Below are positions 1-64,000 of a DNA stretch of 64,000 bases, piece by piece. Made by a program: the position numbers and the translations under genes. The first letter of the stretch is position 1, and each line of letters starts with the position of its first letter. The stretch spans positions 62,001 to 126,000 of the forward strand of contig DRFO01000043.1 of NCBI GenBank assembly GCA_011050525.1. Reading direction: 5' to 3'. The DNA comes from Halopseudomonas xinjiangensis. Its GTDB lineage: Bacteria > Pseudomonadota > Gammaproteobacteria > Pseudomonadales > Pseudomonadaceae. The notes beneath the pieces were generated by a model. That model searched no databases and was not told where the DNA came from. It saw only the letters and a program-made list of their open reading frames with translations.

Positions 1-17
1 TCGTCTACATATTCTGA
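1..17 (+). CDS. Cytochrome c oxidase subunit III, last codons only
   Basis: Only the last four codons (VYIF) and a TGA stop are inside the window. A hydrophobic FVYIF-type ending is typical of subunit III of aa3 oxidase. The genes that follow (DUF2909, SURF1, COX15, CyoE, Sco) are those that follow coIII in Pseudomonas. The assignment is inferred from context plus these residues; the sequence left of the window would settle it. Confidence 0.6.
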
Positions 18-32
18 CCGCTACGAGACACG

Positions 33-53
33 CCCTGGCTATTGCAGCCAGGG
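33..53. terminator. Convergent hairpin between coIII and the DUF2909 gene
   Basis: Perfect 8 bp stem CCCTGGCT / AGCCAGGG with a 5 nt loop. It lies just after the subunit III stop and overlaps the stop codon of the opposing small membrane gene. There is no strong T-run, so it is probably a bidirectional, imperfect terminator. Confidence 0.5.
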
Positions 54-266
54 TGTGTTCCAGCCCAGCTGACCCGACCAGAAACCGAAGGCGATCAATC
101 CCATCAGAGCAACCGTCAAAGCGATGCGCACTGTCAGTGCGTGGACCAGACGATTGGAACTGCCAGTGTCCTTCATAAGAAAAAACAAACCACTGAACAG
201 GCTCGTTACCAACGCCGCCAGAAGTACCAGGATGGCTAGTTTCAACCACATATGCGCAAAATCCAT
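39..266 (-). CDS. DUF2909 twin transmembrane protein
   Basis: A 75-residue protein with two hydrophobic helices (about residues 8-30 and 45-65) joined by a short polar loop, as in the DUF2909 family found beside cytochrome oxidase genes in Pseudomonas. It is an inner-membrane protein of unknown biochemical role; the association with oxidase assembly comes from neighbourhood only. It is transcribed toward the coIII end and away from the SURF1 operon, so it is likely expressed separately from a divergent promoter in the short gap before SURF1. Confidence 0.8.
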   Translation of the reverse strand: MDFAHMWLKLAILVLLAALVTSLFSGLFFLMKDTGSSNRLVHALTVRIALTVALMGLIAFGFWSGQLGWNTPWLQ

Positions 267-316
267 GTTTGTTAAGGGGTGGCCGCAGTATAACCCCTGC
301 TCAAGGTTCGGAATCC

Positions 317-1072
317 ATGCCTGACGTATCTAAACTACCAAGACGTTTTGCGCCAGGCTGGCTGCTGAGTATCTTCGTTGTCATATTTTTGCCTCTATTG
401 ATTGGTCTCGGCCTGTGGCAACTGGACCGAGCAGATCAAAAACGGGAGATACAAGCGACCATGGACGCGGCCCGGGCTTCGGTTCCGGTGCCACTTGGCG
501 AACTGCTTGAAGATCGGCGTCCCGCCTGGCGTGCGGTCCGCCTGCAGGGCACCTATGATCCGGAACATGTGTGGCTGCTGGACAACCGCACCCGCGCCGG
601 ACACGCAGGAGTGGAGGTGCTGCAACCTTTTCTGGACAACGCCACAGGTCAGTGGGTTATCGTCAATCGCGGCTGGCTGGCTTGGCCGGATCGCCGGGAG
701 GCTCTGGTAATCGAAGCACCTTCCCAGCCTCTGCAGCTCGATGCTGAGGTTATGCCGGTCGCCGGCGAGGCCTTCACGTTGGGAACGGCGACAATTCGCG
801 AAGGCTGGCCAAAACTGATCACATCCATTGATGCCGAATCGATGAAGGACCAGGCGCAAATTGTCGGTCCGGTCTGGACAACCAGACTGAGAAGCGGCAG
901 TCCGTCCGCTTATGTTCTTGACTGGCCGGCCCTGCCGACTACAGCCAGTAAACATATCGGCTATGCCGTGCAATGGTTTGCCCTTGCTGCAGCCTTGCTG
1001 ATTCTTTTTATCTGGGCCGGTTTACGCCCTGAATTGACCGAGGACGAACAGATTGAGCACGACCGAACATAA
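317..1072 (+). CDS. SURF1 family cytochrome oxidase biogenesis protein
   Basis: SURF1 (Shy1) proteins help insert or handle heme a during assembly of subunit I of aa3 oxidase. The 251-residue protein has the family layout: an N-terminal membrane helix (about residues 15-35, ending in GLGLWQLDRADQK), a periplasmic domain with the conserved VNRGWL-type stretch, and a C-terminal helix entered through HIGYAVQWFALA. I take the ATG at 317; the open frame extends further upstream, but that part lacks family character. The end overlaps the next gene by 20 nt, which suggests translational coupling within the assembly operon. Confidence 0.92.
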   Translation: MPDVSKLPRRFAPGWLLSIFVVIFLPLLIGLGLWQLDRADQKREIQATMDAARASVPVPLGELLEDRRPAWRAVRLQGTYDPEHVWLLDNRTRAGHAGVEVLQPFLDNATGQWVIVNRGWLAWPDRREALVIEAPSQPLQLDAEVMPVAGEAFTLGTATIREGWPKLITSIDAESMKDQAQIVGPVWTTRLRSGSPSAYVLDWPALPTTASKHIGYAVQWFALAAALLILFIWAGLRPELTEDEQIEHDRT

Positions 1073-1655
1073 TTCCGACAAAGCCGTTAAACCGCGCGGT
1101 CAGCTGAAACTCCTAGCCATTTTTGGCGTAGTGATCCTGCCCATACTGGCAGCCTGGACCATGGCCAAATTCGAAATAGGCATACCGGACAGCAGCAACA
1201 ACAAGTCAGACCTGGTAGAACCACCGATTATGCTGGAAGACTGGAGCCTGAATCTCGAGCCGATCGGTTACGGCTCTCCCTGGCGTCTAGTTGTCACCAG
1301 CGCAGCTGAGTGCGACGCGGCGTGCATGGAGCTGATCAACGAGGCACGCCAGATCAATGTCGCCCTGGGGCGCGAGGCCGGGCGGGTCGAACATCTGCTG
1401 GCGTCAGGTCAGGGCATCTCCGAAGCAATTGACCAACGCCTGGAGCGGGACTATCCACGGCTCGAGCGGGCCAGTTTCGATCCTGCGCGGTATCGCAGCA
1501 GCCTCGCCAACCAACCCGAAGGCTGGCGTGAAGGCGCTCAGCTCTGGGTAATAGACCCGCTTGGCCGGATAGTGCTGCACCGCGATCCTGACCGCCCCGG
1601 AAAGCGACTACTGGACGATCTCAAACATCTTCTCAAAGTCTCCAAGGTGGGGTAA
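1053..1655 (+). CDS. Membrane-anchored Sco/thioredoxin-like assembly protein
   Basis: A 200-residue protein with one N-terminal membrane helix (about residues 18-36) and a periplasmic domain. It carries CDAAC at residues 87-91, a CxxxC spacing like the copper-binding motif of Sco proteins, and later a WVIDPLGRIVLH stretch resembling the end of a thioredoxin fold. The usual Sco histidine (DHSG) is not seen. The start is a TTG inside the SURF1 end; the next ATG would cut the membrane helix. The gene lies between SURF1 and COX15 in the position of PA0111. A role in copper or thiol chemistry during oxidase assembly is inferred. Confidence 0.75.
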   Translation: MSTTEHNSDKAVKPRGQLKLLAIFGVVILPILAAWTMAKFEIGIPDSSNNKSDLVEPPIMLEDWSLNLEPIGYGSPWRLVVTSAAECDAACMELINEARQINVALGREAGRVEHLLASGQGISEAIDQRLERDYPRLERASFDPARYRSSLANQPEGWREGAQLWVIDPLGRIVLHRDPDRPGKRLLDDLKHLLKVSKVG

Positions 1656-2701
1656 TGGCAATGCGCAAACCAGGCTATATTTTTGCCGTAGCGGCCCTGG
1701 CGCTGGGTTTTGTCGTGGTGATCCTGGGCGCCTATACCCGTCTGGTACACGCTGGGCTGGGCTGTCCCGACTGGCCGGGCTGCTATGGATTTCTCAGCGT
1801 ACCCCAGAGCGAATCCTCGATTGAACTGGCGCAAATGCGTTTCCCAGACGACCCGGTAGAAGTATTCAAAGCCTGGGCCGAAATGATCCATCGGTATGCC
1901 GCCGGGCTCCTGGGCATGGTGATTCTGGGGCTGGCTATATTCGCGCTGACCCAGCGCCGCCGCCCGGGTTATCCGGTCGGCCTTAGCCTGGGTCTGCTGG
2001 CGTTGGTGATCTGTCAGGCCATGTTTGGAATGTGGACCGTGACCTTGAAGCTCTGGCCTCAGGTAGTAACGGCGCACCTGATGGGCGGCTTTGCGACACT
2101 GAGTCTGCTGCTGCTGTTAAGCCTGAGGTTGTCCGGCAGCCTGCAACCACTCGTTCCAACTCGTTCGGTAGCCGCTGCCCGCACCCTGGCAAGAGTGGTG
2201 TTGCTGGTAGTCATAGGCCAGATCGTACTCGGCGGCTGGACCAGCAGCAATTACGCCGCGGTGGCCTGCGTGGATCTGCCGACCTGTCACGGCGAGTGGT
2301 GGCCTGACATGAACTTTGCGGCGGGCTTCAATGTCTTCCATGAGATCGGGCCCAACTATCTCGGTGGCGTGCTTGATGGGCCGGGGCGCACCGCCATCCA
2401 TTTCAGCCACCGCCTTGGTGCGGTCATTACCAGCCTTCTGGTGCTGTTACTGGCCTGGAAACTGGCCAGCGCCGGGCTCGGCAAGCTAGCAGGCTTGCTG
2501 GTAGCAGCCCTTGTTACTCAGGTCAGCCTGGGAATAACCAATGTGCTGGCGCACCTGCCGCTGGCCGTTGCCGTAGCGCACAACGCAGTCGGGGCGATCC
2601 TGCTGTTGATAATGGTAGCAGTGAACTATCGGTTGCGGGCTCCAGCCCGCCATGGGTACCCTGCTGCCAATGAGAGCCGCAGCGCTCTGGCCAGTCATTA
2701 A
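1655..2701 (+). CDS. COX15/CtaA-family heme A synthase
   Basis: This integral membrane enzyme hydroxylates and oxidises the C8 methyl of heme O to give heme A for aa3 oxidase. The 348 residues form about eight hydrophobic helices in two pseudo-symmetric halves. Conserved features include GAYTRLVHAGLGCPDWPGCYG near the N-terminus, a histidine pair in MIHRYAAG and TAHLMGG, a repeat HFSHRLGA, and AVAHNAVGA in the second half. The start codon shares one base with the preceding stop (TAATG), so translation is coupled. It precedes CyoE, the previous step of the pathway. Confidence 0.93.
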   Translation: MAMRKPGYIFAVAALALGFVVVILGAYTRLVHAGLGCPDWPGCYGFLSVPQSESSIELAQMRFPDDPVEVFKAWAEMIHRYAAGLLGMVILGLAIFALTQRRRPGYPVGLSLGLLALVICQAMFGMWTVTLKLWPQVVTAHLMGGFATLSLLLLLSLRLSGSLQPLVPTRSVAAARTLARVVLLVVIGQIVLGGWTSSNYAAVACVDLPTCHGEWWPDMNFAAGFNVFHEIGPNYLGGVLDGPGRTAIHFSHRLGAVITSLLVLLLAWKLASAGLGKLAGLLVAALVTQVSLGITNVLAHLPLAVAVAHNAVGAILLLIMVAVNYRLRAPARHGYPAANESRSALASH

Positions 2702-2765
2702 CGACTGGCGCATACTGACTCACAGAAAAAACACAACAGGCGCACCAAGCGTTGGGGGATTGTAG

Positions 2766-3671
2766 ATGACGACCATGAGCAAAACGGCTCGCACAACAGC
2801 GGGCTGGCGAGATTACCTTGAGCTGACCAAACCCAAGGTAGTCGCTCTGATGATCATCACCTCGGCGATCGGCATGCTGCTGGCTACCGAAGGCGCCGTG
2901 CCGTGGAGCATCCTGTTGCTGGGAAATCTCGGCATAGCCCTGTGCGCCGGTTCGGCTGCCGCTGTCAACCACGTGGTGGATCGCCGCATAGACCTGCATA
3001 TGGCCCGTACCCAGCGGCGCCCGCTTGCCCAGGGCCGCGTCAATCCGCTAAACGCCATGTTGTTCGCCTTCATTATGGGCGGTGCCGGGCTGTTCATACT
3101 GCTGCAATGGGTCAATGCGCTGACCGCCTGGCTGACGCTTGGATCATTGCTTGGTTACGCGGTGATCTACACCTCCTTTCTCAAACGCGCCACGCCTCAG
3201 AACATCGTGATCGGCGGCTTGGCTGGCGCCGCACCTCCGCTACTGGGCTGGACGGCCGTCACGGGCCAGATCGATGCCGAAGGCTTGCTCCTGGTGCTGA
3301 TCATCTTTGCCTGGACGCCGCCGCATTTCTGGGCGCTGGCGATACACCGCAAGGAAGAATACGCCAAGGTCGACATTCCCATGCTGCCGGTTACCCACGG
3401 CGAGCGTTATACCAAGCTACATATTTTGCTTTACACCTTCATTCTGCTTGCGGTCAGCTTGTTGCCCTACGTCATTCACATGAGCGGTCCGCTGTATCTG
3501 GTCGCTGCCCTGGTACTGGGCATCCGCTTCATCGATTGGGCCTGGGCACTCTGGCGAGACAGCCGGCCACATGCCGCCATCAAGACCTTCAAGTACTCCC
3601 TGTGGTACCTGCTGTGGCTATTCGTGGCTCTATTGGTTGACCATTATGCGAGCGTTGCAGGATGGCTCTGA
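2766..3671 (+). CDS. cyoE: Protoheme IX farnesyltransferase (heme O synthase)
   Basis: CyoE/CtaB transfers a farnesyl group to protoheme to make heme O, the substrate of the COX15 enzyme encoded just upstream. The 301 residues have the UbiA-superfamily pattern: nine or so helices, the first Asp-rich signature [20 protein letters not shown] (about residues 68-87), and a second loop with [14 protein letters not shown] (about residues 198-211). The 64 nt leader after COX15 shows no terminator, so one operon is likely. The 3' end overlaps the Sco gene by 10 nt. Confidence 0.95.
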
Positions 3672-4294
3672 GCGGCGTGCAAAAAACGGTCGTTGCTATC
3701 CTCGCGGTGATCGCGTTGATCATTGGCGTGCTGGTACAAAAGGTCACCAGACCGGCACCGCTTGATCGAAATGTGTTATCCGAAGCAGGCATCTTTCTGT
3801 TCGATTCGCCGCGCACTATTCCTGACATCGACATGCAGGCTGCGACAGGCGAACCCTGGACGCGCGCCGATCTGGTCAATCAATGGGACCTGGTGTTTTT
3901 TGGCTATACCTTCTGCCCGGACATCTGCCCCACCACGATGGCGGAACTACGCCAACTGACCACTGCCTTGCCGCCCGAGACGGCAGACAAGGTGCAGGTA
4001 ACGATGATCAGCGTCGACCCGAATCGCGACACCCCCGAGCAGCTGAGCAAATATCTCGATTATTTCGACGCTGGCTTTAAGGGCGCAACCGGGGAGCCGG
4101 CGGAACTGGCGAAGCTGGCCAACGCCCTGTCCATTGCCTATATCGAGCCGGACACCAGCGAGAACAACTATCTGGTAGACCACAGTGGGCAGGTCGTGAT
4201 CGTTGATCCGCAGGGCAACTACGTCGGCTTCATACGGCCTCCGTTAAATCCCCAGCAGTTGGCCCAATGGCTGCCGCGCATCATGGCGCAATAG
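3662..4294 (+). CDS. SCO1/SenC family copper chaperone
   Basis: A membrane-anchored thioredoxin-fold protein that delivers copper to the CuA site of cytochrome c oxidase. One N-terminal helix (about residues 9-27) is followed by the metal motif CPDIC (about residues 86-90), the [10 protein letters not shown] segment, and the distal histidine in YLVDHSGQ. All three copper ligands of the family are therefore present, in contrast to the incomplete Sco-like protein at 1053-1655. It is the last gene of the oxidase operon and stops 12 bp before the convergent DUF4130 gene. Confidence 0.93.
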
Positions 4295-4306
4295 GACACA
4301 GCTGCA

Positions 4307-5143
4307 CTACCTGGCTGATCGGGGTCGGCCCACACCAATCACTTTGCCGGATTTCGCCGCGACTGCCTCCGCCTGGCCATTTTTTTGCGAGCCGGCGCGG
4401 GCATTGCTGACAAGTCCCTGAATCAGCTTGCCTTCCGGAATTCCGGCCCAGAACCGTAGAGGCATATGCCCTTGCATTACCTTGGGGTTCAACCGCGCCG
4501 GGTTGAATATACTGCTGTAGTAGGTTTCCCATAGCTTGTCGCCCTGCCCGCGTACAGCCTGCGCCAACTGCTGCCAATCGAGGGGGCAGGGCTTCTGATA
4601 ATCCAGCTTTTCTCCATCGAAGCGCACACCGTCGTGCGGCGTTGCGATCAGCCATTTTTGCCGCCCCAGGCGGTGGGCAAAGTGCTCGCTGCCCCAGGCA
4701 AGCACATCATGGGCTGGCTCATGCCAGGCGATGTAGTCGAGCTCGGCATCATCCAGGCACGGATGAAAGCGCAAAAAAGCATGCATATGATGCGCTTCCC
4801 GGCTGACCGACTTGAGCCGCCTGTGCAGCTCGCTCCCATCCGCATCTCCCGCCAACGCGGCGTGGCGCTCGCCCTGCACCACCCTCCATAGAATCCGATA
4901 CAACAGATTCCAGCGGCCGGACATTCGATAGCGGGCAGCGGCTTCCAGTTGCTCCAGCAGTAAAGCCGGAATGCGAATCTCACGACCCGTTACGCTGTAT
5001 GTCGCCAGGGGCTTGGCGGAGAACAGCTGCAACCGATCCACGTCTTCCCAGCTCACCGCATGGGGCGGCACGGCGCAAAGCAGTAGCTGACGCGCCTGCC
5101 CGCGCCACACGGAAAAATCGTCGTCACACCTGAGCAGTTTCAT
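4307..5143 (-). CDS. TIGR03915/DUF4130 family DNA repair-associated protein
   Basis: A 278-residue protein of the TIGR03915 family (DUF4130), a companion of the radical SAM protein encoded upstream. In some bacteria this domain is fused to a UdgX-type uracil-DNA glycosylase; no glycosylase domain follows here, so this is the stand-alone form. Visible landmarks are the conserved HHMHAFLRF motif (about residues 118-126), the HEPAHDVL segment and PLDWQQL. The ATG at 5143 overlaps the upstream TGA (ATGA); a GTG two codons earlier is possible. The biochemical activity is not established as far as I know. Confidence 0.88.
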   Translation of the reverse strand: MKLLRCDDDFSVWRGQARQLLLCAVPPHAVSWEDVDRLQLFSAKPLATYSVTGREIRIPALLLEQLEAAARYRMSGRWNLLYRILWRVVQGERHAALAGDADGSELHRRLKSVSREAHHMHAFLRFHPCLDDAELDYIAWHEPAHDVLAWGSEHFAHRLGRQKWLIATPHDGVRFDGEKLDYQKPCPLDWQQLAQAVRGQGDKLWETYYSSIFNPARLNPKVMQGHMPLRFWAGIPEGKLIQGLVSNARAGSQKNGQAEAVAAKSGKVIGVGRPRSAR

Positions 5144-6354
5144 CCCCACAGTGCCATTTGTGCCGGCTGGTCACGTAGCTGCTGCCTGAGCAACCCGGAC
5201 TCCAGCGTCGCCTCCTGCGGGCGGTAGTCAGTGGTTACGATAAACGGCTTGGCCTTGTCCATGAGGCAGCGCAGCCTGACCACGTCCTCGAAGCGGATCC
5301 GCTTGAGCTTGCGCAGGGCAACGATACGCTGCGCCGAACGCACACCAATACCCGGCACCCGGGCAATCATTTGCGGCTCTGCCCTATTGAGATCAAGCGG
5401 AAAGAGCGCCCGGTTGGCCAGTGCCCACGCCAGCTTGGGATCAATGTCCAGCGACAGGTTATCGGTACCGTCGAACAGTTCCGCCACGCTGAATCCATAG
5501 CCCCGTAGTAGAAAGTCCGCCTGATAAAGCCGGTGCTCACGCAACATTGGCGGAGCCTGAAAAGGCACCGAGGCGGGGCTGTTCGGAATCGGACTGAACG
5601 CCGAGTAGTAGACTCTGCGCAAACCGTAGTCGCCATACAACGATTCTGCGGTTCCCAGGATAATCCGATCAACGCTCAGATCTGCCCCGACAATCATCTG
5701 CGTACTCTGGCCCCCTGGGGCAAATGTGGGCGCGCGCTTGTCAGCAAGAGACTCCTGGGAGGCCGTCTGGATCGTCCCCATCGCCCTCTTGATGCTGCTC
5801 TGGGTTTTCTCCGGGGCCAGCTTGGTGAGACTGACCGCGCTGGGCAATTCGATGTTGACGCTCAACCGATCCGCGTAACGGCCAGCTTCCTCGATCAACG
5901 CCGGGTCTGCTTCAGGGATCGACTTGAGATGGATATAGCCTCGAAAACTGTGTTCATTACGTAGCAGTCGGGCAACCTGGATCAGTTGCTCCATGGTGTA
6001 ATCCGCGGAGCGAATTATTCCTGAGCTGAGAAACAGGCCGCTGACATAGTTACGCTGGTAAAAATCCAGCGTCAGCCGGACCACTTCTTCTGGCGTAAAC
6101 CGCGCCCGCGGCACGTCGCTGGACCGCCGGTTTACACAATACTGGCAGTCGTACAGACAGAAGTTGGTCAGCAATATCTTGAGCAATGACACGCAACGAC
6201 CATCCGGCGTGTAGCTATGGCAAATACCCATCCCGTCAGTCGCGCCGATGCCCGCCTTGCCCTTGGAGCTTCGTTTTGGCGCACCGCTGCTCGCACAGGA
6301 CGCGTCATATTTTGCTGCATCCGCGAGAATCGTGAGCTTGTCGAGCAGTTCCAT
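5140..6354 (-). CDS. TIGR03916 putative DNA modification/repair radical SAM protein
   Basis: A radical SAM enzyme predicted to act on DNA. It has the 4Fe-4S cluster motif CLYDCQYC (CxxxCxxC, about residues 66-73) and a C-terminal helix-hairpin-helix (MIARVPGIGVRSAQRIVALR) expected to bind DNA. The start chosen is ATG 6354 (MELLDKL), which has an AAAGG box 8 nt upstream; an in-frame TTG/ATG-rich extension to 6387 would run through the LexA box and the -10 and is rejected. The gene overlaps the DUF4130 gene by 4 nt. The LexA operator directly upstream indicates SOS control. Substrate unknown. Confidence 0.9.
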   Translation of the reverse strand: MELLDKLTILADAAKYDASCASSGAPKRSSKGKAGIGATDGMGICHSYTPDGRCVSLLKILLTNFCLYDCQYCVNRRSSDVPRARFTPEEVVRLTLDFYQRNYVSGLFLSSGIIRSADYTMEQLIQVARLLRNEHSFRGYIHLKSIPEADPALIEEAGRYADRLSVNIELPSAVSLTKLAPEKTQSSIKRAMGTIQTASQESLADKRAPTFAPGGQSTQMIVGADLSVDRIILGTAESLYGDYGLRRVYYSAFSPIPNSPASVPFQAPPMLREHRLYQADFLLRGYGFSVAELFDGTDNLSLDIDPKLAWALANRALFPLDLNRAEPQMIARVPGIGVRSAQRIVALRKLKRIRFEDVVRLRCLMDKAKPFIVTTDYRPQEATLESGLLRQQLRDQPAQMALWG

Positions 6355-6368
6355 AGGTGCGCCTTTAG

Positions 6369-6384
6369 CTGTATATGCATACAG
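6369..6384. promoter_or_regulatory. LexA (SOS) box
   Basis: CTGTATATGCATACAG matches the gammaproteobacterial LexA consensus CTGT-N8-ACAG exactly and is almost fully palindromic. It lies 15 bp upstream of the radical SAM start and overlaps a candidate -10, where bound LexA would block initiation. Confidence 0.9.
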
Positions 6385-6411
6385 CATAATCGGAGCTTTT
6401 CTTCACCTCAA
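6383..6411 (-). promoter_or_regulatory. Sigma-70 promoter of the radical SAM / DUF4130 operon
   Basis: On the minus strand TTGAGG (6411-6406) and TATGCT (6388-6383) are separated by 17 bp. The -10 overlaps the first bases of the LexA box, the usual arrangement for an SOS gene. A predicted start of transcription near 6376 leaves a leader of about 20 nt to ATG 6354. Confidence 0.65.
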
Positions 6412-6453
6412 GGGGGATCGACAATACCAGCCAGACGGTAGCCTTTATGTTCG

Positions 6454-7095
6454 TCAGAGGGGAAAGAGCTCTCCATCCACAACCAGAACGAGTTGATCCG
6501 CTGGGCTCGGCACGACATCCCATCCGCCGGTAAGGGTACCGAAGGAGGGCAGTACCGTTACCTGCTCCCGGAGCCAGAACACCGGAGCGCGCAGGCGCTC
6601 CCGGCTCACTGACAACGAATAGGCCGGATGCAGATGGCCCGCCAGCACATGCCGGCCCGGCACCGGGTTAGGTTCATGGGCGAGGCGAAACGGGCCGATA
6701 TCCAGATACGGGTGCCAGCTGATGCTTGCATCGATACCCTGGGCGTGACGATCATGATTGCCCACCACCGATTCCATGCGCAGTGCCGAGTGCTTGCTAA
6801 GCCATTCCGGGAACTGCGCCAGAAAGGGCTCGCCCTGCTGAGGGCGATGGTGAAAGAAATCCCCCAGTACGATCAGCCGCCTGGCGGAGAACTGTTCAAT
6901 CAACGCGGTCAGGCGCTGCAAGTCGTCAACGCTCTGCCCGCTCGGCACGGCTAACCCCTTGCGCCGGAAAAAGGCGCCCTTGCCAAAATGCGTGTCGGCC
7001 ACCAGCAGCGTTTGTTCGGCTGGATAGTAAATGGCCTTGTCCCCATGCAGAACGAGGTCTTCACCAGCTAGCCGCCAGTTCAGCGTCCGGCTCAT
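6454..7095 (-). CDS. pdeM: Ligase-associated DNA damage response endonuclease PdeM
   Basis: A calcineurin-like metallophosphoesterase of the PdeM family. The two-metal motifs appear in order: DTHFG (about residue 34), GDFFHH (about residue 78), GNHD (about residue 112) and GHLHP (about residue 152). At 213 residues it has the family's usual length. The last gene of the four-gene ligase-associated cluster, it overlaps the helicase stop by 4 nt. Members of this cluster co-occur widely in bacteria and are thought to process and seal damaged DNA ends; the nuclease polarity of this member cannot be read from sequence. Confidence 0.92.
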   Translation of the reverse strand: MSRTLNWRLAGEDLVLHGDKAIYYPAEQTLLVADTHFGKGAFFRRKGLAVPSGQSVDDLQRLTALIEQFSARRLIVLGDFFHHRPQQGEPFLAQFPEWLSKHSALRMESVVGNHDRHAQGIDASISWHPYLDIGPFRLAHEPNPVPGRHVLAGHLHPAYSLSVSRERLRAPVFWLREQVTVLPSFGTLTGGWDVVPSPADQLVLVVDGELFPL

Positions 7096-9560
7096 CGGCG
7101 CTTCCTGTCCTGGCGATCAGCGTGTCGCTCGAGGCTGGCGAGCATCCGTTGCACACGCTCCCGCCAACCTTCGGTGCTCAATCGGCCACGCTGGCGATCG
7201 ACCCAAAGCGGAAAGCCAAAGGGTGAAAAGTGCTTGGGGTGGGTCATGACCAGTTGTTGGCTCGCGGCACGTTGCAGCACGCCCCGTAGCCGTCGAATAT
7301 CCAGCTGATCTTCCAGTACCTCGCGCCGCGCCTGGTCAAGCAACCGATTTTGTGGATCATAGCGCTGCAGCGTGTCATACAGCAGGCCAGTGGATGCCTG
7401 GAGCTGACGGTCAGTCTTGCTGCGCCCCGGATAGCCCTGGAACACCAGACCGCTGATACGCGCAATGTCGCGAAACTGTCGTCGCGACAGCTCGCTGGCG
7501 TTGAGCGCGGCAAGCACATCCTCCAGCAGCGAACCGGGGTCCAGCAAGGCGCGCCAGTCAGCTTCCTCCAACTCGGGCAAGGCGGCGGCAGTCAGTAGCT
7601 CCAGACCGTAATCATTGACCGATAGTGAAAAGGTCGCGGGGAGCCGCTGGCCCAGTCGCCAAGCAAGCAGCGATGCCAGTCCTTCATGCGCCAGCCGTCC
7701 CGCAAAAGGGTAGACGAACAGGTGATGCCCCTCACGGGATCGACAGCGTTCTATCAATAGATTGCTGCGGCCCGGCAGGGCTGACTGATCGCGCTGGACT
7801 TCGAGCACTGGTCGCACGGCGCTGACCTCTTCATCCCGATAAATGCCGGCCTGCACCTCTTCGAGTATCTCCAGCACCGTATCGGCCAGCTCGCTGGATA
7901 ACGGTAGCCGGCCACCGTACCAGCGCGGCACGCTATGGCGCCGGGTTCTGGCCATCTTCACGTAGGCGACCAGATCGCGCACCTTGACCAGCTCCAAAGC
8001 CCGGCCGGAAAAAAGAAATACATCGCCAGGGTTCAGCCGAGCGATAAAGGTCTCCTCAATAGTCCCCAGGCTTGCGCCACGCATGAAGCGCACCAGAATT
8101 TGTGCGTCGCTGGTGATCGTGCCGATGGCGAGCCGGTGCCGGCGCGCCACGCCGGTATCTTCCACGCTATAAATACCGTCTTGCTCCACCACTCGCTGGA
8201 ACTGCGGATAGTGCTCCAGAACCGGGCCGCCTTGGGTTATGAACAGGAGGCACCAGCCGAACATCTCCTCGGTGAGCTCGGCAAAGGCGTGCGTTGAACG
8301 GGCCTCAGCCAACGCCTCTTCGGCGCGGAAACCCGGCCCTGCCGCGAGGGTGACCAGATGCTGCACCAGCACGTCCAGCGACAACCGCGGCGGCCGGCGC
8401 GCCTCGACGCGGCCGGCTTCCCAGGCGCGACGCGCGGCGGCTATTTCCACCAGCTCGAAGGCATGGCTGGGCACGCAGAGAATTTCGCTATTGGCGCCGG
8501 GCTGGTGTCCCGAGCGGCCGGCGCGCTGCATCAACCGGGCGACGCCCTTGGGACTACCGACCTGCACGACCCGATCCACCGGCGAAAAATCCACGCCCAG
8601 ATCCAGGCTGGAGGTGCAGACAACGCAGCGGAAATCGCCCTGCCGAAGCCCGTCTTCGATCCGCCTGCGCAGGGTGCGATCAATCGAACCATGGTGCAGA
8701 CCCAACTCCGTCAGCCAGTCGAGACGGGCTTTGATTATCGCTTCGTACCACAGCTCGGCCTGCGAGCGGGTATTGGTAAACAGCAGCGCGGTCTGCCCTT
8801 GATCAAGATATGCAAGCACACCGCCGAGCTGCGTCAGGCCTAGATGCCCGGCCCAGGGAAAGCGATCCACCGACGGCGGGCAGAGGCCGCGCACCGTGAG
8901 GGGCTTGTGGGTATCGCCGGCAATACTTACTCCGGGCTCGGCACCTTCACCGAGTAGAACCGCCATGGCCTCATCCAGATTACCAAGCGTGGCTGACAAG
9001 CCCCACACCGGCAGACCAGGGTGCCGTGCACGCAACCAGCCCAGACACAACTGCAGTTGCACGCCCCGCTTGTTGCCCAGCAACTCGTGCCATTCGTCCA
9101 CGATAATGGCGTCGAGATGCTGAAAGCTGTCTTCGGCGTTGCGATAGGAAAGCAGAACTGAAAGGCTTTCTGGCGTGGTGATCAGCGCTTCAGGCAGCTT
9201 TCTTCGCTGCCGAGCCCGGACGCTGGCGGCGGTGTCGCCGGTGCGGGTTTCCACCCTCCAGTTCAATCCCAGCGCCTCTATAGCCTCCTTGAGATTGCCG
9301 GCGGTGTCGGTCGCCAGGGCGCGCAATGGGGTTATCCACAAAACACGCAAGCCGGCGGGCTGGGCGGTTTGGTCCAGAGCCCTGGATACCGGCCCCAGCC
9401 AGGCCGCCAGAGTTTTGCCCGACCCGGTGGACGCATGGATGAGCCCCGACCGACCGTCCCGAAACGCTGCCCAGGCACCTCGTTGAAAGGGCGCGGGCGT
9501 CCAACCGCGCTCGGCAAACCAGCCTTCGACGGCTGCCAGTCCGTCAACTGCCATAGACAC
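7092..9560 (-). CDS. Ligase-associated DEXH-box DNA helicase
   Basis: An 822-residue superfamily 2 helicase of the Lhr-like, ligase-associated type. Motif I is ASTGSGKTLAAW (about residues 43-54), motif II VDEWHE (DEWH rather than the usual DExH), motif III LSATLGN, and motif VI LMQRAGRSGHQPG. The C-terminal third is the winged-helix and DUF4145-like tail typical of Lhr-core proteins; the extended Lhr C-terminus is absent. GTG 9560 is preferred because an AAGGA lies 9 nt upstream; ATG 9554 is the alternative. The gene overlaps the ligase end by 17 nt, which implies coupled translation. Confidence 0.92.
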   Translation of the reverse strand: MSMAVDGLAAVEGWFAERGWTPAPFQRGAWAAFRDGRSGLIHASTGSGKTLAAWLGPVSRALDQTAQPAGLRVLWITPLRALATDTAGNLKEAIEALGLNWRVETRTGDTAASVRARQRRKLPEALITTPESLSVLLSYRNAEDSFQHLDAIIVDEWHELLGNKRGVQLQLCLGWLRARHPGLPVWGLSATLGNLDEAMAVLLGEGAEPGVSIAGDTHKPLTVRGLCPPSVDRFPWAGHLGLTQLGGVLAYLDQGQTALLFTNTRSQAELWYEAIIKARLDWLTELGLHHGSIDRTLRRRIEDGLRQGDFRCVVCTSSLDLGVDFSPVDRVVQVGSPKGVARLMQRAGRSGHQPGANSEILCVPSHAFELVEIAAARRAWEAGRVEARRPPRLSLDVLVQHLVTLAAGPGFRAEEALAEARSTHAFAELTEEMFGWCLLFITQGGPVLEHYPQFQRVVEQDGIYSVEDTGVARRHRLAIGTITSDAQILVRFMRGASLGTIEETFIARLNPGDVFLFSGRALELVKVRDLVAYVKMARTRRHSVPRWYGGRLPLSSELADTVLEILEEVQAGIYRDEEVSAVRPVLEVQRDQSALPGRSNLLIERCRSREGHHLFVYPFAGRLAHEGLASLLAWRLGQRLPATFSLSVNDYGLELLTAAALPELEEADWRALLDPGSLLEDVLAALNASELSRRQFRDIARISGLVFQGYPGRSKTDRQLQASTGLLYDTLQRYDPQNRLLDQARREVLEDQLDIRRLRGVLQRAASQQLVMTHPKHFSPFGFPLWVDRQRGRLSTEGWRERVQRMLASLERHADRQDRKRR

Positions 9561-11139
9561 GCAGCAAATCCTTCACCTGGTCCAGGGTATCGGCTTCTTC
9601 CGCCGGCTTATCGTGGCGCCAGCGAGCGATGCGCGGGAATCGCAGGGCTATGCCGGACTTGTGGCGGGGTGAGGGGGCAATGCCCTCAAAGGCTATTTCC
9701 AGCACCTGCTTGGGCTGCAACGATCGAACGGGGCCGAATTTTTCTACCGTGTTGCCGCGGATCCAGCGGTCGAGCTGCTGGATTTCCTTGTCCGTCAGCC
9801 CCGAATACGCCTTGGCAATCGGCACGTAGGTGTCGCCGTCGCGTACTGCCAATGTGTAGTCGGTGTACAGGTTGGCCCGGCGTCCGTGGCCCGGCTGAGC
9901 ATAGAGCAGCACGGCATCGATGGTCAGTGGGTCGATCTTCCACTTCCACCAGTCGCCCCGGGCCCGGCCGCTACGATAGGGGCTGGCGCGCCGCTTGAGC
10001 ATCAGGCCTTCAACCATGCGTTCACGGCTCCCGGCACGCAGGCTGGCCAACGCTTCCCAGTCCGTCCCGCGCACCATCGGGCTTAACCGCAGCGCGGGGT
10101 CCGCTGAATCGGCTATGACTTTTTCCAGCGCCGTGCGGCGGTCTTCCAGTGGGCGGTCTCGCCAATTCTTACCCTGATACTCAAGCAGGTCATACGCCAT
10201 GAATATCACCGGCACCTCGCGGAGCAGATTTTCGCCGACGGTTTTGCGTTGAATGCGCCGCTGCATCTGGGAAAACGGCAGCACGTCCGCATCCCAGGCC
10301 AGAAGCTCACCGTCAAGGACCACCTCGGGCAGCGTCAGCGCGGCCGTTTCAACCTCGGGGAAACGGCCGCCCATGGGTTCCTCGCCGCGTGACCAGAGCC
10401 ATATTCCGTTGGGTCGAGCGATCAATTGAGCGCGGATGCCATCCCATTTCCACTCGGCATGCCATTCGGTCAGATCGCCCAGACTCGACGGGTCTCCCTC
10501 CAGCGGGGAGGCGAGAAAGAACGGATAAGGCTGACCGTCGCGTTCTTCGCGATGCTCCTCATCGAATAGCTGGCTGAAGAACTCGCCGCTCGGCGTAAAC
10601 TCGCCCATCAACCGCCGGGCGATTAGTGCCCGTGGCCGGTCGCTCAGTGTGGCCAGCGCACGCTCGACCAGGCCGCGCGAAACGCCGACGCGCATGCTTC
10701 CGGTCAACAGCTTGTTGTACAGGAAACAGGCTTGGCGAGGCAGGCCTCGCCAGTGCTCAAGCACATGCGTCTTGCGTTGTTCCTCTTCGAGATCACGCAA
10801 GCCCAGGATGGCGTATTCGACCCACTGGGCAAGCGAGCCTTCCACTGCCGGGCGCACTTCTCCATTTTCCATGAGCAGGCTGATAGTCTCGGCAAGATCG
10901 CCGACGTGCTGATAGGTTTCCTCCACCAGCCAGTCCGGCAGCCCAGTCGCTTCAACAAGCCATTCGCGCAGCCGCCGCGGGCCGACAAGGCGTTTCATGC
11001 GTCGGCCGGTCAGCATGTACACCGCCCAGGCTCCATCGGCAGGTTCGACCTCCTTGAAATAACGCGCCAGGGCGTCCAGCTTGGCCTGGGTACGGGTCGT
11101 GGCGTCCAGTTCGGCGTAGAGATCGGCAAACGCCTGCAT
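9544..11139 (-). CDS. ATP-dependent DNA ligase
   Basis: A 531-residue ATP-dependent ligase that seals nicks through an adenylated lysine. The nucleotidyltransferase motif I is EWKWDGIRAQ (KxDG, lysine about residue 225), with later motifs DGELLAWD, VFMAYDLLE and EGLMLKRRASPY (motif IV), then the OB-fold with WWKWKIDPL (motif V). An N-terminal DNA-binding domain occupies about residues 1-190. I chose ATG 11139, which overlaps the exonuclease stop by one base (TGATG); the longer open frame to 11262 lies inside that gene. It is additional to the replicative NAD-dependent ligase expected elsewhere in the genome. Confidence 0.93.
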   Translation of the reverse strand: MQAFADLYAELDATTRTQAKLDALARYFKEVEPADGAWAVYMLTGRRMKRLVGPRRLREWLVEATGLPDWLVEETYQHVGDLAETISLLMENGEVRPAVEGSLAQWVEYAILGLRDLEEEQRKTHVLEHWRGLPRQACFLYNKLLTGSMRVGVSRGLVERALATLSDRPRALIARRLMGEFTPSGEFFSQLFDEEHREERDGQPYPFFLASPLEGDPSSLGDLTEWHAEWKWDGIRAQLIARPNGIWLWSRGEEPMGGRFPEVETAALTLPEVVLDGELLAWDADVLPFSQMQRRIQRKTVGENLLREVPVIFMAYDLLEYQGKNWRDRPLEDRRTALEKVIADSADPALRLSPMVRGTDWEALASLRAGSRERMVEGLMLKRRASPYRSGRARGDWWKWKIDPLTIDAVLLYAQPGHGRRANLYTDYTLAVRDGDTYVPIAKAYSGLTDKEIQQLDRWIRGNTVEKFGPVRSLQPKQVLEIAFEGIAPSPRHKSGIALRFPRIARWRHDKPAEEADTLDQVKDLLRVYGS

Positions 11140-12137
11140 CAGTCGTCCTCCCCGCCATACAGCGTGGTTAAAGCTCGTGCATCCACTCCCATACATTCGC
11201 GCAGGTAGCGCACCAGGTCGTCGCTGCGGCCGTGGGTGGTCAGCACGGTCGTTGCGCCACACTCGCGGATGGTCCGCAGCAGCGCCGGCCAGTCGGCATG
11301 ATCGCTCAGCTCGAACCCATGATCGTAGCCCCGGCGGCGACGGTTGCCGCGGATGCGCATCCAGCCCGAGGCAAAGCCGGTACTGGCGTTACGGAAACGC
11401 CGCATCCATGGCGAGCCTGCCGCCGATGGCGGCGCCAGAATCAGCTCGCCGTGGAAATCATGGCCTTTGGGCCGGTCCGCCACGGGCGCGGTCGGCACCA
11501 TGTTCACCCCGGCGTCACGGTACATATCGGTCAGCGCCAGCATGGCGCCGTGTAGATAAACCGTCCGGTCGGTATGTTCAGCCAATGCCGCCAGCACCCG
11601 CTGTGCCTTGCCGAAGGCGTAGGTGAAAAGAATGCAGGGGCGCTGCTCGTTACCCGACCACCATTGCCATATCTGCTCACCCACAACCTCAACGGCGGGC
11701 CACTGGTAACAGGGCAGTGCGAAGGTGGCCTCGGTAATGAGCGTATCGCAGGGGACTACCTCGAACGGGGCGCAGGTCGGGTCGGGATCACGCTTGTAAT
11801 CGCCGGTCACTACCCAGACTCGACCGTCGTCGTGCTCTACCCGCACCTGGGCGGAACCCAGCACATGGCCGGCCGGGTGCAGGCTCATGGTCACCTGCCC
11901 CAAGCGGCGCTGCTCACCATAGGCCATTGCGCTAAACACGTGTTGCTCGCCGAGCCGGTGGCGCAGAATCGGCAGGCTATCGGCTTGGGCGAAGTAATGC
12001 TCGCTGCCCGCCCGCGCATGGTCCGCATGGGCATGCGTGATAACGGCAACCGGTACCGGTCGCCAAGGGTCGATGTAAAAGTCACCGGCCGGACAAAATA
12101 GTCCTTCGTCAGTAGGAATGATGATGGGGTCACGCAT
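11139..12137 (-). CDS. Ligase-associated DNA damage response exonuclease (beta-CASP)
   Basis: A metallo-beta-lactamase/beta-CASP nuclease of 332 residues, related to SNM1/Artemis-type DNA nucleases. The zinc motif THAHADHAR is at about residues 34-42, followed by HPAGHVLGS, GDYKRDPDP, and a C-terminal SDHADW plus TTHGRSDDL. It is the first gene of the ligase cluster, so the promoter should lie in 12138-12268; I found no LexA box there. This differs from the neighbouring radical SAM operon, so the two damage operons may respond to different signals. Confidence 0.9.
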   Translation of the reverse strand: MRDPIIIPTDEGLFCPAGDFYIDPWRPVPVAVITHAHADHARAGSEHYFAQADSLPILRHRLGEQHVFSAMAYGEQRRLGQVTMSLHPAGHVLGSAQVRVEHDDGRVWVVTGDYKRDPDPTCAPFEVVPCDTLITEATFALPCYQWPAVEVVGEQIWQWWSGNEQRPCILFTYAFGKAQRVLAALAEHTDRTVYLHGAMLALTDMYRDAGVNMVPTAPVADRPKGHDFHGELILAPPSAAGSPWMRRFRNASTGFASGWMRIRGNRRRRGYDHGFELSDHADWPALLRTIRECGATTVLTTHGRSDDLVRYLRECMGVDARALTTLYGGEDD

Positions 12138-12227
12138 GCGTGGCTATGCTCATGGGTCTGCCTCTCAGCCTATCTGAAGGATCAGACAACCAAAGCGTTG
12201 AGCTGTTACATGCCGATTAACCAGGAC

Positions 12228-12253
12228 CGGGTCGGCAACACTCGTCCGACCCG
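12228..12253. terminator. Dyad downstream of znuB
   Basis: Perfect 8 bp stem CGGGTCGG / CCGACCCG with a 10 nt loop, 16 bp beyond the znuB stop. No T-run follows on either strand, so it may be a weak terminator or a processing or stability hairpin. It sits in the 131 bp gap that must also hold the promoter of the exonuclease-led operon. Confidence 0.4.
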
Positions 12254-12268
12254 TTGCGATACGCCAAT

Positions 12269-13054
12269 TCAGGCGCGCCGGGGAATACTCATCGCCAGCA
12301 TGAAGAAGCCGGCGGCGCAGACGACTATTGACGGTCCCGCCGGGGTGTCCAGATTCCAGGACATGTACAGCCCGCCCAGCACAGCCAGGCAACCGAGCAG
12401 GCTGGCGCCGATCGCCATCTGCTCGGGGGTGCGTGCATGGCGTTGCGCCGCAGCGGGCGGGATGATCAACAGGGAAGTGATGAGCAACACGCCGACAATC
12501 TTCATGGCCACCGCAATGACGATGGCAATCAGCAGCATCAATGCGAGACGGATAGCGGTTACCGGCAAGCCTTCAACCCGCGCCAACTCTTCGTGCACCG
12601 TCACCGACAGCAGCCGACGCCAGAGCAGCCCGAGCAGCGTCATGACAATGCCCAAGCCGCCGAGCATCCAGTACAAATCGGCCACTCCGATTGCCAGAAG
12701 ATCTCCGAACAGATAGGCCATCAGGTCGATGCGGATCCCGTCAGTGAGGGCCAGCACCACGAGTCCCAGGGACAATGTGCTGTGGGCCAGTATGCCAAGC
12801 AGGGTATCGCTGGCCAGCCATTGCCGGTGCTGCAAGGCCACCAGCAACACGGCCAGCAGGATGCAACCCGCCGTGACCGCGACCGTCAGATTGATATCGA
12901 GCAGTATCCCCAGGGCAATACCGAGCAACGCTGAGTGCGAGAGCGTGTCGCCGAAATAGGCCATACGCCGCCAGACCACGAAGGAGCCGAGCGGCCCCGC
13001 TACCAGGGCCAGACTGAGTCCGGCCAGCAGTGCGTACAACAAAAAATCAGGCAT
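12269..13054 (-). CDS. znuB: Zinc ABC transporter permease ZnuB
   Basis: The integral membrane subunit of the ZnuABC zinc importer. The 261 residues form about seven to eight helices of the ABC-3 family, with the conserved [30 protein letters not shown] block near the N-terminus that contacts the ATPase. ATG 13054 ([15 protein letters not shown]) is taken as start; it overlaps the znuC end by 8 nt. It is the third gene of the zur-znuC-znuB operon and is therefore expected to be derepressed under zinc limitation. Confidence 0.95.
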
Positions 13055-13823
13055 GGTTGCAGTTCGGCCCGTGCTGGTGCCCTTCGGGCGTGTCGACGAC
13101 CTCGCCATGCAGATCATGGGCATGGTCATGGTGGTGGTTGTATACAGCCAGCGCGCTGGCCTGTTCGCCAAACAGGGCAACGAAGGCCGGGTCCAGGCTG
13201 ACCTGCTCGGGATGTCCGGAACAGCATACGTGGCGGTTCAGGCAGACCACCGTATTGGTGGTAGCCATGACCAGGTGCAGATCATGCGAGACCATCAGTA
13301 CGCCGCAGCCGTAACGATCGCGTAGCCGGGTAATCAGTTGGTACAACTCTATCTGGCCATTTACATCAACGCCCTGCACCGGCTCGTCCAGTACCAGCAG
13401 ATGCGGCTTGCGCAGAAGAGCCCGGGCCAGCAGGATGCGTTGCAATTCGCCTCCGGACACCTGTTGCAAGGGCCGCTTCAACAGATGATCGGCGCCCACC
13501 TCAACTAATGCCTCCAGCACTGCCGCACGCTTTACGCCGGGCGACAGCATCAGAAAGCGGTCAACGGTCAACGGCAAGGTCGCGTCAATATGCAGTTTCT
13601 GGGGCATGTAGCCTACGCGCAATCGCGGTTGCTTCCAGACTTTTCCCGAGTCGGACTTCAGCAGGCCGAGCACGATACGCACCAAGCTGGTTTTGCCCGC
13701 TCCGTTGGGGCCGATCAGGGTTACGATCTCGCCAGGCATAACCCGCAGGCTTACCTGGTCGAGCACGCTGCTGCCGTGCAATCGCAGGCTGATGCGCTCA
13801 AGGTCGAGCAGGGGTTCGTTCAC
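13047..13823 (-). CDS. znuC: Zinc ABC transporter ATP-binding protein ZnuC
   Basis: The ATPase of the zinc importer: Walker A GPNGAGKT (residues 38-45), signature VSGGELQR, Walker B LLVLDEP and H-loop VSHD. The C-terminus carries a histidine-rich tail ([12 protein letters not shown] and further HGPNCNHA), a probable zinc-sensing or storage extension seen in ZnuC proteins. The start is the GTG at 13823, which overlaps the zur TGA in a GTGA junction; an upstream in-frame ATG lies inside zur. Confidence 0.95.
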
Positions 13824-14314
13824 GCGGCCGCCTTGCACTGCGCGCACAGGCCGGTTATTTCCACCGTCTCACTCTCCACCTCAAAATCGATGCTTTTGGC
13901 GCTGCCTGCTATGGCGTTGTGAATCGACGGGTGGTCCAACTCGATGGCGATGCGGCAATTGCGGCAGATCAGAAACTGGCCCTGATGACGATGCTCCGGG
14001 TGGGAGCATCCAATAAAGGCGTTCAATGAGGCAATGCGGTGTACCAGGCCCTGTTCCAGCAAAAAGTCCAAAGCCCGATATACAGTGGGCGGCGCGGCGC
14101 GACGGCCATCCTCCCGGGCCAGGGTATCAAGCACATCATAGGCTCCCAGCGGCTTGTGACTCTGCCAGACCAGCTCCAGTACACGCTTGCGCAGGGCGGT
14201 AAAACGCACGCCTTCGCGGGCACACAGGTATTCCGCAGCATCCAGCGCCTCGGTAACGCACTGGCTGTGATCATGCGGGTGATGCAATTCTTTGATCGAA
14301 TCGGGACTAGTCAT
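13820..14314 (-). CDS. zur: Zinc uptake regulator Zur (Fur family)
   Basis: A 164-residue Fur-family repressor that binds DNA when loaded with zinc. The N-terminal winged helix contains [14 protein letters not shown] and [19 protein letters not shown]; the C-terminal domain has the structural zinc cysteines CRNC and CAQC, and a regulatory-site stretch [13 protein letters not shown] 14314 (MTSPDS) is used because the longer frame crosses the operator. Heading the operon that ends with znuB, it is divergent from znuA, so a single operator between them would control both directions, including its own expression. Confidence 0.95.
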
Positions 14315-14356
14315 GGAAGCTGGCCTGAACGGAGGGCTATTCAGTAGGTGGCGAGC

Positions 14357-14371
14357 TGTTATCATATAACA
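14357..14371. promoter_or_regulatory. Zur operator between zur and znuA
   Basis: TGTTATCATATAACA is a perfect 6-3-6 palindrome that fits the core of the Zur box (TGTTATA..TATAACA type). It lies 42 bp from the zur start and 23 bp from the znuA start, in the only gap between the divergent genes, so one bound dimer pair can repress both. Confidence 0.88.
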
Positions 14372-14394
14372 ATTATGAAATTCGAGGTATGACC

Positions 14395-15333
14395 ATGTCG
14401 CTGCGATGTCTTTTTGTCCTGCTCCTGGGGCTGAGCCTGTCAATTTCTGCCCGCGCGGAAGCGCCGAAGATACTGGCCACCATCAAGCCCGTCCAGCTGA
14501 TTGCCGCGGCCATACTGGACGGCATCGATACGCCGGCGGTCCTGCTTCCGCCCGGCGCTTCTCCGCATAGTTATGCCATGCGACCCTCCGAGCGTCGAGC
14601 GCTGGAACAGGCCCAGCGCGTTTACTGGATTGGTCCCGATCTGGAGATGTTCCTCGGCGACATCCTGGCGCAGCGGGACGTAGCCGTGGAATTGATGGAT
14701 ATTGACGGGCTGACGGTCAGGCCTCAGGCCCAGTCGAGCAGCTTTGCCGACGACAAAAAGGACAGCGGAGCATATGCCCATGAACACGATCATGACCACC
14801 AACACGCCCCCGGCACACTGGACGCGCATATCTGGCTGAGCCCTGCCAATGCTCTGACGATTGCCCGCTTCATGGCGCAGGACCTGGCGACCTTCTACCC
14901 TGATCAGCAGGACGCTCTACAAGCCAATCTGCAGGCATTCGAAACACGACTGGGCCTGCTGGATAGCCAGATTCGTGCGCGAACCCAGCCCTTGCAGGAC
15001 AAGCCGTATTTCGTCTTTCATGACGGTTATGGCTATTTGGAAGATCATTACGGGTTGCGTCCGCGGGGCATATTCAGCCTGTCCCATGAGGTGCCACCGG
15101 GGGCGAGGCATGTGAATCTGCTGCGGCAGCAATTGCAAAATGCCGGGCCCAGCTGTGTCTTCAGCGAACCCCAATTCACTCCGCGCCTGGTTGATTCACT
15201 GACCCAGGGGCTGCCGGTGACCTTGGGCGAACTGGACCCGCTGGGTACCGACATCGCGGTGTCAGCCCAGGGTTATGAGCAGTTGCTGGCAGACCTGGCC
15301 GAGCAGTTGGGCGGCTGTCTGGAGAAAATCTGA
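14395..15333 (+). CDS. znuA: Zinc ABC transporter substrate-binding protein ZnuA
   Basis: The periplasmic zinc-binding component of ZnuABC (312 residues). It has a signal peptide (LFVLLLGLSLSISARA), the first metal histidine in GASPHSYAMRPS, a charged histidine loop HEHDHDHQH (about residues 128-136), a second site in DAHIWLSP, and later FHDGYGYLEDHYG. GAGG at 14384-14387 sits 7 nt before ATG 14395 but only 1 nt before ATG 14389, so the second ATG is the likelier start. It is divergent from zur with the Zur box in the leader. The 3' end abuts the opposing thrB stop with no gap. Confidence 0.95.
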   Translation: MSLRCLFVLLLGLSLSISARAEAPKILATIKPVQLIAAAILDGIDTPAVLLPPGASPHSYAMRPSERRALEQAQRVYWIGPDLEMFLGDILAQRDVAVELMDIDGLTVRPQAQSSSFADDKKDSGAYAHEHDHDHQHAPGTLDAHIWLSPANALTIARFMAQDLATFYPDQQDALQANLQAFETRLGLLDSQIRARTQPLQDKPYFVFHDGYGYLEDHYGLRPRGIFSLSHEVPPGARHVNLLRQQLQNAGPSCVFSEPQFTPRLVDSLTQGLPVTLGELDPLGTDIAVSAQGYEQLLADLAEQLGGCLEKI

Positions 15334-16290
15334 TCAGAAGGCTATTGGCAGATGCACGGTCACCGTTCGATGGCCTGCCAGTATTCTCTGGAAATGCGCG
15401 GGGTCCTTGATCAGCACGCCGCCCTGCTCGCCATGCTGATCAGCAGCAAGCCGCCGCGATAACCAGAAACGCAGTGCAGCCAGCTGCAGCATATCCGGCC
15501 AACATTCGGCATCCGCCGCGGAAAAATGTCTTTTCGCGGCGTAGGCGGCCAGTAAGGCCTTGGTGCGCTCCGGATCGAGCTGCTCCTCAGCATTCATGCA
15601 CCAGTCGTTTACACATATGGCCACGTCGTAAAGAGTCCAGCCACTCGATGCATTGTAGAAATCGATCAGTCCGGTAAGGCGGTTACCCTGGAACAACACG
15701 TTGTCGCGAAACAGGTCGGCGTGCAGCACGGCTTCTGAAAGGTGCGGCGGATGAGCTCTAAGCCGCTCGACGCTGGCCAACACCGGTTCCAGCAAAGCGC
15801 GATCCTCGGCATTCAGGTCGGGCAGTATCGAGCTCCCTTGAGCTGCCATCCAGTCCAGCCAGCGATCACTATCGCGGGCTAGTCCGCTGGCAGTCGTGGT
15901 GTCGTGTAATAGCGCCAGATTGCGACCCACTTCGGCACAGTGCTCGACACCCGGCTGGTCGATATGCTCGCCGTTCAGGCGTGGCTGTAACAACGCCGGC
16001 TTCCCGTTGAGCTGGTGCAACGCCCTCTTCTCACGGTCTCGAATGGCGTAGGGAACTGGCAACCCGGCGGTATGCAGCGCGTCCAGCAGCCTGGTGAAAA
16101 AACCCAGTTCGGCAGCCACCGGCTCTCGTTCAATCAGAGTCAGAACGAATTCGCCCTGCTCGCAGGACACAAAGAAATTGCTGTTCTCACTGCCCCCCGC
16201 GATACCGCTGAAATCAATCAGCCGACCCACATCAAAGGCGCTTAGAAACGTCTCCAGCTCGCTACGGCTGACCGGCGTGAATACCGACAT
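15334..16290 (-). CDS. thrB: Homoserine kinase (ThrB, choline-kinase-like type)
   Basis: This 318-residue protein phosphorylates homoserine in threonine synthesis. It belongs to the protein-kinase-like (APH) family used by pseudomonads rather than the GHMP type: GGSENSNFFV near the N-terminus, the catalytic loop VLHADLFRDNVLF (about residues 190-202), and the metal motif LIDFYNASSGW. MSVFTPVSRSEL at 16290 is the canonical N-terminus; the longer frame runs into the DUF2782 gene. It lies 10 nt downstream of that gene and probably shares its transcript. Confidence 0.92.
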   Translation of the reverse strand: MSVFTPVSRSELETFLSAFDVGRLIDFSGIAGGSENSNFFVSCEQGEFVLTLIEREPVAAELGFFTRLLDALHTAGLPVPYAIRDREKRALHQLNGKPALLQPRLNGEHIDQPGVEHCAEVGRNLALLHDTTTASGLARDSDRWLDWMAAQGSSILPDLNAEDRALLEPVLASVERLRAHPPHLSEAVLHADLFRDNVLFQGNRLTGLIDFYNASSGWTLYDVAICVNDWCMNAEEQLDPERTKALLAAYAAKRHFSAADAECWPDMLQLAALRFWLSRRLAADQHGEQGGVLIKDPAHFQRILAGHRTVTVHLPIAF

Positions 16291-16300
16291 CAGGCCTGCG

Positions 16301-16585
16301 CTACCATTCGAATATTTTCCAGGAAGGAATGCGCATGCCCTCCGGCTGGTCTGCGCGCATGAAGTTGCCCTCATCATCGACTGCTACCAGGAAATAGGGC
16401 GCTCCTACTTTAGGCACCACCTTGACCGCGTAGAGAAAACCGTTCACCCGGTATTCTTCGATGGTCTTGTCGCCTTCCTGCCGGATAGTAACGTCCGGTT
16501 CGCCAGTCACCTGATTCTGTGCCGCCAGCGGCAGGCTTGCCACCAGGGCCGCTACGCCCAACCAACGGTAAATTGTCCGTGTCAT
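16301..16585 (-). CDS. DUF2782 exported protein
   Basis: A 94-residue protein with a signal peptide (IYRWLGVAALVASLPLAAQ) and a small beta-rich domain ending in PSWKIFEW, the DUF2782 pattern. Family members sit between polA and thrB in pseudomonads; no function is known. It is divergent from polA across a 94 bp gap, so this gap should hold promoters for both directions. Confidence 0.85.
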   Translation of the reverse strand: MTRTIYRWLGVAALVASLPLAAQNQVTGEPDVTIRQEGDKTIEEYRVNGFLYAVKVVPKVGAPYFLVAVDDEGNFMRADQPEGMRIPSWKIFEW

Positions 16586-16679
16586 GATACTCTTGCCCTG
16601 TTAATGGAATGATCAAGGGGTCTGCAGTGCTGCCCTTTCATTCTAGTCCTTTTTATCCATGGAAATGTTGACCTGACGC

Positions 16680-19421
16680 ATGACTGATAACGCTCCCTTG
16701 ATTCTTGTGGATGGCTCGTCCTACCTGTACCGCGCCTTTCATGCCCTGCCCCCCTTGATGACTTCCACCGGCAAACCCACCGGCGCGGTCAAGGGCGTGT
16801 TGAACATGCTGAACAGCTTGCGCAGGCAATACCCTCGGAGCCCTTTCGCCGTGGTGTTTGATGCCAAGGGTCCGACCTTCCGTGACGAATTGTTCGCCAA
16901 CTATAAATCGCACCGCCCGCCGATGCCCGACGACCTGCGAATGCAGATCGAACCGTTGCATGCCAGCGTACGCGCACTGGGGCTGCCTTTATTGTGCGTG
17001 GACGGCGTCGAGGCTGATGACGTGATCGGCACCCTGGCGCGCCAGAGCGCGGCGGCAGGCTGCCCGGTGATCATCTCCACCGGCGACAAGGACATGGCGC
17101 AGCTGGTCGATGAGCACATCACGCTGGTCAACACCATGAGCGGGACGGTGCTCGATATTCCTGGCGTCCACACCAAATTCGGCGTAGGCCCGGACTGCAT
17201 CATCGATTATCTGGCCTTGATGGGCGACAAGTCCGACAACATCCCCGGGGTGCCCGGCATTGGCGAGAAAACCGCCCAGGGCCTGGTGACCGGACTTGGC
17301 GGCGGGCTGGATGTCATCTACGCCAACCTCGAAAAAATTGCCGACCTGCCCATTCGCGGCGCCAAGAAGCTCGCCGAAAAGCTTCTGGACAACAAGGAGA
17401 TGGCCTATCTTTCCTATCAGCTCGCTACCATCAAGGTAGACGTGCCGCTGGAGCTACGCGCGGATGCCTTGATGCCCGGCGAGCCCAATCGGGAAGCGTT
17501 GATCGAACTCTATCGTGAGCTGGAGTTTCGGAACTGGCTGGACGATCTGCAGCGAGAAGCCAAGGCCGCCACTCTGGCCCCGGAGGACCCAGCCGTAGCG
17601 GCGGTCGCTGAGTCGCGCTATGAACTGATTCTGGAACAGGCCGACTTTGACCGCTGGATGGACAAGCTTAAGGTCGCCAAACTATTTGCCTTCGATACCG
17701 AGACCACCAGCCTCAATGCGCAGCTGGCTGAACTGGTAGGTATTTCCCTGGCGGTCAACCCGCACGAAGCAGCCTATATCCCGCTGGCGCACAATTATAT
17801 GGGCGCGCCGGATCAGCTCGATCGTGACCGGGTGCTGGCAGCTCTCAAGCCCATACTGGAAGACCCGTCCAAGGCCAAGGTGGGGCAGCATTTCAAATAT
17901 GACATGAACGTTCTGGCGCACTACGGCATCGACGTGTGCGGCGTCGCCTATGACACCATGCTCGAATCCTATGTGCTGGACTCCACCGCCACCCGGCATG
18001 ACATGGACAGCCTGGCGCTGAAGTACCTTGGCCACGGCACAATCCGTTTTGAGGAGGTTGCTGGTAAGGGCGCCAAGCAGCTTACCTTTGACCAGGTTTC
18101 CCTCGAGCAAGCGGGGCCGTATGCCGCCGAGGATGCTGACGTAACGCTGCGCCTGCATCAGACGCTTTGGCAAAAGCTGTCACAGACTCCATCCCTGACC
18201 AGCGTACTGATGGACATCGAGATGCCCCTGTTCCCGGTGCTCGCGCGTATCGAGCGCTGCGGCGCGCTGGTTGATGCGCAGTTGCTGGGGGTGCAAAGCC
18301 GCGAACTAGGCGAAAAGATGATCGCGCTTGAACAGCGAGCCCATGAACTGGCCGGACAGCAGTTCAATCTCGGATCACCCAAGCAGTTAGGCAGCATTCT
18401 TTACGAAAAGCAGGGCATCCCGGTTATTTCCAAGACCGCCAAGGGGCAGCCCTCCACCGCCGAGTCGGTGCTGGCGGAGCTGGCCGATCAAGGTTACGAA
18501 CTGCCCCAGGTGTTGATGCAGTACCGCACGGTCAGCAAACTCAAGTCCACCTACACGGACCGCTTGCCCGAGCAGATCAACCCTCGCACCGGCAGAATCC
18601 ATACCTCCTATCATCAAGCGGTTACCGCGACCGGACGTCTGTCCTCATCCGACCCGAATCTGCAGAACATACCGATTCGCAGTGCCGAAGGCAGACGCAT
18701 CCGTCAGGCCTTCATCGCCCCGAAGGGTTACAAGATCATGGCCGCCGACTATTCGCAGATCGAGCTGCGAATCATGGCGCACCTGGCGCAGGACCCCGGC
18801 CTTCTGAACGCCTTCCGCAATGATCTGGACGTGCACCGGGCGACGGCGGCGGAGGTGTTTGGCGTGCCGCTGGAAGACGTTGGCAACGATCAGCGTCGCA
18901 GCGCCAAGGCCATCAACTTTGGTCTGATCTACGGCATGAGCGCCTTTGGTCTGGCCAAACAGATCGGCGTGGGCCGCAAGGAGGCGCAGGCTTATATTGA
19001 TCGCTATTTCGCTCGATACCCTGGGGTTCTTGCTTATATGGAGCGCACTAGAGAGCAGGCCAACGAACAGGGTTTTGTCGAAACATTATTCGGTCGCCGT
19101 CTGTATCTTCCTGAAATCCATTCGAAGAACCAGGCCATGCGCAAGGGGGCAGAACGCACCGCAATCAACGCGCCCATGCAGGGTACCGCCGCCGACATCA
19201 TCAAGCGCGCCATGATCACGGTGGACGGCTGGCTGACCCAGTCAGGTCTGGACGCTCGCGTCATCATGCAGGTGCATGACGAACTGGTACTGGAGGTTCG
19301 GGAAGATCTCATCGACCAGGTGCGAGAAGGCCTGCGCAGCCGGATGAGCGCAGCAGCCGAACTCGATGTGCCGCTTGCGGTCGATGTAGGTGTGGGAGAG
19401 AACTGGGATGAAGCCCATTAA
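16680..19421 (+). CDS. polA: DNA polymerase I
   Basis: A full-length 913-residue Pol I. The 5'-3' exonuclease domain covers about residues 1-290 (start [41 protein letters not shown]). The proofreading domain begins near residue 320, with intact catalytic acids in FAFDTETTS. The polymerase domain has the motif A region [14 protein letters not shown], motif [20 protein letters not shown] and motif [12 protein letters not shown]. It removes Okazaki primers and fills repair gaps. Downstream is the ErsA-like RNA, the same neighbour as in P. aeruginosa. Confidence 0.97.
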
Positions 19422-19474
19422 ACCGGGCTATTCGGGGGCGCGATAAAAAAATGTTATTTTTTTGAATTAATTTT

Positions 19475-19502
19475 GAACCTTTCAGAACCGGGGCTGGTCA
19501 GA
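19475..19502 (+). promoter_or_regulatory. Sigma-E/AlgU-type promoter of the small RNA
   Basis: GAACCT (19475-19480) and TCAGA (19498-19502) are separated by 17 bp, close to the extracytoplasmic sigma consensus GAACTT-N16/17-TCtgA. The site follows a very AT-rich stretch (19444-19474), which may act as an upstream element. Transcription would start near 19508. Confidence 0.6.
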
Positions 19503-19507
19503 CTTTG

Positions 19508-19643
19508 TGAATGGCCAGTCAAGCCTTTCTTGCTCCTTAGATGTGATTTAGTGTTGGCAGAAAAACCGGGCAACCCTTTCCTAGCACAGCCCGGTCGTTA
19601 AGCCCCGAACCTTCCCTCCCCATAGAAGTTCGGGGTTTTTTTT
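19508..19643 (+). ncRNA. ersA: ErsA-like (Spot 42-position) small RNA
   Basis: A roughly 135 nt transcript is predicted between polA and engB, with its own promoter and a strong intrinsic terminator. An internal hairpin CCGGGC/GCCCGG (19566-19571 with 19589-19594) exposes a pyrimidine-rich loop, and the terminator loop holds CTTCCCTCCC. In P. aeruginosa this intergenic position carries ErsA, an envelope-stress small RNA under AlgU that acts by base pairing. Position, length, promoter type and C/U-rich single strands all agree. The exact 5' end is a prediction. Confidence 0.75.
19603..19643 (+). terminator. Intrinsic terminator of the small RNA
   Basis: Perfect 8 bp stem CCCCGAAC / GTTCGGGG (19603-19610 with 19628-19635), a 17 nt loop, and eight T residues at 19636-19643. 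It is the strongest terminator in the window. Confidence 0.9.
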
Positions 19644-19677
19644 GCCCGCAATTCGAGCAAGCAGTACTTCGTTCCGG

Positions 19678-20373
19678 TCACTCTTCAGTCAGATCATTCT
19701 GCTCGCCGTCTTCTTCCAGCTCTTCGAAGAGCCATACGTCCAGCACCTCGTAGGCTTCCTCCAGGCCCTGCCTTTTTGGCGCCGAAAAAAGCTGCACCGT
19801 CGCGCGATTCCCATATTCCTTGCGGATAGTGGCCTGAACCTTGAGAAGCACGTTCTTGGCTGCGCCGTAGGCCAGTTTGTCCGCTTTGCTCAGCAAAATA
19901 TGCGCGGGCAGCCCGCTGACGTTGGCCCACTCGAGCATCATCCGGTCAAAGTCTGCCAGCGGGTGACGAATATCCATTACCAGTACCAGGCCCACCAGTG
20001 AGTCACGCTGAGTAAGGTAGGCATCCAGATGCTGCTTCCAGTGCTCCTTGAGCGCCAGAGGCACCTTGGCGTATCCGTAGCCCGGCAGATCGACCAGACG
20101 CCGCTGCTCATCTAGTCCAAAAAAGTTTATCAGCTGGGTGCGCCCCGGCGTTTTCGAGGTACGTGCCAGCCGGGCATGGGTGAGGGTATTCAGCGCACTG
20201 GATTTCCCAGCATTGGAACGGCCGGCAAAGGCCACTTCAAAACCGACGTCAGCGGGGCACTGCTCGACCTGGCTGGCGCTTTTGATAAAAGTGGCTTGTT
20301 GGCATAGCGAAACGAGGGGCGTAGCTGGGGGCATGGATAATCCGTTGGACTGACTATGGCTGATGACATTCAC
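19678..20373 (-). CDS. engB: Ribosome biogenesis GTP-binding protein EngB/YihA
   Basis: An essential-type GTPase (231 residues) that acts in late assembly of the large ribosomal subunit. G1 is [12 protein letters not shown] (about residues 49-60), G3 is DLPGYGYA (about residues 94-101), G4 is LSKADKL, and G5 lies near LFSAPKR. An acidic tail ([15 protein letters not shown]) ends the protein. ATG 20373 has AGGTGA immediately upstream; ATG 20334 is an alternative with no visible ribosome site. It converges on the small RNA terminator. Confidence 0.94.
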
Positions 20374-20525
20374 CTAAGCCGGTAGCTTAGTATATACTGC
20401 TGCGGTTTTATATCGCGAAAGCATAGCGCGACAGTCTGGACATTGCGCCGCCCTCGGGCGACAGATAGCATGGCAGGTGCCTGCTGACCTTTGCAGCCAA
20501 TGTCTGAACCAGAATAATCGAGGCA

Positions 20526-20567
20526 GCCCGTCTCCATAACGCGGTCTTAGAGGCCGGAAAGACGGGC
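20526..20567 (+). promoter_or_regulatory. Dyad in the leader of the cytochrome c4 gene
   Basis: An 8 bp perfect inverted repeat GCCCGTCT / AGACGGGC with a 26 nt loop, ending 38 bp before the cytochrome c4 ATG. It is too close to the gene to be its terminator and has no T-run; it may be a structured leader or a regulator site. The rest of the 232 bp gap 20374-20605 shows nothing else I can name. Confidence 0.35.
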
Positions 20568-20605
20568 AATGCCCACTTTTCTATTAGCCGTAATTGGATT
20601 AGCCG

Positions 20606-21214
20606 ATGACTAAATTACTCGTGACTCTGGTGTTATCCCTCGGTGTGGCCGGTTCGGCCTATGCAGTCGAGGGCGATGCCGAAGCTGGTGAAGCTAAAGT
20701 TGCCGTTTGCGGCGCTTGTCATGGGGCAGATGGCAACAGCCCTGCGCCGAATTTTCCAAAGATCGCGGGACAGGGTGAACGCTATCTGCTCAAGCAGCTG
20801 GTGGATATCAAGGAAGGCCGCCGCGTGGTGCCTGAAATGACCGGCTTGCTGGATGATTCGAACGAGCAGGATCTGGCCGACATGGCCGCTTATTTCGCCT
20901 CCCAGACCATGACCGACGGGGTCGCTGATGCTGATCTGGTCCCACGGGGCGAAGCCATTTTCCGCGGCGGCGACCTCGAGCTGGGCCTGCCTGCCTGCAC
21001 TGGATGCCATTCGCCCACCGGCCAGGGTAACGCCCCCGCTGGTTTCCCGCATCTGGGAGGGCAGCATGCGCTGTATACGGCGAAGCAGCTCACCGACTTC
21101 CGGGAAGGCATCCGCGTGAACGATGGCGACTCCATGGTCATGCAAACGATCGCCAGCCGCTTGAGCAATCGCGACATCGAAGCAGTGTCGAATTACATCC
21201 AGGGCCTTCGCTAA
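20606..21214 (+). CDS. Diheme cytochrome c4
   Basis: A 202-residue periplasmic diheme cytochrome with a signal peptide (LLVTLVLSLGVAGSAYA) and two class I heme domains. The heme motifs are CGACH (about residues 35-39) and CTGCH (about residues 132-136), with methionine ligands in the PEMTGLLDD and DSMVMQTIA regions. Cytochrome c4 donates electrons to terminal oxidases, including the aa3 and cbb3 types. A terminator follows, so it is probably a monocistronic gene, with dsbA next as in P. aeruginosa. Confidence 0.94.
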   Translation: MTKLLVTLVLSLGVAGSAYAVEGDAEAGEAKVAVCGACHGADGNSPAPNFPKIAGQGERYLLKQLVDIKEGRRVVPEMTGLLDDSNEQDLADMAAYFASQTMTDGVADADLVPRGEAIFRGGDLELGLPACTGCHSPTGQGNAPAGFPHLGGQHALYTAKQLTDFREGIRVNDGDSMVMQTIASRLSNRDIEAVSNYIQGLR

Positions 21215-21250
21215 TCCTGTTGTGTTGCCGGTTGTTACGGCAGGCTTTCA

Positions 21251-21278
21251 AAAAAGGGTGGCTTCGGTCACCCTTTTT
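21251..21278 (+). terminator. Intrinsic terminator after cytochrome c4
   Basis: Perfect 10 bp stem AAAAAGGGTG / CACCCTTTTT around an 8 nt GCTTCGGT loop, with the A- and T-runs on either side so that it can work in both directions. Confidence 0.9.
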
Positions 21279-21406
21279 CGTCATCGATAGCGGTATATTG
21301 GCTGCATGAGCTGTGCGCTCTGCAATGAGAAGCGACCTCGGCAAGCCGGAATCATCCGGCTGACAACAGGTCACAGAAACACCAGTGTGTCTTTGGGGAG
21401 AAATGA

Positions 21407-22045
21407 ATGCGCGCGATGTTTACAGTTGGTCTTATCTGGTTGCTGGGCGGTCTGGCGGCAGGCGTCAATGCCCAGGAAGCGGCCCCCTATCGGGCCGGAA
21501 CTCACTACGTGGAGCTGCCTTCGCCAGCGCCTACCGAAGAGCCGGACAAAATCGAAGTAGCAGAACTGTTCTGGTACGGATGCGGCCACTGCTTTTCATT
21601 CGAACCCATCATTACCGAGTGGAAAAAAACGCTGCCTGAAGACGTTCACTTCCGCCCGGTTCCGGCCTTGTTCGGCGGTGCCTGGAATACCCACGGGCAA
21701 CTGTTCTATACCCTTCAAAGCCTGGGCAAGCTGGATGAAACCCACGAAGCGGTTTTCCAGGCCATTCATAATCAAAAAAACCGCCTAGCTGACGAAGAAG
21801 CCATGATCGACCTGCTCGAGCCCTACGGAATCACCGAAGAAGAGTTTCAGAGCGCCTGGTCCTCCTTCGGGGTTCGCAACAAGATGGAGCAGGCTAACCG
21901 TCTGGCTCGCGCCTATCGCGCAACAGGCGTACCCACTCTCATCGTCAATGGCAAATATCGCATTGAAGGTGGCATGGTTGGCGGCTTCGAAGAAATGCTC
22001 AAGGTAGCCGAATACCTGGTCGAGCAGGAACGGCAAAAGCTTTGA
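21407..22045 (+). CDS. dsbA: Thiol:disulfide interchange protein DsbA
   Basis: The periplasmic oxidase that introduces disulfides into exported proteins. It has a signal peptide (VGLIWLLGGLAAGVNAQ), a thioredoxin fold interrupted by a helical domain, the active site CGHC at residues 59-62, and the cis-proline loop GVPTLIVNG near residue 180. A GGGGAG box lies about 7 nt before ATG 21407. A small hairpin AGCCGGA/TCCGGCT sits in the leader near 21345-21362. The phosphatase-fold gene follows after 10 nt and is likely co-transcribed. Confidence 0.95.
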   Translation: MRAMFTVGLIWLLGGLAAGVNAQEAAPYRAGTHYVELPSPAPTEEPDKIEVAELFWYGCGHCFSFEPIITEWKKTLPEDVHFRPVPALFGGAWNTHGQLFYTLQSLGKLDETHEAVFQAIHNQKNRLADEEAMIDLLEPYGITEEEFQSAWSSFGVRNKMEQANRLARAYRATGVPTLIVNGKYRIEGGMVGGFEEMLKVAEYLVEQERQKL

Positions 22046-22055
22046 GAGGTGACGG

Positions 22056-22943
22056 ATGATAGCCGCAGGCAACATACCGGTACGGCGCTCGACCCATGGC
22101 ACCATGGCACCGGCCTGTCTGCGGACCAATCCCCACTGGATATGTGATGAACAGGGCTTGCCTGATGTATTGCGCCTGTTGAGCTTCAATATCCAGGTGG
22201 GGATAAATACCCAGCGCTATCACCATTACCTGACCCGCAGTTGGCAGCATCTGCTGCCGCATGCTGGACGCAACAGCACCCTGGGGCTGATCAGCCGAGT
22301 GCTGAATGATTTTGACCTGGTGGCATTGCAGGAAGTTGATGGCGGCAGTATGCGCTCCGGCTACGTCAATCAGGTCGAACATCTGGCCAAGGAGGGACAG
22401 TTCCCATACTGGTATCAGCAGTTGAACCGCAACCTCGGCCGTTTTGCCCAGCACTCGAATGGCTTATTGAGCCGCTACGCCCCGGAATTTCTCGAAGACC
22501 ACAAGCTTCCCGGCATGCTTCCGGGCAGGGGAGCCATTCTGACCAGCTTTGGGCAGGGAAAGGACTCGCTGCTGGTAGTAATGATGCATCTGGCGTTGAG
22601 CACCCGCACCCGCGCCAACCAGCTTGCCTACATCCGTGAGCGTATTGCCGATCACCAGCACGTGGTGCTGATGGGCGACATGAACACGCACGCCCAGGAC
22701 CTGCTGGAAAGCTCGCCGCTGCGCCATTCGAACTTGCACACCGCAAGCCTGCCAGGCACCTACCCGAGCTGGAAACCGGCGCGGGTGCTGGATCACATAT
22801 TGCTAAGCGGTAGCCTTGAAATCGAGCAGGTTGATGTATTGGCGCATCCTATTTCGGACCATTTGCCGGTTTCCATGCACATTCGCCTGCCGAAGGGCAT
22901 GTGCACCCCCAGACCACAGGTGCAGCCGCCAGCCGGACAGTAG
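22056..22943 (+). CDS. Endonuclease/exonuclease/phosphatase family protein
   Basis: A 295-residue protein of the EEP superfamily (DNase I / sphingomyelinase / inositol phosphatase fold). The landmarks are LLSFNIQVG, the metal glutamate in LVALQEVDGG, VVMMHLALS, the catalytic VLMGDMNTH and the C-terminal LDHILLS…PISDHLPV (catalytic His). No signal peptide is evident, so it is probably cytoplasmic. The corresponding PA5488 position in P. aeruginosa has no firm function that I know of; the substrate cannot be told from sequence. Confidence 0.88.
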   Translation: MIAAGNIPVRRSTHGTMAPACLRTNPHWICDEQGLPDVLRLLSFNIQVGINTQRYHHYLTRSWQHLLPHAGRNSTLGLISRVLNDFDLVALQEVDGGSMRSGYVNQVEHLAKEGQFPYWYQQLNRNLGRFAQHSNGLLSRYAPEFLEDHKLPGMLPGRGAILTSFGQGKDSLLVVMMHLALSTRTRANQLAYIRERIADHQHVVLMGDMNTHAQDLLESSPLRHSNLHTASLPGTYPSWKPARVLDHILLSGSLEIEQVDVLAHPISDHLPVSMHIRLPKGMCTPRPQVQPPAGQ

Positions 22944-22994
22944 CCTTTGCCCTGACTTCCCTATAATCTTCGAGCTGACGTGCAAGGAGCGCCT

Positions 22995-24686
22995 ATGTCT
23001 GACCCCCGACATCTCATCAGCCAGACAAAACAGGATGCTCCAGTAATCTGCAGCACAGGGCAGGAGGAATTGCTCAAGCGCGGCCTGGTGCGGGTAAGCA
23101 TAGCTGCGGACGGCCTCAGCCCCCTGCTTGATCGCCGTCTCAAGGAATTGAGAGCCGCACTGCGTAGCGATGCCCCAGATCATTTACTAGAAGACCTTCT
23201 ACCCGAGCTTGAACGCGCTGTGCTGGCCGCTGACACAGACCGCCAGGACCGGCTTGGGCAAATAAGCCAAAGTCTTAAAACCCTGGCTCGACAACTACAG
23301 ATTCACGACCGCTCAGGTAAAACCGCGGCCGCATTACGTCAGTTGATCAAACAGATCGACGAACCATTGCAGCATACCGGTGCTCTCCCAGCTCTTCTCG
23401 ACGAACTCACGATCATTCAGGGCATAGCCCTGGATGGCTCTGGTGGCGCCTCAAGTCGGCGCGGCCTACTGTCTCGCCTGTTCAGGACGGGTGGGGAGGA
23501 ACGGCCGGCCACAATGGAAGCTCCTGCTCCGGCCGATACTGACGAGACGGCTGCCGGCGCACTGATAGACCATCTGGCTGCCGCCCAGCTGAGCCAGGAG
23601 TCCATCCGCCTGTCCGATAACCTGACGGAAGCCGAGCCACAATATTGCAACGTTGCCGCCCATATCGAGACGATTCTTCTGAGCCTGCTCGGCGAATTGC
23701 AGGTGCTTGACGAACAGCAACAGCGCTGTGACAGGGTGCGTGAGCAGGTCCAGCAGGGCCTGAACTGGTACGACCTTGCTGCCGTACTGGAAGAACTGTC
23801 TGGCCTGGTTCTCTCATCGCAAAAGAGCCGGCAGGCCGATTTTGAACTGTACCTGCAACAGCTTGATGACCGGCTGGCTCAGTTTCAGGGCAACCTTGAA
23901 GAAGCGCAGGATGTCTATGCGGGGTCTGCTGAAAAGGGCAGGTCGCTGGAAGGCGTGATCCGCAGCCAGGTCGAAGCGCTGCATGTCGATGTGCGTGAAT
24001 CATTCGACCTAACTCTTTTGAAAGCCAACGTAGAAGCCAAGCTGGACGCCCTGCTGAGCAATGTAGACCAGGCCCGACAGGCTCAGGACCAGCGTGAAGA
24101 AGCTGTTTCCGCTCATTTGCGCACTATGGTGGAGCGGATTCAGGTGATGGAGGTCGAGGCGCAGACATTCCGCAGACACCTGGACGAGCAGACCAAGCGC
24201 GCCATGCTCGACAATCTGACAGGACTGCCAAACCGTGCCGGACTGCAGAAACGCATGGAGGAGGAGTTCGAGCGCTGGCAGCGCTATGGTGGACAACTGC
24301 TTATGGCAGTCCTTGACGTGGATCACTTCAAGGCCATCAATGATAATTTTGGTCATCTGGCCGGAGACAAGGTGTTACGCCTGATCGCTCAGCAACTGTC
24401 GCGACGCCTGCGCAAGATGGACTTTATCGGACGATTTGGGGGCGAGGAATTCGTCGTGCTAATGCCCGGAACCAGCATGGATCAAGGCGCCGTGGTGCTC
24501 GAGCAGCTCCGTCAGGGCATTCAGGAAAGTCCGTTTCACTTCAAGAGCCAACGGGTAGCGGTGACCATTTCTCTGGGCTATACCGAGTTTCAGGCAGGCG
24601 ACAGTCTGGATCAGGTCTTTGATCGCGCCGATCAAGCCATGTATCGCGCCAAGGATCAGGGGCGCAATCGCCTGAGCCGAGCCTGA
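22995..24686 (+). CDS. Diguanylate cyclase (DgcH-like, GGDEF)
   Basis: A 563-residue enzyme that makes cyclic di-GMP. The C-terminal GGDEF domain (about residues 400-563) has the active-site motif GGEEF (about residues 482-486) and an intact inhibitory site, RKMD, five residues before it, so product inhibition is expected. The N-terminal 390 residues are soluble, mostly helical and rich in Gln/Glu/Leu, suggesting coiled coils rather than membrane helices. The ATG at 22995 has AAGGAG 5 nt upstream; a GTG at 22980 is rejected. TATAAT at 22962-22967 may be its -10. Position matches PA5487 (DgcH). Confidence 0.9.
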   Translation: MSDPRHLISQTKQDAPVICSTGQEELLKRGLVRVSIAADGLSPLLDRRLKELRAALRSDAPDHLLEDLLPELERAVLAADTDRQDRLGQISQSLKTLARQLQIHDRSGKTAAALRQLIKQIDEPLQHTGALPALLDELTIIQGIALDGSGGASSRRGLLSRLFRTGGEERPATMEAPAPADTDETAAGALIDHLAAAQLSQESIRLSDNLTEAEPQYCNVAAHIETILLSLLGELQVLDEQQQRCDRVREQVQQGLNWYDLAAVLEELSGLVLSSQKSRQADFELYLQQLDDRLAQFQGNLEEAQDVYAGSAEKGRSLEGVIRSQVEALHVDVRESFDLTLLKANVEAKLDALLSNVDQARQAQDQREEAVSAHLRTMVERIQVMEVEAQTFRRHLDEQTKRAMLDNLTGLPNRAGLQKRMEEEFERWQRYGGQLLMAVLDVDHFKAINDNFGHLAGDKVLRLIAQQLSRRLRKMDFIGRFGGEEFVVLMPGTSMDQGAVVLEQLRQGIQESPFHFKSQRVAVTISLGYTEFQAGDSLDQVFDRADQAMYRAKDQGRNRLSRA

Positions 24687-24762
24687 TCAGAACGCCGTCC
24701 CCTTCTAATCAGCTGTGCCCGCCAAGCCTGCATGCTAGTCTGCGTTCTCTGCAAAAAATCAG

Positions 24763-25653
24763 ATGAGGGCGGGTTGGGTGAGACGATTTTTCATAACGCT
24801 GACGGCAATACTGCTGACCGCTGGATGCACCCGCGGGCTGGTCATCGACACAACCTATAGCTCCAGAAACCATGACAGCCGCGTGCAGTACGTCGTTCTG
24901 CACTACACCTCATCGGGATTTGATCGCTCGCTGAGCAGCCTTACCCAAGGCGGGGTAAGCAGTCATTACCTGATCGCTGAACAGCCCCCAACCGTCTATC
25001 GTCTGGTGGAGGAAAATCGCCGAGCGTGGCATGCCGGCGATAGCAGTTGGCAGGGTCGTACCTGGCTGAACAGCACCTCCATAGGCATTGAACTGGTTCA
25101 TCCGGGCTATACCGATACGCCGGCGGGACGCGTATGGCACCCCTGGAGCCAAGCTCAGATCCAAGCGTTGATCCCTCTGCTTGCGGACATTCTGCAGCGC
25201 CATGATCTCGATCCAGGTCGGGTGGTCGGGCACAGCGACATTGCAGCGCAGCGCAAAGTCGATCCCGGCCCCCTGTTTCCCTGGCATTTGCTGGCCGAGG
25301 CCAACGTGGCGATATGGCCGGCGGCACACAGGGTAACCGCTTACCGGGAGGAGCTTGCCGGCCGGGCGCCTCCGATAGCCTGGTTCCAGCAGCACCTTCA
25401 GTCCTTCGGCTATGACGTGCCGCGTTCCGGAGAGCTGGACAAGGCCACCCGCAATGTAATCGCCGCCTTCCAGATGCGTTTCCGACCGCATGGTCATGAC
25501 GGTGAGCCTGACGGCGAAACAGCCGCGATCCTGGCGGCCCTGGTTCCGAATGCGGCTACTTCACCTCTGTGGTGCAAACCAGTCGTGAATCCATCAGCGC
25601 TGCCGTACGGTGCACCGTTGCCGCTTTGTAGTCCTCCTGGGCAAGCATATTGA
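24763..25653 (+). CDS. ampDh2: AmpDh2-like N-acetylmuramoyl-L-alanine amidase (lipoprotein)
   Basis: A zinc amidase that cuts the MurNAc–L-Ala bond of peptidoglycan. A lipobox LTAGC predicts a lipid-anchored protein, as for outer-membrane AmpDh2. The Amidase_2 domain has the zinc residues in VVLHYTSS and GHSDIAAQRKVDPG; a C-terminal peptidoglycan-binding domain covers about residues 205-265. A tail of some 30 residues follows and reads antisense into the DUF1330 gene for 98 nt, which suggests that the ancestral stop was lost. GTG 24778 has a better ribosome site (GAGGG) than ATG 24763 and would shorten the signal peptide. Confidence 0.88.
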   Translation: MRAGWVRRFFITLTAILLTAGCTRGLVIDTTYSSRNHDSRVQYVVLHYTSSGFDRSLSSLTQGGVSSHYLIAEQPPTVYRLVEENRRAWHAGDSSWQGRTWLNSTSIGIELVHPGYTDTPAGRVWHPWSQAQIQALIPLLADILQRHDLDPGRVVGHSDIAAQRKVDPGPLFPWHLLAEANVAIWPAAHRVTAYREELAGRAPPIAWFQQHLQSFGYDVPRSGELDKATRNVIAAFQMRFRPHGHDGEPDGETAAILAALVPNAATSPLWCKPVVNPSALPYGAPLPLCSPPGQAY

Positions 25654-25963
25654 GAAATGCCTGAACTGATGGATACGCCACCACCAGCATCTGATCCCAT
25701 TGCTCGTCTTCCGGCGCAATCAGGGCGTGAAGGGCACGCGCCTGCAACCGCACATTGCCTCCTGCTTCGGCTACTTTTTGTCCCGCGACAACGCTGTACC
25801 GCCCATAGGCTTCACGTCCCGAACAAGGGGAATGGCCGGAGCCGGTTGGATACTGCGCCTGGGCATTGAAGCGCAGCAGATTAAGCATCAGGATAGGCGT
25901 TTCGGCAGGAACCTTGGCGAGCAGGGCTTTAAGGCTGCTGCCGCTGGGATTAAGACTAGGCAT
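25556..25963 (-). CDS. DUF1330 family protein
   Basis: A 135-residue dimeric alpha/beta-barrel-type protein of the DUF1330 family (PILMLNLLRFNAQAQYP… EAYGRYSVVAG… MLVVAYPSVQAFLNML). ATG 25963 (MPSLNPSG) is taken as the start because the upstream part of the open frame does not resemble the family. The function is unknown. The 3' end overlaps the 3' end of the amidase gene on the other strand by 98 bp, an unusually long convergent overlap. Confidence 0.8.
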   Translation of the reverse strand: MPSLNPSGSSLKALLAKVPAETPILMLNLLRFNAQAQYPTGSGHSPCSGREAYGRYSVVAGQKVAEAGGNVRLQARALHALIAPEDEQWDQMLVVAYPSVQAFLNMLAQEDYKAATVHRTAALMDSRLVCTTEVK

Positions 25964-26086
25964 GGAGAGTTTCTCTTGGCTGGCGGAATCCCCAAGCAAA
26001 GCAGGCGTCAGCGGATAGCGCCAGCTCAAGCAACGAACAGAATAAGGCATTATTGATGAAGGCCATATGCAGGATTCAGCACTCCC

Positions 26087-27316
26087 ATGCTTAACGGAAT
26101 CTGGCTGAGTTTCTTTCTTGCGGCCTTTGCTGCGGCTCTTTGGCAATGGCTGGGCATGGGTGACGCTGAGGTGTTCAGCCGGTTGGTCGCATCGTTGTTT
26201 GATATGGCCAGGCTCAGCGTCGAGATCATTCTGGTTCTGGTGGGCACCATGACGCTATGGCTGGGCTTTCTAGCCATAGCGGAGAAGGCCGGATTGATCC
26301 GGGTGATGGCCCGCGTGCTCGACCCGCTGTTCCGCCGACTCATGCCGGAGGTACCCAGCGGGCATCCGGCGTTGGGGCATATAACCATGAACTTTGCCGC
26401 CAATATTCTGGGCCTGGATAATGCCGCCACCCCGATTGGTCTCAAGGCCATGCATTCGCTTCAGACCCTCAATCCGAACAAGGAAACGGCTAGTAACGCG
26501 CAAATTCTGTTTCTGGTGCTCAATACCTCTTCGCTAACATTGCTGCCGGTCACCATCTTCATGTATCGCGCTCAGCAAGGGGCCGCGGACCCCACCGCGG
26601 TTTTTCTGCCCATTCTGCTGGCTACCACTGCCTCCAGCCTGGTTGGACTGCTGAGCGTCGCGGCGATGCAGCGCTTGAAGCTCTGGGATCCCGTGGTGCT
26701 TGCCTACCTGATCGGTGGGGCGCTTGCGCTGGGCGCTTTGCTGACCATGCTTGCGGGCCTGTCTGCTCAGGCATTGAGCGCGACCTCGACTCTGGTCGGC
26801 AATCTGACCTTGTTCGGTATCGTCATGATGTTCCTGGTCATCGGCGCGCTGCGCCGGGTAAATGTCTACGATACCTTTATCGAGGGTGCCAAGGAGGGCT
26901 TCAGCTTCACTGTTTCCCTGTTGCCGTATCTGGTCGCAATGCTGGTTGCCGTGGGCGTGCTGCGTGCCAGCGGCGTGCTCGATGCCGGCCTGGATGGCAT
27001 TCGCTGGCTGGCCTTGCAGTTGGAATGGGACACCCGCTTCATTGACGCCCTGCCCACCGCTTTCATCAAGCCACTCTCTGGCAGCGGAGCCAGGGCAATG
27101 ATGATCGAAACCATGAACACCTTTGGCGTGGATAGCTTTCCGGCCTTGATGGCAGCCACCTTTCAGGGCAGCACCGAAACCACCTTCTACGTCCTGGCCG
27201 TCTACTTCGGTGCAGTTGGAATCCGCCGGGTGCGCCACGGCCTGGGCTGTGCGCTGCTCGCTGATCTGGCCGGCATGCTCACCGCCATCTGGGTGTGTTA
27301 CTGGTTCTTTGGCTAA
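26087..27316 (+). CDS. SpmA/SpmB-type nucleoside-recognition membrane protein
   Basis: A 409-residue polytopic protein made of two Gate/nucleoside-recognition domains in tandem, matching the fused SpmA-SpmB proteins of Gram-negative bacteria. The first half contains PALGHITMNFAANILGLDNAATP and the second PTAFIKPLSGSGARAMMIE…STETTFYVLAVYFGAV. About ten hydrophobic helices are visible. Its name comes from Bacillus spore maturation proteins, but there is no sporulation here; the transported substrate is unknown. It is divergent from DUF1330 across a 123 bp gap. Confidence 0.88.
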   Translation: MLNGIWLSFFLAAFAAALWQWLGMGDAEVFSRLVASLFDMARLSVEIILVLVGTMTLWLGFLAIAEKAGLIRVMARVLDPLFRRLMPEVPSGHPALGHITMNFAANILGLDNAATPIGLKAMHSLQTLNPNKETASNAQILFLVLNTSSLTLLPVTIFMYRAQQGAADPTAVFLPILLATTASSLVGLLSVAAMQRLKLWDPVVLAYLIGGALALGALLTMLAGLSAQALSATSTLVGNLTLFGIVMMFLVIGALRRVNVYDTFIEGAKEGFSFTVSLLPYLVAMLVAVGVLRASGVLDAGLDGIRWLALQLEWDTRFIDALPTAFIKPLSGSGARAMMIETMNTFGVDSFPALMAATFQGSTETTFYVLAVYFGAVGIRRVRHGLGCALLADLAGMLTAIWVCYWFFG

Positions 27317-27376
27317 CCCTCGCGCCCTGTTTTTGATCTGTTAAGCTGGGGTACAGCCTCAAACAGGACAGTGCCC

Positions 27377-28711
27377 ATGCCAGCGCCCCGATTCGACCAG
27401 CTGCATCGTAAACCCGGCCCGTTCTTTATCGCTCTCGGTGGCGCTGGCATGTTCGGCGCCAACTTCTATCTGTATGGAACCGGCGGTGAGTGGATTGCCA
27501 TCGACTGCGGATTCGCCTTGCAATCCACGCCGGGCGGCAGCAATCAGGTATCCGTGCCGAGCATCGATGCCCTTGAGCGCTACGACATCAAGCTGTCCGC
27601 CATCCTGATTACCCATGGCCATGAGGACCATATCGGGGCCATCCCGCACCTGTGGCGCCAGCTTGATTGTCCACTGTATGCCAGTCCCTTTGCCGCCTCC
27701 CTTATTCGCAACAAGCTTGATCCGACTCTGCGCTGGCCTACGTTGAAGGAGATCCGGCCACTGGAGCCCATCGGTATCGGCGCCTTCCAGGCGGAGTGGA
27801 TACCGGTCACCCACTCCATTCCCGAGTCGCACGCCATACTTCTCGAAGCAGCTGGCAAGCGTCTTTATCACAGCGGTGACTGGAAACTCGACCCGCAGCC
27901 GCTGGTCGGCGGCCTGACAGCCCAGGGCAGGCTCCAGGCAATCGGCCGCTCAGGTGTGGATGTGATCATCGGCGATTCGACCAACGCGCCGGTGGGCGGT
28001 GCAAGTTGCTCCGAAGCGACGGTTCAGAACGGCTTGCTTGATGCCATTCGCCAATGTCGCAAACGCGTCGTCGTCACCTGCTTCGCCAGCAATCTGGCCC
28101 GCCTGCACAGCCTCGCCGAAATCGCTTTTGATACTACCCGTTATGCGGGGTTGCTCGGCCGCAGCCTGCTGACCATGCACAGCGCCGGTCGAGCGCATAA
28201 TTATCTCAGCAGCCAGCCCGGCTTTATCGGACCCTGGGAACTGGGTTATCTGCCCCGCGAACAACAGCTATGGATATGTACCGGTAGCCAGGGTGAGCCC
28301 GCCGCCGCATTGGGTAAGCTGGCTGGCGGAAGCCATCCGCACCTGACCCTTGAATCAGGCGATACCGTGGTGTTTTCATCGCGGCTTATTCCGGGCAATG
28401 AGGTGCCTCTGGCAGCGATCAAGAGCGGACTGTTAGAGCAGGGCGTAGAGATTATCGACGATGACATGGCTCCGATTCATGCGTCGGGGCATCCACCGCA
28501 GGAAGACCTGCGCCAGCTTTACGGCTGGCTTCGCGGACGTTATCTGCTGCCGGTACACGGCGAGCTGTATCACCAGCAGGCGCACATGCAGTTTGGCCGC
28601 AGCATGGGGCTCAGCGGCCTGGTGCCAGCCAACGGCGATCTGATCGATCTTAGCGCCCAGCCCTGCAAGATAGCTGATCTGCCGTCCGGGCTCGTCGTCA
28701 TTGACCGCTAG
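27377..28711 (+). CDS. RNase J-like MBL-fold/beta-CASP ribonuclease
   Basis: A 444-residue metallo-beta-lactamase/beta-CASP protein of the RNase J family. Metal motifs appear as THGHEDHIGA (about residues 74-83), PVTHSIPES, YHSGDWKLD, and the C-terminal LPVHGELYHQQ. It lacks most of the long C-terminal domain of Gram-positive RNase J, as do the short proteobacterial forms. It may cleave or trim RNA; this is not proved for the short type. ATG 27377 has AGGA 8 nt upstream, better placed than the GTG at 27371. Confidence 0.85.
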   Translation: MPAPRFDQLHRKPGPFFIALGGAGMFGANFYLYGTGGEWIAIDCGFALQSTPGGSNQVSVPSIDALERYDIKLSAILITHGHEDHIGAIPHLWRQLDCPLYASPFAASLIRNKLDPTLRWPTLKEIRPLEPIGIGAFQAEWIPVTHSIPESHAILLEAAGKRLYHSGDWKLDPQPLVGGLTAQGRLQAIGRSGVDVIIGDSTNAPVGGASCSEATVQNGLLDAIRQCRKRVVVTCFASNLARLHSLAEIAFDTTRYAGLLGRSLLTMHSAGRAHNYLSSQPGFIGPWELGYLPREQQLWICTGSQGEPAAALGKLAGGSHPHLTLESGDTVVFSSRLIPGNEVPLAAIKSGLLEQGVEIIDDDMAPIHASGHPPQEDLRQLYGWLRGRYLLPVHGELYHQQAHMQFGRSMGLSGLVPANGDLIDLSAQPCKIADLPSGLVVIDR

Positions 28712-28724
28712 CAGCGACCAGACG

Positions 28725-30020
28725 CTACATAACCTCTTTAAGCTTTTGCCACATCATGCCCAGCGCCAGTAGCGGAGCACGAAACCGGTTCCCCCCTGGA
28801 AACGCCATATGCGGCACCTGACTGAACAGCTCGAAGCCTCTGCTGGCCTGGCCGGTAATCGCCTGCGCAAGGAGCCGCGCCGCCAAATGCGTAGCATTTA
28901 CGCCATGACCAGAATAGGCCTGGGCGTAGAAGACGTTCGACTGGTCTGGCAGCTTGCCAATCTGCGGCAAACGGTTGGCGCCGATACCGATCATCCCGCC
29001 CCATTGGTATTCGATTTTCACGCCGGCCAGTTCGGGAAAAACCCTGAGCATTTTCGGGCGCATATAGGCGGCGATGTCCGCAGGGTCGCGGCCGGAATAA
29101 TGACAAGCGCCGCCGAACAACAACCGGTTATCGGCTGAGAAGCGGTAATAGTCCAACGCGACACGCTGGTCGCATAGCGCCATGTTCTGTGGGATCAGTC
29201 GGCGCGCCTGTTCCGCCGGTAGGGGCTCGGTGGCAATAATGTAGCTCCCGGCCGGAATCACCGTGCCACTCAGCTCCTTGTGCAGCGTGCTCAGATAGGC
29301 GTTACAACCGATTACCAGCTGCTTGGCCCGTACGCAGCCGTGGGCGGTATGGACGCTTACCGTCTGCCCGTACTCGATGCGCTCCACCCTGGAGTTCTCA
29401 AACAGCTGTACGCCCAGGTTCTGCGCCGCCTGGGCTTCGCCAAGCGCAAGATTGAGCGGGTGCAAATGCCCTGATCCCATATCGGTCATACCGCCGACAT
29501 AAACGTCTGAGCCAACCACCGTAGGCATTTGTGAAGATTCAATGATGGCCAGCTCGGGCTGGTAACCCAGACCCTTCAGCTCCGACTGATCGGCGCGAAA
29601 CTGCTCCAGGTGCTGAGCCTTGTTGGCCAGATCGCAATAGCCCCAGGTCAGATCACAGTCAATGCCGAATTGCTCGATGCGCTGGCTGACGATTTTCACC
29701 GCCTCGATACCCATCAGCTTGAATTCCCGCACGCCCTCGCTGCCGACCAGCTTCTCGAACTGATCGACGTCATGGCCCACACCCCGAATCAATTGGCCGC
29801 CGTTGCGACCACTGGCGCCCCAGCCCACTTTATGCGCCTCAAGGAGTATCACCGACATGCCGCGCTCGGCCAGCTCGATCGCGGTATTCAAACCCGTGAA
29901 GCCGCCACCGATGATGCACACGTCTGCTTGCAGATCGCCGGCCAGTCCGGGAAAGGCGAGGGCCTGGTTTGCCGTGGCCGCGTAATATGAAGGGGCGTGG
30001 TTTGGAGTATGGGAGAGCAT
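28725..30020 (-). CDS. FAD-dependent gamma-glutamylpolyamine oxidase-like protein (PauB type)
   Basis: A DAO-family flavoenzyme of 431 residues. The Rossmann motif VCIIGGGFTGLNTAIELAERG is at about residues 34-54, then VGWGASGRNGGQ, and the C-terminal FAD segment GYSGHGVNATHLAARLLAQ. It resembles PuuB/PauB enzymes that oxidise gamma-glutamyl-polyamines. In P. aeruginosa the PauB4 gene (PA5309) occupies the same place beside dadR, and the PauR repressor gene lies a few kb away in both, which supports a polyamine role. Sarcosine-type or other amine substrates are the alternative. Confidence 0.82.
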   Translation of the reverse strand: MLSHTPNHAPSYYAATANQALAFPGLAGDLQADVCIIGGGFTGLNTAIELAERGMSVILLEAHKVGWGASGRNGGQLIRGVGHDVDQFEKLVGSEGVREFKLMGIEAVKIVSQRIEQFGIDCDLTWGYCDLANKAQHLEQFRADQSELKGLGYQPELAIIESSQMPTVVGSDVYVGGMTDMGSGHLHPLNLALGEAQAAQNLGVQLFENSRVERIEYGQTVSVHTAHGCVRAKQLVIGCNAYLSTLHKELSGTVIPAGSYIIATEPLPAEQARRLIPQNMALCDQRVALDYYRFSADNRLLFGGACHYSGRDPADIAAYMRPKMLRVFPELAGVKIEYQWGGMIGIGANRLPQIGKLPDQSNVFYAQAYSGHGVNATHLAARLLAQAITGQASRGFELFSQVPHMAFPGGNRFRAPLLALGMMWQKLKEVM

Positions 30021-30081
30021 GGGAAGCGTTCCGTTTGATATTACGAAAGAGTGTCAATAAAAATTGACACAAGGATAGCGG

Positions 30082-30576
30082 TTAATTTTCATCGGGTACA
30101 GGAATCGCCAGGGTCTCCTTTATTTCTTCCATGACAATGTAGCTTTTCGACTCACGTACCCCTGGCAGCTTCAACAGAATGTCGCCGAGCAGCTTGCGAT
30201 AGGACGCCATTTCGGAGATGCGCGCCTTGATCAGGTAATCAAAATCGCCGGATACCAGATGGCATTCCAGAACATGCGGAAGCTTGATGGCCGCCCGGCG
30301 AAAATCATCAAAGATATCCGCTGATTTGGACGAAAGACTGATCTCGACAAACACCAGCAGATTGGCCTGCAGCTTCTGTGGGTTGAGCCTGGCGCCATAC
30401 CCAAGCACGAACTTGTCACGCTCCAGCCGCCTCACCCTTTCCATGCAAGGGGTGGTGGACAACCCGACCCGCTCACCCAGCTCCACATAGGAAATCCGTC
30501 CCTCCTGTTGCAGAACACGCAGGATATGGCGGTCGATCTTGTCTAGCTCGCGGCTGGAGGCTCTGCGCGTTTTCAC
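30082..30576 (-). CDS. dadR: Lrp/AsnC family regulator DadR
   Basis: A 164-residue Lrp-type regulator. The N-terminal helix-turn-helix covers LDKIDRHILRVLQQEGRISYVELGERVGLSTTPCMERVRRLE (read in parts) at about residues 11-52, followed by a RAM effector domain with HVLECHLVSGDFDYLIKA. The gene is divergent from dadA, and the intergenic region holds two 17-19 bp dyads spaced 20 bp apart. In P. aeruginosa DadR activates the dad operon in response to alanine; the same role is inferred here. Confidence 0.88.
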   Translation of the reverse strand: MKTRRASSRELDKIDRHILRVLQQEGRISYVELGERVGLSTTPCMERVRRLERDKFVLGYGARLNPQKLQANLLVFVEISLSSKSADIFDDFRRAAIKLPHVLECHLVSGDFDYLIKARISEMASYRKLLGDILLKLPGVRESKSYIVMEEIKETLAIPVPDEN

Positions 30577-30613
30577 GTTATTCCTCCGCTAATGACGATA
30601 ATTACAGGATACC

Positions 30614-30651
30614 TTCCTGCTAATTAGGAATATTACGGGAAATTACCGTAA
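30614..30651. promoter_or_regulatory. Paired Lrp/DadR-type operator dyads
   Basis: Two inverted repeats with 7 bp spacers: TTCCT-N7-AGGAA (30614-30630) and TTACGG-N7-CCGTAA (30633-30651). Their centres are 20 bp apart, about two helical turns, so both face the same side of the DNA, as expected for an Lrp multimer. They lie between dadR and dadA, 83-120 bp before the dadA start. Confidence 0.6.
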
Positions 30652-30733
30652 CTGGACTGCCTTAAAATAGCGATATCGCCCACCCACCGGCATACCGCCG
30701 ACCTGGCCCGCACGGCGCGATCCGGAGTTTCGT

Positions 30734-32032
30734 ATGCACGTTATCGTTCTTGGCTGCGGTGTTATTGGTGTTACCAGTGCCTGGTACCTGGCACAAGCCG
30801 GACACCAGGTTACCGTCATCGATCGACAGCCAGGCCCCGGCCTGGAGACCAGTTTTGCCAACGCCGGCATGATTTCCCCCGGCTATTCCGCGCCATGGGC
30901 AGCTCCGGGCGTACCAGCCAAGGCGCTGAAATGGATGCTCGCGGAACACGCCCCGCTGGCGATTCGCCCCACCGCAGACGCTTTCCAGTATCGCTGGATG
31001 ATGAAGATGCTGGCCAACTGCACCCAGGCTCGCTACGTGGTAAACAAGGAACGCATGATGCGCCTGGCCGAATACAGCCGCGACTGCCTGATGGATCTGC
31101 GCACGTCGAGTGGCATTGAGTACGAGCACCGCGAAAAGGGCACCCTGCAACTGTTTCGCACCCACAAGCAACTCGACGCGGCCATCCAGGATATCGCCGT
31201 ACTGGAGCGCTGCGGCGTGCCCTATCAGCTCCTCGACCAGGAGGGCTGCATCCGCCATGAGCCGGGATTGCGACCCAGCGCCTCGAAGATCGTCGGCGGA
31301 TTGCTGCTGCCGAGCGACGAAACCGGCGACTGTCATCTGTTTACCAGGGCTTTGACTGCCAAGGCCGCGGAGCTGGGCGTCGAGTTTCTGTATAACCGCA
31401 ACGTTCAGCGACTGCTCACGCACAACGGTCGGGCCGACGCGGTCATGGTTGACGGCGATGTCTTGCGGGCTGACGGTTTTGTGCTGGCGATGGGTAGCTA
31501 CTCACCTGAGCTGCTAAGGCCGCTGGGTATCGATCTGCCGGTCTATCCGGTCAAGGGTTACTCGCTCACGCTTCCGGTAGCCAATAGCGCCATGGCGCCC
31601 GTCTCGACGGTGATGGATGAAACCTATAAGGTCGCGATTACCCGCTTTGCCGACCGTATCCGCGTTGGCGGGATGGCGGAACTGGCGGGGTTCGATACCC
31701 AACTTCGCGACAAGCGCCGTGCCACCCTGGAAATGGTCATTAATGACCTCTTCCCCCAGGGAGGGCAGGTGGATGACGCTACGTTCTGGACCGGCTTCCG
31801 GCCAATGACGCCAGATGGCACGCCGCTAATCGGCGCCAGCCCGTTGCGTAATCTGTACCTGAACACAGGCCATGGCACCCTCGGCTGGACCATGGCCTGC
31901 GGGTCCGGCCAGTTACTTGCTGATCTTGTCAGCCAGCGGCAGCCGGCAATACGTATTGAGGGGCTGGGGTTTGACCGCTATGCCAGCACGCGGAAAAGCC
32001 GTGGAGATGCGCGTCCAGTGACTGCACACTGA
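30734..32032 (+). CDS. dadA: D-amino acid dehydrogenase small subunit DadA
   Basis: A membrane-associated flavoenzyme of 432 residues that oxidises D-alanine and other D-amino acids to keto acids, feeding electrons to the respiratory chain. It starts directly with the Rossmann motif [23 protein letters not shown], followed by [20 protein letters not shown] and the family hallmark KGYSLTLP; the C-terminal FAD segment is [27 protein letters not shown] box precedes ATG 30734. With the racemase that follows it forms the L-alanine to D-alanine to pyruvate route. Confidence 0.95.
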
Positions 32033-32098
32033 CACCCTCTCTCTGCTAATCTAGCCGGGCCTCGGCGGCCAGCACCGTCCCCTGAAAAAGAAACCACT

Positions 32099-33169
32099 AT
32101 GCGCCCAGCCCACGCCGTCATCGACCTTTCAGCCCTGCGCTACAACTATCGGATGGCCCAGGGGCTATCTGGCAGCCGTGCGCTGGCTGTCCTCAAGGCG
32201 AACGCCTACGGGCATGGTTCGGTGCGCTGCGCCCAGGCACTGGCAGATACGGCGGATGGGTTTGCTGTAGCCTGTATTGAAGAAGCGCTTGAGCTGCGCC
32301 AGGCCGGTCTGACCCAACCTATTCTGCTCCTTGAAGGCTGGTTCGAAGCCAGCGAACTGCCGCTGATCGTCGAGCATGATCTGTGGGCCGTAGTCCACCA
32401 CCACGGTCAGGTGGCCGATCTGCAGCAGACCAGTCTCGCCAAGCCCCTCGATCTCTGGCTGAAGCTCGACTCCGGCATGCATCGGGTAGGCTTCACCCCG
32501 GATGAGTATCCTCTGATCTGGCGACAGCTGAGGGCAAACGGCAACGTTGCCAGCCTGACCAAAATGACCCACTTCTCACGGGCAGACGAACCGGAAACCG
32601 GCCGCACCGAACAGCAGCTGGCGATCTTTCAAGCGGCTACCGCTGATCTTCCAGGCCCGAGCAGCCTGTGCAATTCCCCGGCCGTGCTGGCCTGGCCGCA
32701 GGCGCACTACGACTGGCTGCGTCCTGGCATCATGCTTTACGGTGCTACGCCATTCGAATTTGCGCAGGACCATGCCGACAAGCTCAAGCCCGTCATGCAA
32801 CTGGATTCGAGGGTAATCGCAGTACGTCAGGTAACCGCTGGCGAACCCATCGGCTACGGCTCACGCTTCATGACCACACGCCAGACGCGCGTCGGGGTTG
32901 TGGCGATGGGCTATGCCGATGGATATCCGCGCCACGCCAAAGACGGCACGCCGGTTCTGGTAGATGGCCAGCGAACCGGGCTGATCGGGCGCGTCTCGAT
33001 GGACATGCTAACCGTGGACCTGACTGATCTCCCCGGTACCGGCCTGGGCAGTCAAGTACGATTGTGGGGCGAAGGCCTCAACGCAAGCGAAGTAGCCGGC
33101 TGCGCCGGCACTATTGCCTATCAAATGTTCTGCAACCTCAATCGGGTTCCCCGGCGATACCTTGGCTAA
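32099..33169 (+). CDS. dadX: Catabolic alanine racemase DadX
   Basis: A PLP-dependent fold-type III racemase of 356 residues. The PLP lysine is in AVLKANAYGHG (about residue 33), and the opposite-face tyrosine is in EPIGYGSRF (about residue 254). It converts L-alanine to D-alanine for DadA, 66 nt upstream on the same strand. The RidA-family gene that I recall between dadA and dadX in P. aeruginosa is absent here. The start at ATG 32099 follows a purine-rich AAAGAAA. Confidence 0.95.
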   Translation: MRPAHAVIDLSALRYNYRMAQGLSGSRALAVLKANAYGHGSVRCAQALADTADGFAVACIEEALELRQAGLTQPILLLEGWFEASELPLIVEHDLWAVVHHHGQVADLQQTSLAKPLDLWLKLDSGMHRVGFTPDEYPLIWRQLRANGNVASLTKMTHFSRADEPETGRTEQQLAIFQAATADLPGPSSLCNSPAVLAWPQAHYDWLRPGIMLYGATPFEFAQDHADKLKPVMQLDSRVIAVRQVTAGEPIGYGSRFMTTRQTRVGVVAMGYADGYPRHAKDGTPVLVDGQRTGLIGRVSMDMLTVDLTDLPGTGLGSQVRLWGEGLNASEVAGCAGTIAYQMFCNLNRVPRRYLG

Positions 33170-33277
33170 TCTCTCGGCGCCACTGTGTTGAAAATTCTGA
33201 ACAGCCGTGCAATGATGCGGCTCACCTGACACCATCACACCCGTGAATAATGCTTTGGTCCTTGGAGGATCCCGACC

Positions 33278-33826
33278 TTGGATGTAGGCGCCCGTCTTAA
33301 AACAATTCGAAAACTGAAGGGCTTGTCCCAACGAGAGCTGGCCAAACGTGCCGGCGTTACCAACAGCACCATTTCCATGATCGAGAAAAACAGCGTCAGC
33401 CCTTCAGTCAGCTCGCTGAAAAAGGTTCTCGCTGGCATTCCGATGTCCCTGGTCGATTTCTTCTCGCTCGAAGTGGATCAGGACAACCAGCGCAAGGTGA
33501 TCTATCGCGCCGATGAACTGTTGGATATAGGTTCCGGCGAGGTATCCATGAAGCTGGTCGGCAAAGGCCATCCCAATCGGGCCTTTTCCTTTCTCAATGA
33601 GACCTACCCCCCGGGCTCCGACACTGGCCTCGACATGCTGAACCACGAAGGCGAGGAAGCCGGAACCGTAGTGGCCGGGCAGCTTGAAGTCACCGTTGGT
33701 GGCGAGGTGTACGTGCTGGACAGCGGCGATAGTTACTATTTCGACAGCAGCCAGCCGCATCGCTTCCGCAATCCGTTCGATGTCCCCTGCGTCCTGATAA
33801 GCGCCACTACGCCCGCCAATTTCTGA
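33278..33826 (+). CDS. PauR-like XRE/cupin regulator
   Basis: A 182-residue repressor with an N-terminal XRE helix-turn-helix (KTIRKLKGLSQRELAKRAG…STISMIEK, about residues 7-40) and a C-terminal cupin domain (about residues 110-180, with DSGDSYYFDSSQPHRFRN). It is of the PuuR/PauR type, which controls polyamine catabolism. The start is a TTG with GGAGG 9 nt upstream (33264-33268); the nearby ATG is immediately followed by a stop, so TTG is the only credible start. It follows dadX, as pauR follows dadX in P. aeruginosa. Confidence 0.85.
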   Translation: MDVGARLKTIRKLKGLSQRELAKRAGVTNSTISMIEKNSVSPSVSSLKKVLAGIPMSLVDFFSLEVDQDNQRKVIYRADELLDIGSGEVSMKLVGKGHPNRAFSFLNETYPPGSDTGLDMLNHEGEEAGTVVAGQLEVTVGGEVYVLDSGDSYYFDSSQPHRFRNPFDVPCVLISATTPANF

Positions 33827-33910
33827 CGGCTAACCGGTCCGGCTCAACGCTCGAGGCAGAGCGAACGCGGTCTGCCTGCACTGCCGGGAGCGCCGAGCAG
33901 TCCCGGTTGC

Positions 33911-34468
33911 TCAGTACGGCGGGTATTCGCTGAGCACCGTCTGAACCATTTGATGGGTATTTTGCGAGCGCTCGGCTGGCGTGCGGTCACGTAGCACTTC
34001 GCTGGTGCTGCCGCGCCATACCAGTTGCCCATCGGATGCATCCAGCAGATCGATCTGCAGGGTGGCCACCTGATATGAGACCGAGCGCGTCTGCGCCATT
34101 ATGGGTCCGCCGCCCCACATGCCCCACCCGTAGCCGAATCCGCCACCGTAGTGGGTGGTAACGTTATCCTGCTCTTCCTCGATGACCATATGCACGCGAA
34201 CCTTCAGATCCGCTTCTTCAACAGTCGCCGCAGGGCGCAGCCCGCGGGCATCGAGTTGCCCGCTGACCGCCTCGCGTATCCGCTGGGTGGTCAAGTCACT
34301 CTGTATTCGCGGGTCATTGGCCGGCGTGTAGGAAACGGCCGGCTCAGCCCAGGCCCAGTCAAGGTAGGCGGTGAAATCCCGATTGGTATCAAAATCGCGC
34401 GGCACCTGATTGGTCTGACAGCCCGCCAGCAGAATCGACAGGCCGATTACGGCTATAGAACGCGACAT
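33911..34468 (-). CDS. DUF4136 lipoprotein
   Basis: A 185-residue lipoprotein (signal MSRSIAVIGLSILLAGC, lipobox LLAGC) with a DUF4136 domain: DFDTNRDFTAYLDWAWAEP, then RIREAVSGQLDARGL, and TLQIDLLDASDGQLVWRG. A Gly/Trp-rich stretch (GGGFGYGWGMWGGGP) lies mid-protein. GGGAG sits 8 nt upstream of ATG 34468. Family members are envelope proteins of unknown role. The 287 bp gap 34469-34755 to the BON gene is AT-rich at its right half and probably holds divergent promoters; I could not fix their positions. Confidence 0.82.
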   Translation of the reverse strand: MSRSIAVIGLSILLAGCQTNQVPRDFDTNRDFTAYLDWAWAEPAVSYTPANDPRIQSDLTTQRIREAVSGQLDARGLRPAATVEEADLKVRVHMVIEEEQDNVTTHYGGGFGYGWGMWGGGPIMAQTRSVSYQVATLQIDLLDASDGQLVWRGSTSEVLRDRTPAERSQNTHQMVQTVLSEYPPY

Positions 34469-34755
34469 AAGGAATGCTCCCATTAAAAACGTCGATATAA
34501 GAGTATGCGTCCTATTTTGGCTTAGCGCACAAACGTAAGTTCAACAGTTTGCTACAAGACCACTTCCGAAATCGTGCAGGATGCCCGGGGCCGCTTCGCC
34601 TGATCATGCAGGGTGCACGTGACGGACTCCAATAAAAATATGCAGGTCGTTGATTTTTATACGGTAATAATTTATCAGGCAATGGCACGGGCCTTGCTCC
34701 TTTCACTTCACGGCTGCATTGATCGCGGCCATCATGAAAAACCGGAGGTATACCT

Positions 34756-35604
34756 GTGCACAATCTGACCAAACTGGCCTTTGCCATCACTACCGCGAGC
34801 ATCATAGCCGTCTCACCCATGGCTCTGCACGCAGAAGAGGCGAATATGAGCCAACAGCTGAGCGAGGCTCGCTACAAAGGCTCAGTTATGACCGCCATTG
34901 CTACCAACCGTAACCTCAGCCCGTTTTCCATCGATGTTGACATACAGGGCGATAAGGCCGTTCTCACCGGAGAGGTAGAGTCAGAGGTCGACAAGGATCT
35001 GGCCGAACAAGTGGCTTTAGGTATTGACGGAATCGAGGATGTCGACAACAAGCTAACCGTGGATCCCGAAGCCGAGCGCCGGGAGTACGCTGAAGGGGAG
35101 CGGTCCTTGACCAGCCGTCTCGGCGATGCCACCACCACCGCCACGATCAAGTCCAAGTTGCTGTGGAACGAAAGCACGCAGGGGCTGGATATTGATGTTA
35201 GCACCGAGAACGGCGTGGTGACCCTCACTGGTAACGCAGCGTCTGCTGCATCCAAGGATCTGGCGGAAATGCTGGCAGAGGACACCGACGACGTTCGTGA
35301 GGTACAGAATGAACTGAAGGTGAACGGCGAAGAGCAGAGCAATGTTGCCGAGCGGGCCGAGGCCGAGGCGAATAACGCGGAAAATGCCATCAGCGACGCC
35401 TGGATTACTAGCAAGGTTAAATCCAGTTTTCTTTTCAGCCGGAACCTGAGCGGTACAGATATTTCGGTAAAGACCACAAACGGGATGGTTATGCTGTCCG
35501 GCAACGTTGACACCGATGCGGAGAAGGCGCTGGCCGAGGAAACCGCCAAAAACATCCAAGGGGTAAACCAGGTTGATGCTGACGCGCTTAGCGTAGAAGG
35601 TTGA
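34756..35604 (+). CDS. Periplasmic protein with three BON domains
   Basis: A 282-residue exported protein with a signal peptide (LAFAITTASIIAVSPMALHA) and three BON domains at about residues 38-103, 120-186 and 208-280. Each has the repeated pattern of a helix, a D(I/V)DV strand, (V/M)(V/T)LTG or MLSGN, and a final helix ending …V(D/N)(N/A)xL. BON domains bind lipid membranes; OsmY-like proteins protect the envelope under osmotic stress. A GTG start with GGAGG 7 nt upstream is used. The protein is strongly acidic. Confidence 0.87.
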   Translation: MHNLTKLAFAITTASIIAVSPMALHAEEANMSQQLSEARYKGSVMTAIATNRNLSPFSIDVDIQGDKAVLTGEVESEVDKDLAEQVALGIDGIEDVDNKLTVDPEAERREYAEGERSLTSRLGDATTTATIKSKLLWNESTQGLDIDVSTENGVVTLTGNAASAASKDLAEMLAEDTDDVREVQNELKVNGEEQSNVAERAEAEANNAENAISDAWITSKVKSSFLFSRNLSGTDISVKTTNGMVMLSGNVDTDAEKALAEETAKNIQGVNQVDADALSVEG

Positions 35605-35612
35605 ACCATCAG

Positions 35613-35647
35613 GGGAGACCGGCCGGCCAAGGTCGTGCAGGTCTCCC
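35613..35647. terminator. Hairpin after the BON gene
   Basis: An 8 bp perfect stem GGGAGACC / GGTCTCCC with a 19 nt loop, starting 9 bp after the BON stop. No T-run follows, so termination here would be weak or factor-assisted. Confidence 0.4.
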
Positions 35648-35744
35648 ATCTCCAGCACAGGGAGGTCGCTGAGGCCGCGCACCTCGCTTTAGCGGCTGTC
35701 TGCCGAAATAGCCTGTCCGGGCACCTGCTCTCCCACCGCTATAG

Positions 35745-36716
35745 TCAGACGCCACCAGGCCGGCGCCATGGATTGACTTCCAGACTGTTGTGCACTGCCG
35801 TAGCGCCCTGCGCGGCTTGGCCAGTTGCGACGCATATTTGCTTGAGCCCGAAGACCACATCCCCGATGGCATAAAGGCCCGGCACCGAGGTTTCCTGGTG
35901 CTCGTTAACGATCAACGCACCTTCCTCGTTGCACTGCGCTCCCAGACTGCCCGCGAGGCCGGAGCGGGGGGCGCTGCCAAGACTGGGATAGACGATATCG
36001 AAGCAGAAGCGGTCGTCCTTGCAGGTCACCACTTCAACGCGCTGATCCTGCGCCAACTGCATGCTCCTGACCCGATCACTCACCAGCCCGATACCGTAGC
36101 GTTCAGCTTGAGCCAGCGCGTGCTCGCACGCTTGCTTGTTTCCATGCGCAATCACCGTGACCCGATCGGTGAAGGTGCGCAAAAACACCGCGTGAGTGAT
36201 GGCGGTGTCCGCTTCGCCATAGACAGCGACGCTGTGGCCATCCACTTCGTAACCGTCGCAAATGGCACAAAGTCGCACCACAGACGCTCGAATCGCGTCG
36301 TGCACATTCGGCATGTCGGGCAGCGTATCTTCAATTCCGGAGGCCAGAATTACGCGCCGTGCGATCAACACACGCTGACCAATGCGAGCCTCGAAACCCA
36401 GGGCATGCTGTTGAATCTGATCGACGAACCCGTGCTCGAGCCTGGCCCCGTAGCTCGTCGCTTGGCGCTTCAACCTGTCCAGCAATTCCTTGCCCGAAAC
36501 GCCCGGCGGAAAGCCAGGGTAATTATGGCTTTCCGGAATGTAGGAAGCGCGGCTCGAATCAGCGTCGATGACAACACAGCTACGATGGAAACGCGCCAGA
36601 TAAATCGCTGCGGTCAGCCCGGCAGGCCCACCGCCGATTACCAGACAATCCACATCGGCGTCACTGCGCTCGGCACTGCCGGGTACCGCAACGCTGGCAA
36701 GAGTGGAATCCGGCAT
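35745..36716 (-). CDS. Thioredoxin reductase-like FAD/NAD(P) oxidoreductase
   Basis: A 323-residue two-domain flavoprotein of the TrxB family: FAD motif [20 protein letters not shown], redox pair in CAICDGYE (CxxC, about residues 152-155), and the C-terminal [11 protein letters not shown]. The NAD(P) motif region reads [19 protein letters not shown], without the canonical GxGxxA/G glycines, so the pyridine-nucleotide specificity is atypical. It may reduce a thioredoxin-like partner other than TrxA. The next gene upstream encodes a CPFC glutaredoxin-like protein, a possible partner. Confidence 0.83.
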
Positions 36717-36804
36717 GCTGAGCAACTCTGGTTTGAATGTGACCAGTAGAAAAGCTCAGCGACCGGAAGTTCGATCCCACCGACCGGCGCACGCATCTGA
36801 GCGA

Positions 36805-37176
36805 CTAGGCGGCGGCAAAGCGCTCGTTCAGATAAGCGATGATGACTTTCGAGTCGTACATCCAGGTGCTCTGACCGTTCTGGTCGATGCGCAGGCAAGG
36901 CACTTTGATCTTGCCGCCGTGCTCCAGCAAAGCCTGACGATCCGCCTCGTTGTTCTTGGCGTCGCGCAGGCCAACCGGCACGTTGAGCCGGTGCAGCGTC
37001 CGGCGGGTCTTGACGCAGAAGGGGCAGGCGTGGAACTGATACAGCGCCATATTGGCGGCTGCCTGATCAACACTGGCCTGCGCTTGAGGGGTACGTTGCA
37101 TTCTGGCCGGACGGCTGACGTAATCGCCAAGTACGATCAAGTTGCCGAGGCCCAATCTGATTGCCTTCATGATCAT
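36805..37176 (-). CDS. Glutaredoxin/GST N-terminal domain protein
   Basis: A 123-residue protein with an N-terminal hydrophobic or basic segment (MIMKAIRLGLGNLIVLGDYVSRP) and a thioredoxin-fold domain with active site CPFC (about residues 51-54), KVPCLRID (cis-proline) and a C-terminal helix. It matches the glutaredoxin-like GST-N proteins of pseudomonads. ATG 37176 has GAGGG 8 nt upstream. The extra cysteine before the cis-Pro segment (VPC) is unusual. It is 88 bp upstream of the TrxB-like gene on the same strand. Confidence 0.85.
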   Translation of the reverse strand: MIMKAIRLGLGNLIVLGDYVSRPARMQRTPQAQASVDQAAANMALYQFHACPFCVKTRRTLHRLNVPVGLRDAKNNEADRQALLEHGGKIKVPCLRIDQNGQSTWMYDSKVIIAYLNERFAAA

Positions 37177-37294
37177 CTGAAATACCCTCGAAGAAACAAG
37201 GCGCACAGCTTACGCGAATTCCCCTCGTCTGGCCCGGCCAGCGGATGAATCAGGCATAATCGCAGACTACAACCAACACCATCATGAGATCTCC

Positions 37295-37993
37295 ATGAAG
37301 CGCTTCGTCCTGCTTGATACCACGCCCATTCCCAACGAGGGCGGCGCGCTGAGCCTCTTTGAATATGGCGAGGACTTTGTCATCAAGCTGGAGGGCGGCA
37401 AGGGCGGCCAGTTGATGAATACGCGCATGCATGGCTCCGAAGACGCCCTGGCGGCAATTCCCTGCAAGAAAATTGCCGGGCGCGCCAGCCCACGGGTACT
37501 GATCGGTGGGCTGGGCATGGGTTTTACATTGGCCTCGGCATTGCAGCATCTGGGCGTAGACGCCGCGGTACTGGTGGCAGAACTGGTACCCGGCGTGATC
37601 GAATGGAACCGTGGCCCGCTTGGCGGCAAGTCTGGCAATCCGCTTGCTGACCCGCGTGCTGCGGTAATCAACGAAGACGTAGCCAGGGTACTCAAGGCCG
37701 AGCCGCAGGGATTCGACGCCATCATGCTGGACGTCGACAACGGGCCCGAGGGCCTGACCCACCAGACCAACAATTGGCTCTATTCGCTGGAAGGTTTGAG
37801 TGCCTGCGCCAGGGCTTTACGGCCCAAGGGCATTCTCGCCATCTGGTCGGCCAGCGCAGATCGCCAGTTCTCGGCCAGATTGAACAAGGCCGGCTTCAGG
37901 GCAGAGGAAGTCCAGGTATTCGCGCATGGCAACCGTGGCGCGCGGCATACCATCTGGATAGCGGAATTGAGGGCTGCCGCAGCCCGCCAGTAA
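37295..37993 (+). CDS. Spermidine synthase-like methyltransferase-fold protein
   Basis: A 232-residue protein of the spermidine synthase superfamily. The nucleotide-binding glycine loop is VLIGGLGMGFTLASAL (about residues 69-84), followed by VAELVPGVIEWNR and FDAIMLDVDNGPEGLT. It lacks the N-terminal beta-barrel of true spermidine synthases. Such short relatives are common and not shown to make polyamines; SAM or decarboxylated-SAM binding is only inferred. It probably forms an operon with the HNH gene 42 bp downstream. Confidence 0.82.
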   Translation: MKRFVLLDTTPIPNEGGALSLFEYGEDFVIKLEGGKGGQLMNTRMHGSEDALAAIPCKKIAGRASPRVLIGGLGMGFTLASALQHLGVDAAVLVAELVPGVIEWNRGPLGGKSGNPLADPRAAVINEDVARVLKAEPQGFDAIMLDVDNGPEGLTHQTNNWLYSLEGLSACARALRPKGILAIWSASADRQFSARLNKAGFRAEEVQVFAHGNRGARHTIWIAELRAAAARQ

Positions 37994-38035
37994 TCGCTAC
38001 ACTGAACAACAGGTCGCCGTTGAGAGGGCAAGCCG

Positions 38036-38377
38036 ATGAGTTCTTCCAAAAGTACGCAGCACAGCCGTGAACAGGGTTACCGGGAAAAAGCCCTGAAAAT
38101 GTATCCGTGGGTCTGTGGCCGTTGCGCGCGGGAATTCTCCGGCAAACGCATCAGCGAGCTGACTGTGCACCACCGCGATCACAACCATGACAACAATCCG
38201 GAGGATGGATCCAACTGGGAGCTGTTGTGCCTGTATTGCCATGACAATGAACACTCGCGCTACACCGACCAGCAGTACTTCACCGACTCCTCAACGGCTA
38301 GTCCTCAGACAGGCAAGGCAACCCACAAGGCCTTTGCCGACCTGGCCTCGCTGCTCAAGGGCAAGGATGCGGACTAG
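38036..38377 (+). CDS. YajD-type HNH nuclease
   Basis: A 113-residue small HNH protein. The zinc and catalytic pattern is CGRCAREF (first Cys pair), LTVHHRDHNHDNNP (the HH…N core) and LLCLYCHDNEHSR (second Cys pair plus His). Length and motifs match YajD, a putative nuclease of unknown physiological role. No restriction or phage genes lie nearby, so a housekeeping role is more likely than defence. Confidence 0.88.
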   Translation: MSSSKSTQHSREQGYREKALKMYPWVCGRCAREFSGKRISELTVHHRDHNHDNNPEDGSNWELLCLYCHDNEHSRYTDQQYFTDSSTASPQTGKATHKAFADLASLLKGKDAD

Positions 38378-38395
38378 CACGCCTGAGTCCCGGTT

Positions 38396-39346
38396 TTGAC
38401 ACGCATTACGCTGGAGCGCCGTCAGGTCTGGGTCTATATGGGCTGCATCGTTACCGGCCTGGCACTGGGTAGCTGGCTGCCCAGCCTGGCGTCCGTATTC
38501 GAACTGCTGATCTGGCCGGCGCTTCTGGCGCTTCTCTACGCTACCTTCGTTCAGGTTCCGCTGCTGCATCTGGAACAGGCTTTTGCTGATCGACGCTTTA
38601 TCAGCGCCGTGCTGGTCGGAAACTTCATGCTGATGCCTCTGGCCGTATGGGCTTTGGTGCAAGGTTTGCCAGATAATCCGGCGCTGCGGCTGGGGGTGCT
38701 GCTGGTTTTGCTGGTGCCATGCACGGACTGGTTCATCACCTTCACCCAACTGGGAGGAGGCGACGTTCCACGGGCGGCAGCGGTGACGCCGGTCAATCTA
38801 CTGGTTCAGCTGCTGCTTTTGCCGTTCTATCTCTGGCTGATGGTCGATACGCAGCTGCCAGATACGCTTGGCGCGAGGAATGTCCTACCGGCGCTGCTGG
38901 TTGTTCTCCTGCCGCTGGTGGCGGCACTGATTACCGAGCGCTGGATGTGTCGTCGACCAGAGCGCAACAAGCTACGCGAGCGGCTGGCCTGGTGGCCGGT
39001 GCCCTTGCTGGGGCTGGTCGTGCTGCTGATAGCCGGCGCGCAGGTGAGCGCCGTTCTGGATGCGCTGGACCTATTGCCCAGGGTGGTGCCAGTGTTTATC
39101 GCCTATCTGATCATCGCGGCGGGTATCGCCAAGCTCACGGCTAAGGCTTTTCACCTGCCTGCTGCGCAGAGCCGAACGCTGGCATTCAGTCTGGGCACCC
39201 GCAATTCCTTTCTCGTGTTGCCCTTTGCACTGGCGCTGCCCCAAGGCTGGGAAGTGGTGGCTATGGTGATCGTTATCCAGTCCCTGGTGGAATTGTTCGG
39301 CATGCTGGCATACCTGCGCTGGGTACCGGGCAAGCTGTTTCGCTGA
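38396..39346 (+). CDS. ACR3/BASS-superfamily transporter
   Basis: A 316-residue integral membrane protein with about ten helices, of the arsenic resistance protein / bile-acid:sodium symporter superfamily. The hallmark is LVPCTDWFITFTQLGGGD (about residues 110-127), which in ACR3 contains the essential cysteine. No arsR or arsC gene is adjacent, so an arsenite role is uncertain. The only start that keeps the first helix is TTG 38396 with a poor ribosome site; ATG 38438 is an alternative. Confidence 0.78.
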   Translation: MTRITLERRQVWVYMGCIVTGLALGSWLPSLASVFELLIWPALLALLYATFVQVPLLHLEQAFADRRFISAVLVGNFMLMPLAVWALVQGLPDNPALRLGVLLVLLVPCTDWFITFTQLGGGDVPRAAAVTPVNLLVQLLLLPFYLWLMVDTQLPDTLGARNVLPALLVVLLPLVAALITERWMCRRPERNKLRERLAWWPVPLLGLVVLLIAGAQVSAVLDALDLLPRVVPVFIAYLIIAAGIAKLTAKAFHLPAAQSRTLAFSLGTRNSFLVLPFALALPQGWEVVAMVIVIQSLVELFGMLAYLRWVPGKLFR

Positions 39347-39400
39347 CCACGGACAAGCGAGGCAAACGTCACCGCGTTGCCTCGCCAAAGCCCGTTGGCC

Positions 39401-40081
39401 TTAGACTTCCAGTAGCTTGAGCAGCTCTCTGGCGGCCTCCTCCGAAGAAGCCGGGTTCTGGCCAGTAATCAGCTTGCCGTCGACCACCACATAGGATGCC
39501 CAGTCCTTCCCCTTGCTGTAGGAACCGCCTTTTTCCCCGAGCACATTCTCAAGCAGGTAGGGCACCACGTCTTTCAGGCCAACGGCTTCTTCCTCGGTGT
39601 TGGAAAAACCCGTTACCTTGCGGCCGTTGACCAACGGCTCGCCAGAGGCGCCGCGCACGTTGAGCAACGCAGCCGGAGCGTGACAAACCGCCGCGATGGG
39701 CTTGTCGGCCAGCGCGAAGCCTTCCAGCAAGCCAATGGAGGCAGAATCATCGTAAAGATCCCACATCGGTCCATGGCCGCCGGGGTAGAAAACCGCATCG
39801 AACTGATCGGCTGACAGTCCGTTCAGCTTCCGGGTGCTGGCCAGTTCGGATTGCGCCTGCGTGTCGCCAGTGAAGCGCCGGGTGGCTTCAGTCTGGGCGT
39901 CCGGCTCGTCACTCTTGGGGTCGAGCGGCGGCTGGCCCCCTTCGGGCGAAGCCAGCACCACGTCGGCACCGGCATCCCTGAAGACGTAATAGGGCGCTGC
40001 GAATTCCTCCAGCCAGAAGCCGGTCTTGTGGCCCGTATCACCGAGCTGATCATGCGATGTAAGAACCATCAGAATTTTCAT
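39401..40081 (-). CDS. DJ-1/PfpI family protein (Hsp31-like)
   Basis: A 226-residue class I glutamine amidotransferase-like protein. The nucleophilic elbow is AAVCHAPAALLN (Cys about residue 131, followed by His), with GGHGPMWDL as the oxyanion segment and an early Glu in LEEFAAP. This is the pattern of Hsp31/glyoxalase III and deglycase-type proteins that detoxify methylglyoxal. It is divergent from the pxp operon across 102 bp. The exact activity (hydratase, chaperone or deglycase) cannot be told apart by sequence. Confidence 0.88.
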   Translation of the reverse strand: MKILMVLTSHDQLGDTGHKTGFWLEEFAAPYYVFRDAGADVVLASPEGGQPPLDPKSDEPDAQTEATRRFTGDTQAQSELASTRKLNGLSADQFDAVFYPGGHGPMWDLYDDSASIGLLEGFALADKPIAAVCHAPAALLNVRGASGEPLVNGRKVTGFSNTEEEAVGLKDVVPYLLENVLGEKGGSYSKGKDWASYVVVDGKLITGQNPASSEEAARELLKLLEV

Positions 40082-40183
40082 ACTTGACCTCTGGATTGCT
40101 ATTGCGAAATGCCTTGATCAGGCTGTGCTTGGCCATTGGACGAATTCTCCGGTAGTTTGTTCACCTGCGACCGAGGATCACCC

Positions 40184-40933
40184 ATGATGAAAAAACCGCT
40201 GCTTAATTGTGATATGGGCGAAAGCTTCGGAGCCTGGAACATGGGCCTGGATGAACAGGTCATGCCCTTCGTCGACTGCGCCAATATCGCCTGTGGCTTC
40301 CATGCCTCCGATCCAGTGGTCATGCGGCGCACCGTCGACCTGGCGCGGCAGCATGATGTGCGCATCGGCGCGCATCCGTCGTATCCAGACCTGGCAGGTT
40401 TTGGTCGTCGCTCTATGGACTGCACACTTCAGGAAGTCGAGAACATGCTGCTGTACCAGATCGGCGCGCTTGATGGCATCTGCGCCGCGGAGGGGGTGCG
40501 TGTCAGCTACGTCAAACCCCACGGCGCCTTGTACAACGACATGATGCGCCGCCCCGAGCTGTTGCGTGCGGTCATGCAGGCCGTCAGCCGGTATGATCCA
40601 TCGCTGCCGCTCATGCTCCTGGCCCGACGTGACAACAGCGAAGCCCTGGCCATCGCCGACGAGTTCGGCCTGAGCCTGATGTTCGAAGCCTTTGCTGATC
40701 GGGCCTATGATCCGCAGGGGTATCTGCTGGGCCGCGCTGTGCCCGGCGCGGTGCACCACGACGCTGATCTTATCCTCACCCAGGCCTTGACCCTGGCGCG
40801 TGCAGAGCCGTTGACCGCCAGCGACGGTTCCGAATTGAGGCTGCATGCCGATACCCTTTGCGTACACGGTGACAATCCTGAATCAGTCGCGGTGGTCAGG
40901 CAGATAGCGTCTGCGTTGGCGGAACTGGCCTGA
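40184..40933 (+). CDS. pxpA: 5-oxoprolinase subunit PxpA (LamB/YcsF)
   Basis: The first subunit of the ATP-dependent bacterial 5-oxoprolinase, which opens pyroglutamate to glutamate. The 249-residue protein starts [18 protein letters not shown] and has [23 protein letters not shown] and [11 protein letters not shown], all family signatures. ATG 40184 or the adjacent ATG 40187 begins the protein; the upstream extension has no family character. It is followed by pxpB after one nucleotide. Confidence 0.95.
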
Positions 40934-40934
40934 G

Positions 40935-41642
40935 ATGAAACTGCGGATCGAAACCTCGTCCATCGACACCCTGACGATCCGCCTGTTCGATACCATTGAT
41001 GAAGCCAACATGCCTTGGTTAAGGGCCGCCGCAAGTAAGCTGCGAGAACAATTTGGGGACCATCTGATTGACCTGGTGCCGTCCTATACCACGCTAATGC
41101 TGCATTACGACATGCAGGAAATGACCGACTCCCAGGCGTGTGAGCGGGTCCAGCGCGCACTTGCCCACCTTGAAACCGCTCCGCCGCCGCAACCCGGACG
41201 GCTGCACGAAGTGCCCGTGTGGTATCACCCCAGCGTCGGGCCGGACCTGCTCCGCCTCGCGAGGCAGACCGGCCTCACGCCAGAGCAGGTCGCCATCCGT
41301 CATTGCAGCCGCGAATATCAGGTGTTTACCCTCGGCTTTGCCCCGGGATTCGCCTACATGGGCCTTGTCGAAGAAGCCCTGGCCATCCCTCGGCTAGCGA
41401 CTCCACGTCGCAGCGTTCCGACCGGCAGCGTCGGCATCGCCGAACGGCAAACGGCTATTTATCCCCTGGTCTCGCCGGGGGGCTGGAACCTGCTGGGCCG
41501 CACACCGGTAGCATTGTTTGACCGCACGCGTGAGGGCTACAGCCTGTTGCAACCCGGCGACCGGGTGCGCTTCATCCGCGTGGAGCAGCCAGAATTCATC
41601 CTGCTCGGCGGCGATGACACGCCGATGGAGCCGCTGTTGTGA
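40935..41642 (+). CDS. pxpB: 5-oxoprolinase subunit PxpB
   Basis: A 235-residue allophanate-hydrolase-subunit-1-like (KipI-type) protein that forms the kinase-like part of 5-oxoprolinase together with PxpC. Signatures include FTLGFAPGFAYMG (about residues 131-143), PRLATPRRSVPTGSVGIA, and SPGGWNLLGRTP. The order A-B-C with near-zero spacing matches the known operon. The stop overlaps the GTG of pxpC. Confidence 0.95.
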   Translation: MKLRIETSSIDTLTIRLFDTIDEANMPWLRAAASKLREQFGDHLIDLVPSYTTLMLHYDMQEMTDSQACERVQRALAHLETAPPPQPGRLHEVPVWYHPSVGPDLLRLARQTGLTPEQVAIRHCSREYQVFTLGFAPGFAYMGLVEEALAIPRLATPRRSVPTGSVGIAERQTAIYPLVSPGGWNLLGRTPVALFDRTREGYSLLQPGDRVRFIRVEQPEFILLGGDDTPMEPLL

Positions 41643-42565
41643 GTGGTCTGCTGGTAGAGCAAAGCCTTGGGCTGGCGCAACTGCAGGACGCGGGACGTTT
41701 CGGTGTCCGCCATCTGGGTGTGACCCAGGGCGGCGCGCTGGACTGGGTCGCCATGTACTGGGCCAACTGGCTGCTGGGCAATGCCCTGACATGCTCGGTG
41801 ATCGAAATCCCACTGGGCGGGCTGGTCCTGCTTTGCGAACAGGATTCCACGCTGGCACTGGCCGGCGCAGACCTTGGCGCCACGCTGGACGAACAGCCCC
41901 TGCAAACATGGAACAGCTTTGCCGTACGCAAGGGGCAGCGCCTGGTATTCGACACGCCCCGCGCGGGTGTAAGAGCTTATCTGGCAGCTCCAGGGGGTTT
42001 TGACGGACCCGCAACACTGGGCTCGCAATCCACCGTAGTACGGGAAGCCCTTGGCGGCCTGGACGGGCAGGGTAGTACCCTGCGCAGGGGCGACAAAATG
42101 CTTTTTACCGGCACCGACGTTTTACGTCGCGAAATCCCTCACACGAGCCTTCCGGATTATTCCAGTCCGGCCCGGTTGTCAGTCATTCCCGGTGCCCAGT
42201 ATTCAGCCTTCAGCGCCTTGAGCCTGTATCAGGCTTTCAACCATGCCTGGCGGATCGATCAGCGCGCTGACCGGATGGGCATCAGGCTTGTTGGTCCTGA
42301 ATTGCGCTACACCGGAGCGCCAATGATCTCGGAGGGTATCCCGGGCGGCGCCATTCAGGTGCCGCCCGATGGCCAGCCCATCGTGCTGCTGAACGATCGC
42401 CAGACCATCGGCGGTTATCCACGACTCGGCGCGCTCACGCCATCGGCGATGTCACGCCTGGCTCAACTTGCCACCGGCGAGACCGCCCGACTGGTGGCTA
42501 CCGACCCTGAAGCGGCACGACGTGAGCACCTCGAACTGCTGCATGGGTGGCACTCGCCTCGGTAA
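41639..42565 (+). CDS. pxpC: 5-oxoprolinase subunit PxpC
   Basis: A 308-residue allophanate-hydrolase-subunit-2-like (KipA-type) protein. It contains LAQLQDAGRFGVRHLGVTQGGALD near the N-terminus (read in parts), DRMGIRLVGPELRY, and IPGGAIQVPPDGQPIVLLNDRQTIGGYP. It acts with PxpB in ATP-dependent opening of 5-oxoproline, a damage product of glutamine and glutamate. The GTG start overlaps the pxpB stop by 4 nt. Confidence 0.95.
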   Translation: MSGLLVEQSLGLAQLQDAGRFGVRHLGVTQGGALDWVAMYWANWLLGNALTCSVIEIPLGGLVLLCEQDSTLALAGADLGATLDEQPLQTWNSFAVRKGQRLVFDTPRAGVRAYLAAPGGFDGPATLGSQSTVVREALGGLDGQGSTLRRGDKMLFTGTDVLRREIPHTSLPDYSSPARLSVIPGAQYSAFSALSLYQAFNHAWRIDQRADRMGIRLVGPELRYTGAPMISEGIPGGAIQVPPDGQPIVLLNDRQTIGGYPRLGALTPSAMSRLAQLATGETARLVATDPEAARREHLELLHGWHSPR

Positions 42566-42657
42566 AACTCCACAATAGCCCGTCCAGTGTCGGGCAGCTT
42601 CGCTCGGCGTCCATTGTTCACGGAAGACTTCCACAAAAATCACCTGGAGACCCTAGG

Positions 42658-43551
42658 ATGTCCGGCTATCTGATTCGCCTGGCCAAAACCTGTCTGTTCA
42701 TTCTGACAATTTGCTCACCGGCCGCCTCGGCCGAGGCCCTCGAATGGACAGTCTGGCCATTGCCCGGAGTGGTCAATGTAGCGGACGGCAAACCTACCGA
42801 CGGCATCACCATGGAAGCCCTGGATTTGCTGATGGCCCGGCTGCCCGACCTGCAGGCCGACTATCGCCTGGCCAACCGGCTACGCCAGCAAAGGTTGATG
42901 AAAAACAACCACAACTTCTGCTCGATTCCGCTTCTGCAGCGCGAAGACAGCGACGAATTAGGGTACTTCATTCCCTTTATGGCCAGCACGCCTATCCAGG
43001 CCGTGATTCGGCACGGCGACCTGGCCAAATTTCCGCTGGAGGATGGCCGCCTGTCGCTGGCACGTCTGATGTCCGAAACCGAACTGCAAGGTGGTATTTC
43101 CGGATTCCGCACCTATCCCGGCGACGTTCATACCTGGATCCGCAAAGCGGTAGCCAAAGGCCGGGTAGAGACGGTAACCGGCGCCCAGGGTGGCGAGAAC
43201 CTGATGTTGATGGTCAGCCACGGCCGGCTCGATTTCATTTTTGAATTCGCCAGCATCAGCCGGTACATGAGCAAAGCTCTGCGCATGCGTGAGCCCCTGC
43301 TGAGCCTGCCGATACATGAGGAGCAGAAGCTGGTCGAGACCGGCATCTACTGCACCCGCAACGAGTGGGGCCGCAACATGGCGAGCCGTATCGACCAGGC
43401 CGTACGTGAAATCGCTGCCGAACCCGCTGCACTGATGGAGCTCTACGTTGCCGGCATGCCCGAAGAAACCTGGCAGGCATTCTCTACGGAGATGGCCAAG
43501 TACTACCAGCAGCGTGCTAGGCGCTCTGTGGTGTTCGAGCCTGGCCAGTGA
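42658..43551 (+). CDS. TIGR02285-like periplasmic binding protein
   Basis: A 297-residue exported protein (signal peptide LAKTCLFILTICSPAASA) related to the TIGR02285 and SBP_bac_3-like family of solute-binding folds: LEWTVWPLPGVVNV…GITMEALDLLMARLPD, a central NFCSIPLL, and GGENLMLMVSHGRLDFIFEF. The ligand is unknown, and no permease gene is adjacent, so it may serve as an orphan sensor rather than a transporter part. GGAGA lies 7 nt upstream of ATG 42658. It follows pxpC by 92 bp and could be read through from it. Confidence 0.75.
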   Translation: MSGYLIRLAKTCLFILTICSPAASAEALEWTVWPLPGVVNVADGKPTDGITMEALDLLMARLPDLQADYRLANRLRQQRLMKNNHNFCSIPLLQREDSDELGYFIPFMASTPIQAVIRHGDLAKFPLEDGRLSLARLMSETELQGGISGFRTYPGDVHTWIRKAVAKGRVETVTGAQGGENLMLMVSHGRLDFIFEFASISRYMSKALRMREPLLSLPIHEEQKLVETGIYCTRNEWGRNMASRIDQAVREIAAEPAALMELYVAGMPEETWQAFSTEMAKYYQQRARRSVVFEPGQ

Positions 43552-43597
43552 ACAATTGCACTAACTGGCGGGCTCGGGAGAGGCTGCACGGAATGGC

Positions 43598-44578
43598 TCA
43601 GCGCCTGGCATGAAGACTTCGATAATGCGCTGGGGTAACTCCCTGCCAGCGCCGAAATGCCCTGACGAAAGCACTCTCGTCAGAAAAGCCCAGCATGATG
43701 GCGATCTCACCGATTCGCTGGTCGCCGCGTAGCGCCTGGCAAGCCGTCTGCTGCAGGACGCTCTCACGCAGGGTCTTGAACGATAACCCTTCCTCGGCCA
43801 GCTTGCGGTTCAGGTGCCGGCCACTGAGCTTCAATTGCTCGGCGATTCGCTCCTTGCCCCAGCTTGGGTGCGCCCTGACCAGCTGCTGCAGTCTGGCACT
43901 CAAACTGTGCTGCCCCAGGCTGGCAAGGGTCTTGTCGGCCAGTTGCCGCAGGTGATCGCGCAGCAGACTGTTAGCCTGGATCTGGGGTAGCGTGAGCTGC
44001 TCCGTCGAGAAATTGAGACTATTGATTCCCGTGGAAAAATGCACGGCGCAGCCAGCGAGGCGCTGATAGTCCTGCTCCGAGCCCAGTGGCGCATGGGCAA
44101 ATCCCATACTGACGGGCTGAAAGCGATCACCTGTAGCCCAGCGGGCCAGGTTGAGAACGCCTGCCAGCACGGCCTCGACGCGCTCCGCCGACCTTACTGA
44201 CAGCTGCGCTGTGTAGGCGAGGCATATTGACTCCCCCGAACGCCTCAGATTGAATTCGCCGCCATCGCCAATCACCGGAGCGTATTCAACCAATTCATCC
44301 AATGCCTCGCCCAGCGTGTCGCAGGTGACCAACAGCATGCCGGCGCTGTCCAGATGACCGATCTGGATACCCAGCCCCAGCCGCAGGCCGGCCAGCGGGT
44401 CATGACTGGCGTCGCAATAGGCTTCCCACAGCGCATCTTGCCGGGCCAGCGGCACTCGCTCACCCTGGCCCAACCCTGCGAGCAAGCCAGCGGGTAACTC
44501 AATACCCTGGCGCGCTGCAGCCTGCAGGATAGCCTGGCTATAAAGGGGCGTGACGCTGTGAAGGGGCTGGTCGATCAT
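43598..44578 (-). CDS. AraC-family regulator, VirS/OruR type
   Basis: A 326-residue regulator with an N-terminal Arabinose_bd (PF12625-type) domain (about residues 20-200) and a C-terminal AraC domain (about residues 230-320) ending IGEIAIMLGFSDESAFVRAFRRWQG (read in parts) and TPAHYRS. It is divergent from the monooxygenase operon with a 101 bp gap. In Mycobacterium tuberculosis the similar VirS is divergent from the FMO gene mymA; this parallel suggests that the regulator controls the neighbouring operon. The effector is unknown. Confidence 0.88.
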   Translation of the reverse strand: MIDQPLHSVTPLYSQAILQAAARQGIELPAGLLAGLGQGERVPLARQDALWEAYCDASHDPLAGLRLGLGIQIGHLDSAGMLLVTCDTLGEALDELVEYAPVIGDGGEFNLRRSGESICLAYTAQLSVRSAERVEAVLAGVLNLARWATGDRFQPVSMGFAHAPLGSEQDYQRLAGCAVHFSTGINSLNFSTEQLTLPQIQANSLLRDHLRQLADKTLASLGQHSLSARLQQLVRAHPSWGKERIAEQLKLSGRHLNRKLAEEGLSFKTLRESVLQQTACQALRGDQRIGEIAIMLGFSDESAFVRAFRRWQGVTPAHYRSLHARR

Positions 44579-44679
44579 GGCCTGAATTGCCGGTCCTTTT
44601 GTCCTGTTTGGTGCGATACGCCGCGGTGGCTATCCACTAGACTGGCGATCATAACAACAAGATCTTCGAGGTAGCATTC

Positions 44680-46008
44680 ATGTATGCCGTCATAGGAGCC
44701 GGTCCGATGGGCCTGGCCAGCGCCCGCAACCTGCAAAAGCTGGGCATTCCCTTCATTGGTTTCGATCTGCACAACGGTGTGGGCGGGCTGTGGGACATTG
44801 ATAACCCGCACAGTACGATGTATGACACAGCGCACCTGATCTCGTCCAAGCGCATGACCGAGTTCAGCGAGTTTCCCATGCGCGATTCGGTGGCCCAGTA
44901 TCCTCACCACAGTGAGCTGCGCCAGTACTTTCGCGACTTCGCCGAGCATTTCGGGCTAACCAAGCATTACGAACTCAACACTCGCGTGCTATCCCTGGCC
45001 CCGGAGGGCGATGGGTGGCGCCTGGTCAGCGAATGCGACGGGCAACCTCAATCACGGCTGTTCGACGGCGTGCTGATAGCCAACGGTACGCTGCACGCGC
45101 CAAACATACCTGCGCTGCCGGGCGAGTTCGGCGGCGAGTTGATACATTCGTCGGCCTATCGCAGCTCGGATGTGTTCAATGACAAACGCGTGCTGATCGT
45201 CGGCTGCGGCAATTCCGGTGCAGACATCGCCGTGGACGCCGTGCACCACGCGCGCTCGGTGGATATGAGCCTGCGCCGCGGTTATTACTTTCTGCCCAAG
45301 TTCGTCAAAGGCCGGCCGATCGATACGCTGGGCGGCAAGCTCAAGCTGCCCCGTCCGATCAAGCAGCGGATCGACGCGGCGATGATCCGCATGATCATCG
45401 GCAAACCGTCGGACTATGGCCTGCCAGACCCGGACTACCGCCTGTACGAATCGCACCCAGTGGTTAATTCGCTGGTGCTGCATCACCTGGGACACGGCGA
45501 CATCAAGCCGCGCCGGGACATCCAGGCCATCGACGGCAAGACGGTTACCTTTGCTGACGGAGAAAGTGCCGAATACGATCTGATTTTGATGGCTACCGGG
45601 TACTTGCTGGACTACCCCTTTATCGACCGCATGCATCTGAACTGGCCCGCAGGCCTTGATGCGCCGCAGCTATACATGAATGTGTTCCATCCCCGGTACG
45701 ACAACCTGTTCATGATGGGCATGATCGAGGCGGCTGGGCTGGGTTGGGAAGGTCGCAACCAGCAGGCGCGCCTTGTCGCTCTGTATATACGCCAACATCA
45801 ACAGCGCAGCCAGGCGGCCGAAGCCTTTGACAAGCTCAAGCGCGAGCGGGCCTGCGTCACTCTGAACGGCGGCTACCGGTACATCAAGCTGGCGCGCATG
45901 GCCTATTATGTTAACAAGGAAGTCTATCTCGAGACCCTGAAGCGGCACATCGCTGAATTGAGTGTGGACCTGGAAGCGGATGCTTCCCAACCGGTTATTG
46001 CCACGTGA
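44680..46008 (+). CDS. Flavin-containing monooxygenase
   Basis: A 442-residue class B FMO/Baeyer-Villiger-like enzyme. The FAD motif VIGAGPMGLASARNL is at the extreme N-terminus, the FMO signature region reads ELIHSSAYRSSD (HxxxY), and the NADP motif is VLIVGCGNSGADIA (about residues 170-183). LILMATGYLLDYP is the conserved ATGY block. It inserts oxygen into a carbon, nitrogen or sulfur substrate that cannot be named. It is the first gene of a tight operon; its stop overlaps the transporter start (GTGA). Confidence 0.9.
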   Translation: MYAVIGAGPMGLASARNLQKLGIPFIGFDLHNGVGGLWDIDNPHSTMYDTAHLISSKRMTEFSEFPMRDSVAQYPHHSELRQYFRDFAEHFGLTKHYELNTRVLSLAPEGDGWRLVSECDGQPQSRLFDGVLIANGTLHAPNIPALPGEFGGELIHSSAYRSSDVFNDKRVLIVGCGNSGADIAVDAVHHARSVDMSLRRGYYFLPKFVKGRPIDTLGGKLKLPRPIKQRIDAAMIRMIIGKPSDYGLPDPDYRLYESHPVVNSLVLHHLGHGDIKPRRDIQAIDGKTVTFADGESAEYDLILMATGYLLDYPFIDRMHLNWPAGLDAPQLYMNVFHPRYDNLFMMGMIEAAGLGWEGRNQQARLVALYIRQHQQRSQAAEAFDKLKRERACVTLNGGYRYIKLARMAYYVNKEVYLETLKRHIAELSVDLEADASQPVIAT

Positions 46009-46898
46009 GCGGCGCGCTGCCTATCGAATTCGATCCGGCCAGTCTGATCCTGCTGAATATCATCATGGCCTGCATGATGTTCGGCGTATCGCTGAGTCTG
46101 CGGCTGAATGACTTCAAACGCATCGCGCTGGCTCCGGTCGCGCCGCTGGCCGGGCTGTTTGCCCAGTTCCTGTTGCTTCCGCTGGCGACCTGCCTGTTTA
46201 CCTGGGCGCTTGAAATCGATCCCGAGCTGGCGCTGGGCATGATTCTGGTAGCTTCCTGTCCGGGCGGCAGCTTTTCCAACATCATGACTTGGCTGGGGAA
46301 GGGCAATGTCGCGGTATCCGTCAGCATGACCGCCGTCTCCAGCCTGGCCGCCACGGTACTCACGCCGTTGAATTTCGCTTTCTACGGCTGGCTGAACCCG
46401 CATACCCGCGAGTATCTGACGCAAATCACGTTGGAGCCGGGCGGGATTCTGCTGCTGGTGTTACTTGTGTTGGCACTGCCGCTGGTGCTGGGCATGATCA
46501 CCGGCCGCAAGTTGCCAGGCCTGGTGGCGCGCAGCGAAAAACCGCTGCGCATCGCCTCGCTGCTGGTGTTTCTGGGTTTTGTCGGCATCGCCTTTTTCAA
46601 CAACTTTGGCCTGTTTATCGAGCGGTTTCACAGCTTCTTCTGGCTGGTGGTATTTCACAACCTGCTGGCACTTTCGCTCGGTTACGGCATAGGTCTGATG
46701 CTCAAACTACCGGTGCCCGACCGCCGAGCGGTGACCATGGAGGTCGGCATTCAGAATTCCGGCCTGGGTCTGGTGATCCTCTTCACCTTCTTCCCGGAAG
46801 CCGGCGGCATGATGCTCATCACCGCATTCTGGGGCGTCTGGCATCTGATTTCCGGTCTGACTCTTTCACAAATCTGGGCGCGTACCGCACATGACTAA
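46005..46898 (+). CDS. Bile acid:sodium symporter family transporter
   Basis: A 297-residue BASS-family protein with about nine or ten helices. Hallmarks are LASCPGGSFSNIMTWLGKGNVAVSVSMTA (sodium-binding crossover, read in parts) and MEVGIQNSGLGLVI. It probably imports an organic anion with sodium, plausibly the substrate or product of the monooxygenase operon. The GTG start overlaps the FMO stop by 4 nt, and the 3' end overlaps the epimerase by 8 nt. Confidence 0.9.
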   Translation: MSGALPIEFDPASLILLNIIMACMMFGVSLSLRLNDFKRIALAPVAPLAGLFAQFLLLPLATCLFTWALEIDPELALGMILVASCPGGSFSNIMTWLGKGNVAVSVSMTAVSSLAATVLTPLNFAFYGWLNPHTREYLTQITLEPGGILLLVLLVLALPLVLGMITGRKLPGLVARSEKPLRIASLLVFLGFVGIAFFNNFGLFIERFHSFFWLVVFHNLLALSLGYGIGLMLKLPVPDRRAVTMEVGIQNSGLGLVILFTFFPEAGGMMLITAFWGVWHLISGLTLSQIWARTAHD

Positions 46899-47820
46899 AC
46901 GCATTCTGATCACCGGCGCTGCCGGCTACATCGGCCACCAGTTGGGTAACCGTCTGGCCGCCCACTACCACGTGATCGGTACGGACATCCGCAGTCGTGA
47001 CGATTTGGCCTTTCCGGTGCGGGTGTTGGATGTGCGCGATGCCGGGCTGGCCGATTTGCTGAAGGAGCAGGGCATAACGCACGTGGTACACCTGGCCTCG
47101 ATTCTCCAGGCCTCGAAGGATCGCGCGCGGGATTTCGACATCGACGTTAACGGCACGCGCAATGTACTGGAATGCTGCATCAAGGCCGGCGTGAACCATC
47201 TGACCGTCACCAGCTCCGGCGCGGCCTATGGTTACTATGCAGACAACCCGGCCTGGATTGACGAACAGGACGCCCTGCGCGGCAATCCCGAGTTCGCCTA
47301 CTCCGATCACAAGCGGCAGATCGAAGAACTGCTGGCCAGCTACCGCCAGCAGCGCCCCGAACTGCAGCAGCTGATTTTCCGCCCCGGCACGGTACTGGGC
47401 AAAGACACGCGCAACCAGATTACCGATCTGTTTATGGCGCCGCGCGTTCTGGCGCTCAAGGGCAGCGACTCGCCCTTCGTTTTTATCTGGGATGAAGATG
47501 TTATCGGCGCAATGGAAATGGGCTTACGCGAAGACAAGAGCGGCATCTACAACATGGCTGGCGACGGTGCGCTGACCATGGCCGAGATTGCAAACCGGCT
47601 CAACAAGCCGCTGCTGACCTTGCCGGTGTGGTTGGTCAAGGCGGGCCTGCAGGTAGCTCAGTGGCGCGGCAAACCGACCAGCCCGGCGCAGGTCAATTTT
47701 CTGCGCTACCGCCCGGTGCTGAGCAACCGCCGGCTCAAGGAAGAATTCGGCTACCCGCTGAGCAAAACCTCTGCGGAAACCTTCGAGTATTTTGTCGAGT
47801 GCAATCGACTGCGACAGTAA
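46891..47820 (+). CDS. NAD-dependent epimerase/dehydratase (extended SDR)
   Basis: A 309-residue extended SDR. The NAD motif ITGAAGYIGHQLGN is at about residues 6-19, the catalytic pair in AYSDHK (YxxxK, about residues 134-138), and the preceding serine in VTSSGAAYG. Proteins of this type act on nucleotide sugars or on hydroxysteroids and similar substrates. Placement after a monooxygenase and a symporter suggests small-molecule catabolism rather than sugar nucleotide synthesis. Confidence 0.87.
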   Translation: MTKRILITGAAGYIGHQLGNRLAAHYHVIGTDIRSRDDLAFPVRVLDVRDAGLADLLKEQGITHVVHLASILQASKDRARDFDIDVNGTRNVLECCIKAGVNHLTVTSSGAAYGYYADNPAWIDEQDALRGNPEFAYSDHKRQIEELLASYRQQRPELQQLIFRPGTVLGKDTRNQITDLFMAPRVLALKGSDSPFVFIWDEDVIGAMEMGLREDKSGIYNMAGDGALTMAEIANRLNKPLLTLPVWLVKAGLQVAQWRGKPTSPAQVNFLRYRPVLSNRRLKEEFGYPLSKTSAETFEYFVECNRLRQ

Positions 47821-47876
47821 TCGAACGCCCATTCGCACACCGATCACTTGCAACCGGCGACCAAAGGGAACCCCTT

Positions 47877-48662
47877 ATGCGCATAATTTTGATCACTGGC
47901 GCTGCCTCAGGCCTTGGCTGGGCGATGGCCCAACACTGGTTTGCAGCCGGGCACAGCTTGGTACTGGCCGACATCGACGAAAGCGGACTGCACGCTCGGG
48001 CAGCAGAGCTGAATGATCCAGAACGGGTGCTGACGGTCACCTGCGATATCACCCGTGCCGAGGATATCCATTTTCTGATCGACGAGACCCGCTCACGTTT
48101 CGGTCAGCTTGATCTGCTGGTCAACAACGCCGGCATTACCCATCGCTCGCCAGCGCACCAGACCGACCCTGCGGTATTTCGCAAGGTCATGGCCGTGGAC
48201 TGGCAGGGCCCGGTGGAGTTGACCCTGGCAGCGCTGCCGATGCTGCGCGAGTCTGCTGGACAGATCATCTGCATCGGATCGATGGCCGGCTGGATGCCAG
48301 TGCCCGGGCGCGCCGCCTATTGCGCAGCCAAGGCCGCGCTGACGCAGTTCTTTGAAGTGCTGCGCCTGGAGCTGGAAGCCGACGGCATTCATATTCTAAT
48401 GGCCTACCCCAGCTTTCTTGACACGCCCATCGAGAACCACGCCCTGAGCAAGGATGGCAGCATCGCCAAACATCCCCGCTCGATGGTTGGCTGCATGCGC
48501 AGTGCCCAGTGGATGGCCGAACTGATCGACACCAGCCTGCAGCAACGCAAACGCTGGTTACTGCCAGAGCCGGTATCGCGCTTCGGCGCCCTGCTCTGGC
48601 GACTCGCCCCCGCGCTGTATCTGCGTCAGGTACGCAGACGCTTTGCCGGTGAGCTGCGCTAA
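47877..48662 (+). CDS. SDR family oxidoreductase
   Basis: A classical SDR of 261 residues: cofactor motif ITGAASGLGWAMA, NNAG in LLVNNAGITH, catalytic serine in CIGSMAGW and YCAAK (YxxxK). The C-terminal region (WRLAPALYLRQVRRRFAG) is hydrophobic or basic and may contact membrane. It is the fourth gene of the FMO operon, 56 bp after the epimerase. Substrate unknown; a ketone/alcohol conversion coupled to the FMO is a reasonable inference. Confidence 0.88.
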   Translation: MRIILITGAASGLGWAMAQHWFAAGHSLVLADIDESGLHARAAELNDPERVLTVTCDITRAEDIHFLIDETRSRFGQLDLLVNNAGITHRSPAHQTDPAVFRKVMAVDWQGPVELTLAALPMLRESAGQIICIGSMAGWMPVPGRAAYCAAKAALTQFFEVLRLELEADGIHILMAYPSFLDTPIENHALSKDGSIAKHPRSMVGCMRSAQWMAELIDTSLQQRKRWLLPEPVSRFGALLWRLAPALYLRQVRRRFAGELR

Positions 48663-48727
48663 ACCGCCGCAGACAGGCGAATTGAACTAACCAGTTGAGA
48701 TAGCATAGGCCGGATGAGAAAAACGTC

Positions 48728-49474
48728 ATGATTGTCGATCCCTGGATCTGGATCGGCGCCTTTATATTGCTCGCCTACACGGTGGAAGCCATCACCGGAT
48801 TCGGCAGCCTGGTCATCGCCCTGTCACTCGGAGCGCTGCTGCTGCCGCTCTCTGAACTGATACCGGTGATGATCGCGCTGAACGTGCTGATGAGCGGCTA
48901 CATGGCCTGGCGCAACCGCCGGCATATTCACTGGCCGACCCTGCTCAAGCTGATATTGCCACTGATGCTGCTCGGTACTCTGGCCGGTTACGTGATGCGT
49001 CCCTGGCTCGGCGATCAATTGCTTAAAGCCGCCTTCGGCGTGCTGGTGCTGTGGTTCTCTACCCGCGAGCTATGGCGCATGTATCACAAGCATACGGTGC
49101 ACCCCCATCCGCCCATGCTCAGCCGCGTACTCACCTTCGGCGCCGGCATTACCCATGGCCTGTTCGCCTCCGGCGGCGCCCTGCTGGTTTACGCCATGGC
49201 CGGCACCCCACTGAACAAAAGCCACCTGCGCGCCACCCTGCTCAGCGTCTGGTTCAGCCTCAACTCCTGCCTGTGCGTCATTTTCCTGCTCGACGGCACC
49301 CTGATGCCGGCCCTGCCCAGAGTGGTCACCTTTATACCGCTGCTGGTGGTCGGCGCACTGCTCGGCGAATTCCTGCACCACCGCCTCAACGAACATCGCT
49401 TCCGCGTGTTTCTCTACAGCCTGCTGGTGATCTCCGGCACGTTGTTGCTGGGTAAAGCGCTGGTGGATATGTAA
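48728..49474 (+). CDS. TauE/SafE family membrane transporter
   Basis: A 248-residue polytopic protein with about eight helices of the TauE/SafE family (sulfite exporter type): AYTVEAITGFGSLVIALSLGALLLP near the N-terminus (read in parts), and the second-half repeat GAGITHGLFASGGALLVYAMAG. The substrate is not predictable; sulfite, sulfoacetate and other anions are known for relatives. It is the last gene before the accessory region and is followed by a strong hairpin. Confidence 0.88.
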   Translation: MIVDPWIWIGAFILLAYTVEAITGFGSLVIALSLGALLLPLSELIPVMIALNVLMSGYMAWRNRRHIHWPTLLKLILPLMLLGTLAGYVMRPWLGDQLLKAAFGVLVLWFSTRELWRMYHKHTVHPHPPMLSRVLTFGAGITHGLFASGGALLVYAMAGTPLNKSHLRATLLSVWFSLNSCLCVIFLLDGTLMPALPRVVTFIPLLVVGALLGEFLHHRLNEHRFRVFLYSLLVISGTLLLGKALVDM

Positions 49475-49503
49475 GCCAGAGCATTACCTCGACCAGTTCC
49501 ATC

Positions 49504-49526
49504 GGGCGCCAACAACCTTGGCGCCC
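49504..49526 (+). terminator. Hairpin after the TauE/SafE gene
   Basis: Perfect 9 bp stem GGGCGCCAA / TTGGCGCCC with a 5 nt loop, 29 bp after the transporter stop. The tract downstream is GTGTGTAAAAAG rather than T-rich. It marks the end of the core-genome stretch. Confidence 0.6.
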
Positions 49527-49697
49527 GTGTGTAAAAAGAAAGTTGGCACCCCGGCAAAAAAGTATCACTATGCCAATAACTGCCAAATTGCAGTCCCCTC
49601 TTCGGTGGCATGGATGCCCGAACTACTTATCAAGACATCCAAACCCACCTGCTACTGCTGGTTGGCGGGGGTTGCTGTGCCTTCGGCTATAACGGTG

Positions 49698-49843
49698 TTA
49701 GATCGCGTGCGGTTTAACGTTCACCCGCTTGCAGCGAGGAGGGATAAGTGCATGATTAGCTTGAGAAAAATACGCTGCAACGAAAGAATGCTATATCGCG
49801 TATTAAAGACGCGTGCGATCTAATCACTGTTGAACTAAACCGC
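49698..49843. repeat. Nested inverted repeats of unknown nature
   Basis: Three nested complementary pairs lie within 146 bp: TTAGATCGC (49698-49706) with GCGATCTAA (49815-49823); GCGGTTTA-ac-GTTCA (49709-49723) with TGAACTAAACCGC (49831-49843); and TTGCAGCG with CGCTGCAA inside. The first two interlock in pseudoknot order. Integron-like R boxes GTTTAAC (49712-49718) and GTTGAAC (49829-49835) coincide with it. The region 49475-49925 holds no convincing gene. This could be an eroded attC, an element end or a structured RNA; I cannot decide. Confidence 0.45.
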
Positions 49844-49925
49844 TTTGCGGGGCTGAGTGGTCCAGGCGATTTTGGGGTCCAGCCACCACACTTTTGTTTC
49901 CACACACGAGATGAGGAAGCAGAAG

Positions 49926-50795
49926 ATGACTCCCCTAAGGCAACAGATGTTGACCGCCATGCAGATGCGCGGTTATTCACCCAGAACCCATGATGCTTAC
50001 CTGCGAGTTGTACAGGGACTCGCGTTGCACTACCGGCAATCGCCCGAACGGCTGAGCCTGGAGCAGATCAGGGCCTACCTTGAGCACCTTGCCTGTGAGC
50101 GGCACCTCTCCGCATCAACTTGCCGGCAGGCGCTGCATGCGATTCGCTTTCTGTTCGTGCAGGTACTCAAGCGTCCGGATCTGGATGAACCGATACCGGT
50201 GCCCAAGCTGCCGCAGCGCATACCAGAGTTGCTGACGCGCGATGAAGTCGCGCGCATTCTAGCCGCCTGCACCAATGACAAGCATCAGATGATGCTCGAG
50301 GTCTGTTATGGCTGCGGCTTGCGGGTCAGTGAGTTATGCCGGCTCAAGGTCAGCAGCATCGATGGACAGCGCCACCTGCTGCGCGTGACTCAGGGCAAGG
50401 GCGCCAAGGATCGCCCGGTCATCCTCCCCGACACGTTGTTGCAACACCTGCAGGTTTACTGGCAACGCTATCGACCAAGCGACTGGCTGTTCCCCAGCAC
50501 GCTCATGCCAGAGGCCGCGCTCAGTCCCAGCAGCATCCAGAAGGTCTACCTCCGGGTTAAAGCCGCGGCGGGCGTTCGCCGCCAAGGCGGTATTCATGGC
50601 CTGCGCCACGCCTATGCCACCCACCTGCTGGAGGGCGGTTTACCCATCCACCAGCTGCAGCATCTGTTGGGCCACAGCGATATTCGCACTACCCTGCGCT
50701 ACGTCCACTGGCTGCCCGGGGGCGCCCAGCGCAGTGACCCGGATACCGATCTGATCGCGCGGTTGGAAGGAAGGGCAAAGGTGTCCCATGGGTAG
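49926..50795 (+). CDS. Tyrosine recombinase of the IS91-like element
   Basis: A 289-residue phage-integrase-family protein with an N-terminal SAM-like domain (YSPRTHDAYLRVVQGLA) and a C-terminal catalytic domain with the full set: R133 (GLRVSEL), K158, H224 and R227 (HGLRHAYATHLL), H250 (LLGH) and nucleophile Y259 (TTLRYVH). The extra helix insertion typical of integron integrases (IntI) is absent, and the gene points toward the cassettes instead of away, so it is not IntI. A GAGGAAG precedes ATG 49926. It overlaps the transposase gene by 8 nt. Confidence 0.87.
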   Translation: MTPLRQQMLTAMQMRGYSPRTHDAYLRVVQGLALHYRQSPERLSLEQIRAYLEHLACERHLSASTCRQALHAIRFLFVQVLKRPDLDEPIPVPKLPQRIPELLTRDEVARILAACTNDKHQMMLEVCYGCGLRVSELCRLKVSSIDGQRHLLRVTQGKGAKDRPVILPDTLLQHLQVYWQRYRPSDWLFPSTLMPEAALSPSSIQKVYLRVKAAAGVRRQGGIHGLRHAYATHLLEGGLPIHQLQHLLGHSDIRTTLRYVHWLPGGAQRSDPDTDLIARLEGRAKVSHG

Positions 50796-51936
50796 CGAAG
50801 CCAGCGTGCAGGAGGCGCTGAGTCGTTTTCTTGAACCGCAAGGGCTCGATGCGCATCGTCTGCGGATCTGCAGCCATCTGCTGAACTGCCGTACCGCGGC
50901 CATGGGTGGTCGGCAATGGCACTGCAACATCTGCGCGCATGACCAGGTGCAGTACTTCAGCTGCCGTGATCGGCATTGCCCGCAGTGCCAGGGGCGAGCC
51001 ATCCAGGACTGGTCCGCGCGACAGCGCGCTGATGTGTTGCCGGTGCCTTATCACCACCTGGTGTTTACCCTGCCGCATCAACTCAATGGCTGGGTGCAGT
51101 TGCATCCCGAAGTGATCTATCGGCTGCTGTTCAAGGCCGTCTGGGGCACGCTGGATCAGTTTGGTCGAGATCCCAAACGGTTGAATGGTCAACTGGGCAT
51201 GACCGCCGTGCTGCACACCTGGGGCCAGACCCTGACCCAGCATGTGCACCTGCATTGCCTGGTACCGGCAGGCGCCTTGAGCGCCGATGGCCAATGGCAC
51301 GCGGCGCGCAGCAGCTATCTGTTCCCGGTGCGTGCCCTGTCCAGATGCTTTCGGGGTTTGATGGTCAGCGCCCTGCGTCAGGCCGCCAGGTTGCAGCAGC
51401 TCCAGCGCGTAACGCGGCCACACGAAGTGAGTCAACTACTTCACGCGTTGATGAGCACCGAATGGGTGGTGTACAGCAAGCCCTGCCTGCAGCACACCTC
51501 AACGGTGATCGACTACCTGGCGCGCTACACCCGTCGGATCGCCATCAGCAATGCGCGGTTAGAGCAGGTGACTACGCAGGACGTGACGTTGCGCTACAAG
51601 GACTACCGGCACGGGGCCAGACAGCGGCGCATGACCCTGGCCGGCGATGAGTTCGTGCGGCGGTTTTTGCTTCACGTCCTGCCGAAGGGATTGATGCGAG
51701 TCAGGCATTACGGCTTTCTGGCCAACCGATGTCGACGAACCCACCTGGCCGCCATACAGAAAACGTTGCAGCACATGCATGACCCAGCGCCTGACACAGT
51801 ACCGCTCACCGACGCGGCAGCTATTTATCAGTGCCACGTCTGCAAGCAACGCTCAATGGTCTGCACCGGCATCCTGGCGCCGAAACAGCCTGGACCGTGG
51901 CGCACCTGGCCGGGACGGCAAGAGCGACGATGTTGA
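50788..51936 (+). CDS. IS91-family HUH transposase
   Basis: A 382-residue rolling-circle transposase. An N-terminal zinc-binding part has CNICAHDQ and CRDRHCPQCQG (about residues 46-68); the HUH motif is HVHLH at residues 152-156; the paired catalytic tyrosines are in DYLARYTRR (about residues 240-248, spacing Y-x3-Y). All catalytic motifs look intact and length is normal, so the element may be active. A second cysteine pair (CHVCKQ) lies near the C-terminus. Confidence 0.92.
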   Translation: MGSEASVQEALSRFLEPQGLDAHRLRICSHLLNCRTAAMGGRQWHCNICAHDQVQYFSCRDRHCPQCQGRAIQDWSARQRADVLPVPYHHLVFTLPHQLNGWVQLHPEVIYRLLFKAVWGTLDQFGRDPKRLNGQLGMTAVLHTWGQTLTQHVHLHCLVPAGALSADGQWHAARSSYLFPVRALSRCFRGLMVSALRQAARLQQLQRVTRPHEVSQLLHALMSTEWVVYSKPCLQHTSTVIDYLARYTRRIAISNARLEQVTTQDVTLRYKDYRHGARQRRMTLAGDEFVRRFLLHVLPKGLMRVRHYGFLANRCRRTHLAAIQKTLQHMHDPAPDTVPLTDAAAIYQCHVCKQRSMVCTGILAPKQPGPWRTWPGRQERRC

Positions 51937-51943
51937 TCGACTG

Positions 51944-52010
51944 AAGCCAGCAGGGGAGATTGACTGCCCAGAAAATCGAGGCACGGGCAACTTTGGGTGC
52001 CCACTGGCTT
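51944..52010. repeat. Hairpin downstream of the transposase, candidate IS91 end
   Basis: Outer stem AAGCCAG (51944-51950) with CTGGCTT (52004-52010) and inner stem GGGCA (51985-51989) with TGCCC (51998-52002). Structured, GC-rich hairpins mark the oriIS and terIS ends of IS91 elements. The remaining non-coding stretch up to 52186 shows nothing else recognisable. Confidence 0.4.
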
Positions 52011-52186
52011 TCGGTCAGAAATAGCGTTAATTTTGAGTCATGAAGGGACAAACAAGAGCCAATAGGGACCAAAATATGACGACTTTGCACATAGTTGAAA
52101 GCCGATTTTCTGCCGTCCAGCTCGACCGTCATCCCTCGCTTGAATACAAAACCCTATAAATGCCCCCGCATCAGTGTGGCGGCTCA

Positions 52187-52245
52187 GTTCAACAGACATT
52201 TGAACGGCATGCTGGACACGCCGTTCAAATGCTTAGATGTTGGGC
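52187..52245 (+). repeat. attC site 1 (59 bp)
   Basis: R'' box GTTCAAC (52187-52193) and R' box GTTGGGC (52239-52245) flank a perfect 12 bp stem CATTTGAACGGC / GCCGTTCAAATG with an 11 nt loop. The cassette that should precede it is missing or cut off by the IS91-like element. Confidence 0.65.
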
Positions 52246-52256
52246 AGAGATACAAC

Positions 52257-52670
52257 ATGGATAGTTCTAAGATCGAACCGGAAATCAAGCATAAGAGTGG
52301 GACGCGGTTTCCCTGGGTCTATGTACTGAGATGGCTTGTGCTCGGCTATGGAGTCGTAAGCTTTGTGTCGTTCAGTTTATTCATGATTCAGGCGGGCGAC
52401 GCCCTCCCGATCACCACCCGTATGTTTTTTCCAGGACTGCAATTTCTGTTTCTGGTTGGCGGGGTTCTGCTGGTCCTACGTCCTAGGCAAGCGCTATACG
52501 CGGCGGTTCTGTTCTCTGGGCATCTAATTGTCGCGTTCGGCCATACCTACGACCGGTACCCAACTATTCTTTTTACGTCTGAGTACGTTGTGAAGTGGCT
52601 GATTTCGATAGGATCCGTAGCGCTAAGCCTTTACGTGTTCTACTGCCAGCGACGAATAAGACAGAAATAG
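52257..52670 (+). CDS. Cassette 1: small membrane protein
   Basis: A 137-residue protein with four predicted helices (about residues 21-43, 54-74, 80-97 and 108-130) and charged ends. I do not recognise the family. It starts at ATG 52257, 12 bp after the cassette boundary, a spacing usual for cassette genes. It ends 37 bp before attC 2. Function unknown. Confidence 0.65.
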   Translation: MDSSKIEPEIKHKSGTRFPWVYVLRWLVLGYGVVSFVSFSLFMIQAGDALPITTRMFFPGLQFLFLVGGVLLVLRPRQALYAAVLFSGHLIVAFGHTYDRYPTILFTSEYVVKWLISIGSVALSLYVFYCQRRIRQK

Positions 52671-52706
52671 GAGAGCACCGTTGCTCGAGCCGCGGGGCAT
52701 GATCCA

Positions 52707-52784
52707 GCCCAACAAGTCGCTTTTGTCGGACAATTTCTCCACCGCTTCGCGGCTACAAAATTGCCGCAAAGCTCTACGTTAGGC
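52707..52784 (+). repeat. attC site 2 (78 bp)
   Basis: R'' GCCCAAC (52707-52713) and R' GTTAGGC (52778-52784), both full consensus, with the central CCGCTTCGCGGCTACAA. Recombination would be expected between G and TT of the R' box. Confidence 0.9.
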
Positions 52785-52791
52785 ATCACAA

Positions 52792-53064
52792 ATGACATCG
52801 AGTGACGTTGAAAAAGCAGTTGCGGCGACTGAGGCATTCGTATCGGTCTTGCAAGCAGAAGATTTGCCGGGCTGGGCAAAGCGCTTCGCTCAGATTGCGG
52901 CCTACCTCAAGGTTGGTGATGTCGAAGGCGCACTGCACAGTTATCGAAATACGTCTTATGCCGGCCCTGGCAGCCTTAGCGACATCTATGCTCAGGATCA
53001 AGCAGCATTTGACCGGGCGTGGAGCCAGTGTTCAGTTGCTTTACGTGCGCTGCGTAAGGCCTAA
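52792..53064 (+). CDS. Cassette 2: hypothetical soluble protein
   Basis: A 90-residue, mostly helical soluble protein (VEKAVAATEAFVSVLQAED… GDVEGALHSYRNTSYAGPGSLSDIY). No family recognised. The ATG is 8 bp inside the cassette, and the stop codon TAA lies inside the R'' box of attC 3, a normal economy of cassette genes. Confidence 0.65.
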   Translation: MTSSDVEKAVAATEAFVSVLQAEDLPGWAKRFAQIAAYLKVGDVEGALHSYRNTSYAGPGSLSDIYAQDQAAFDRAWSQCSVALRALRKA

Positions 53065-53151
53065 CAAACGGCTGTTGTCGCCCCTTCGGGGCTGGGACGG
53101 CCTTTCCGCCGCTAAGCGGCTACAAGTCCGCCCCAAAGCCGGGCGTTATGT
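53059..53151 (+). repeat. attC site 3 (93 bp)
   Basis: R'' GCCTAAC (53059-53065) and R' GTTATGT (53145-53151; one deviation from GTTRRRY). It is longer than its relatives because of an extra hairpin CCCCTTCGGGG in the left arm; the core CCGCTAAGCGGCTACAA is kept. Confidence 0.88.
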
Positions 53152-53162
53152 GAATACCACTT

Positions 53163-53396
53163 ATGGATATTGAGAACACCAGGGATAGAGCCAAAGTTGA
53201 ATCCTTACGAAAGCACTCGCTTAGTCTTGTAAATCAAGGCTTGGCGGAAGAACATCAGAATTGGGATATAAAGTCCCCTTGGCACAATTCGAAATACGTT
53301 GAGAAGGCCACGGGGAACCAGTGGGTAATCTATCTACCAGATCAGGCCTGGCCTGGGGAGGTTAAGGTTTTAAATGCGCACGTCGCAATCACATAA
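53163..53396 (+). CDS. Cassette 3: hypothetical protein
   Basis: A 77-residue hydrophilic protein (MDIENTRDRAKVESLRKHS … WVIYLPDQAWPGEVKVLNAHVAIT) without membrane segments or a recognised domain. The ATG is 17 bp after the cassette boundary; the stop overlaps the R'' box of attC 4. Confidence 0.6.
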   Translation: MDIENTRDRAKVESLRKHSLSLVNQGLAEEHQNWDIKSPWHNSKYVEKATGNQWVIYLPDQAWPGEVKVLNAHVAIT

Positions 53397-53454
53397 CAAT
53401 CAAATTATGTACGCGCGTTTCACGCGTCGGGCGCCGCATATTTGGGCGTTATGT
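53391..53454 (+). repeat. attC site 4 (64 bp)
   Basis: R''-like ACATAAC (53391-53397) and R' GTTATGT (53448-53454) enclose ACGCG…CGCGT arms. Shorter and different in sequence from sites 2, 3, 5 and 6, so this cassette probably came from another host lineage. Confidence 0.75.
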
Positions 53455-53478
53455 TCAGCGCATTCTGGGAGGCCGTTT

Positions 53479-53763
53479 GTGACAATCCAAATAATCTTGG
53501 CTTCCCTGGCAGTAATTTGGAACCTGCTTCCCTTCGTTTTGCTTCTATGGCTCTGGAACGATCAGCCTCGCCACAGGTACCTCATGGCGATCTTCTTCGG
53601 TATTAGCGTGCTTTTCTATGCTTTGATGTATTGGTCATCTGAAGGAAGTTACTTCTTTGTACCAATTTTGATCTATGCATTCCTGATTGTGTTGTCCACG
53701 TGGATGCTAGCTTCGAATACTCTTTTTCGTACAGCGGCTCAGCGTGACCGCAAGGTGTTGTGA
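53479..53763 (+). CDS. Cassette 4: small membrane protein
   Basis: A 94-residue protein with three predicted helices (about residues 3-24, 34-50 and 56-77) and a basic C-terminus. The GTG at 53479 is preceded by GGGAGG 6 nt upstream; the longer open frame would include the attC site and is rejected. No family recognised. Confidence 0.6.
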   Translation: MTIQIILASLAVIWNLLPFVLLLWLWNDQPRHRYLMAIFFGISVLFYALMYWSSEGSYFFVPILIYAFLIVLSTWMLASNTLFRTAAQRDRKVL

Positions 53764-53781
53764 TGTGCGGACGAAGAAATT

Positions 53782-53859
53782 ACATAACAATCGGCTGCAC
53801 GGCGACCGATTCTCCGCCGCTCCGCGGCTACAAACCGGCGCGTGAGCCGGGCGTTAGAC
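53782..53859 (+). repeat. attC site 5 (78 bp)
   Basis: R''-like ACATAAC (53782-53788) and R' GTTAGAC (53853-53859) with core CCGCTCCGCGGCTACAA, the host-type attC. Confidence 0.88.
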
Positions 53860-54020
53860 CTCGCACTTCGATAGAGAGCACATACAGTGTCAGCCGGGCT
53901 CAACGGGCGCCCACCTCGCGAAAGCATTAGCACCTGATCTCGCAAGCTCATCGCTTGCATACCTTCCTTGACCAATAGCAAGATGGTCAATCGCCACTGC
54001 AGTTGGTATGCGTTCGCATC

Positions 54021-54493
54021 ATGTTGAAAAATCCAGAACTGCCAATGGGCTGTTCCTCTGCAGCCCTTGTTCTGCGTGAGGCTAAGCGCCTACATCGCAT
54101 AGCAAAGTCTGATTCCCCTTCATCGTCATTACCGATGCTGCGGCGAGTTCTTTCAGCGGAGTCCTGCACGGTATAACCTTGCCTGAGGCGTTTCGCGCTC
54201 GCGGCAGCGTACAACGAAAGCACCTTCTACGGTTGTTGGCCAATGAAGCCGGCTTTTTAAGCTGGGAGACGTATCGACCAGCCTTGTGCAGCATCCCACC
54301 ATCCGAGTTGGATTCGTTCATCCTGCTCGAAAGGGGGTGGGCTTTTGCCCACAACTGGTTTCCTTCAGAGGAACAGACCCAGGCACAAGTCGCCAAGGTC
54401 GGCGGACGTGTATTGCGAATCGGTCGCCACGCTGTGGCACTGACTACCCAGCAAGTAGACGACCACTACCAGTTCGGTGGAAGCCATGGCTGA
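54021..54493 (+). pseudogene. Frameshifted gene in cassette 5
   Basis: Two frames together give one continuous protein. From ATG 54021 the first frame reads …LREAKRLHRIAKSDSP…LPMLRRVLSA and then stops at 54174; the next frame carries on as GVLHGITLPEAFRARG…KHLLRLLANEAGFLSWETYRP. This matches from memory a family whose members read through as RRLL…VLRGISLPEL…KHLLR…EAGFASWE. A one-base loss (or two-base gain) near 54155 explains the break. Function unknown. The 160 bp before the ATG contain no gene that I can support. Confidence 0.65.
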
Positions 54494-54689
54494 AACAGTT
54501 TTCGCATCCGCAAGCCTGCTTGCGATCCTTGCTTGGCTATCTTTGGCGTTGGCTCTGATCGTCGGTCGGCCAGCCCTCATGTCAAACTTTATGCAACGCG
54601 TTCGCCTTGACGTACGTACCTTAAAGCGTACACTTGGTGGGAAATTGTTCACGCAAGAGGTGCGTCATGACGGGAATCACAGCAACTGA
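54486..54689 (+). CDS. Possible small single-helix membrane protein
   Basis: A 67-residue open frame with one convincing helix (ASASLLAILAWLSLALALIVG, read in parts) and a basic tail. The ATG at 54486 has GGTGGAAG just upstream and overlaps the end of the frameshifted gene. The 3' part overlaps the promoter and first codons of the antitoxin gene, which weakens the case. No family recognised. Confidence 0.35.
   Translation: MAETVFASASLLAILAWLSLALALIVGRPALMSNFMQRVRLDVRTLKRTLGGKLFTQEVRHDGNHSN
54607..54634 (+). promoter_or_regulatory. Promoter of the toxin-antitoxin pair
   Basis: TTGACG (54607-54612) and TACACT (54629-54634) with a 16 bp spacer, 32 bp before the antitoxin ATG. Repeated GTAC steps (CGTACGTAC … GCGTACAC) inside the promoter resemble the TGTACA-type operators bound by YefM. 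Toxin-antitoxin cassettes usually carry their own promoter. Confidence 0.55.
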
Positions 54690-54909
54690 GGCGCGCAGCA
54701 ACCTTTATCGGTTGATTGACGAGACCGCCGAGTCCCACCAACCAATCGTCATCATGGGTAAGCGGAACAAAGCCGTCCTGGTTTCCGAGGAAGACTGGTC
54801 AGCTATTCAGGAAACACTTTACCTGCTCTCCGTGCCTGGTATGCGGGAGTCTATTCGTGAGGGGATGGATACCCCCGTGGATGAATGCGATGAGGAGCTG
54901 GACTGGTGA
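54667..54909 (+). CDS. yefM: YefM-family antitoxin
   Basis: An 80-residue antitoxin of the Phd/YefM family: the N-terminal dimerisation and DNA-binding part reads TGITATEARSNLYRLIDETAE and the middle HQPIVIMGKRNKAVLVSEEDW, with an acidic C-terminal tail (DTPVDECDEELDW) that would wrap the toxin. ATG 54667 has AGAGG 7 nt upstream. It neutralises the YoeB-type toxin and, together with it, represses the promoter just upstream. Confidence 0.9.
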   Translation: MTGITATEARSNLYRLIDETAESHQPIVIMGKRNKAVLVSEEDWSAIQETLYLLSVPGMRESIREGMDTPVDECDEELDW

Positions 54910-55169
54910 CATGGAAGTTGGTTTACACCAAGCAAGCACAGAAAGATGCAAAGAAGTTGGCCTCAAGCGGCCTCAAACCAAAAGCCCAGGAACTGTTAGC
55001 GCTGATAGGGGAAGATCCCTACCGCAAGTCGCCTCCGTTTGAGAAGCTCATTGGTGATCTTGCGGGGGCCTATTCACGCCGCATCAATATTCAGCACCGT
55101 CTGGTTTACCAGGTGCTCGAAGACGAGCAGGTGGTGAAAGTCCTCAGGCTCTGGAGCCACTACGAATAA
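54906..55169 (+). CDS. yoeB: YoeB/Txe-family toxin
   Basis: An 87-residue ribosome-dependent mRNA endonuclease of the RelE/YoeB fold. Conserved features: KQAQKDAKKL, the PFEKLIGDLAGAYSRRI loop, QHRLVYQV with the catalytic Arg-His region, and the terminal LWSHYE (YoeB ends in a similar RYHY). GTG 54906 overlaps the antitoxin stop by 4 nt. In integron arrays such pairs are thought to stabilise the array against cassette loss. Confidence 0.9.
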   Translation: MTWKLVYTKQAQKDAKKLASSGLKPKAQELLALIGEDPYRKSPPFEKLIGDLAGAYSRRINIQHRLVYQVLEDEQVVKVLRLWSHYE

Positions 55170-55170
55170 T

Positions 55171-55248
55171 GCATAACAAATCGCTGTTGGCGGACAAGTT
55201 CTCCACCGCTCCGCGGCTACAAGCCAGCGCGTCAGCCGGGCGTTAAAT
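55171..55248 (+). repeat. attC site 6 (78 bp)
   Basis: R'' GCATAAC (55171-55177) and R' GTTAAAT (55242-55248) with core CCGCTCCGCGGCTACAA. It closes a 1.4 kb cassette that holds the frameshifted gene and the toxin-antitoxin pair, long for a single cassette. Confidence 0.9.
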
Positions 55249-55262
55249 TCGAAGGCAACGTT

Positions 55263-55604
55263 GTGCCACTAAGGAATGTGCTTGGAATTATCGTATTCGG
55301 CCACGCTGCTTTTGTAGCTATTCAGCTGGCCTCAAACTTCGATGACCTCAAGCAATCGACAGCGGCCTTTGCAGCACCTGAAGACCCGTTCTGGTTTCTT
55401 TCAGGTCTCATTGTTTTTAATGCTTTGATAGTCATTGCGGCGGTCAGTCTTGGAACCTATTTGATGGGGGCGAAAGACCTCAAGGTTGTGTACGTGCTGC
55501 CTCTTGCAATTGTAGCGATGCTTTATGGCGGTTATAGTCTGGCAATTGCCGCGGGTGCTTTTGGTCTATGTCTTCTGGAGCGGTATCAGTCCAATGAAAT
55601 TTAA
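55263..55604 (+). CDS. Cassette 6: membrane protein
   Basis: A 113-residue protein with about three hydrophobic helices (residues 5-22, 44-66 and 75-103) separated by the polar stretch FDDLKQSTAAFAAPEDPFW. No family recognised. The GTG start is 21 bp inside the cassette; the TAA stop lies in the R'' box of the truncated last attC. Confidence 0.6.
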   Translation: MPLRNVLGIIVFGHAAFVAIQLASNFDDLKQSTAAFAAPEDPFWFLSGLIVFNALIVIAAVSLGTYLMGAKDLKVVYVLPLAIVAMLYGGYSLAIAAGAFGLCLLERYQSNEI

Positions 55605-55605
55605 C
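55599..55605 (+). repeat. Truncated attC site 7 (R'' box only)
   Basis: ATTTAAC fits RYYYAAC and overlaps the stop of the cassette 6 gene exactly as in the other cassettes. The following 32 bp up to the next core gene contain neither a stem nor an R' box, so the right part of the site is deleted and the array ends here. Confidence 0.5.
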
Positions 55606-55637
55606 AAGACGCACCAATACGCAGCACGAGCCACACC

Positions 55638-56357
55638 ATGATCGATAAAACCGCCATAATTCTCGGCGTCTCAGGCTCAGTCGGCCAGGCTCTTCTCGAC
55701 GAGCTAATACACTGCCCCGCTTTTAACCAAATCATTGCCTTGACCCGGCGGCCGCTTGACCAACCAGCTGACTCGAAAGTAGAGCAGCGGCTGGTGCCAG
55801 ATATGACCCCAAGCAACCTTGAACAAGCCGTTATTGATGCATTGGCCGATTGCGGCGACGATGCCGTTGGCTTCAGCGTTCTGGGCGTGGGGGCAGGTAC
55901 GGCGAAGCTTTCCCTGGCGGAGCACCGCGCGGTGGATGTTGAGCTTAACGCTGCCTTTGCGCGAGGCTTGAAGGCGTCCGGCAAAGTGCAGCATCTGGCC
56001 TTTATGTCGGCAATAGGCGCCAATATCAATGCAAGAACCAGCGGCTCGGGTGCTGCAGGCATGCCGCGCTATTCACGGGTCAAAGGTGAAGCGGAGGCGG
56101 CGGTACTCGACCAGGGCCCCGCGATTGTGAGCATCTTTCGGCCATCGATGATTATCGGCTCCAGGCACACACCCAAAATACTTTCGACTGTTCTGCCGCT
56201 GTTGGCGCCACTTACGCCCGCCAGGTATCGCTCCATACGCACCACTGAAATCGCGCAGGCGATGGTAGCTGCTGCCCTGCGGACCCCGGGGAAAAGTGGA
56301 ATCTATAACTATTCGGAAATGATGGGACTGATTTCTGAAGGCAGAAGCGGTAATTGA
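55638..56357 (+). CDS. NAD(P)-binding TIP30/atypical SDR-like protein
   Basis: A 239-residue protein with the dinucleotide motif AIILGVSGSVGQALLDELI at the N-terminus and the atypical SDR layout of the Htatip2/TIP30 group: FSVLGVGAG, HLAFMSAIGAN, YSRVKGEAE (YxxxK) and FRPSMIIGSR. Relatives are described as NAD(P)-binding or nucleoside-diphosphate-sugar epimerase-like; substrate unknown. Base composition is again core-like, marking the return to the chromosome backbone. Confidence 0.85.
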   Translation: MIDKTAIILGVSGSVGQALLDELIHCPAFNQIIALTRRPLDQPADSKVEQRLVPDMTPSNLEQAVIDALADCGDDAVGFSVLGVGAGTAKLSLAEHRAVDVELNAAFARGLKASGKVQHLAFMSAIGANINARTSGSGAAGMPRYSRVKGEAEAAVLDQGPAIVSIFRPSMIIGSRHTPKILSTVLPLLAPLTPARYRSIRTTEIAQAMVAAALRTPGKSGIYNYSEMMGLISEGRSGN

Positions 56358-56408
56358 AGCCGCCCCGCAGGGGGAAGGGCGCGCAATTGATAGCTGACCG
56401 CTGCGGCT

Positions 56409-56435
56409 GGGCGTTCGGATTAAACCCGAGCGCCC
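56409..56435. terminator. Hairpin between the TIP30-like gene and the OYE remnant
   Basis: A 10 bp stem with one mismatch (GGGCGTTCGG / CCGAGCGCCC) and a 7 nt loop ATTAAAC. It lies between two convergent reading directions and probably ends transcription from both sides; no long T-run. Confidence 0.5.
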
Positions 56436-56454
56436 TATTGCCGTTAGAGCGCCC

Positions 56455-56640
56455 TCAACTCAGGTCTGGATAATCGGTGTAGCCCTTGGCACCGCCACCG
56501 CAGAACGTGCTGGCATCCAGCTTGTTCCACTCGGCGTCGGCACCGGGCTGCCCTGCCAATTCATCTGATAGACGTATGAGGCTAACCTCCGCAGGATCAA
56601 GCTGGTACTTGATCTTCCCAGGGAAGAGCAAACCAAATTT
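56455..56640 (-). pseudogene. C-terminal remnant of an Old Yellow Enzyme (NemA/XenB-like)
   Basis: The last codons read DAEWNKLDASTFCGGGAKGYTDYPDLS and stop (quoted region 56455-56550), matching the NemA-type ending FYGGGAEGYTDYP. Only about 35 residues are family-like. Upstream the frame stays open as FGLLFPGKIKYQLDPAEVSL, which is not OYE sequence and belongs to the duplicated segment that borders the island. The rest of the gene (over 300 residues) is missing, so this is a deletion or insertion scar. Confidence 0.7.
56575..56638 (-). repeat. Left copy of an inverted ~62 bp duplication
   Basis: Read on the minus strand, this segment aligns by hand with the plus strand at 58113-58173 at about 84% identity, including the shared block CTTCCCTGGGA/TTTCCCTGGGA and ACCAGCTTGATC. 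The two copies face each other across 1.47 kb. Both can be read as a FPG(K/T)…QLD peptide, so the repeat may be the remains of a coding sequence. Confidence 0.8.
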
Positions 56641-57178
56641 ACTGGGGCAGGATCGTGTTCAGATACTCGTCACGATCAAATCCATCCAGCACATAGTGAC
56701 GCATTTCCGATTCGACGGCCGACGCCGGTAAGGCAAGAAACCTCTGTTTTCGACGTTCGGCTTGGGAGGCCTCTGCCATCAAATCGGCTGCAACGCAGTT
56801 TATATTGGTCTCGCAGAGGTTGTCGCCGCCTTGGGACAGCTGATCTACGACCTGCGTGTAGCAAGTCTTGGCAAGTGATAGTGGCTCACCGAGACGCTCT
56901 TTGAGCAGGCAACGAAGAAAGCGGTATTCAGAATTTCCGGGGGCTAGAGTCAGGGCGGCTTCGATGTCAGCCAACGCTTGTTGAAACTGCTGGCTCTGGA
57001 TATGGGTGTTCGCCTCAGACACGAAAATCGCAGGCGCCTGGGATGCCTGGGGCAGGCCTTCGTTCGGGGCGGAGAACTGCTCGGGCGCTAGGGTCTCATC
57101 GCCGTTTTCGGCAGTGCCTGCCGTACCGATAAGGCAGCCCAATAACAAAACGAGGCCGCCCGCCTTATTCATAATCAT
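56639..57178 (-). CDS. Exported TPR-like protein beside the PAAR gene
   Basis: A 179-residue protein with an N-terminal signal sequence (AGGLVLLLGCLIGTAGTA; a lipobox-like LLGC is present) and a helical region EANTHIQSQQFQQALADIEAALTLAPGNSEYRFLRCLLKERLG (described in parts) that looks like one or two TPR-type repeats. No firm family. It overlaps the next gene upstream by 14 nt. As a periplasmic protein in a PAAR locus it could be an immunity or accessory protein; this is inference. Confidence 0.6.
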   Translation of the reverse strand: MIMNKAGGLVLLLGCLIGTAGTAENGDETLAPEQFSAPNEGLPQASQAPAIFVSEANTHIQSQQFQQALADIEAALTLAPGNSEYRFLRCLLKERLGEPLSLAKTCYTQVVDQLSQGGDNLCETNINCVAADLMAEASQAERRKQRFLALPASAVESEMRHYVLDGFDRDEYLNTILPQ

Positions 57179-57617
57179 CTTTCTTCCACGACTCTCCCGT
57201 CACAGCTATTGTTCGAGGGGAAGGGATGACTTTTTCATCTGTGATTACGTAGTTCGGCATACGAGCTACGGCTGGAACAAATATGTTTTCGATGAGGTGA
57301 GCGGTTTTGGATTTTTTCTGGTCGCAGCCCTCGCGATACTGCAAATACCATTCGTTCCTGTTGGCAAAAGGAAACGCAAAATCAGGGATCTGAACATCCT
57401 CCCTGGCTCCTTTTTTCCACTCGCCTCGGAGCACCTTTGCAACTGAGTTTATGACCTCTTCCGCTTCTGCTGGGGTGCGGTCGTCCCAGTCAAAAATGAC
57501 TTTTTGTATACATTCCTGCCTGGAATAGGTGGGCTCGCCATCAGCGGCGTAAATGTAGCCCATACCCATGGTTATTAACGTGAATACAGCCAGTACGGAT
57601 TTAAACTTACCGGCCAT
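57165..57617 (-). CDS. Exported hypothetical protein of the PAAR island
   Basis: A 150-residue protein with a signal peptide (SVLAVFTLITMGMGYIYA, cleavage after AYA-like AA). The mature part is hydrophilic with two cysteines (QECIQKV and YREGCDQKK) that could form a periplasmic disulfide. No family recognised. It lies between the PAAR gene and the TPR-like gene on the same strand. A short effector or an immunity protein are both possible. Confidence 0.6.
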   Translation of the reverse strand: MAGKFKSVLAVFTLITMGMGYIYAADGEPTYSRQECIQKVIFDWDDRTPAEAEEVINSVAKVLRGEWKKGAREDVQIPDFAFPFANRNEWYLQYREGCDQKKSKTAHLIENIFVPAVARMPNYVITDEKVIPSPRTIAVTGESWKKDDYE

Positions 57618-57650
57618 ATGCGTTTACCCTTTGATCGCGGTACCAGCATC

Positions 57651-57929
57651 CTAATTACCGATGCTGATAGTTCCCTGCGCTACAAGTAAATTGGATCCTG
57701 GCGGGCATCCGCAGGCCACATGGTCACCAGCTCTTGCTGCGGGCCCTGCTGGTAAATCTACCGTTCTGCCTCCTACCGCAACAATTTCACCTATGCCTTT
57801 TTTACAAGCCGGGCAGGTTGCCTTATGGCCGACAGAGCTAGCGACGAGGCCGTCGAAAAGTAGGCCGTCGTTACCTTCGATAACGACACCCCCGGTTGAG
57901 GTTTTTGAGCCGATTCCTATGCCAAGCAT
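57651..57929 (-). CDS. Orphan PAAR-domain protein
   Basis: A 92-residue PAAR protein, the sharpened tip that sits on the VgrG spike of type VI secretion systems. The family pattern is visible: SKTSTGGVVIEG, VGHKATCPACKKGIGEIV with the CPAC pair, DLPAGPAARAGDHVACGC, and the glycine-rich end. ATG 57929 has GGGAG 11 nt upstream. No VgrG or sheath genes are in the window, so this is an orphan tip, which often delivers effectors encoded next to it. Confidence 0.88.
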   Translation of the reverse strand: MLGIGIGSKTSTGGVVIEGNDGLLFDGLVASSVGHKATCPACKKGIGEIVAVGGRTVDLPAGPAARAGDHVACGCPPGSNLLVAQGTISIGN

Positions 57930-58112
57930 ATGTGTGAACACTCCCTGTATGAGATTTAGCTTGCTACCACGCCCATGGTGGCTGACAAACCAATCATACC
58001 TGCCGCAGAAGCGAGGGCGATTCGCAATGGGCCATACTGGTACCTAGCACACATTTCTGATGTGTCGAGCCGGTGCGCAGCCGGCAATCTAACGTATTCA
58101 CCGCGGTCTGGG

Positions 58113-58173
58113 TTTGGTTTGGTTTTCCCTGGGACGGTCAAGCACCAGCTTGATCTGCAGAAGGTAGCCTGAT
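58113..58173 (+). repeat. Right copy of the inverted ~62 bp duplication
   Basis: The partner of 56575-56638. The reading frame in this copy is broken by a one-base gap after the QLD codons. The surrounding non-coding stretch 57930-58261 holds no other gene that I can support; a minus-strand open frame ending …GPLRIALASAAGMIGLSATMG may be another gene fragment. Confidence 0.8.
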
Positions 58174-58261
58174 AATGCGGCGTTGGCTGATAGCTTTGGG
58201 TATCGAGCTGTTGCTCGACAGTCCCAGGGGTAACCAATCCAGATGCTGGCTACCGATCACA

Positions 58262-60004
58262 CTAGGCAACCTCCGCCTGCGGCGCTCTTTTCAGATTTCC
58301 CAGCGTGTTGAAGGCAATATGCGTGCTGGGGAATACCTCGCTGATCTGCTCCGTCAGCCAGTCGGTATCAGCCAGTTGATCCATCAGCGGGCCTTTGACC
58401 TCGGCCAGATGCACTTGCACGTCGCGCTCGGCCAGCCCTTCGGTAATTTCGCTGAGCATGTCCAGGCCGGTTCCGTCGATATGATTGACGGCGGAGAGGA
58501 TCAGCAGCATTTCGCGCGTGTCAGGATACTCATTGAAAGCCTGAAGGATTGCCTGCTCAATGGCCTTGGAATTGGCAAAGAAAATATTTTCGTCGACCCG
58601 CAGCGCCAGCACATGCGGCTCGATTTCCACCAGATGACGCTTGGTGCTGCGAAAATACTGGGTGCCCGGGACGCGCCCGACTATGGCGACGTGCGGGCGG
58701 CTGCCGCGCCACAGCTGGGAGACAATTGACAGACACACGCCCAGAACGATGCCACCCTCTATTCCCAGTACCAGCACGCCGATGGCGGTGCTCAGCAGCG
58801 TAATGCCTTCGGCCCGGTCATAACGCCAGGCGCGCCTGAGGCTGTTCAGATCAATCAGTGGCGTGACGGCCACCAGGATGATCACCGCCAGCACGACCAG
58901 CGGCAGATGGCCGAACAGGGGAGCGATGCTCAGCAGAATCCCGGCGATTATGGCGGCGGCAATAACCCCAGCCAGGGGCGTATTGGCGCCAGCCTCGATG
59001 TTCACCACTGACCGGGAAAACCCACCGCACACCGCGAAGCCGCCGGACAGGCTGGCGCCCAGATTGGCCGCGCCAAGGCCAAGCAGTTCCCGGTCCGCAT
59101 CAATGCTCTGGCGCTTGCGCCGCGCCAGCGATTGAGCCAGGGACACGCTCTCGACAAAACTGACCAGACTGATCAGCACGGCGGGCAACAGCAACGACCG
59201 CAGGTCGCTCACCCCTGGGGTAACCCAGCTGAACGCCGGAAGGCCCGCGGGCAGCGCGCCGACTACAGGCACGCCTGCCTCGGCAAGATTCCATCCCGCC
59301 GTGGCTGCCAGGGCTATGCCAACCACCAGAATGGGTGCCAACCGGGCAAGCAGGATGGCCGCGCCGGGGGCCAACCCCGCACGCTGCAGGTGGCCGGAAA
59401 GCGCGGTGCGCGCATACAGAAGCCAGAGAATTGCCGCCAGACCAATACCCAGTACCAGACTGTTGACCGGCTCCCACCGCGACAGCATCTCGCCTGGTGT
59501 GGAAGGCATATTTGCCAGGCCCAGCAGATGCGGAAGCTGGCTGAGGATAATCAGAATTGCAGCGCCACTGATAAAGCCGCTGATGACCGGGTGACTAAGA
59601 AAATTGGCCAGAAAGCCCAGCTTGAGCAAGCCAAGTACAAACAGCATGACCCCCGATAGCAGCGCCAGCCAGATCGCCAGTTGCAGATAATGCTCGGTCC
59701 CCGCTAGTGCCAGCGGTGCCAGAAGAGTAGCCGTCATCAACCCGGTTACTGCGACGGGACCTACGGACAGGCTCATGCTGCTGCCGAACAGGGCGTAGCC
59801 AATCAGCGGCAGAATGCTCGCATACAGGCCGACTTCCACCGGCAATCCGGCCAGCATCGCATAGGCCATGCTCTGTGGAATGATCATCACGCTGACCACC
59901 ACGCCAGCGGTCAGATCGCCGCTTAACCAGGCGCGACGATAGTGTCGCAGCCAGGCAAGATATCCGGTACCGCCTGGCGGCTTGAGCCTGGGATTCTCGC
60001 GCAT
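58262..60004 (-). CDS. SulP family inorganic anion transporter
   Basis: A 580-residue SLC26/SulP transporter. The hydrophobic domain (about residues 20-420) has the family start DLTAGVVVSVMIIPQSMAYAMLAGLPVEVGLYAS (read in parts), GFISGAAILI, and NIGAS-like NLGASLSGGF; the C-terminal STAS domain (about residues 440-560) contains the SAVNHIDGTGLDML loop. Substrates of the family include sulfate, bicarbonate and dicarboxylates. ATG 60004 with GAGGA 5 nt upstream is chosen; the longer frame to 60169 overlaps the divergent SDR gene. Confidence 0.93.
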   Translation of the reverse strand: MRENPRLKPPGGTGYLAWLRHYRRAWLSGDLTAGVVVSVMIIPQSMAYAMLAGLPVEVGLYASILPLIGYALFGSSMSLSVGPVAVTGLMTATLLAPLALAGTEHYLQLAIWLALLSGVMLFVLGLLKLGFLANFLSHPVISGFISGAAILIILSQLPHLLGLANMPSTPGEMLSRWEPVNSLVLGIGLAAILWLLYARTALSGHLQRAGLAPGAAILLARLAPILVVGIALAATAGWNLAEAGVPVVGALPAGLPAFSWVTPGVSDLRSLLLPAVLISLVSFVESVSLAQSLARRKRQSIDADRELLGLGAANLGASLSGGFAVCGGFSRSVVNIEAGANTPLAGVIAAAIIAGILLSIAPLFGHLPLVVLAVIILVAVTPLIDLNSLRRAWRYDRAEGITLLSTAIGVLVLGIEGGIVLGVCLSIVSQLWRGSRPHVAIVGRVPGTQYFRSTKRHLVEIEPHVLALRVDENIFFANSKAIEQAILQAFNEYPDTREMLLILSAVNHIDGTGLDMLSEITEGLAERDVQVHLAEVKGPLMDQLADTDWLTEQISEVFPSTHIAFNTLGNLKRAPQAEVA

Positions 60005-60137
60005 TCGGTTCCTCGTTGATCGGTGCATCCGCTTCGTTGTGCAGTGTAACGCAAGGGCGGCACTGGAGCCCGTCGGTGCTTTGCCTGATACTGGCAAGCG
60101 GACTGAACGAAGCCAAGACATAGGAGTAAAGACCAAG

Positions 60138-60911
60138 ATGAGTGACCAACGTTTCGACCTGCACGGCAAAACGGCGCTGATAACCGGCGCATCCAGCGGT
60201 CTGGGGGCCCATTTCGCGCGGGTTCTGGCAGCAGCCGGTGCCCGCGTTGTGCTGGCCGCCCGCCGTGCTGAACGCCTGGAAGCCCTGGTAACGGACCTGC
60301 GCAGTCAAGGCCAGGAAGCCCTGGCGGTGACTATGGACGTCACCGATTCGGATAGTATCGACGCGGGTTTCCAGCAGGCTGAACAGACGTTTGGTGTGAT
60401 CGATATCCTGGTCAACAACGCCGGGATCGGCGACCCGGTACCCTTCCTCGATATGACCGAAGGCAACTGGCGCAGCATGATGGATACCAACCTCGACGGT
60501 GCCTGGCGCGTGGCGCACCGAGCGACGGTCGCCATGGCCAAGGCGGGCAAGGGCGGCAGCGTGATCAATATCGCATCGATTCTCGGATTACGCGTCGGCG
60601 CTGCACTCAGCCACTATGCGGTAGCCAAGGCAGGCGTCGTGCAATTGACCAAGGCGATGGCGATGGAACTGGCGCGAAACGATATTCGGGTCAACGCGAT
60701 CGCGCCAGGGTATTTTCGCACCGAAATGAATACCGACTACTTCGACACCGACAAGGGTCAGGATTACATCCGCAGCAAGGTCCCCATGCGCCGTCTTGGG
60801 CAGTTGGAAGAGCTCAGCGGCCCACTGTTGCTACTGGCCAGCGAAGCCGGCTCATTCATGACCGGCACCATTATCAACGTCGATGGCGGACACGTGAATA
60901 ATAGCCTTTAG
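60138..60911 (+). CDS. SDR family oxidoreductase (FabG-like)
   Basis: A 257-residue classical SDR: ITGASSGLGAHFARVL (about residues 15-30), NNAGIGDP, serine in INIASILGL, and YAVAK (YxxxK), then NAIAPGYFRTEMN. It is FabG-like in layout, but no fatty-acid genes are nearby; substrate unknown. It starts at ATG 60138 with AGGAG 11 nt upstream and is divergent from the SulP gene with a 133 bp gap. Confidence 0.9.
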   Translation: MSDQRFDLHGKTALITGASSGLGAHFARVLAAAGARVVLAARRAERLEALVTDLRSQGQEALAVTMDVTDSDSIDAGFQQAEQTFGVIDILVNNAGIGDPVPFLDMTEGNWRSMMDTNLDGAWRVAHRATVAMAKAGKGGSVINIASILGLRVGAALSHYAVAKAGVVQLTKAMAMELARNDIRVNAIAPGYFRTEMNTDYFDTDKGQDYIRSKVPMRRLGQLEELSGPLLLLASEAGSFMTGTIINVDGGHVNNSL

Positions 60912-60993
60912 GAGGTAATCAAGGCTCGTTGCCATGCTGGTCCCGGGCCGCCTTTAGCGTTATTGTCAGGCCATAAAACCAACGGATGTCGAT

Positions 60994-63900
60994 ATGGCCA
61001 GACCCTCCCTACGTGGCGCCGGGCGCTTGATCATTCCCGCCGCTATCATTGCCCTGGCGTTTTTCTTCCTGATTCTGGCGCTTTCTGGTTGGCAGCAGCG
61101 CGAAAACCAATGGGCCCAGCAACTGGCGGCACAGGCAGAGATCCAGCGCCTGGCGATCGTGCAGTCGCAGCAAGCGCTGAAACGTCAGGCGTTGATGGCA
61201 GCCAGTACCCTTGTCGGAGATCCTGATACGCTGCGGCTCGTTCGCCGCATGGCCTTGATCTCCAAGCGCGATGGCATGACCCACCCAAACCTGCTCGGCC
61301 TGCGCGCGCAACTACTCGACGACCTGTCAGGCTATTGGTCCGCCTTGCAACAAGCCGGAGCCAACCAGTTGCATATCCACCTGAGCCCCGGCGTCGTCAG
61401 CCTGGTGCGCATGCACCGCCCCGACGAATGGGGTGATGACCTGGCGAACTCGCGGCCACTGCTGGCCAACGCCCAGGCCAGCGGGCAAACCCAAAGCGGC
61501 ATGGAAGTCGGCCGTTTTGGCCTGGGCATGATCGGCGTCGCGCCGATAACCCGGGATGAATCCCCGCTCAGCCCCACCGTCGCCACGCTGGAGGTCGGTT
61601 TCGGCATGCTTCCCGAGCTGCGGCAACTGGACGCCGACCTCAAAGCCGGGCTCGCCGTCTTGCTGCATGATCCTACTATGAACCAGTTGACGCTGGACGT
61701 TCCCGCTCCCCTTGCGCGGAGCCTGGATGGCCAGTGGCTGCTGGACAGCTATTCTCGGGATGAGGTGTTAGCGTGGCTGGCGGCTGGCGAATTGCCGCTT
61801 TCCCTGAACGCTGCGGACCATCAGGTTCTGCAGTCGGGCAAGGGGCATTATCTGCTAACCCGTATTCCGGTGCGCGATATGGCCGGTGAAGCCGATCCCG
61901 AGCGCTCCCCCGTGGCCATGGTTCTGGCCTGGCGCGATATTACCGAAGCCCGGGCCGAACATCGACTCGATCAGCTTGTGCAGCTGGGCGAGTGGGTGCT
62001 GGCCTTTGCCGTAGCGACATTGGTGCTTATCGCGCTACTGCTGGTAGCTCGGATCAGCGCCCGGAAGCAGGGACTCAAACAGGCCCGCCGGCAAAATCAG
62101 GCATTGCGCGCATTGAACGAAGTGGCCGGCCTGCCGAACCTGGACTTGAACGAACGTCTGCATCAGGCGTTGCAGATCGGCTGCAACTACATGGGACTGG
62201 ACATAGGCATCGTCAGCCAGATCGAAGGGCAGAATTTTACTATTTTGGCCCAGAAAAGTCCCGGCCAGACACTTCGCGATGGCGCCGTGCTCGATGTCAG
62301 CAGGACGTTCTGCAGCCTGGTTCTGCAACAGAAGGATGTGCTGGATCTGACGACTATCGGCCAGTCGGAGTTCAGAAAACACCCTGGCTATGCTGAATTC
62401 GGAGTGGAGTCGTACATCGGCGCGCCGCTTCTGCTAGGCGGCAAATTCTTTGGTACCCTGAGCTTTTCCAGCGCCAATCCCCAGCGCACTGCCTTCCAGG
62501 AAATCGACATCGAATTCATGCGTCTGTGCAGTCGCTGGATCAGCGCAACGCTGACCCGTGCGCGGGTAGAGGATGAACGCGAGACGTTGCTGGGCCGCTT
62601 CAACAAGCTGGCGGATCACCTGCCAGGCATGGTCTATCAATATCAGCATTCAGCGGATGGGCGCGGCTGGTTCCCGTACAGCAGCGACTGCATCAGCGAG
62701 ATCTACGGTATCATGCCACACGAGGCGGCGATCAGCGCCGACCTCGCCTATGAGCGAGTGCACCCGGACGACCGCGCGGCGGTCGTTGAAAGCATTGGCC
62801 GCTCTGCTGAGACCTTGCAGGTGTGGCGGGCGGAGTATCGCATTCTGCATCCCAGGAATGGTGAATTATGGGTTGCCGGGTTCGCCAGCCCCGAACGACT
62901 ACCGAACAATGACATTGTCTGGCACGGCTTCATCGCCGACATTACCGCCCGCAAGCACATCGAATTGACGCTCGACCGCGAACGCTCCAGGCTCGCCAGC
63001 ATCATCCAGAGTACCAATATCGGTACCGGTGAATGGAATATCCAGACCGGCGAGGTCACCTTCAACGAGCGCTGGGCCCAGATCATCGGCTATACGCTGA
63101 AAGAGTTGCAGCCTACGAGCATCAAAACGCTCGCCGATCTTTCGCACCCGGATGACATTGATGAGGCCAACGTTCTGCTCAAGCGGCACTTTGCTGGCGA
63201 ATCCCGGTTTATGGATTACAGATTCCGCGTACGCCACAAAGACGGCCGCTGGGTGTGGATGCACGGCCGCGGCAAGTTGATCAGCCGCGACGAAGCCGGT
63301 CGGCCACTGATAATGATGGGTACGCATTCAGACGTCACCGAAGAGGTGCAACGCAACGAGGAAATACGCCAGGCCAGATCATTTTTACGTGCCGTCATCA
63401 ATGCGTCCACTGAAGTGGCGATAATCGCCATCGATCTGAGCGGCATTATTACCCTGTTCAATAGCGGAGCGGAGAAGCTGCTCGGTTACAGCGCTGCGGA
63501 AGTGACTGGCTTGCACACTCCTGAACTCTTCCATCTTCCCAGTGAGATGCAGCGCCGAGCCATCACGCTGGAAGAGGAGCTGGGGCAGCCTATAGACGGC
63601 TTAGAGGTCTTTCTGGCCAAGGTACGTAACGGTAACTCGGAAACGCTGCCCTGGACCTACGTACGCAAGGACAGCACTCAACGACTGGTCAATCTGACCA
63701 TAACGCGCATCGCCGACGAATGTAACGAGGTTATCGGCTTTCTCGGCATGGCTAACGATATCAGTGAGCTTATCCAGGCTACCCGAGCGTTGCAGAAGAG
63801 TGAGTCGCGCTTTCGCAGCATGGTGAGCAACCTCCCTGGAGCAGTTTATCGGTGTCAGGCCGATCAGGCCTGGACCATGAGTTACATGAGCGACGAAATC

Positions 63901-64000
63901 GCCCAGATCACTGGTTACCCCGCCAGTGATTTCATCGATAACCAGCGACGTTCCTTCGCCAGTGTCATTCACCCCGAAGACCTGCACCTGACCTTCAGCT
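60994..64000 (+). CDS. Multi-PAS/GAF membrane sensor, truncated by the window end
   Basis: An open frame of at least 1002 residues without stop inside the window. It has an N-terminal membrane helix (LIIPAAIIALAFFFLILALSG, read in parts), a large periplasmic sensory region (about residues 40-325), a second helix (WVLAFAVATLVLIALLLVA, about residues 331-349), a GAF domain (about residues 375-525), and then at least four PAS domains with PAC-like ends, the fourth cut off. The output domain lies beyond the window; by family habit GGDEF and/or EAL, or a histidine kinase, is expected. A weak ribosome site precedes ATG 60994. Confidence 0.85.
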   Translation, partial: MARPSLRGAGRLIIPAAIIALAFFFLILALSGWQQRENQWAQQLAAQAEIQRLAIVQSQQALKRQALMAASTLVGDPDTLRLVRRMALISKRDGMTHPNLLGLRAQLLDDLSGYWSALQQAGANQLHIHLSPGVVSLVRMHRPDEWGDDLANSRPLLANAQASGQTQSGMEVGRFGLGMIGVAPITRDESPLSPTVATLEVGFGMLPELRQLDADLKAGLAVLLHDPTMNQLTLDVPAPLARSLDGQWLLDSYSRDEVLAWLAAGELPLSLNAADHQVLQSGKGHYLLTRIPVRDMAGEADPERSPVAMVLAWRDITEARAEHRLDQLVQLGEWVLAFAVATLVLIALLLVARISARKQGLKQARRQNQALRALNEVAGLPNLDLNERLHQALQIGCNYMGLDIGIVSQIEGQNFTILAQKSPGQTLRDGAVLDVSRTFCSLVLQQKDVLDLTTIGQSEFRKHPGYAEFGVESYIGAPLLLGGKFFGTLSFSSANPQRTAFQEIDIEFMRLCSRWISATLTRARVEDERETLLGRFNKLADHLPGMVYQYQHSADGRGWFPYSSDCISEIYGIMPHEAAISADLAYERVHPDDRAAVVESIGRSAETLQVWRAEYRILHPRNGELWVAGFASPERLPNNDIVWHGFIADITARKHIELTLDRERSRLASIIQSTNIGTGEWNIQTGEVTFNERWAQIIGYTLKELQPTSIKTLADLSHPDDIDEANVLLKRHFAGESRFMDYRFRVRHKDGRWVWMHGRGKLISRDEAGRPLIMMGTHSDVTEEVQRNEEIRQARSFLRAVINASTEVAIIAIDLSGIITLFNSGAEKLLGYSAAEVTGLHTPELFHLPSEMQRRAITLEEELGQPIDGLEVFLAKVRNGNSETLPWTYVRKDSTQRLVNLTITRIADECNEVIGFLGMANDISELIQATRALQKSESRFRSMVSNLPGAVYRCQADQAWTMSYMSDEIAQITGYPASDFIDNQRRSFASVIHPEDLHLTFS

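Follow-up and report, generated by a model that had tools for sequence, protein, structure and literature searches.

A putative integrase-less satellite array in Halopseudomonas xinjiangensis that appears to begin with a cassette-like recombinase and IS91-type element

How does a run of cassette recombination sites come to stand, with no integron integrase (IntI) beside it, at one point in the chromosome of Halopseudomonas xinjiangensis, and what is the first unit of that run? The window, by which we mean the whole stretch of 64,000 nucleotides analysed here, contains such an array. In our opinion, the probable answer, given with some reserve, is that the array is an integrase-less satellite of the resident integron system, served by an IntI acting in trans, and that its first unit is a cassette-like composite element.

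Sites, cassettes and integrases

Six R″...R′ sites in one shared orientation, as claimed in the earlier note, can be read directly at 52187-55248. A covariance model was built from 33 attC sites at 12 loci of relatives, none of them in this genome, the source sites having been picked by a custom scanner that demanded TAAC/GTTA ends and pairing. With matches accepted up to E 10, this attC model returns exactly five sites in the window (sites 2-6, E 3.8e-16 to 4.8e-6), including those at 52707, 53059, 53782 and 55171, which the earlier note had named for its check; site 1 (52187-52245) is absent from these matches. Site 1 owes its membership to a second model, built from 17 right ends, all from outside the genus, of the element described below. 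This right-end model matches exactly at 52187-52245 (61.7 bits, E 7e-12, 315 kb searched). As a second host-type attC, site 1 was ruled out, because the attC model makes no call there although the right-end model does. The only Rfam RNA in the window is ErsA.

52257-52670, + strand: ORF of cassette 1, no family (no match in Pfam, NCBIfam or PADLOC)
52707-52784, + strand: attC 2, host type, GCCCAAC..GTTAGGC; attC model 31.3 bits, E 4.8e-6
52792-53064, + strand: ORF of cassette 2, 90 aa; weak DUF6966 match under cut-off
53059-53151, + strand: attC 3, host type, GCCTAAC..GTTATGT; attC model 69.2 bits, E 3.8e-16
53163-53396, + strand: ORF of cassette 3, 77 aa, no family (no match in Pfam, NCBIfam or PADLOC)
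53374-53763, + strand: ORF frame of cassette 4, start codon uncertain, membrane-like by eye; weak DUF5931 match under cut-off, no PADLOC match
53391-53454, + strand: attC 4, short (64 bp), ACATAAC..GTTATGT; attC model 40.5 bits, E 1.7e-8
53782-53859, + strand: attC 5, host type, ACATAAC..GTTAGAC; attC model 57.5 bits, E 4.9e-13
54179-54493, + strand: ORF between attC 5 and the toxin-antitoxin cassette, no family (Pfam, NCBIfam, PADLOC)
54634-54909, + strand: Phd/YefM antitoxin (PF02604)
54906-55169, + strand: Txe/YoeB toxin (TIGR02116, 91.8 bits, cut-off 51.8)
55171-55248, + strand: attC 6, host type, GCATAAC..GTTAAAT; attC model 37.6 bits, E 9.9e-8
55263-55604, + strand: ORF of the last cassette, 113 aa, membrane-like by eye, no family (Pfam, NCBIfam, PADLOC)
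55599-55613, + strand: possible R″ half of a truncated attC, by eye

The best matches of the five sites to attC of sister-species arrays reach 88-97%, two of them spanning only 42-52 bp, which agrees with the earlier description of the sites as host-type. Site 3 is 97% identical to an attC in G016; site 2, which is missing from the attC-model match list for the whole genome, is 96% identical to one in G020. Judged by sequence, the attC types of the array are those of the resident chromosomal integron arrays of the genus. The seventh, truncated site that had been placed near 55602 (TTTAACAAGACGC) is called by neither model and is at most an R″ half-site.

The cargo is, as had been stated, a set of proteins without recognized families together with a toxin-antitoxin pair, here confirmed as Phd/YefM-YoeB. 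Among the small cargo proteins there are no PADLOC matches, no Pfam matches above cut-off (two weak DUF matches lie below it), and no NCBIfam matches in a scan that covered all of them except the ORF at 53374-53763. The stretch of about 720 bp from attC 5 to the toxin-antitoxin cassette contains no attC called by either model. The toxin-antitoxin cassette also occurs in G020 and G009, where the arrays are intI-linked (86.7-87.7%).

No IntI exceeds the TIGR02249 cut-off within the 64 kb, in line with the earlier note, and the array has no functional intI in cis, as a complete integron would. The sole window match, below the cut-off, is a recombinase at 49857-50795; that note does not mention it, and it belongs to the first unit of the array. 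In the whole assembly (44 contigs, 92% complete), TIGR02249 matches above cut-off are confined to contig C3, which encodes a full-length class 1 IntI. This enzyme was rejected as the resident one on account of its 99.8-99.9% identity over 2.5 kb to plasmid class 1 integron DNA, among the matches listed. Resident-type intI is represented by a fragment on contig C29, together with an attI; contig C16 carries 7 attC according to the attC model, and it is our guess that C29 joins C16. Given that the assembled genome retains no more than a fragment of the resident intI, the array is probably frozen; action by the class 1 IntI, or by the recombinase that the element encodes, would be the exception.

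The first unit and its copies elsewhere

Site 1, which the earlier note counted among the attC of the array, turned out to be the right end of an element with a recombinase and an IS91-type transposase.

49830-52239, + strand: cassette-like element (TT...G unit), 2.4 kb, ends common to G016, G019, G020 and non-genus loci
49857-50795, + strand: tyrosine recombinase, 312 aa; best NCBIfam model TIGR02249, below cut-off
50788-51936, + strand: IS91 family transposase (Y2/HUH), 382 aa; NF033538 414.7 bits, PF04986, PF14319
52187-52245, + strand: attC-like site 1, the element's right end, R″ GTTCAAC, R′ GTTGGGC; right-end model 61.7 bits

The element consists, in this order, of a left end (GTT)GAACTAAACCGCT, the recombinase, the transposase, and the attC-like right end. 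Against TIGR02249 the recombinase scores 193.4 bits (cut-off 265), and profile stretch 181-236, the extra stretch specific to IntI, is unmatched; on both counts the protein falls outside the integron integrases. Its R, K, H-xx-R, H and Y positions, which we take to be catalytic, are invariant in four aligned homologs. The transposase ORF is open and matched along its whole length, with both the Y2/HUH transposase and the zinc-binding domain of IS91.

In the right ends of 17 outside copies, the inner helix shows changes on both sides at 7 of 12 pairs, and 95% of cells are paired. A CYAAC box pairs with GTTR in the hairpin, and the site lengths of 59-96 bp are as in attC; the search pattern itself demanded such boxes and pairing, so that attC-like shapes were favoured. 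The bounds are likewise those of the search patterns, namely GTT followed by GAAC on the left in 28 copies, and GTT followed by A or G on the right in 24. By these features the element resembles a gene cassette, and the first unit of the array is, on its predicted structure, a transposon-like element ending in a cassette-type recombination site. Because its right end is an attC-type site, the element would fill a cassette slot and could be inserted as a cassette is.

The same ends recur in other species (Marinobacter, Halomonas, a Thiodictyon plasmid, and MAGs), in some copies at an attI, at an attC or beside an intI. They were examined at 25 of 51 loci, picked as closer relatives; of at least 5000 plasmid records, two were examined. 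In Marinobacter, an attC called by the attC model (6819-6890) ends at the element's left GTT within a long array. An intI lies within about 0.4 kb to the left of the element in L184, L192 and L195, and likewise in G016 and G019. Two candidate members were left out: L090 (the G013 copy, contig C14), whose recombinase and transposase are mostly 32-35% identical and whose right-end match is weak (E 0.01), and a G012 match with no GTT at its end and E 0.37-0.93 with the right-end model. The site 1 region was also rejected as an attI, since it recurs at the element end away from intI, for example in G007 and G020.

IS91 elements transpose by a rolling-circle mechanism that starts from an origin at one of their ends, have a target of the GAAC/CAAG type, and are known to insert beside GAAC/GTTC; for this reason, the GTT junctions alone are no proof of IntI action. 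The junctions of the present element are compatible with such a target. A tentative alternative is an ordinary insertion sequence of the IS91 type, in which the hairpin is the rolling-circle origin, GTT a target preference, the attC likeness convergent, and IntI without a role. The intact transposase fits this alternative, and a hairpin with GTT behind it would be in keeping with an HUH origin. It has to contend with the attC-like box pairing and lengths noted above, even if the boxes were demanded by the search, and with the genomic context of the copies. Of the 28 copies with a left end, 13 (the window, G016, G019, G020, L175, L178, L180, L182, L183, L184, L191, L192, L195) have intI, attI or attC nearby. 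Within the genus, the left end is known for four copies; every one of them follows ..CACTGTT and lies at an integron head marked by the attI profile introduced below or by an adjacent intI; in G016, the profile finds no attI beside the element. On the other side stand the 15 copies with no detected integron feature, many of them on short contigs (the attC model was run on 22 of 27 outside loci and called no attC at the Thiodictyon and Thiothrix element loci), and the Halomonas copy L181, whose left flank is unlike attI. At the left GTT, a pairing test discriminated poorly, and its use was confined to reading junctions.

The chromosomal slot and its attI-like core

48728-49474, + strand: TauE/SafE permease gene (PF01925), left chromosomal flank
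49800-49831, + strand: attI-like core, last 32 of 60 attI positions, ending in GTT, no intI beside it
55638-56357, + strand: NAD-binding epimerase-like gene, right chromosomal flank

The TauE/SafE protein is matched in 31 of 37 genus genomes. Homology of the left flank (blastn, 87%) extends to 49813 in the comparison with G006 and to 49831 in that with G014; homology with relatives picks up again at 55623, to the right of the array, and the epimerase-like protein is 79% and 78% identical in G006 and G014, respectively, at the same chromosomal site. In both genomes the slot after TauE holds genes different from those of the window, with no attC called at E 0.05, so its content turns over; the concern in the earlier note that the cassettes might be fixed in all relatives is thereby answered. 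Between TauE and the attI, nothing in the window, G006 or G014 matches an intI remnant beyond chance.

An attI profile of 60 positions matches the core with 26.2 bits over 32 positions (E 1.5e-6 in 215 kb, 2.6e-5 in the genome), E-values that are optimistic because the profile sites were picked by an end motif first seen at the flank of this element. Agreement with the attI consensus, counted by eye, extends to 26 of the 32 positions, TCTAATCACTGTT included. The element starts where the intI-adjacent first cassettes of relatives start, TCTAATCACTGTT being followed by GAAC here and by A... there. Similar attI-like sequence is present at the TauE slot of G014; in G018 and G010 it lies 4-6 kb from TauE. 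The leader common to many satellite attI was not seen at the window core, which leaves room for a secondary (attG-like) site. With an attI-like core before its first element, the array probably has a head, and its start looks like a leftover docking site of a kind scattered in related genomes.

Analogous sites are numerous. Among 47 attI matches of at least 40 bits, 32 lie at least 1.5 kb from any listed IntI match, and these solitary sites are spread over 22 of the 37 genomes. No intI was found at the 18 loci retrieved, while it was found at five control loci; attC were called by the attC model at 16 of the 18, all downstream and in the correct orientation. Upstream blocks indicate that some solitary attI are orthologous loci. 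On the evidence of these predicted sites, intI-less arrays headed by attI are common in the genus. The array qualifies as a CALIN by the IntegronFinder definition, as the earlier note had it; "orphaned", with its hint of a stray leftover, does not suit an array of so common a kind. Among the titles listed in our search of the literature on orphan and multiple attI, none dealt with intI-less attI platforms.

A full integron may once have stood here, lost its intI by deletion, and later received the element as a passenger. We regard this as possible but doubtful. The attI-like core would be its relic, and the genus often has broken or truncated intI, among them the C29 fragment and the one in G016; nevertheless, the slot yields no intI match in any of the three genomes, and unless the 32 solitary attI in 22 genomes go back to a few ancestors, many clean losses would have to be assumed. 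Off-target (attG-like) insertion of cassettes into the chromosome by IntI, with no inherited attI, is unlikely: the attI likeness covers only 32 bp, and insertion outside attI appears in passages of published work (PMC12901181, PMC12444791), yet the consensus agreement includes TCTAATCACTGTT, and attI-like sequence recurs at or near TauE in three relatives.

We therefore return to a satellite array of the resident system, in which the attI-like core in the conserved slot after TauE would have taken cassettes through G^TT recombination, with IntI acting in trans. We infer that IntI placed both the element and the cassettes here.

Relation to known systems and significance

Like CALINs in general, the array has at least two attC and lacks an IntI nearby; beyond that, it has a conserved slot, an attI-like head, and an initial unit with its own recombinase and transposase. 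One earlier case of such an element has been noted, namely ISShvi3 of Shewanella, an int-bearing element of the IS91 type in an integron. Compared with it and with int-bearing IS91-like elements, the attC-type end here is read as part of the element (24 copies, 17 outside the genus) and the left end is fixed at G^TT. IS1111-attC elements and group IIC-attC introns invade attC. They are named in PMC9229058 and are comparable as attC-associated mobile elements, whereas the window element comes with an attC-type end of its own, and neighbouring attC and attI stay intact. In Halorhodospira halochloris, an HUH element (IS200/605) lies beside an intI-less array rich in toxin-antitoxin cassettes; it follows the last attC and, in the relevant passage of PMC7923331, is not described as a cassette. 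The off-ilvD CALINs of Xanthomonas are cassette clusters at several conserved loci away from intI, for which the relevant passage of PMC12444791 mentions no attI head.

A more far-reaching proposal, which we consider improbable, is that the element is a self-mobile cassette whose own recombinase, alone or with the HUH transposase, recombines attC-type sites and attI and keeps IntI-less arrays mobile, the scattered attI forming a multi-platform integron with many docking sites on each chromosome under one trans-acting enzyme.

Int and IS91 elements with an attC-type site at one end would link single-strand HUH transposition with integron recombination, and through them a transposon could come into an integron in the form of a cassette. 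An integron is usually drawn as one intI, one attI and one array. This genus keeps many intI-less arrays headed by attI; as IntegronFinder, according to the section of PMC9024848 consulted, searches attI of class 1 only, this standard tool would report such satellites as CALINs. If the docking sites are live, cassette capture would be a genome-wide, trans-acting process.

attC sites and integrases of the source genome

The source genome (3.97 Mb, 44 contigs, 92% complete) was searched with an attC covariance model of 80 positions and 10 base pairs, built from 33 sites at 12 loci in other species of the genus that our own scanner had collected. Within the window, this model has five matches at E 10 or less, all in a single orientation, which coincide with sites 2–6 of the array; the earlier note had named the sites at 52707, 53059, 53782 and 55171 for such a check, and all four are called by the genus-built model.

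49800-49831, attI-like core
49830-52239, element with recombinase (int) and IS91-type transposase, first unit of the array
52187-52245, site 1, at the right end of the element
52707-52784, attC called by the genus model
53059-53151, attC called by the genus model
53391-53454, attC called by the genus model
53782-53859, attC called by the genus model
55171-55248, attC called by the genus model

Across the whole genome, at E 1 or less, the model returns 11 matches, namely four of the five window sites and seven on contig C16 (104049-112819). It should be noted that this search scored 150 of 2658 candidates with a sensitivity below that of the local search, and the 52707 site (31.3 bits) is absent from its list. 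The C16 stretch is a second resident-type array, with several ORFs that look acetyltransferase-like by eye. In the window, the ~720 bp that separate attC 5 from the toxin-antitoxin cassette (53860-54582) contain no called attC. In G020, another genome of the genus, the toxin-antitoxin cassette directly follows an attC-like match, so the window stretch and its toxin-antitoxin cassette may be two fused cassettes. Outside the array, a PAAR-motif protein, which we take to be possibly part of a type VI secretion tip, lies close to the right flank (57651-57941), and an ErsA / Pseudomon-1 small RNA exceeds the Rfam gathering score at 19530-19651.

The absence of IntI from the 64 kb, as claimed earlier, is borne out by TIGR02249, whose sole match over cut-off in the genome is C3:13627-14571; the search for IntI elsewhere yielded this full IntI on C3 and a resident-type intI fragment on C29. 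Of the 37 genomes of the genus, 24 carry an IntI that passes the cut-off. The C3 integrase is accompanied by a qac-type gene and tni-type genes (Tn402-type), and the stretch (L046 13603-16100) shares, among the six matches listed, 99.8–99.9% identity with class 1 integron DNA from enterobacterial plasmids; we assign the C3 integron to class 1. The C29 fragment is N-terminal, with 58–70% identity to the two closest queries; at C29:43789-44117 it adjoins a full attI (47.5 bits with the attI profile described below), and a first cassette lies next to them. Contig C29 stops ~0.85 kb past this attI and cassette, C16 stops ~0.2 kb past its seven-attC array, and the two may be parts of one integron.

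The int and IS91-type element and its attC-type end

The array occupies a chromosomal slot between a TauE permease gene and an epimerase-like gene. Window DNA is homologous to G006 up to 49813 and to G014 up to 49831, and to both again from 55623. The slot's content varies among relatives, where invariant cassettes would have spoken against the earlier note: G006 and G014 hold other genes between the shared flanks, and no genus-model attC was found at E 0.05 in the slot of either. The TauE gene of G028 lies 37 bp from a distant epimerase homolog (35–40%); G018 has the order SDR, TauE, attI-like site, attC, SulP.

The element recurs within the genus. Window segments 49824-51737 and 52142-52259 both match one G016 locus by blast, and 51940-52260, searched across the genus, has matches in eight genomes, the source among them. 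The right-end match stops at window position 52241, within GTT, in four of the seven other genomes, and at 52243 (G012), 52248 (G020) and 52259 (G016) in the rest. Six other copies have GTT at this end followed by differing bases (GTTGGGC, GTTAGGC, GTTAGAG, GTTATAT, GTTAAAT, GTTAGCT); the G012 match is without GTT there. The copies in the window, G016, G019 and G020 share the left end GTT|GAACTAAACCGC, in each case after ..CACTGTT. In G016, on a single contig, the element lies between a broken intI and the array; in G019, an intact intI and the left end close contig C38, while the right end and attC sites open contig C21, from which we infer that the element is continuous across the two. Judged by their reading frames, the in-genus copies are mostly decayed: int and transposase are open in the window and G016 only, int is frameshifted in G020, transposase pieces persist in G007, G021 and G001, and the right end alone in G004. 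At this last locus (L088, G004:C56:12101-12159), where neither int nor transposase can be recognised, the attC-type end is followed by two ORFs that look toxin-antitoxin-like by eye.

Beyond the genus, the best two homologs on plasmids (54% and 50%) adjoin an IS91 transposase, and both have the two ends seen in the window. On the Thiodictyon plasmid, beside an annotated integron integrase, the element is preceded by a sequence that is (by eye) near-identical to another attC-like repeat of that plasmid's array; the genus attC model calls nothing at this locus. A scan of GTDB genomes yielded 51 loci, and ends were read from 25 of these, the two plasmids and the genus. Left ends were obtained for 28 copies; 24 copies, of which 17 lie outside the genus and 7 inside it, have an attC-like right end. 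To qualify, a right end needed a CYAAC box, GTTR and a minimum stem length of 6 or 8 bases, depending on the search; no locus yielded more than one candidate, and several contigs broke off too soon. Thirteen of the 28 copies have integron context:

intI within ~0.4 kb: L184, L192, L195, G016, G019
attI profile match beside the element: window, G020, also G019
attC at the left end: L183 (genus model), L175 (by eye)
genus-model attC downstream: L178, L180, L182, L191

In the other 15 copies, many of them on short contigs, integron context was not detected, the attC model, fitted to one genus, having been run on 22 of the 27 outside loci. Halomonas sp. Y3 has three copies (L180, L181, L182) on one chromosome, 97.7–100% identical; two of them follow TCTAATACCTGTT, and one transposase gene is interrupted by ~1.2 kb.

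The 17 outside right ends share a two-helix structure, whose pairing is partly built in because the search pattern demanded it. The outer helix has YAAC:GTTR in all copies, three poor outermost pairs and 73.9% of cells paired overall. In the inner helix, 95.1% of cells are paired and 7 of 12 pairs have changed on both sides; none of 500 shuffles reached its covariation score of 0.238, and the score falls to 0.068 at most when the helix is slid. A model built from these 17 ends finds the window site and six other in-genus copies, all seven of which had been located by similarity. Since it matches in just 7 of 37 genomes, at one site each, the element's right end is an attC type other than the host's.

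attI-headed sites without intI in the genus

The end motif TAATCACTGTT was first spotted while element left flanks were being compared. Among the fetched loci, it lies upstream of intI or intI remnants in many; it also occurs beside the element, in the G014 slot and at a single unrelated position (L065). The attI profile was made from 11 intI-linked sites aligned over 60 bp, in which the last 11 bases are invariant owing to selection by this motif. The window match, a short attI-like core, scores 26.2 bits over profile positions 29–60 only, and E-values are optimistic for ends of this type because the sites were picked by the motif. The profile scores 17.2 at the same slot in G014 and 14.0 beside the G020 element copy, and has no match beside the G016 copy. 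It also matches sites with other ends, such as that on C29 of the source genome (TAATTACTGTT) and L161. At E 0.5 or less, 33 of 37 genomes of the genus have a match; at E 1e-6, so do 20 genomes from four further genera in the family, and six of these genomes have 2–4 matches each (G066, G075, G174, G205, G278, G291).

At 40 bits or more, this one profile, whose eleven sites all come from the genus itself, has 47 matches, 15 of which are no more than 1.5 kb from an IntI match or remnant; the other 32, in 22 genomes, are satellites, measured against the IntI matches listed, with the weakest falling outside that list. Near full-length attI sites at this score and far from any listed intI number one to three per genome in 22 of the 37 genomes (for example, G005:C25:74088 and 342643, G003:C16:78799, G003:C11:37743, G007:C1:207868 and G015:C1:362076). 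One satellite, G033:C39:193, has just 192 bp of left sequence.

Eighteen satellites (L155-L172) were fetched with flanks, and 16 have genus-model attC at E 0.05 or less, all downstream of attI and correctly oriented. L171 has none within 6 kb downstream, and L164 none in its ~0.6 kb of downstream sequence. No intI was found at E 0.01 in the 18, nor in L173, L174, L081 and L082; five control loci were positive. Among the seven longest matches per locus, the upstream block resembles the intI-attI spacer over ~170–190 bp in at least 8 of the 18, and in five (G018a, G001, G011, G009, G030) non-orthologous upstream matches span just 54–80 bp. Some satellites are orthologous across species, e.g., those of G007, G003, G022, G026b and G034a (89–95% over ~480 bp). 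A motif like GGGCGGTAGCGT occurs left of attI in 14 of the 18 satellites; of 21 scanned loci that carry intI, 14 have it shortly after the 3′ end of that gene (L019-L037; L068 7710).

Precedents and a proposed origin of the array

Passages of PMC9024848 and PMC12444791 give a good account of CALINs and the loci that hold them; according to the former, IntegronFinder searches for attI in class 1 only. Passages of two other papers place ISShvi3 beside attC in one Shewanella integron, called a new cassette structure (PMC9229058), and an IS200/605 element next to a CALIN (PMC7923331). Among the open-access papers listed, we found none that describes a genus with many attI-headed arrays lacking intI, or that treats int-IS91 elements as a family of cassettes.

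We propose that, in an ancestor with an active IntI, cassettes and the element would have been inserted next to the attI-like core, with junctions at G^TT and the latest unit closest to attI. The attC-type end would let the element pass for a cassette, and the IS91-type transposase may give it a separate route of movement. Because the resident intI is only a fragment, the array is probably static today. Class 1 integrases accept many attC, however, and the one encoded on C3 could recombine those of the array.
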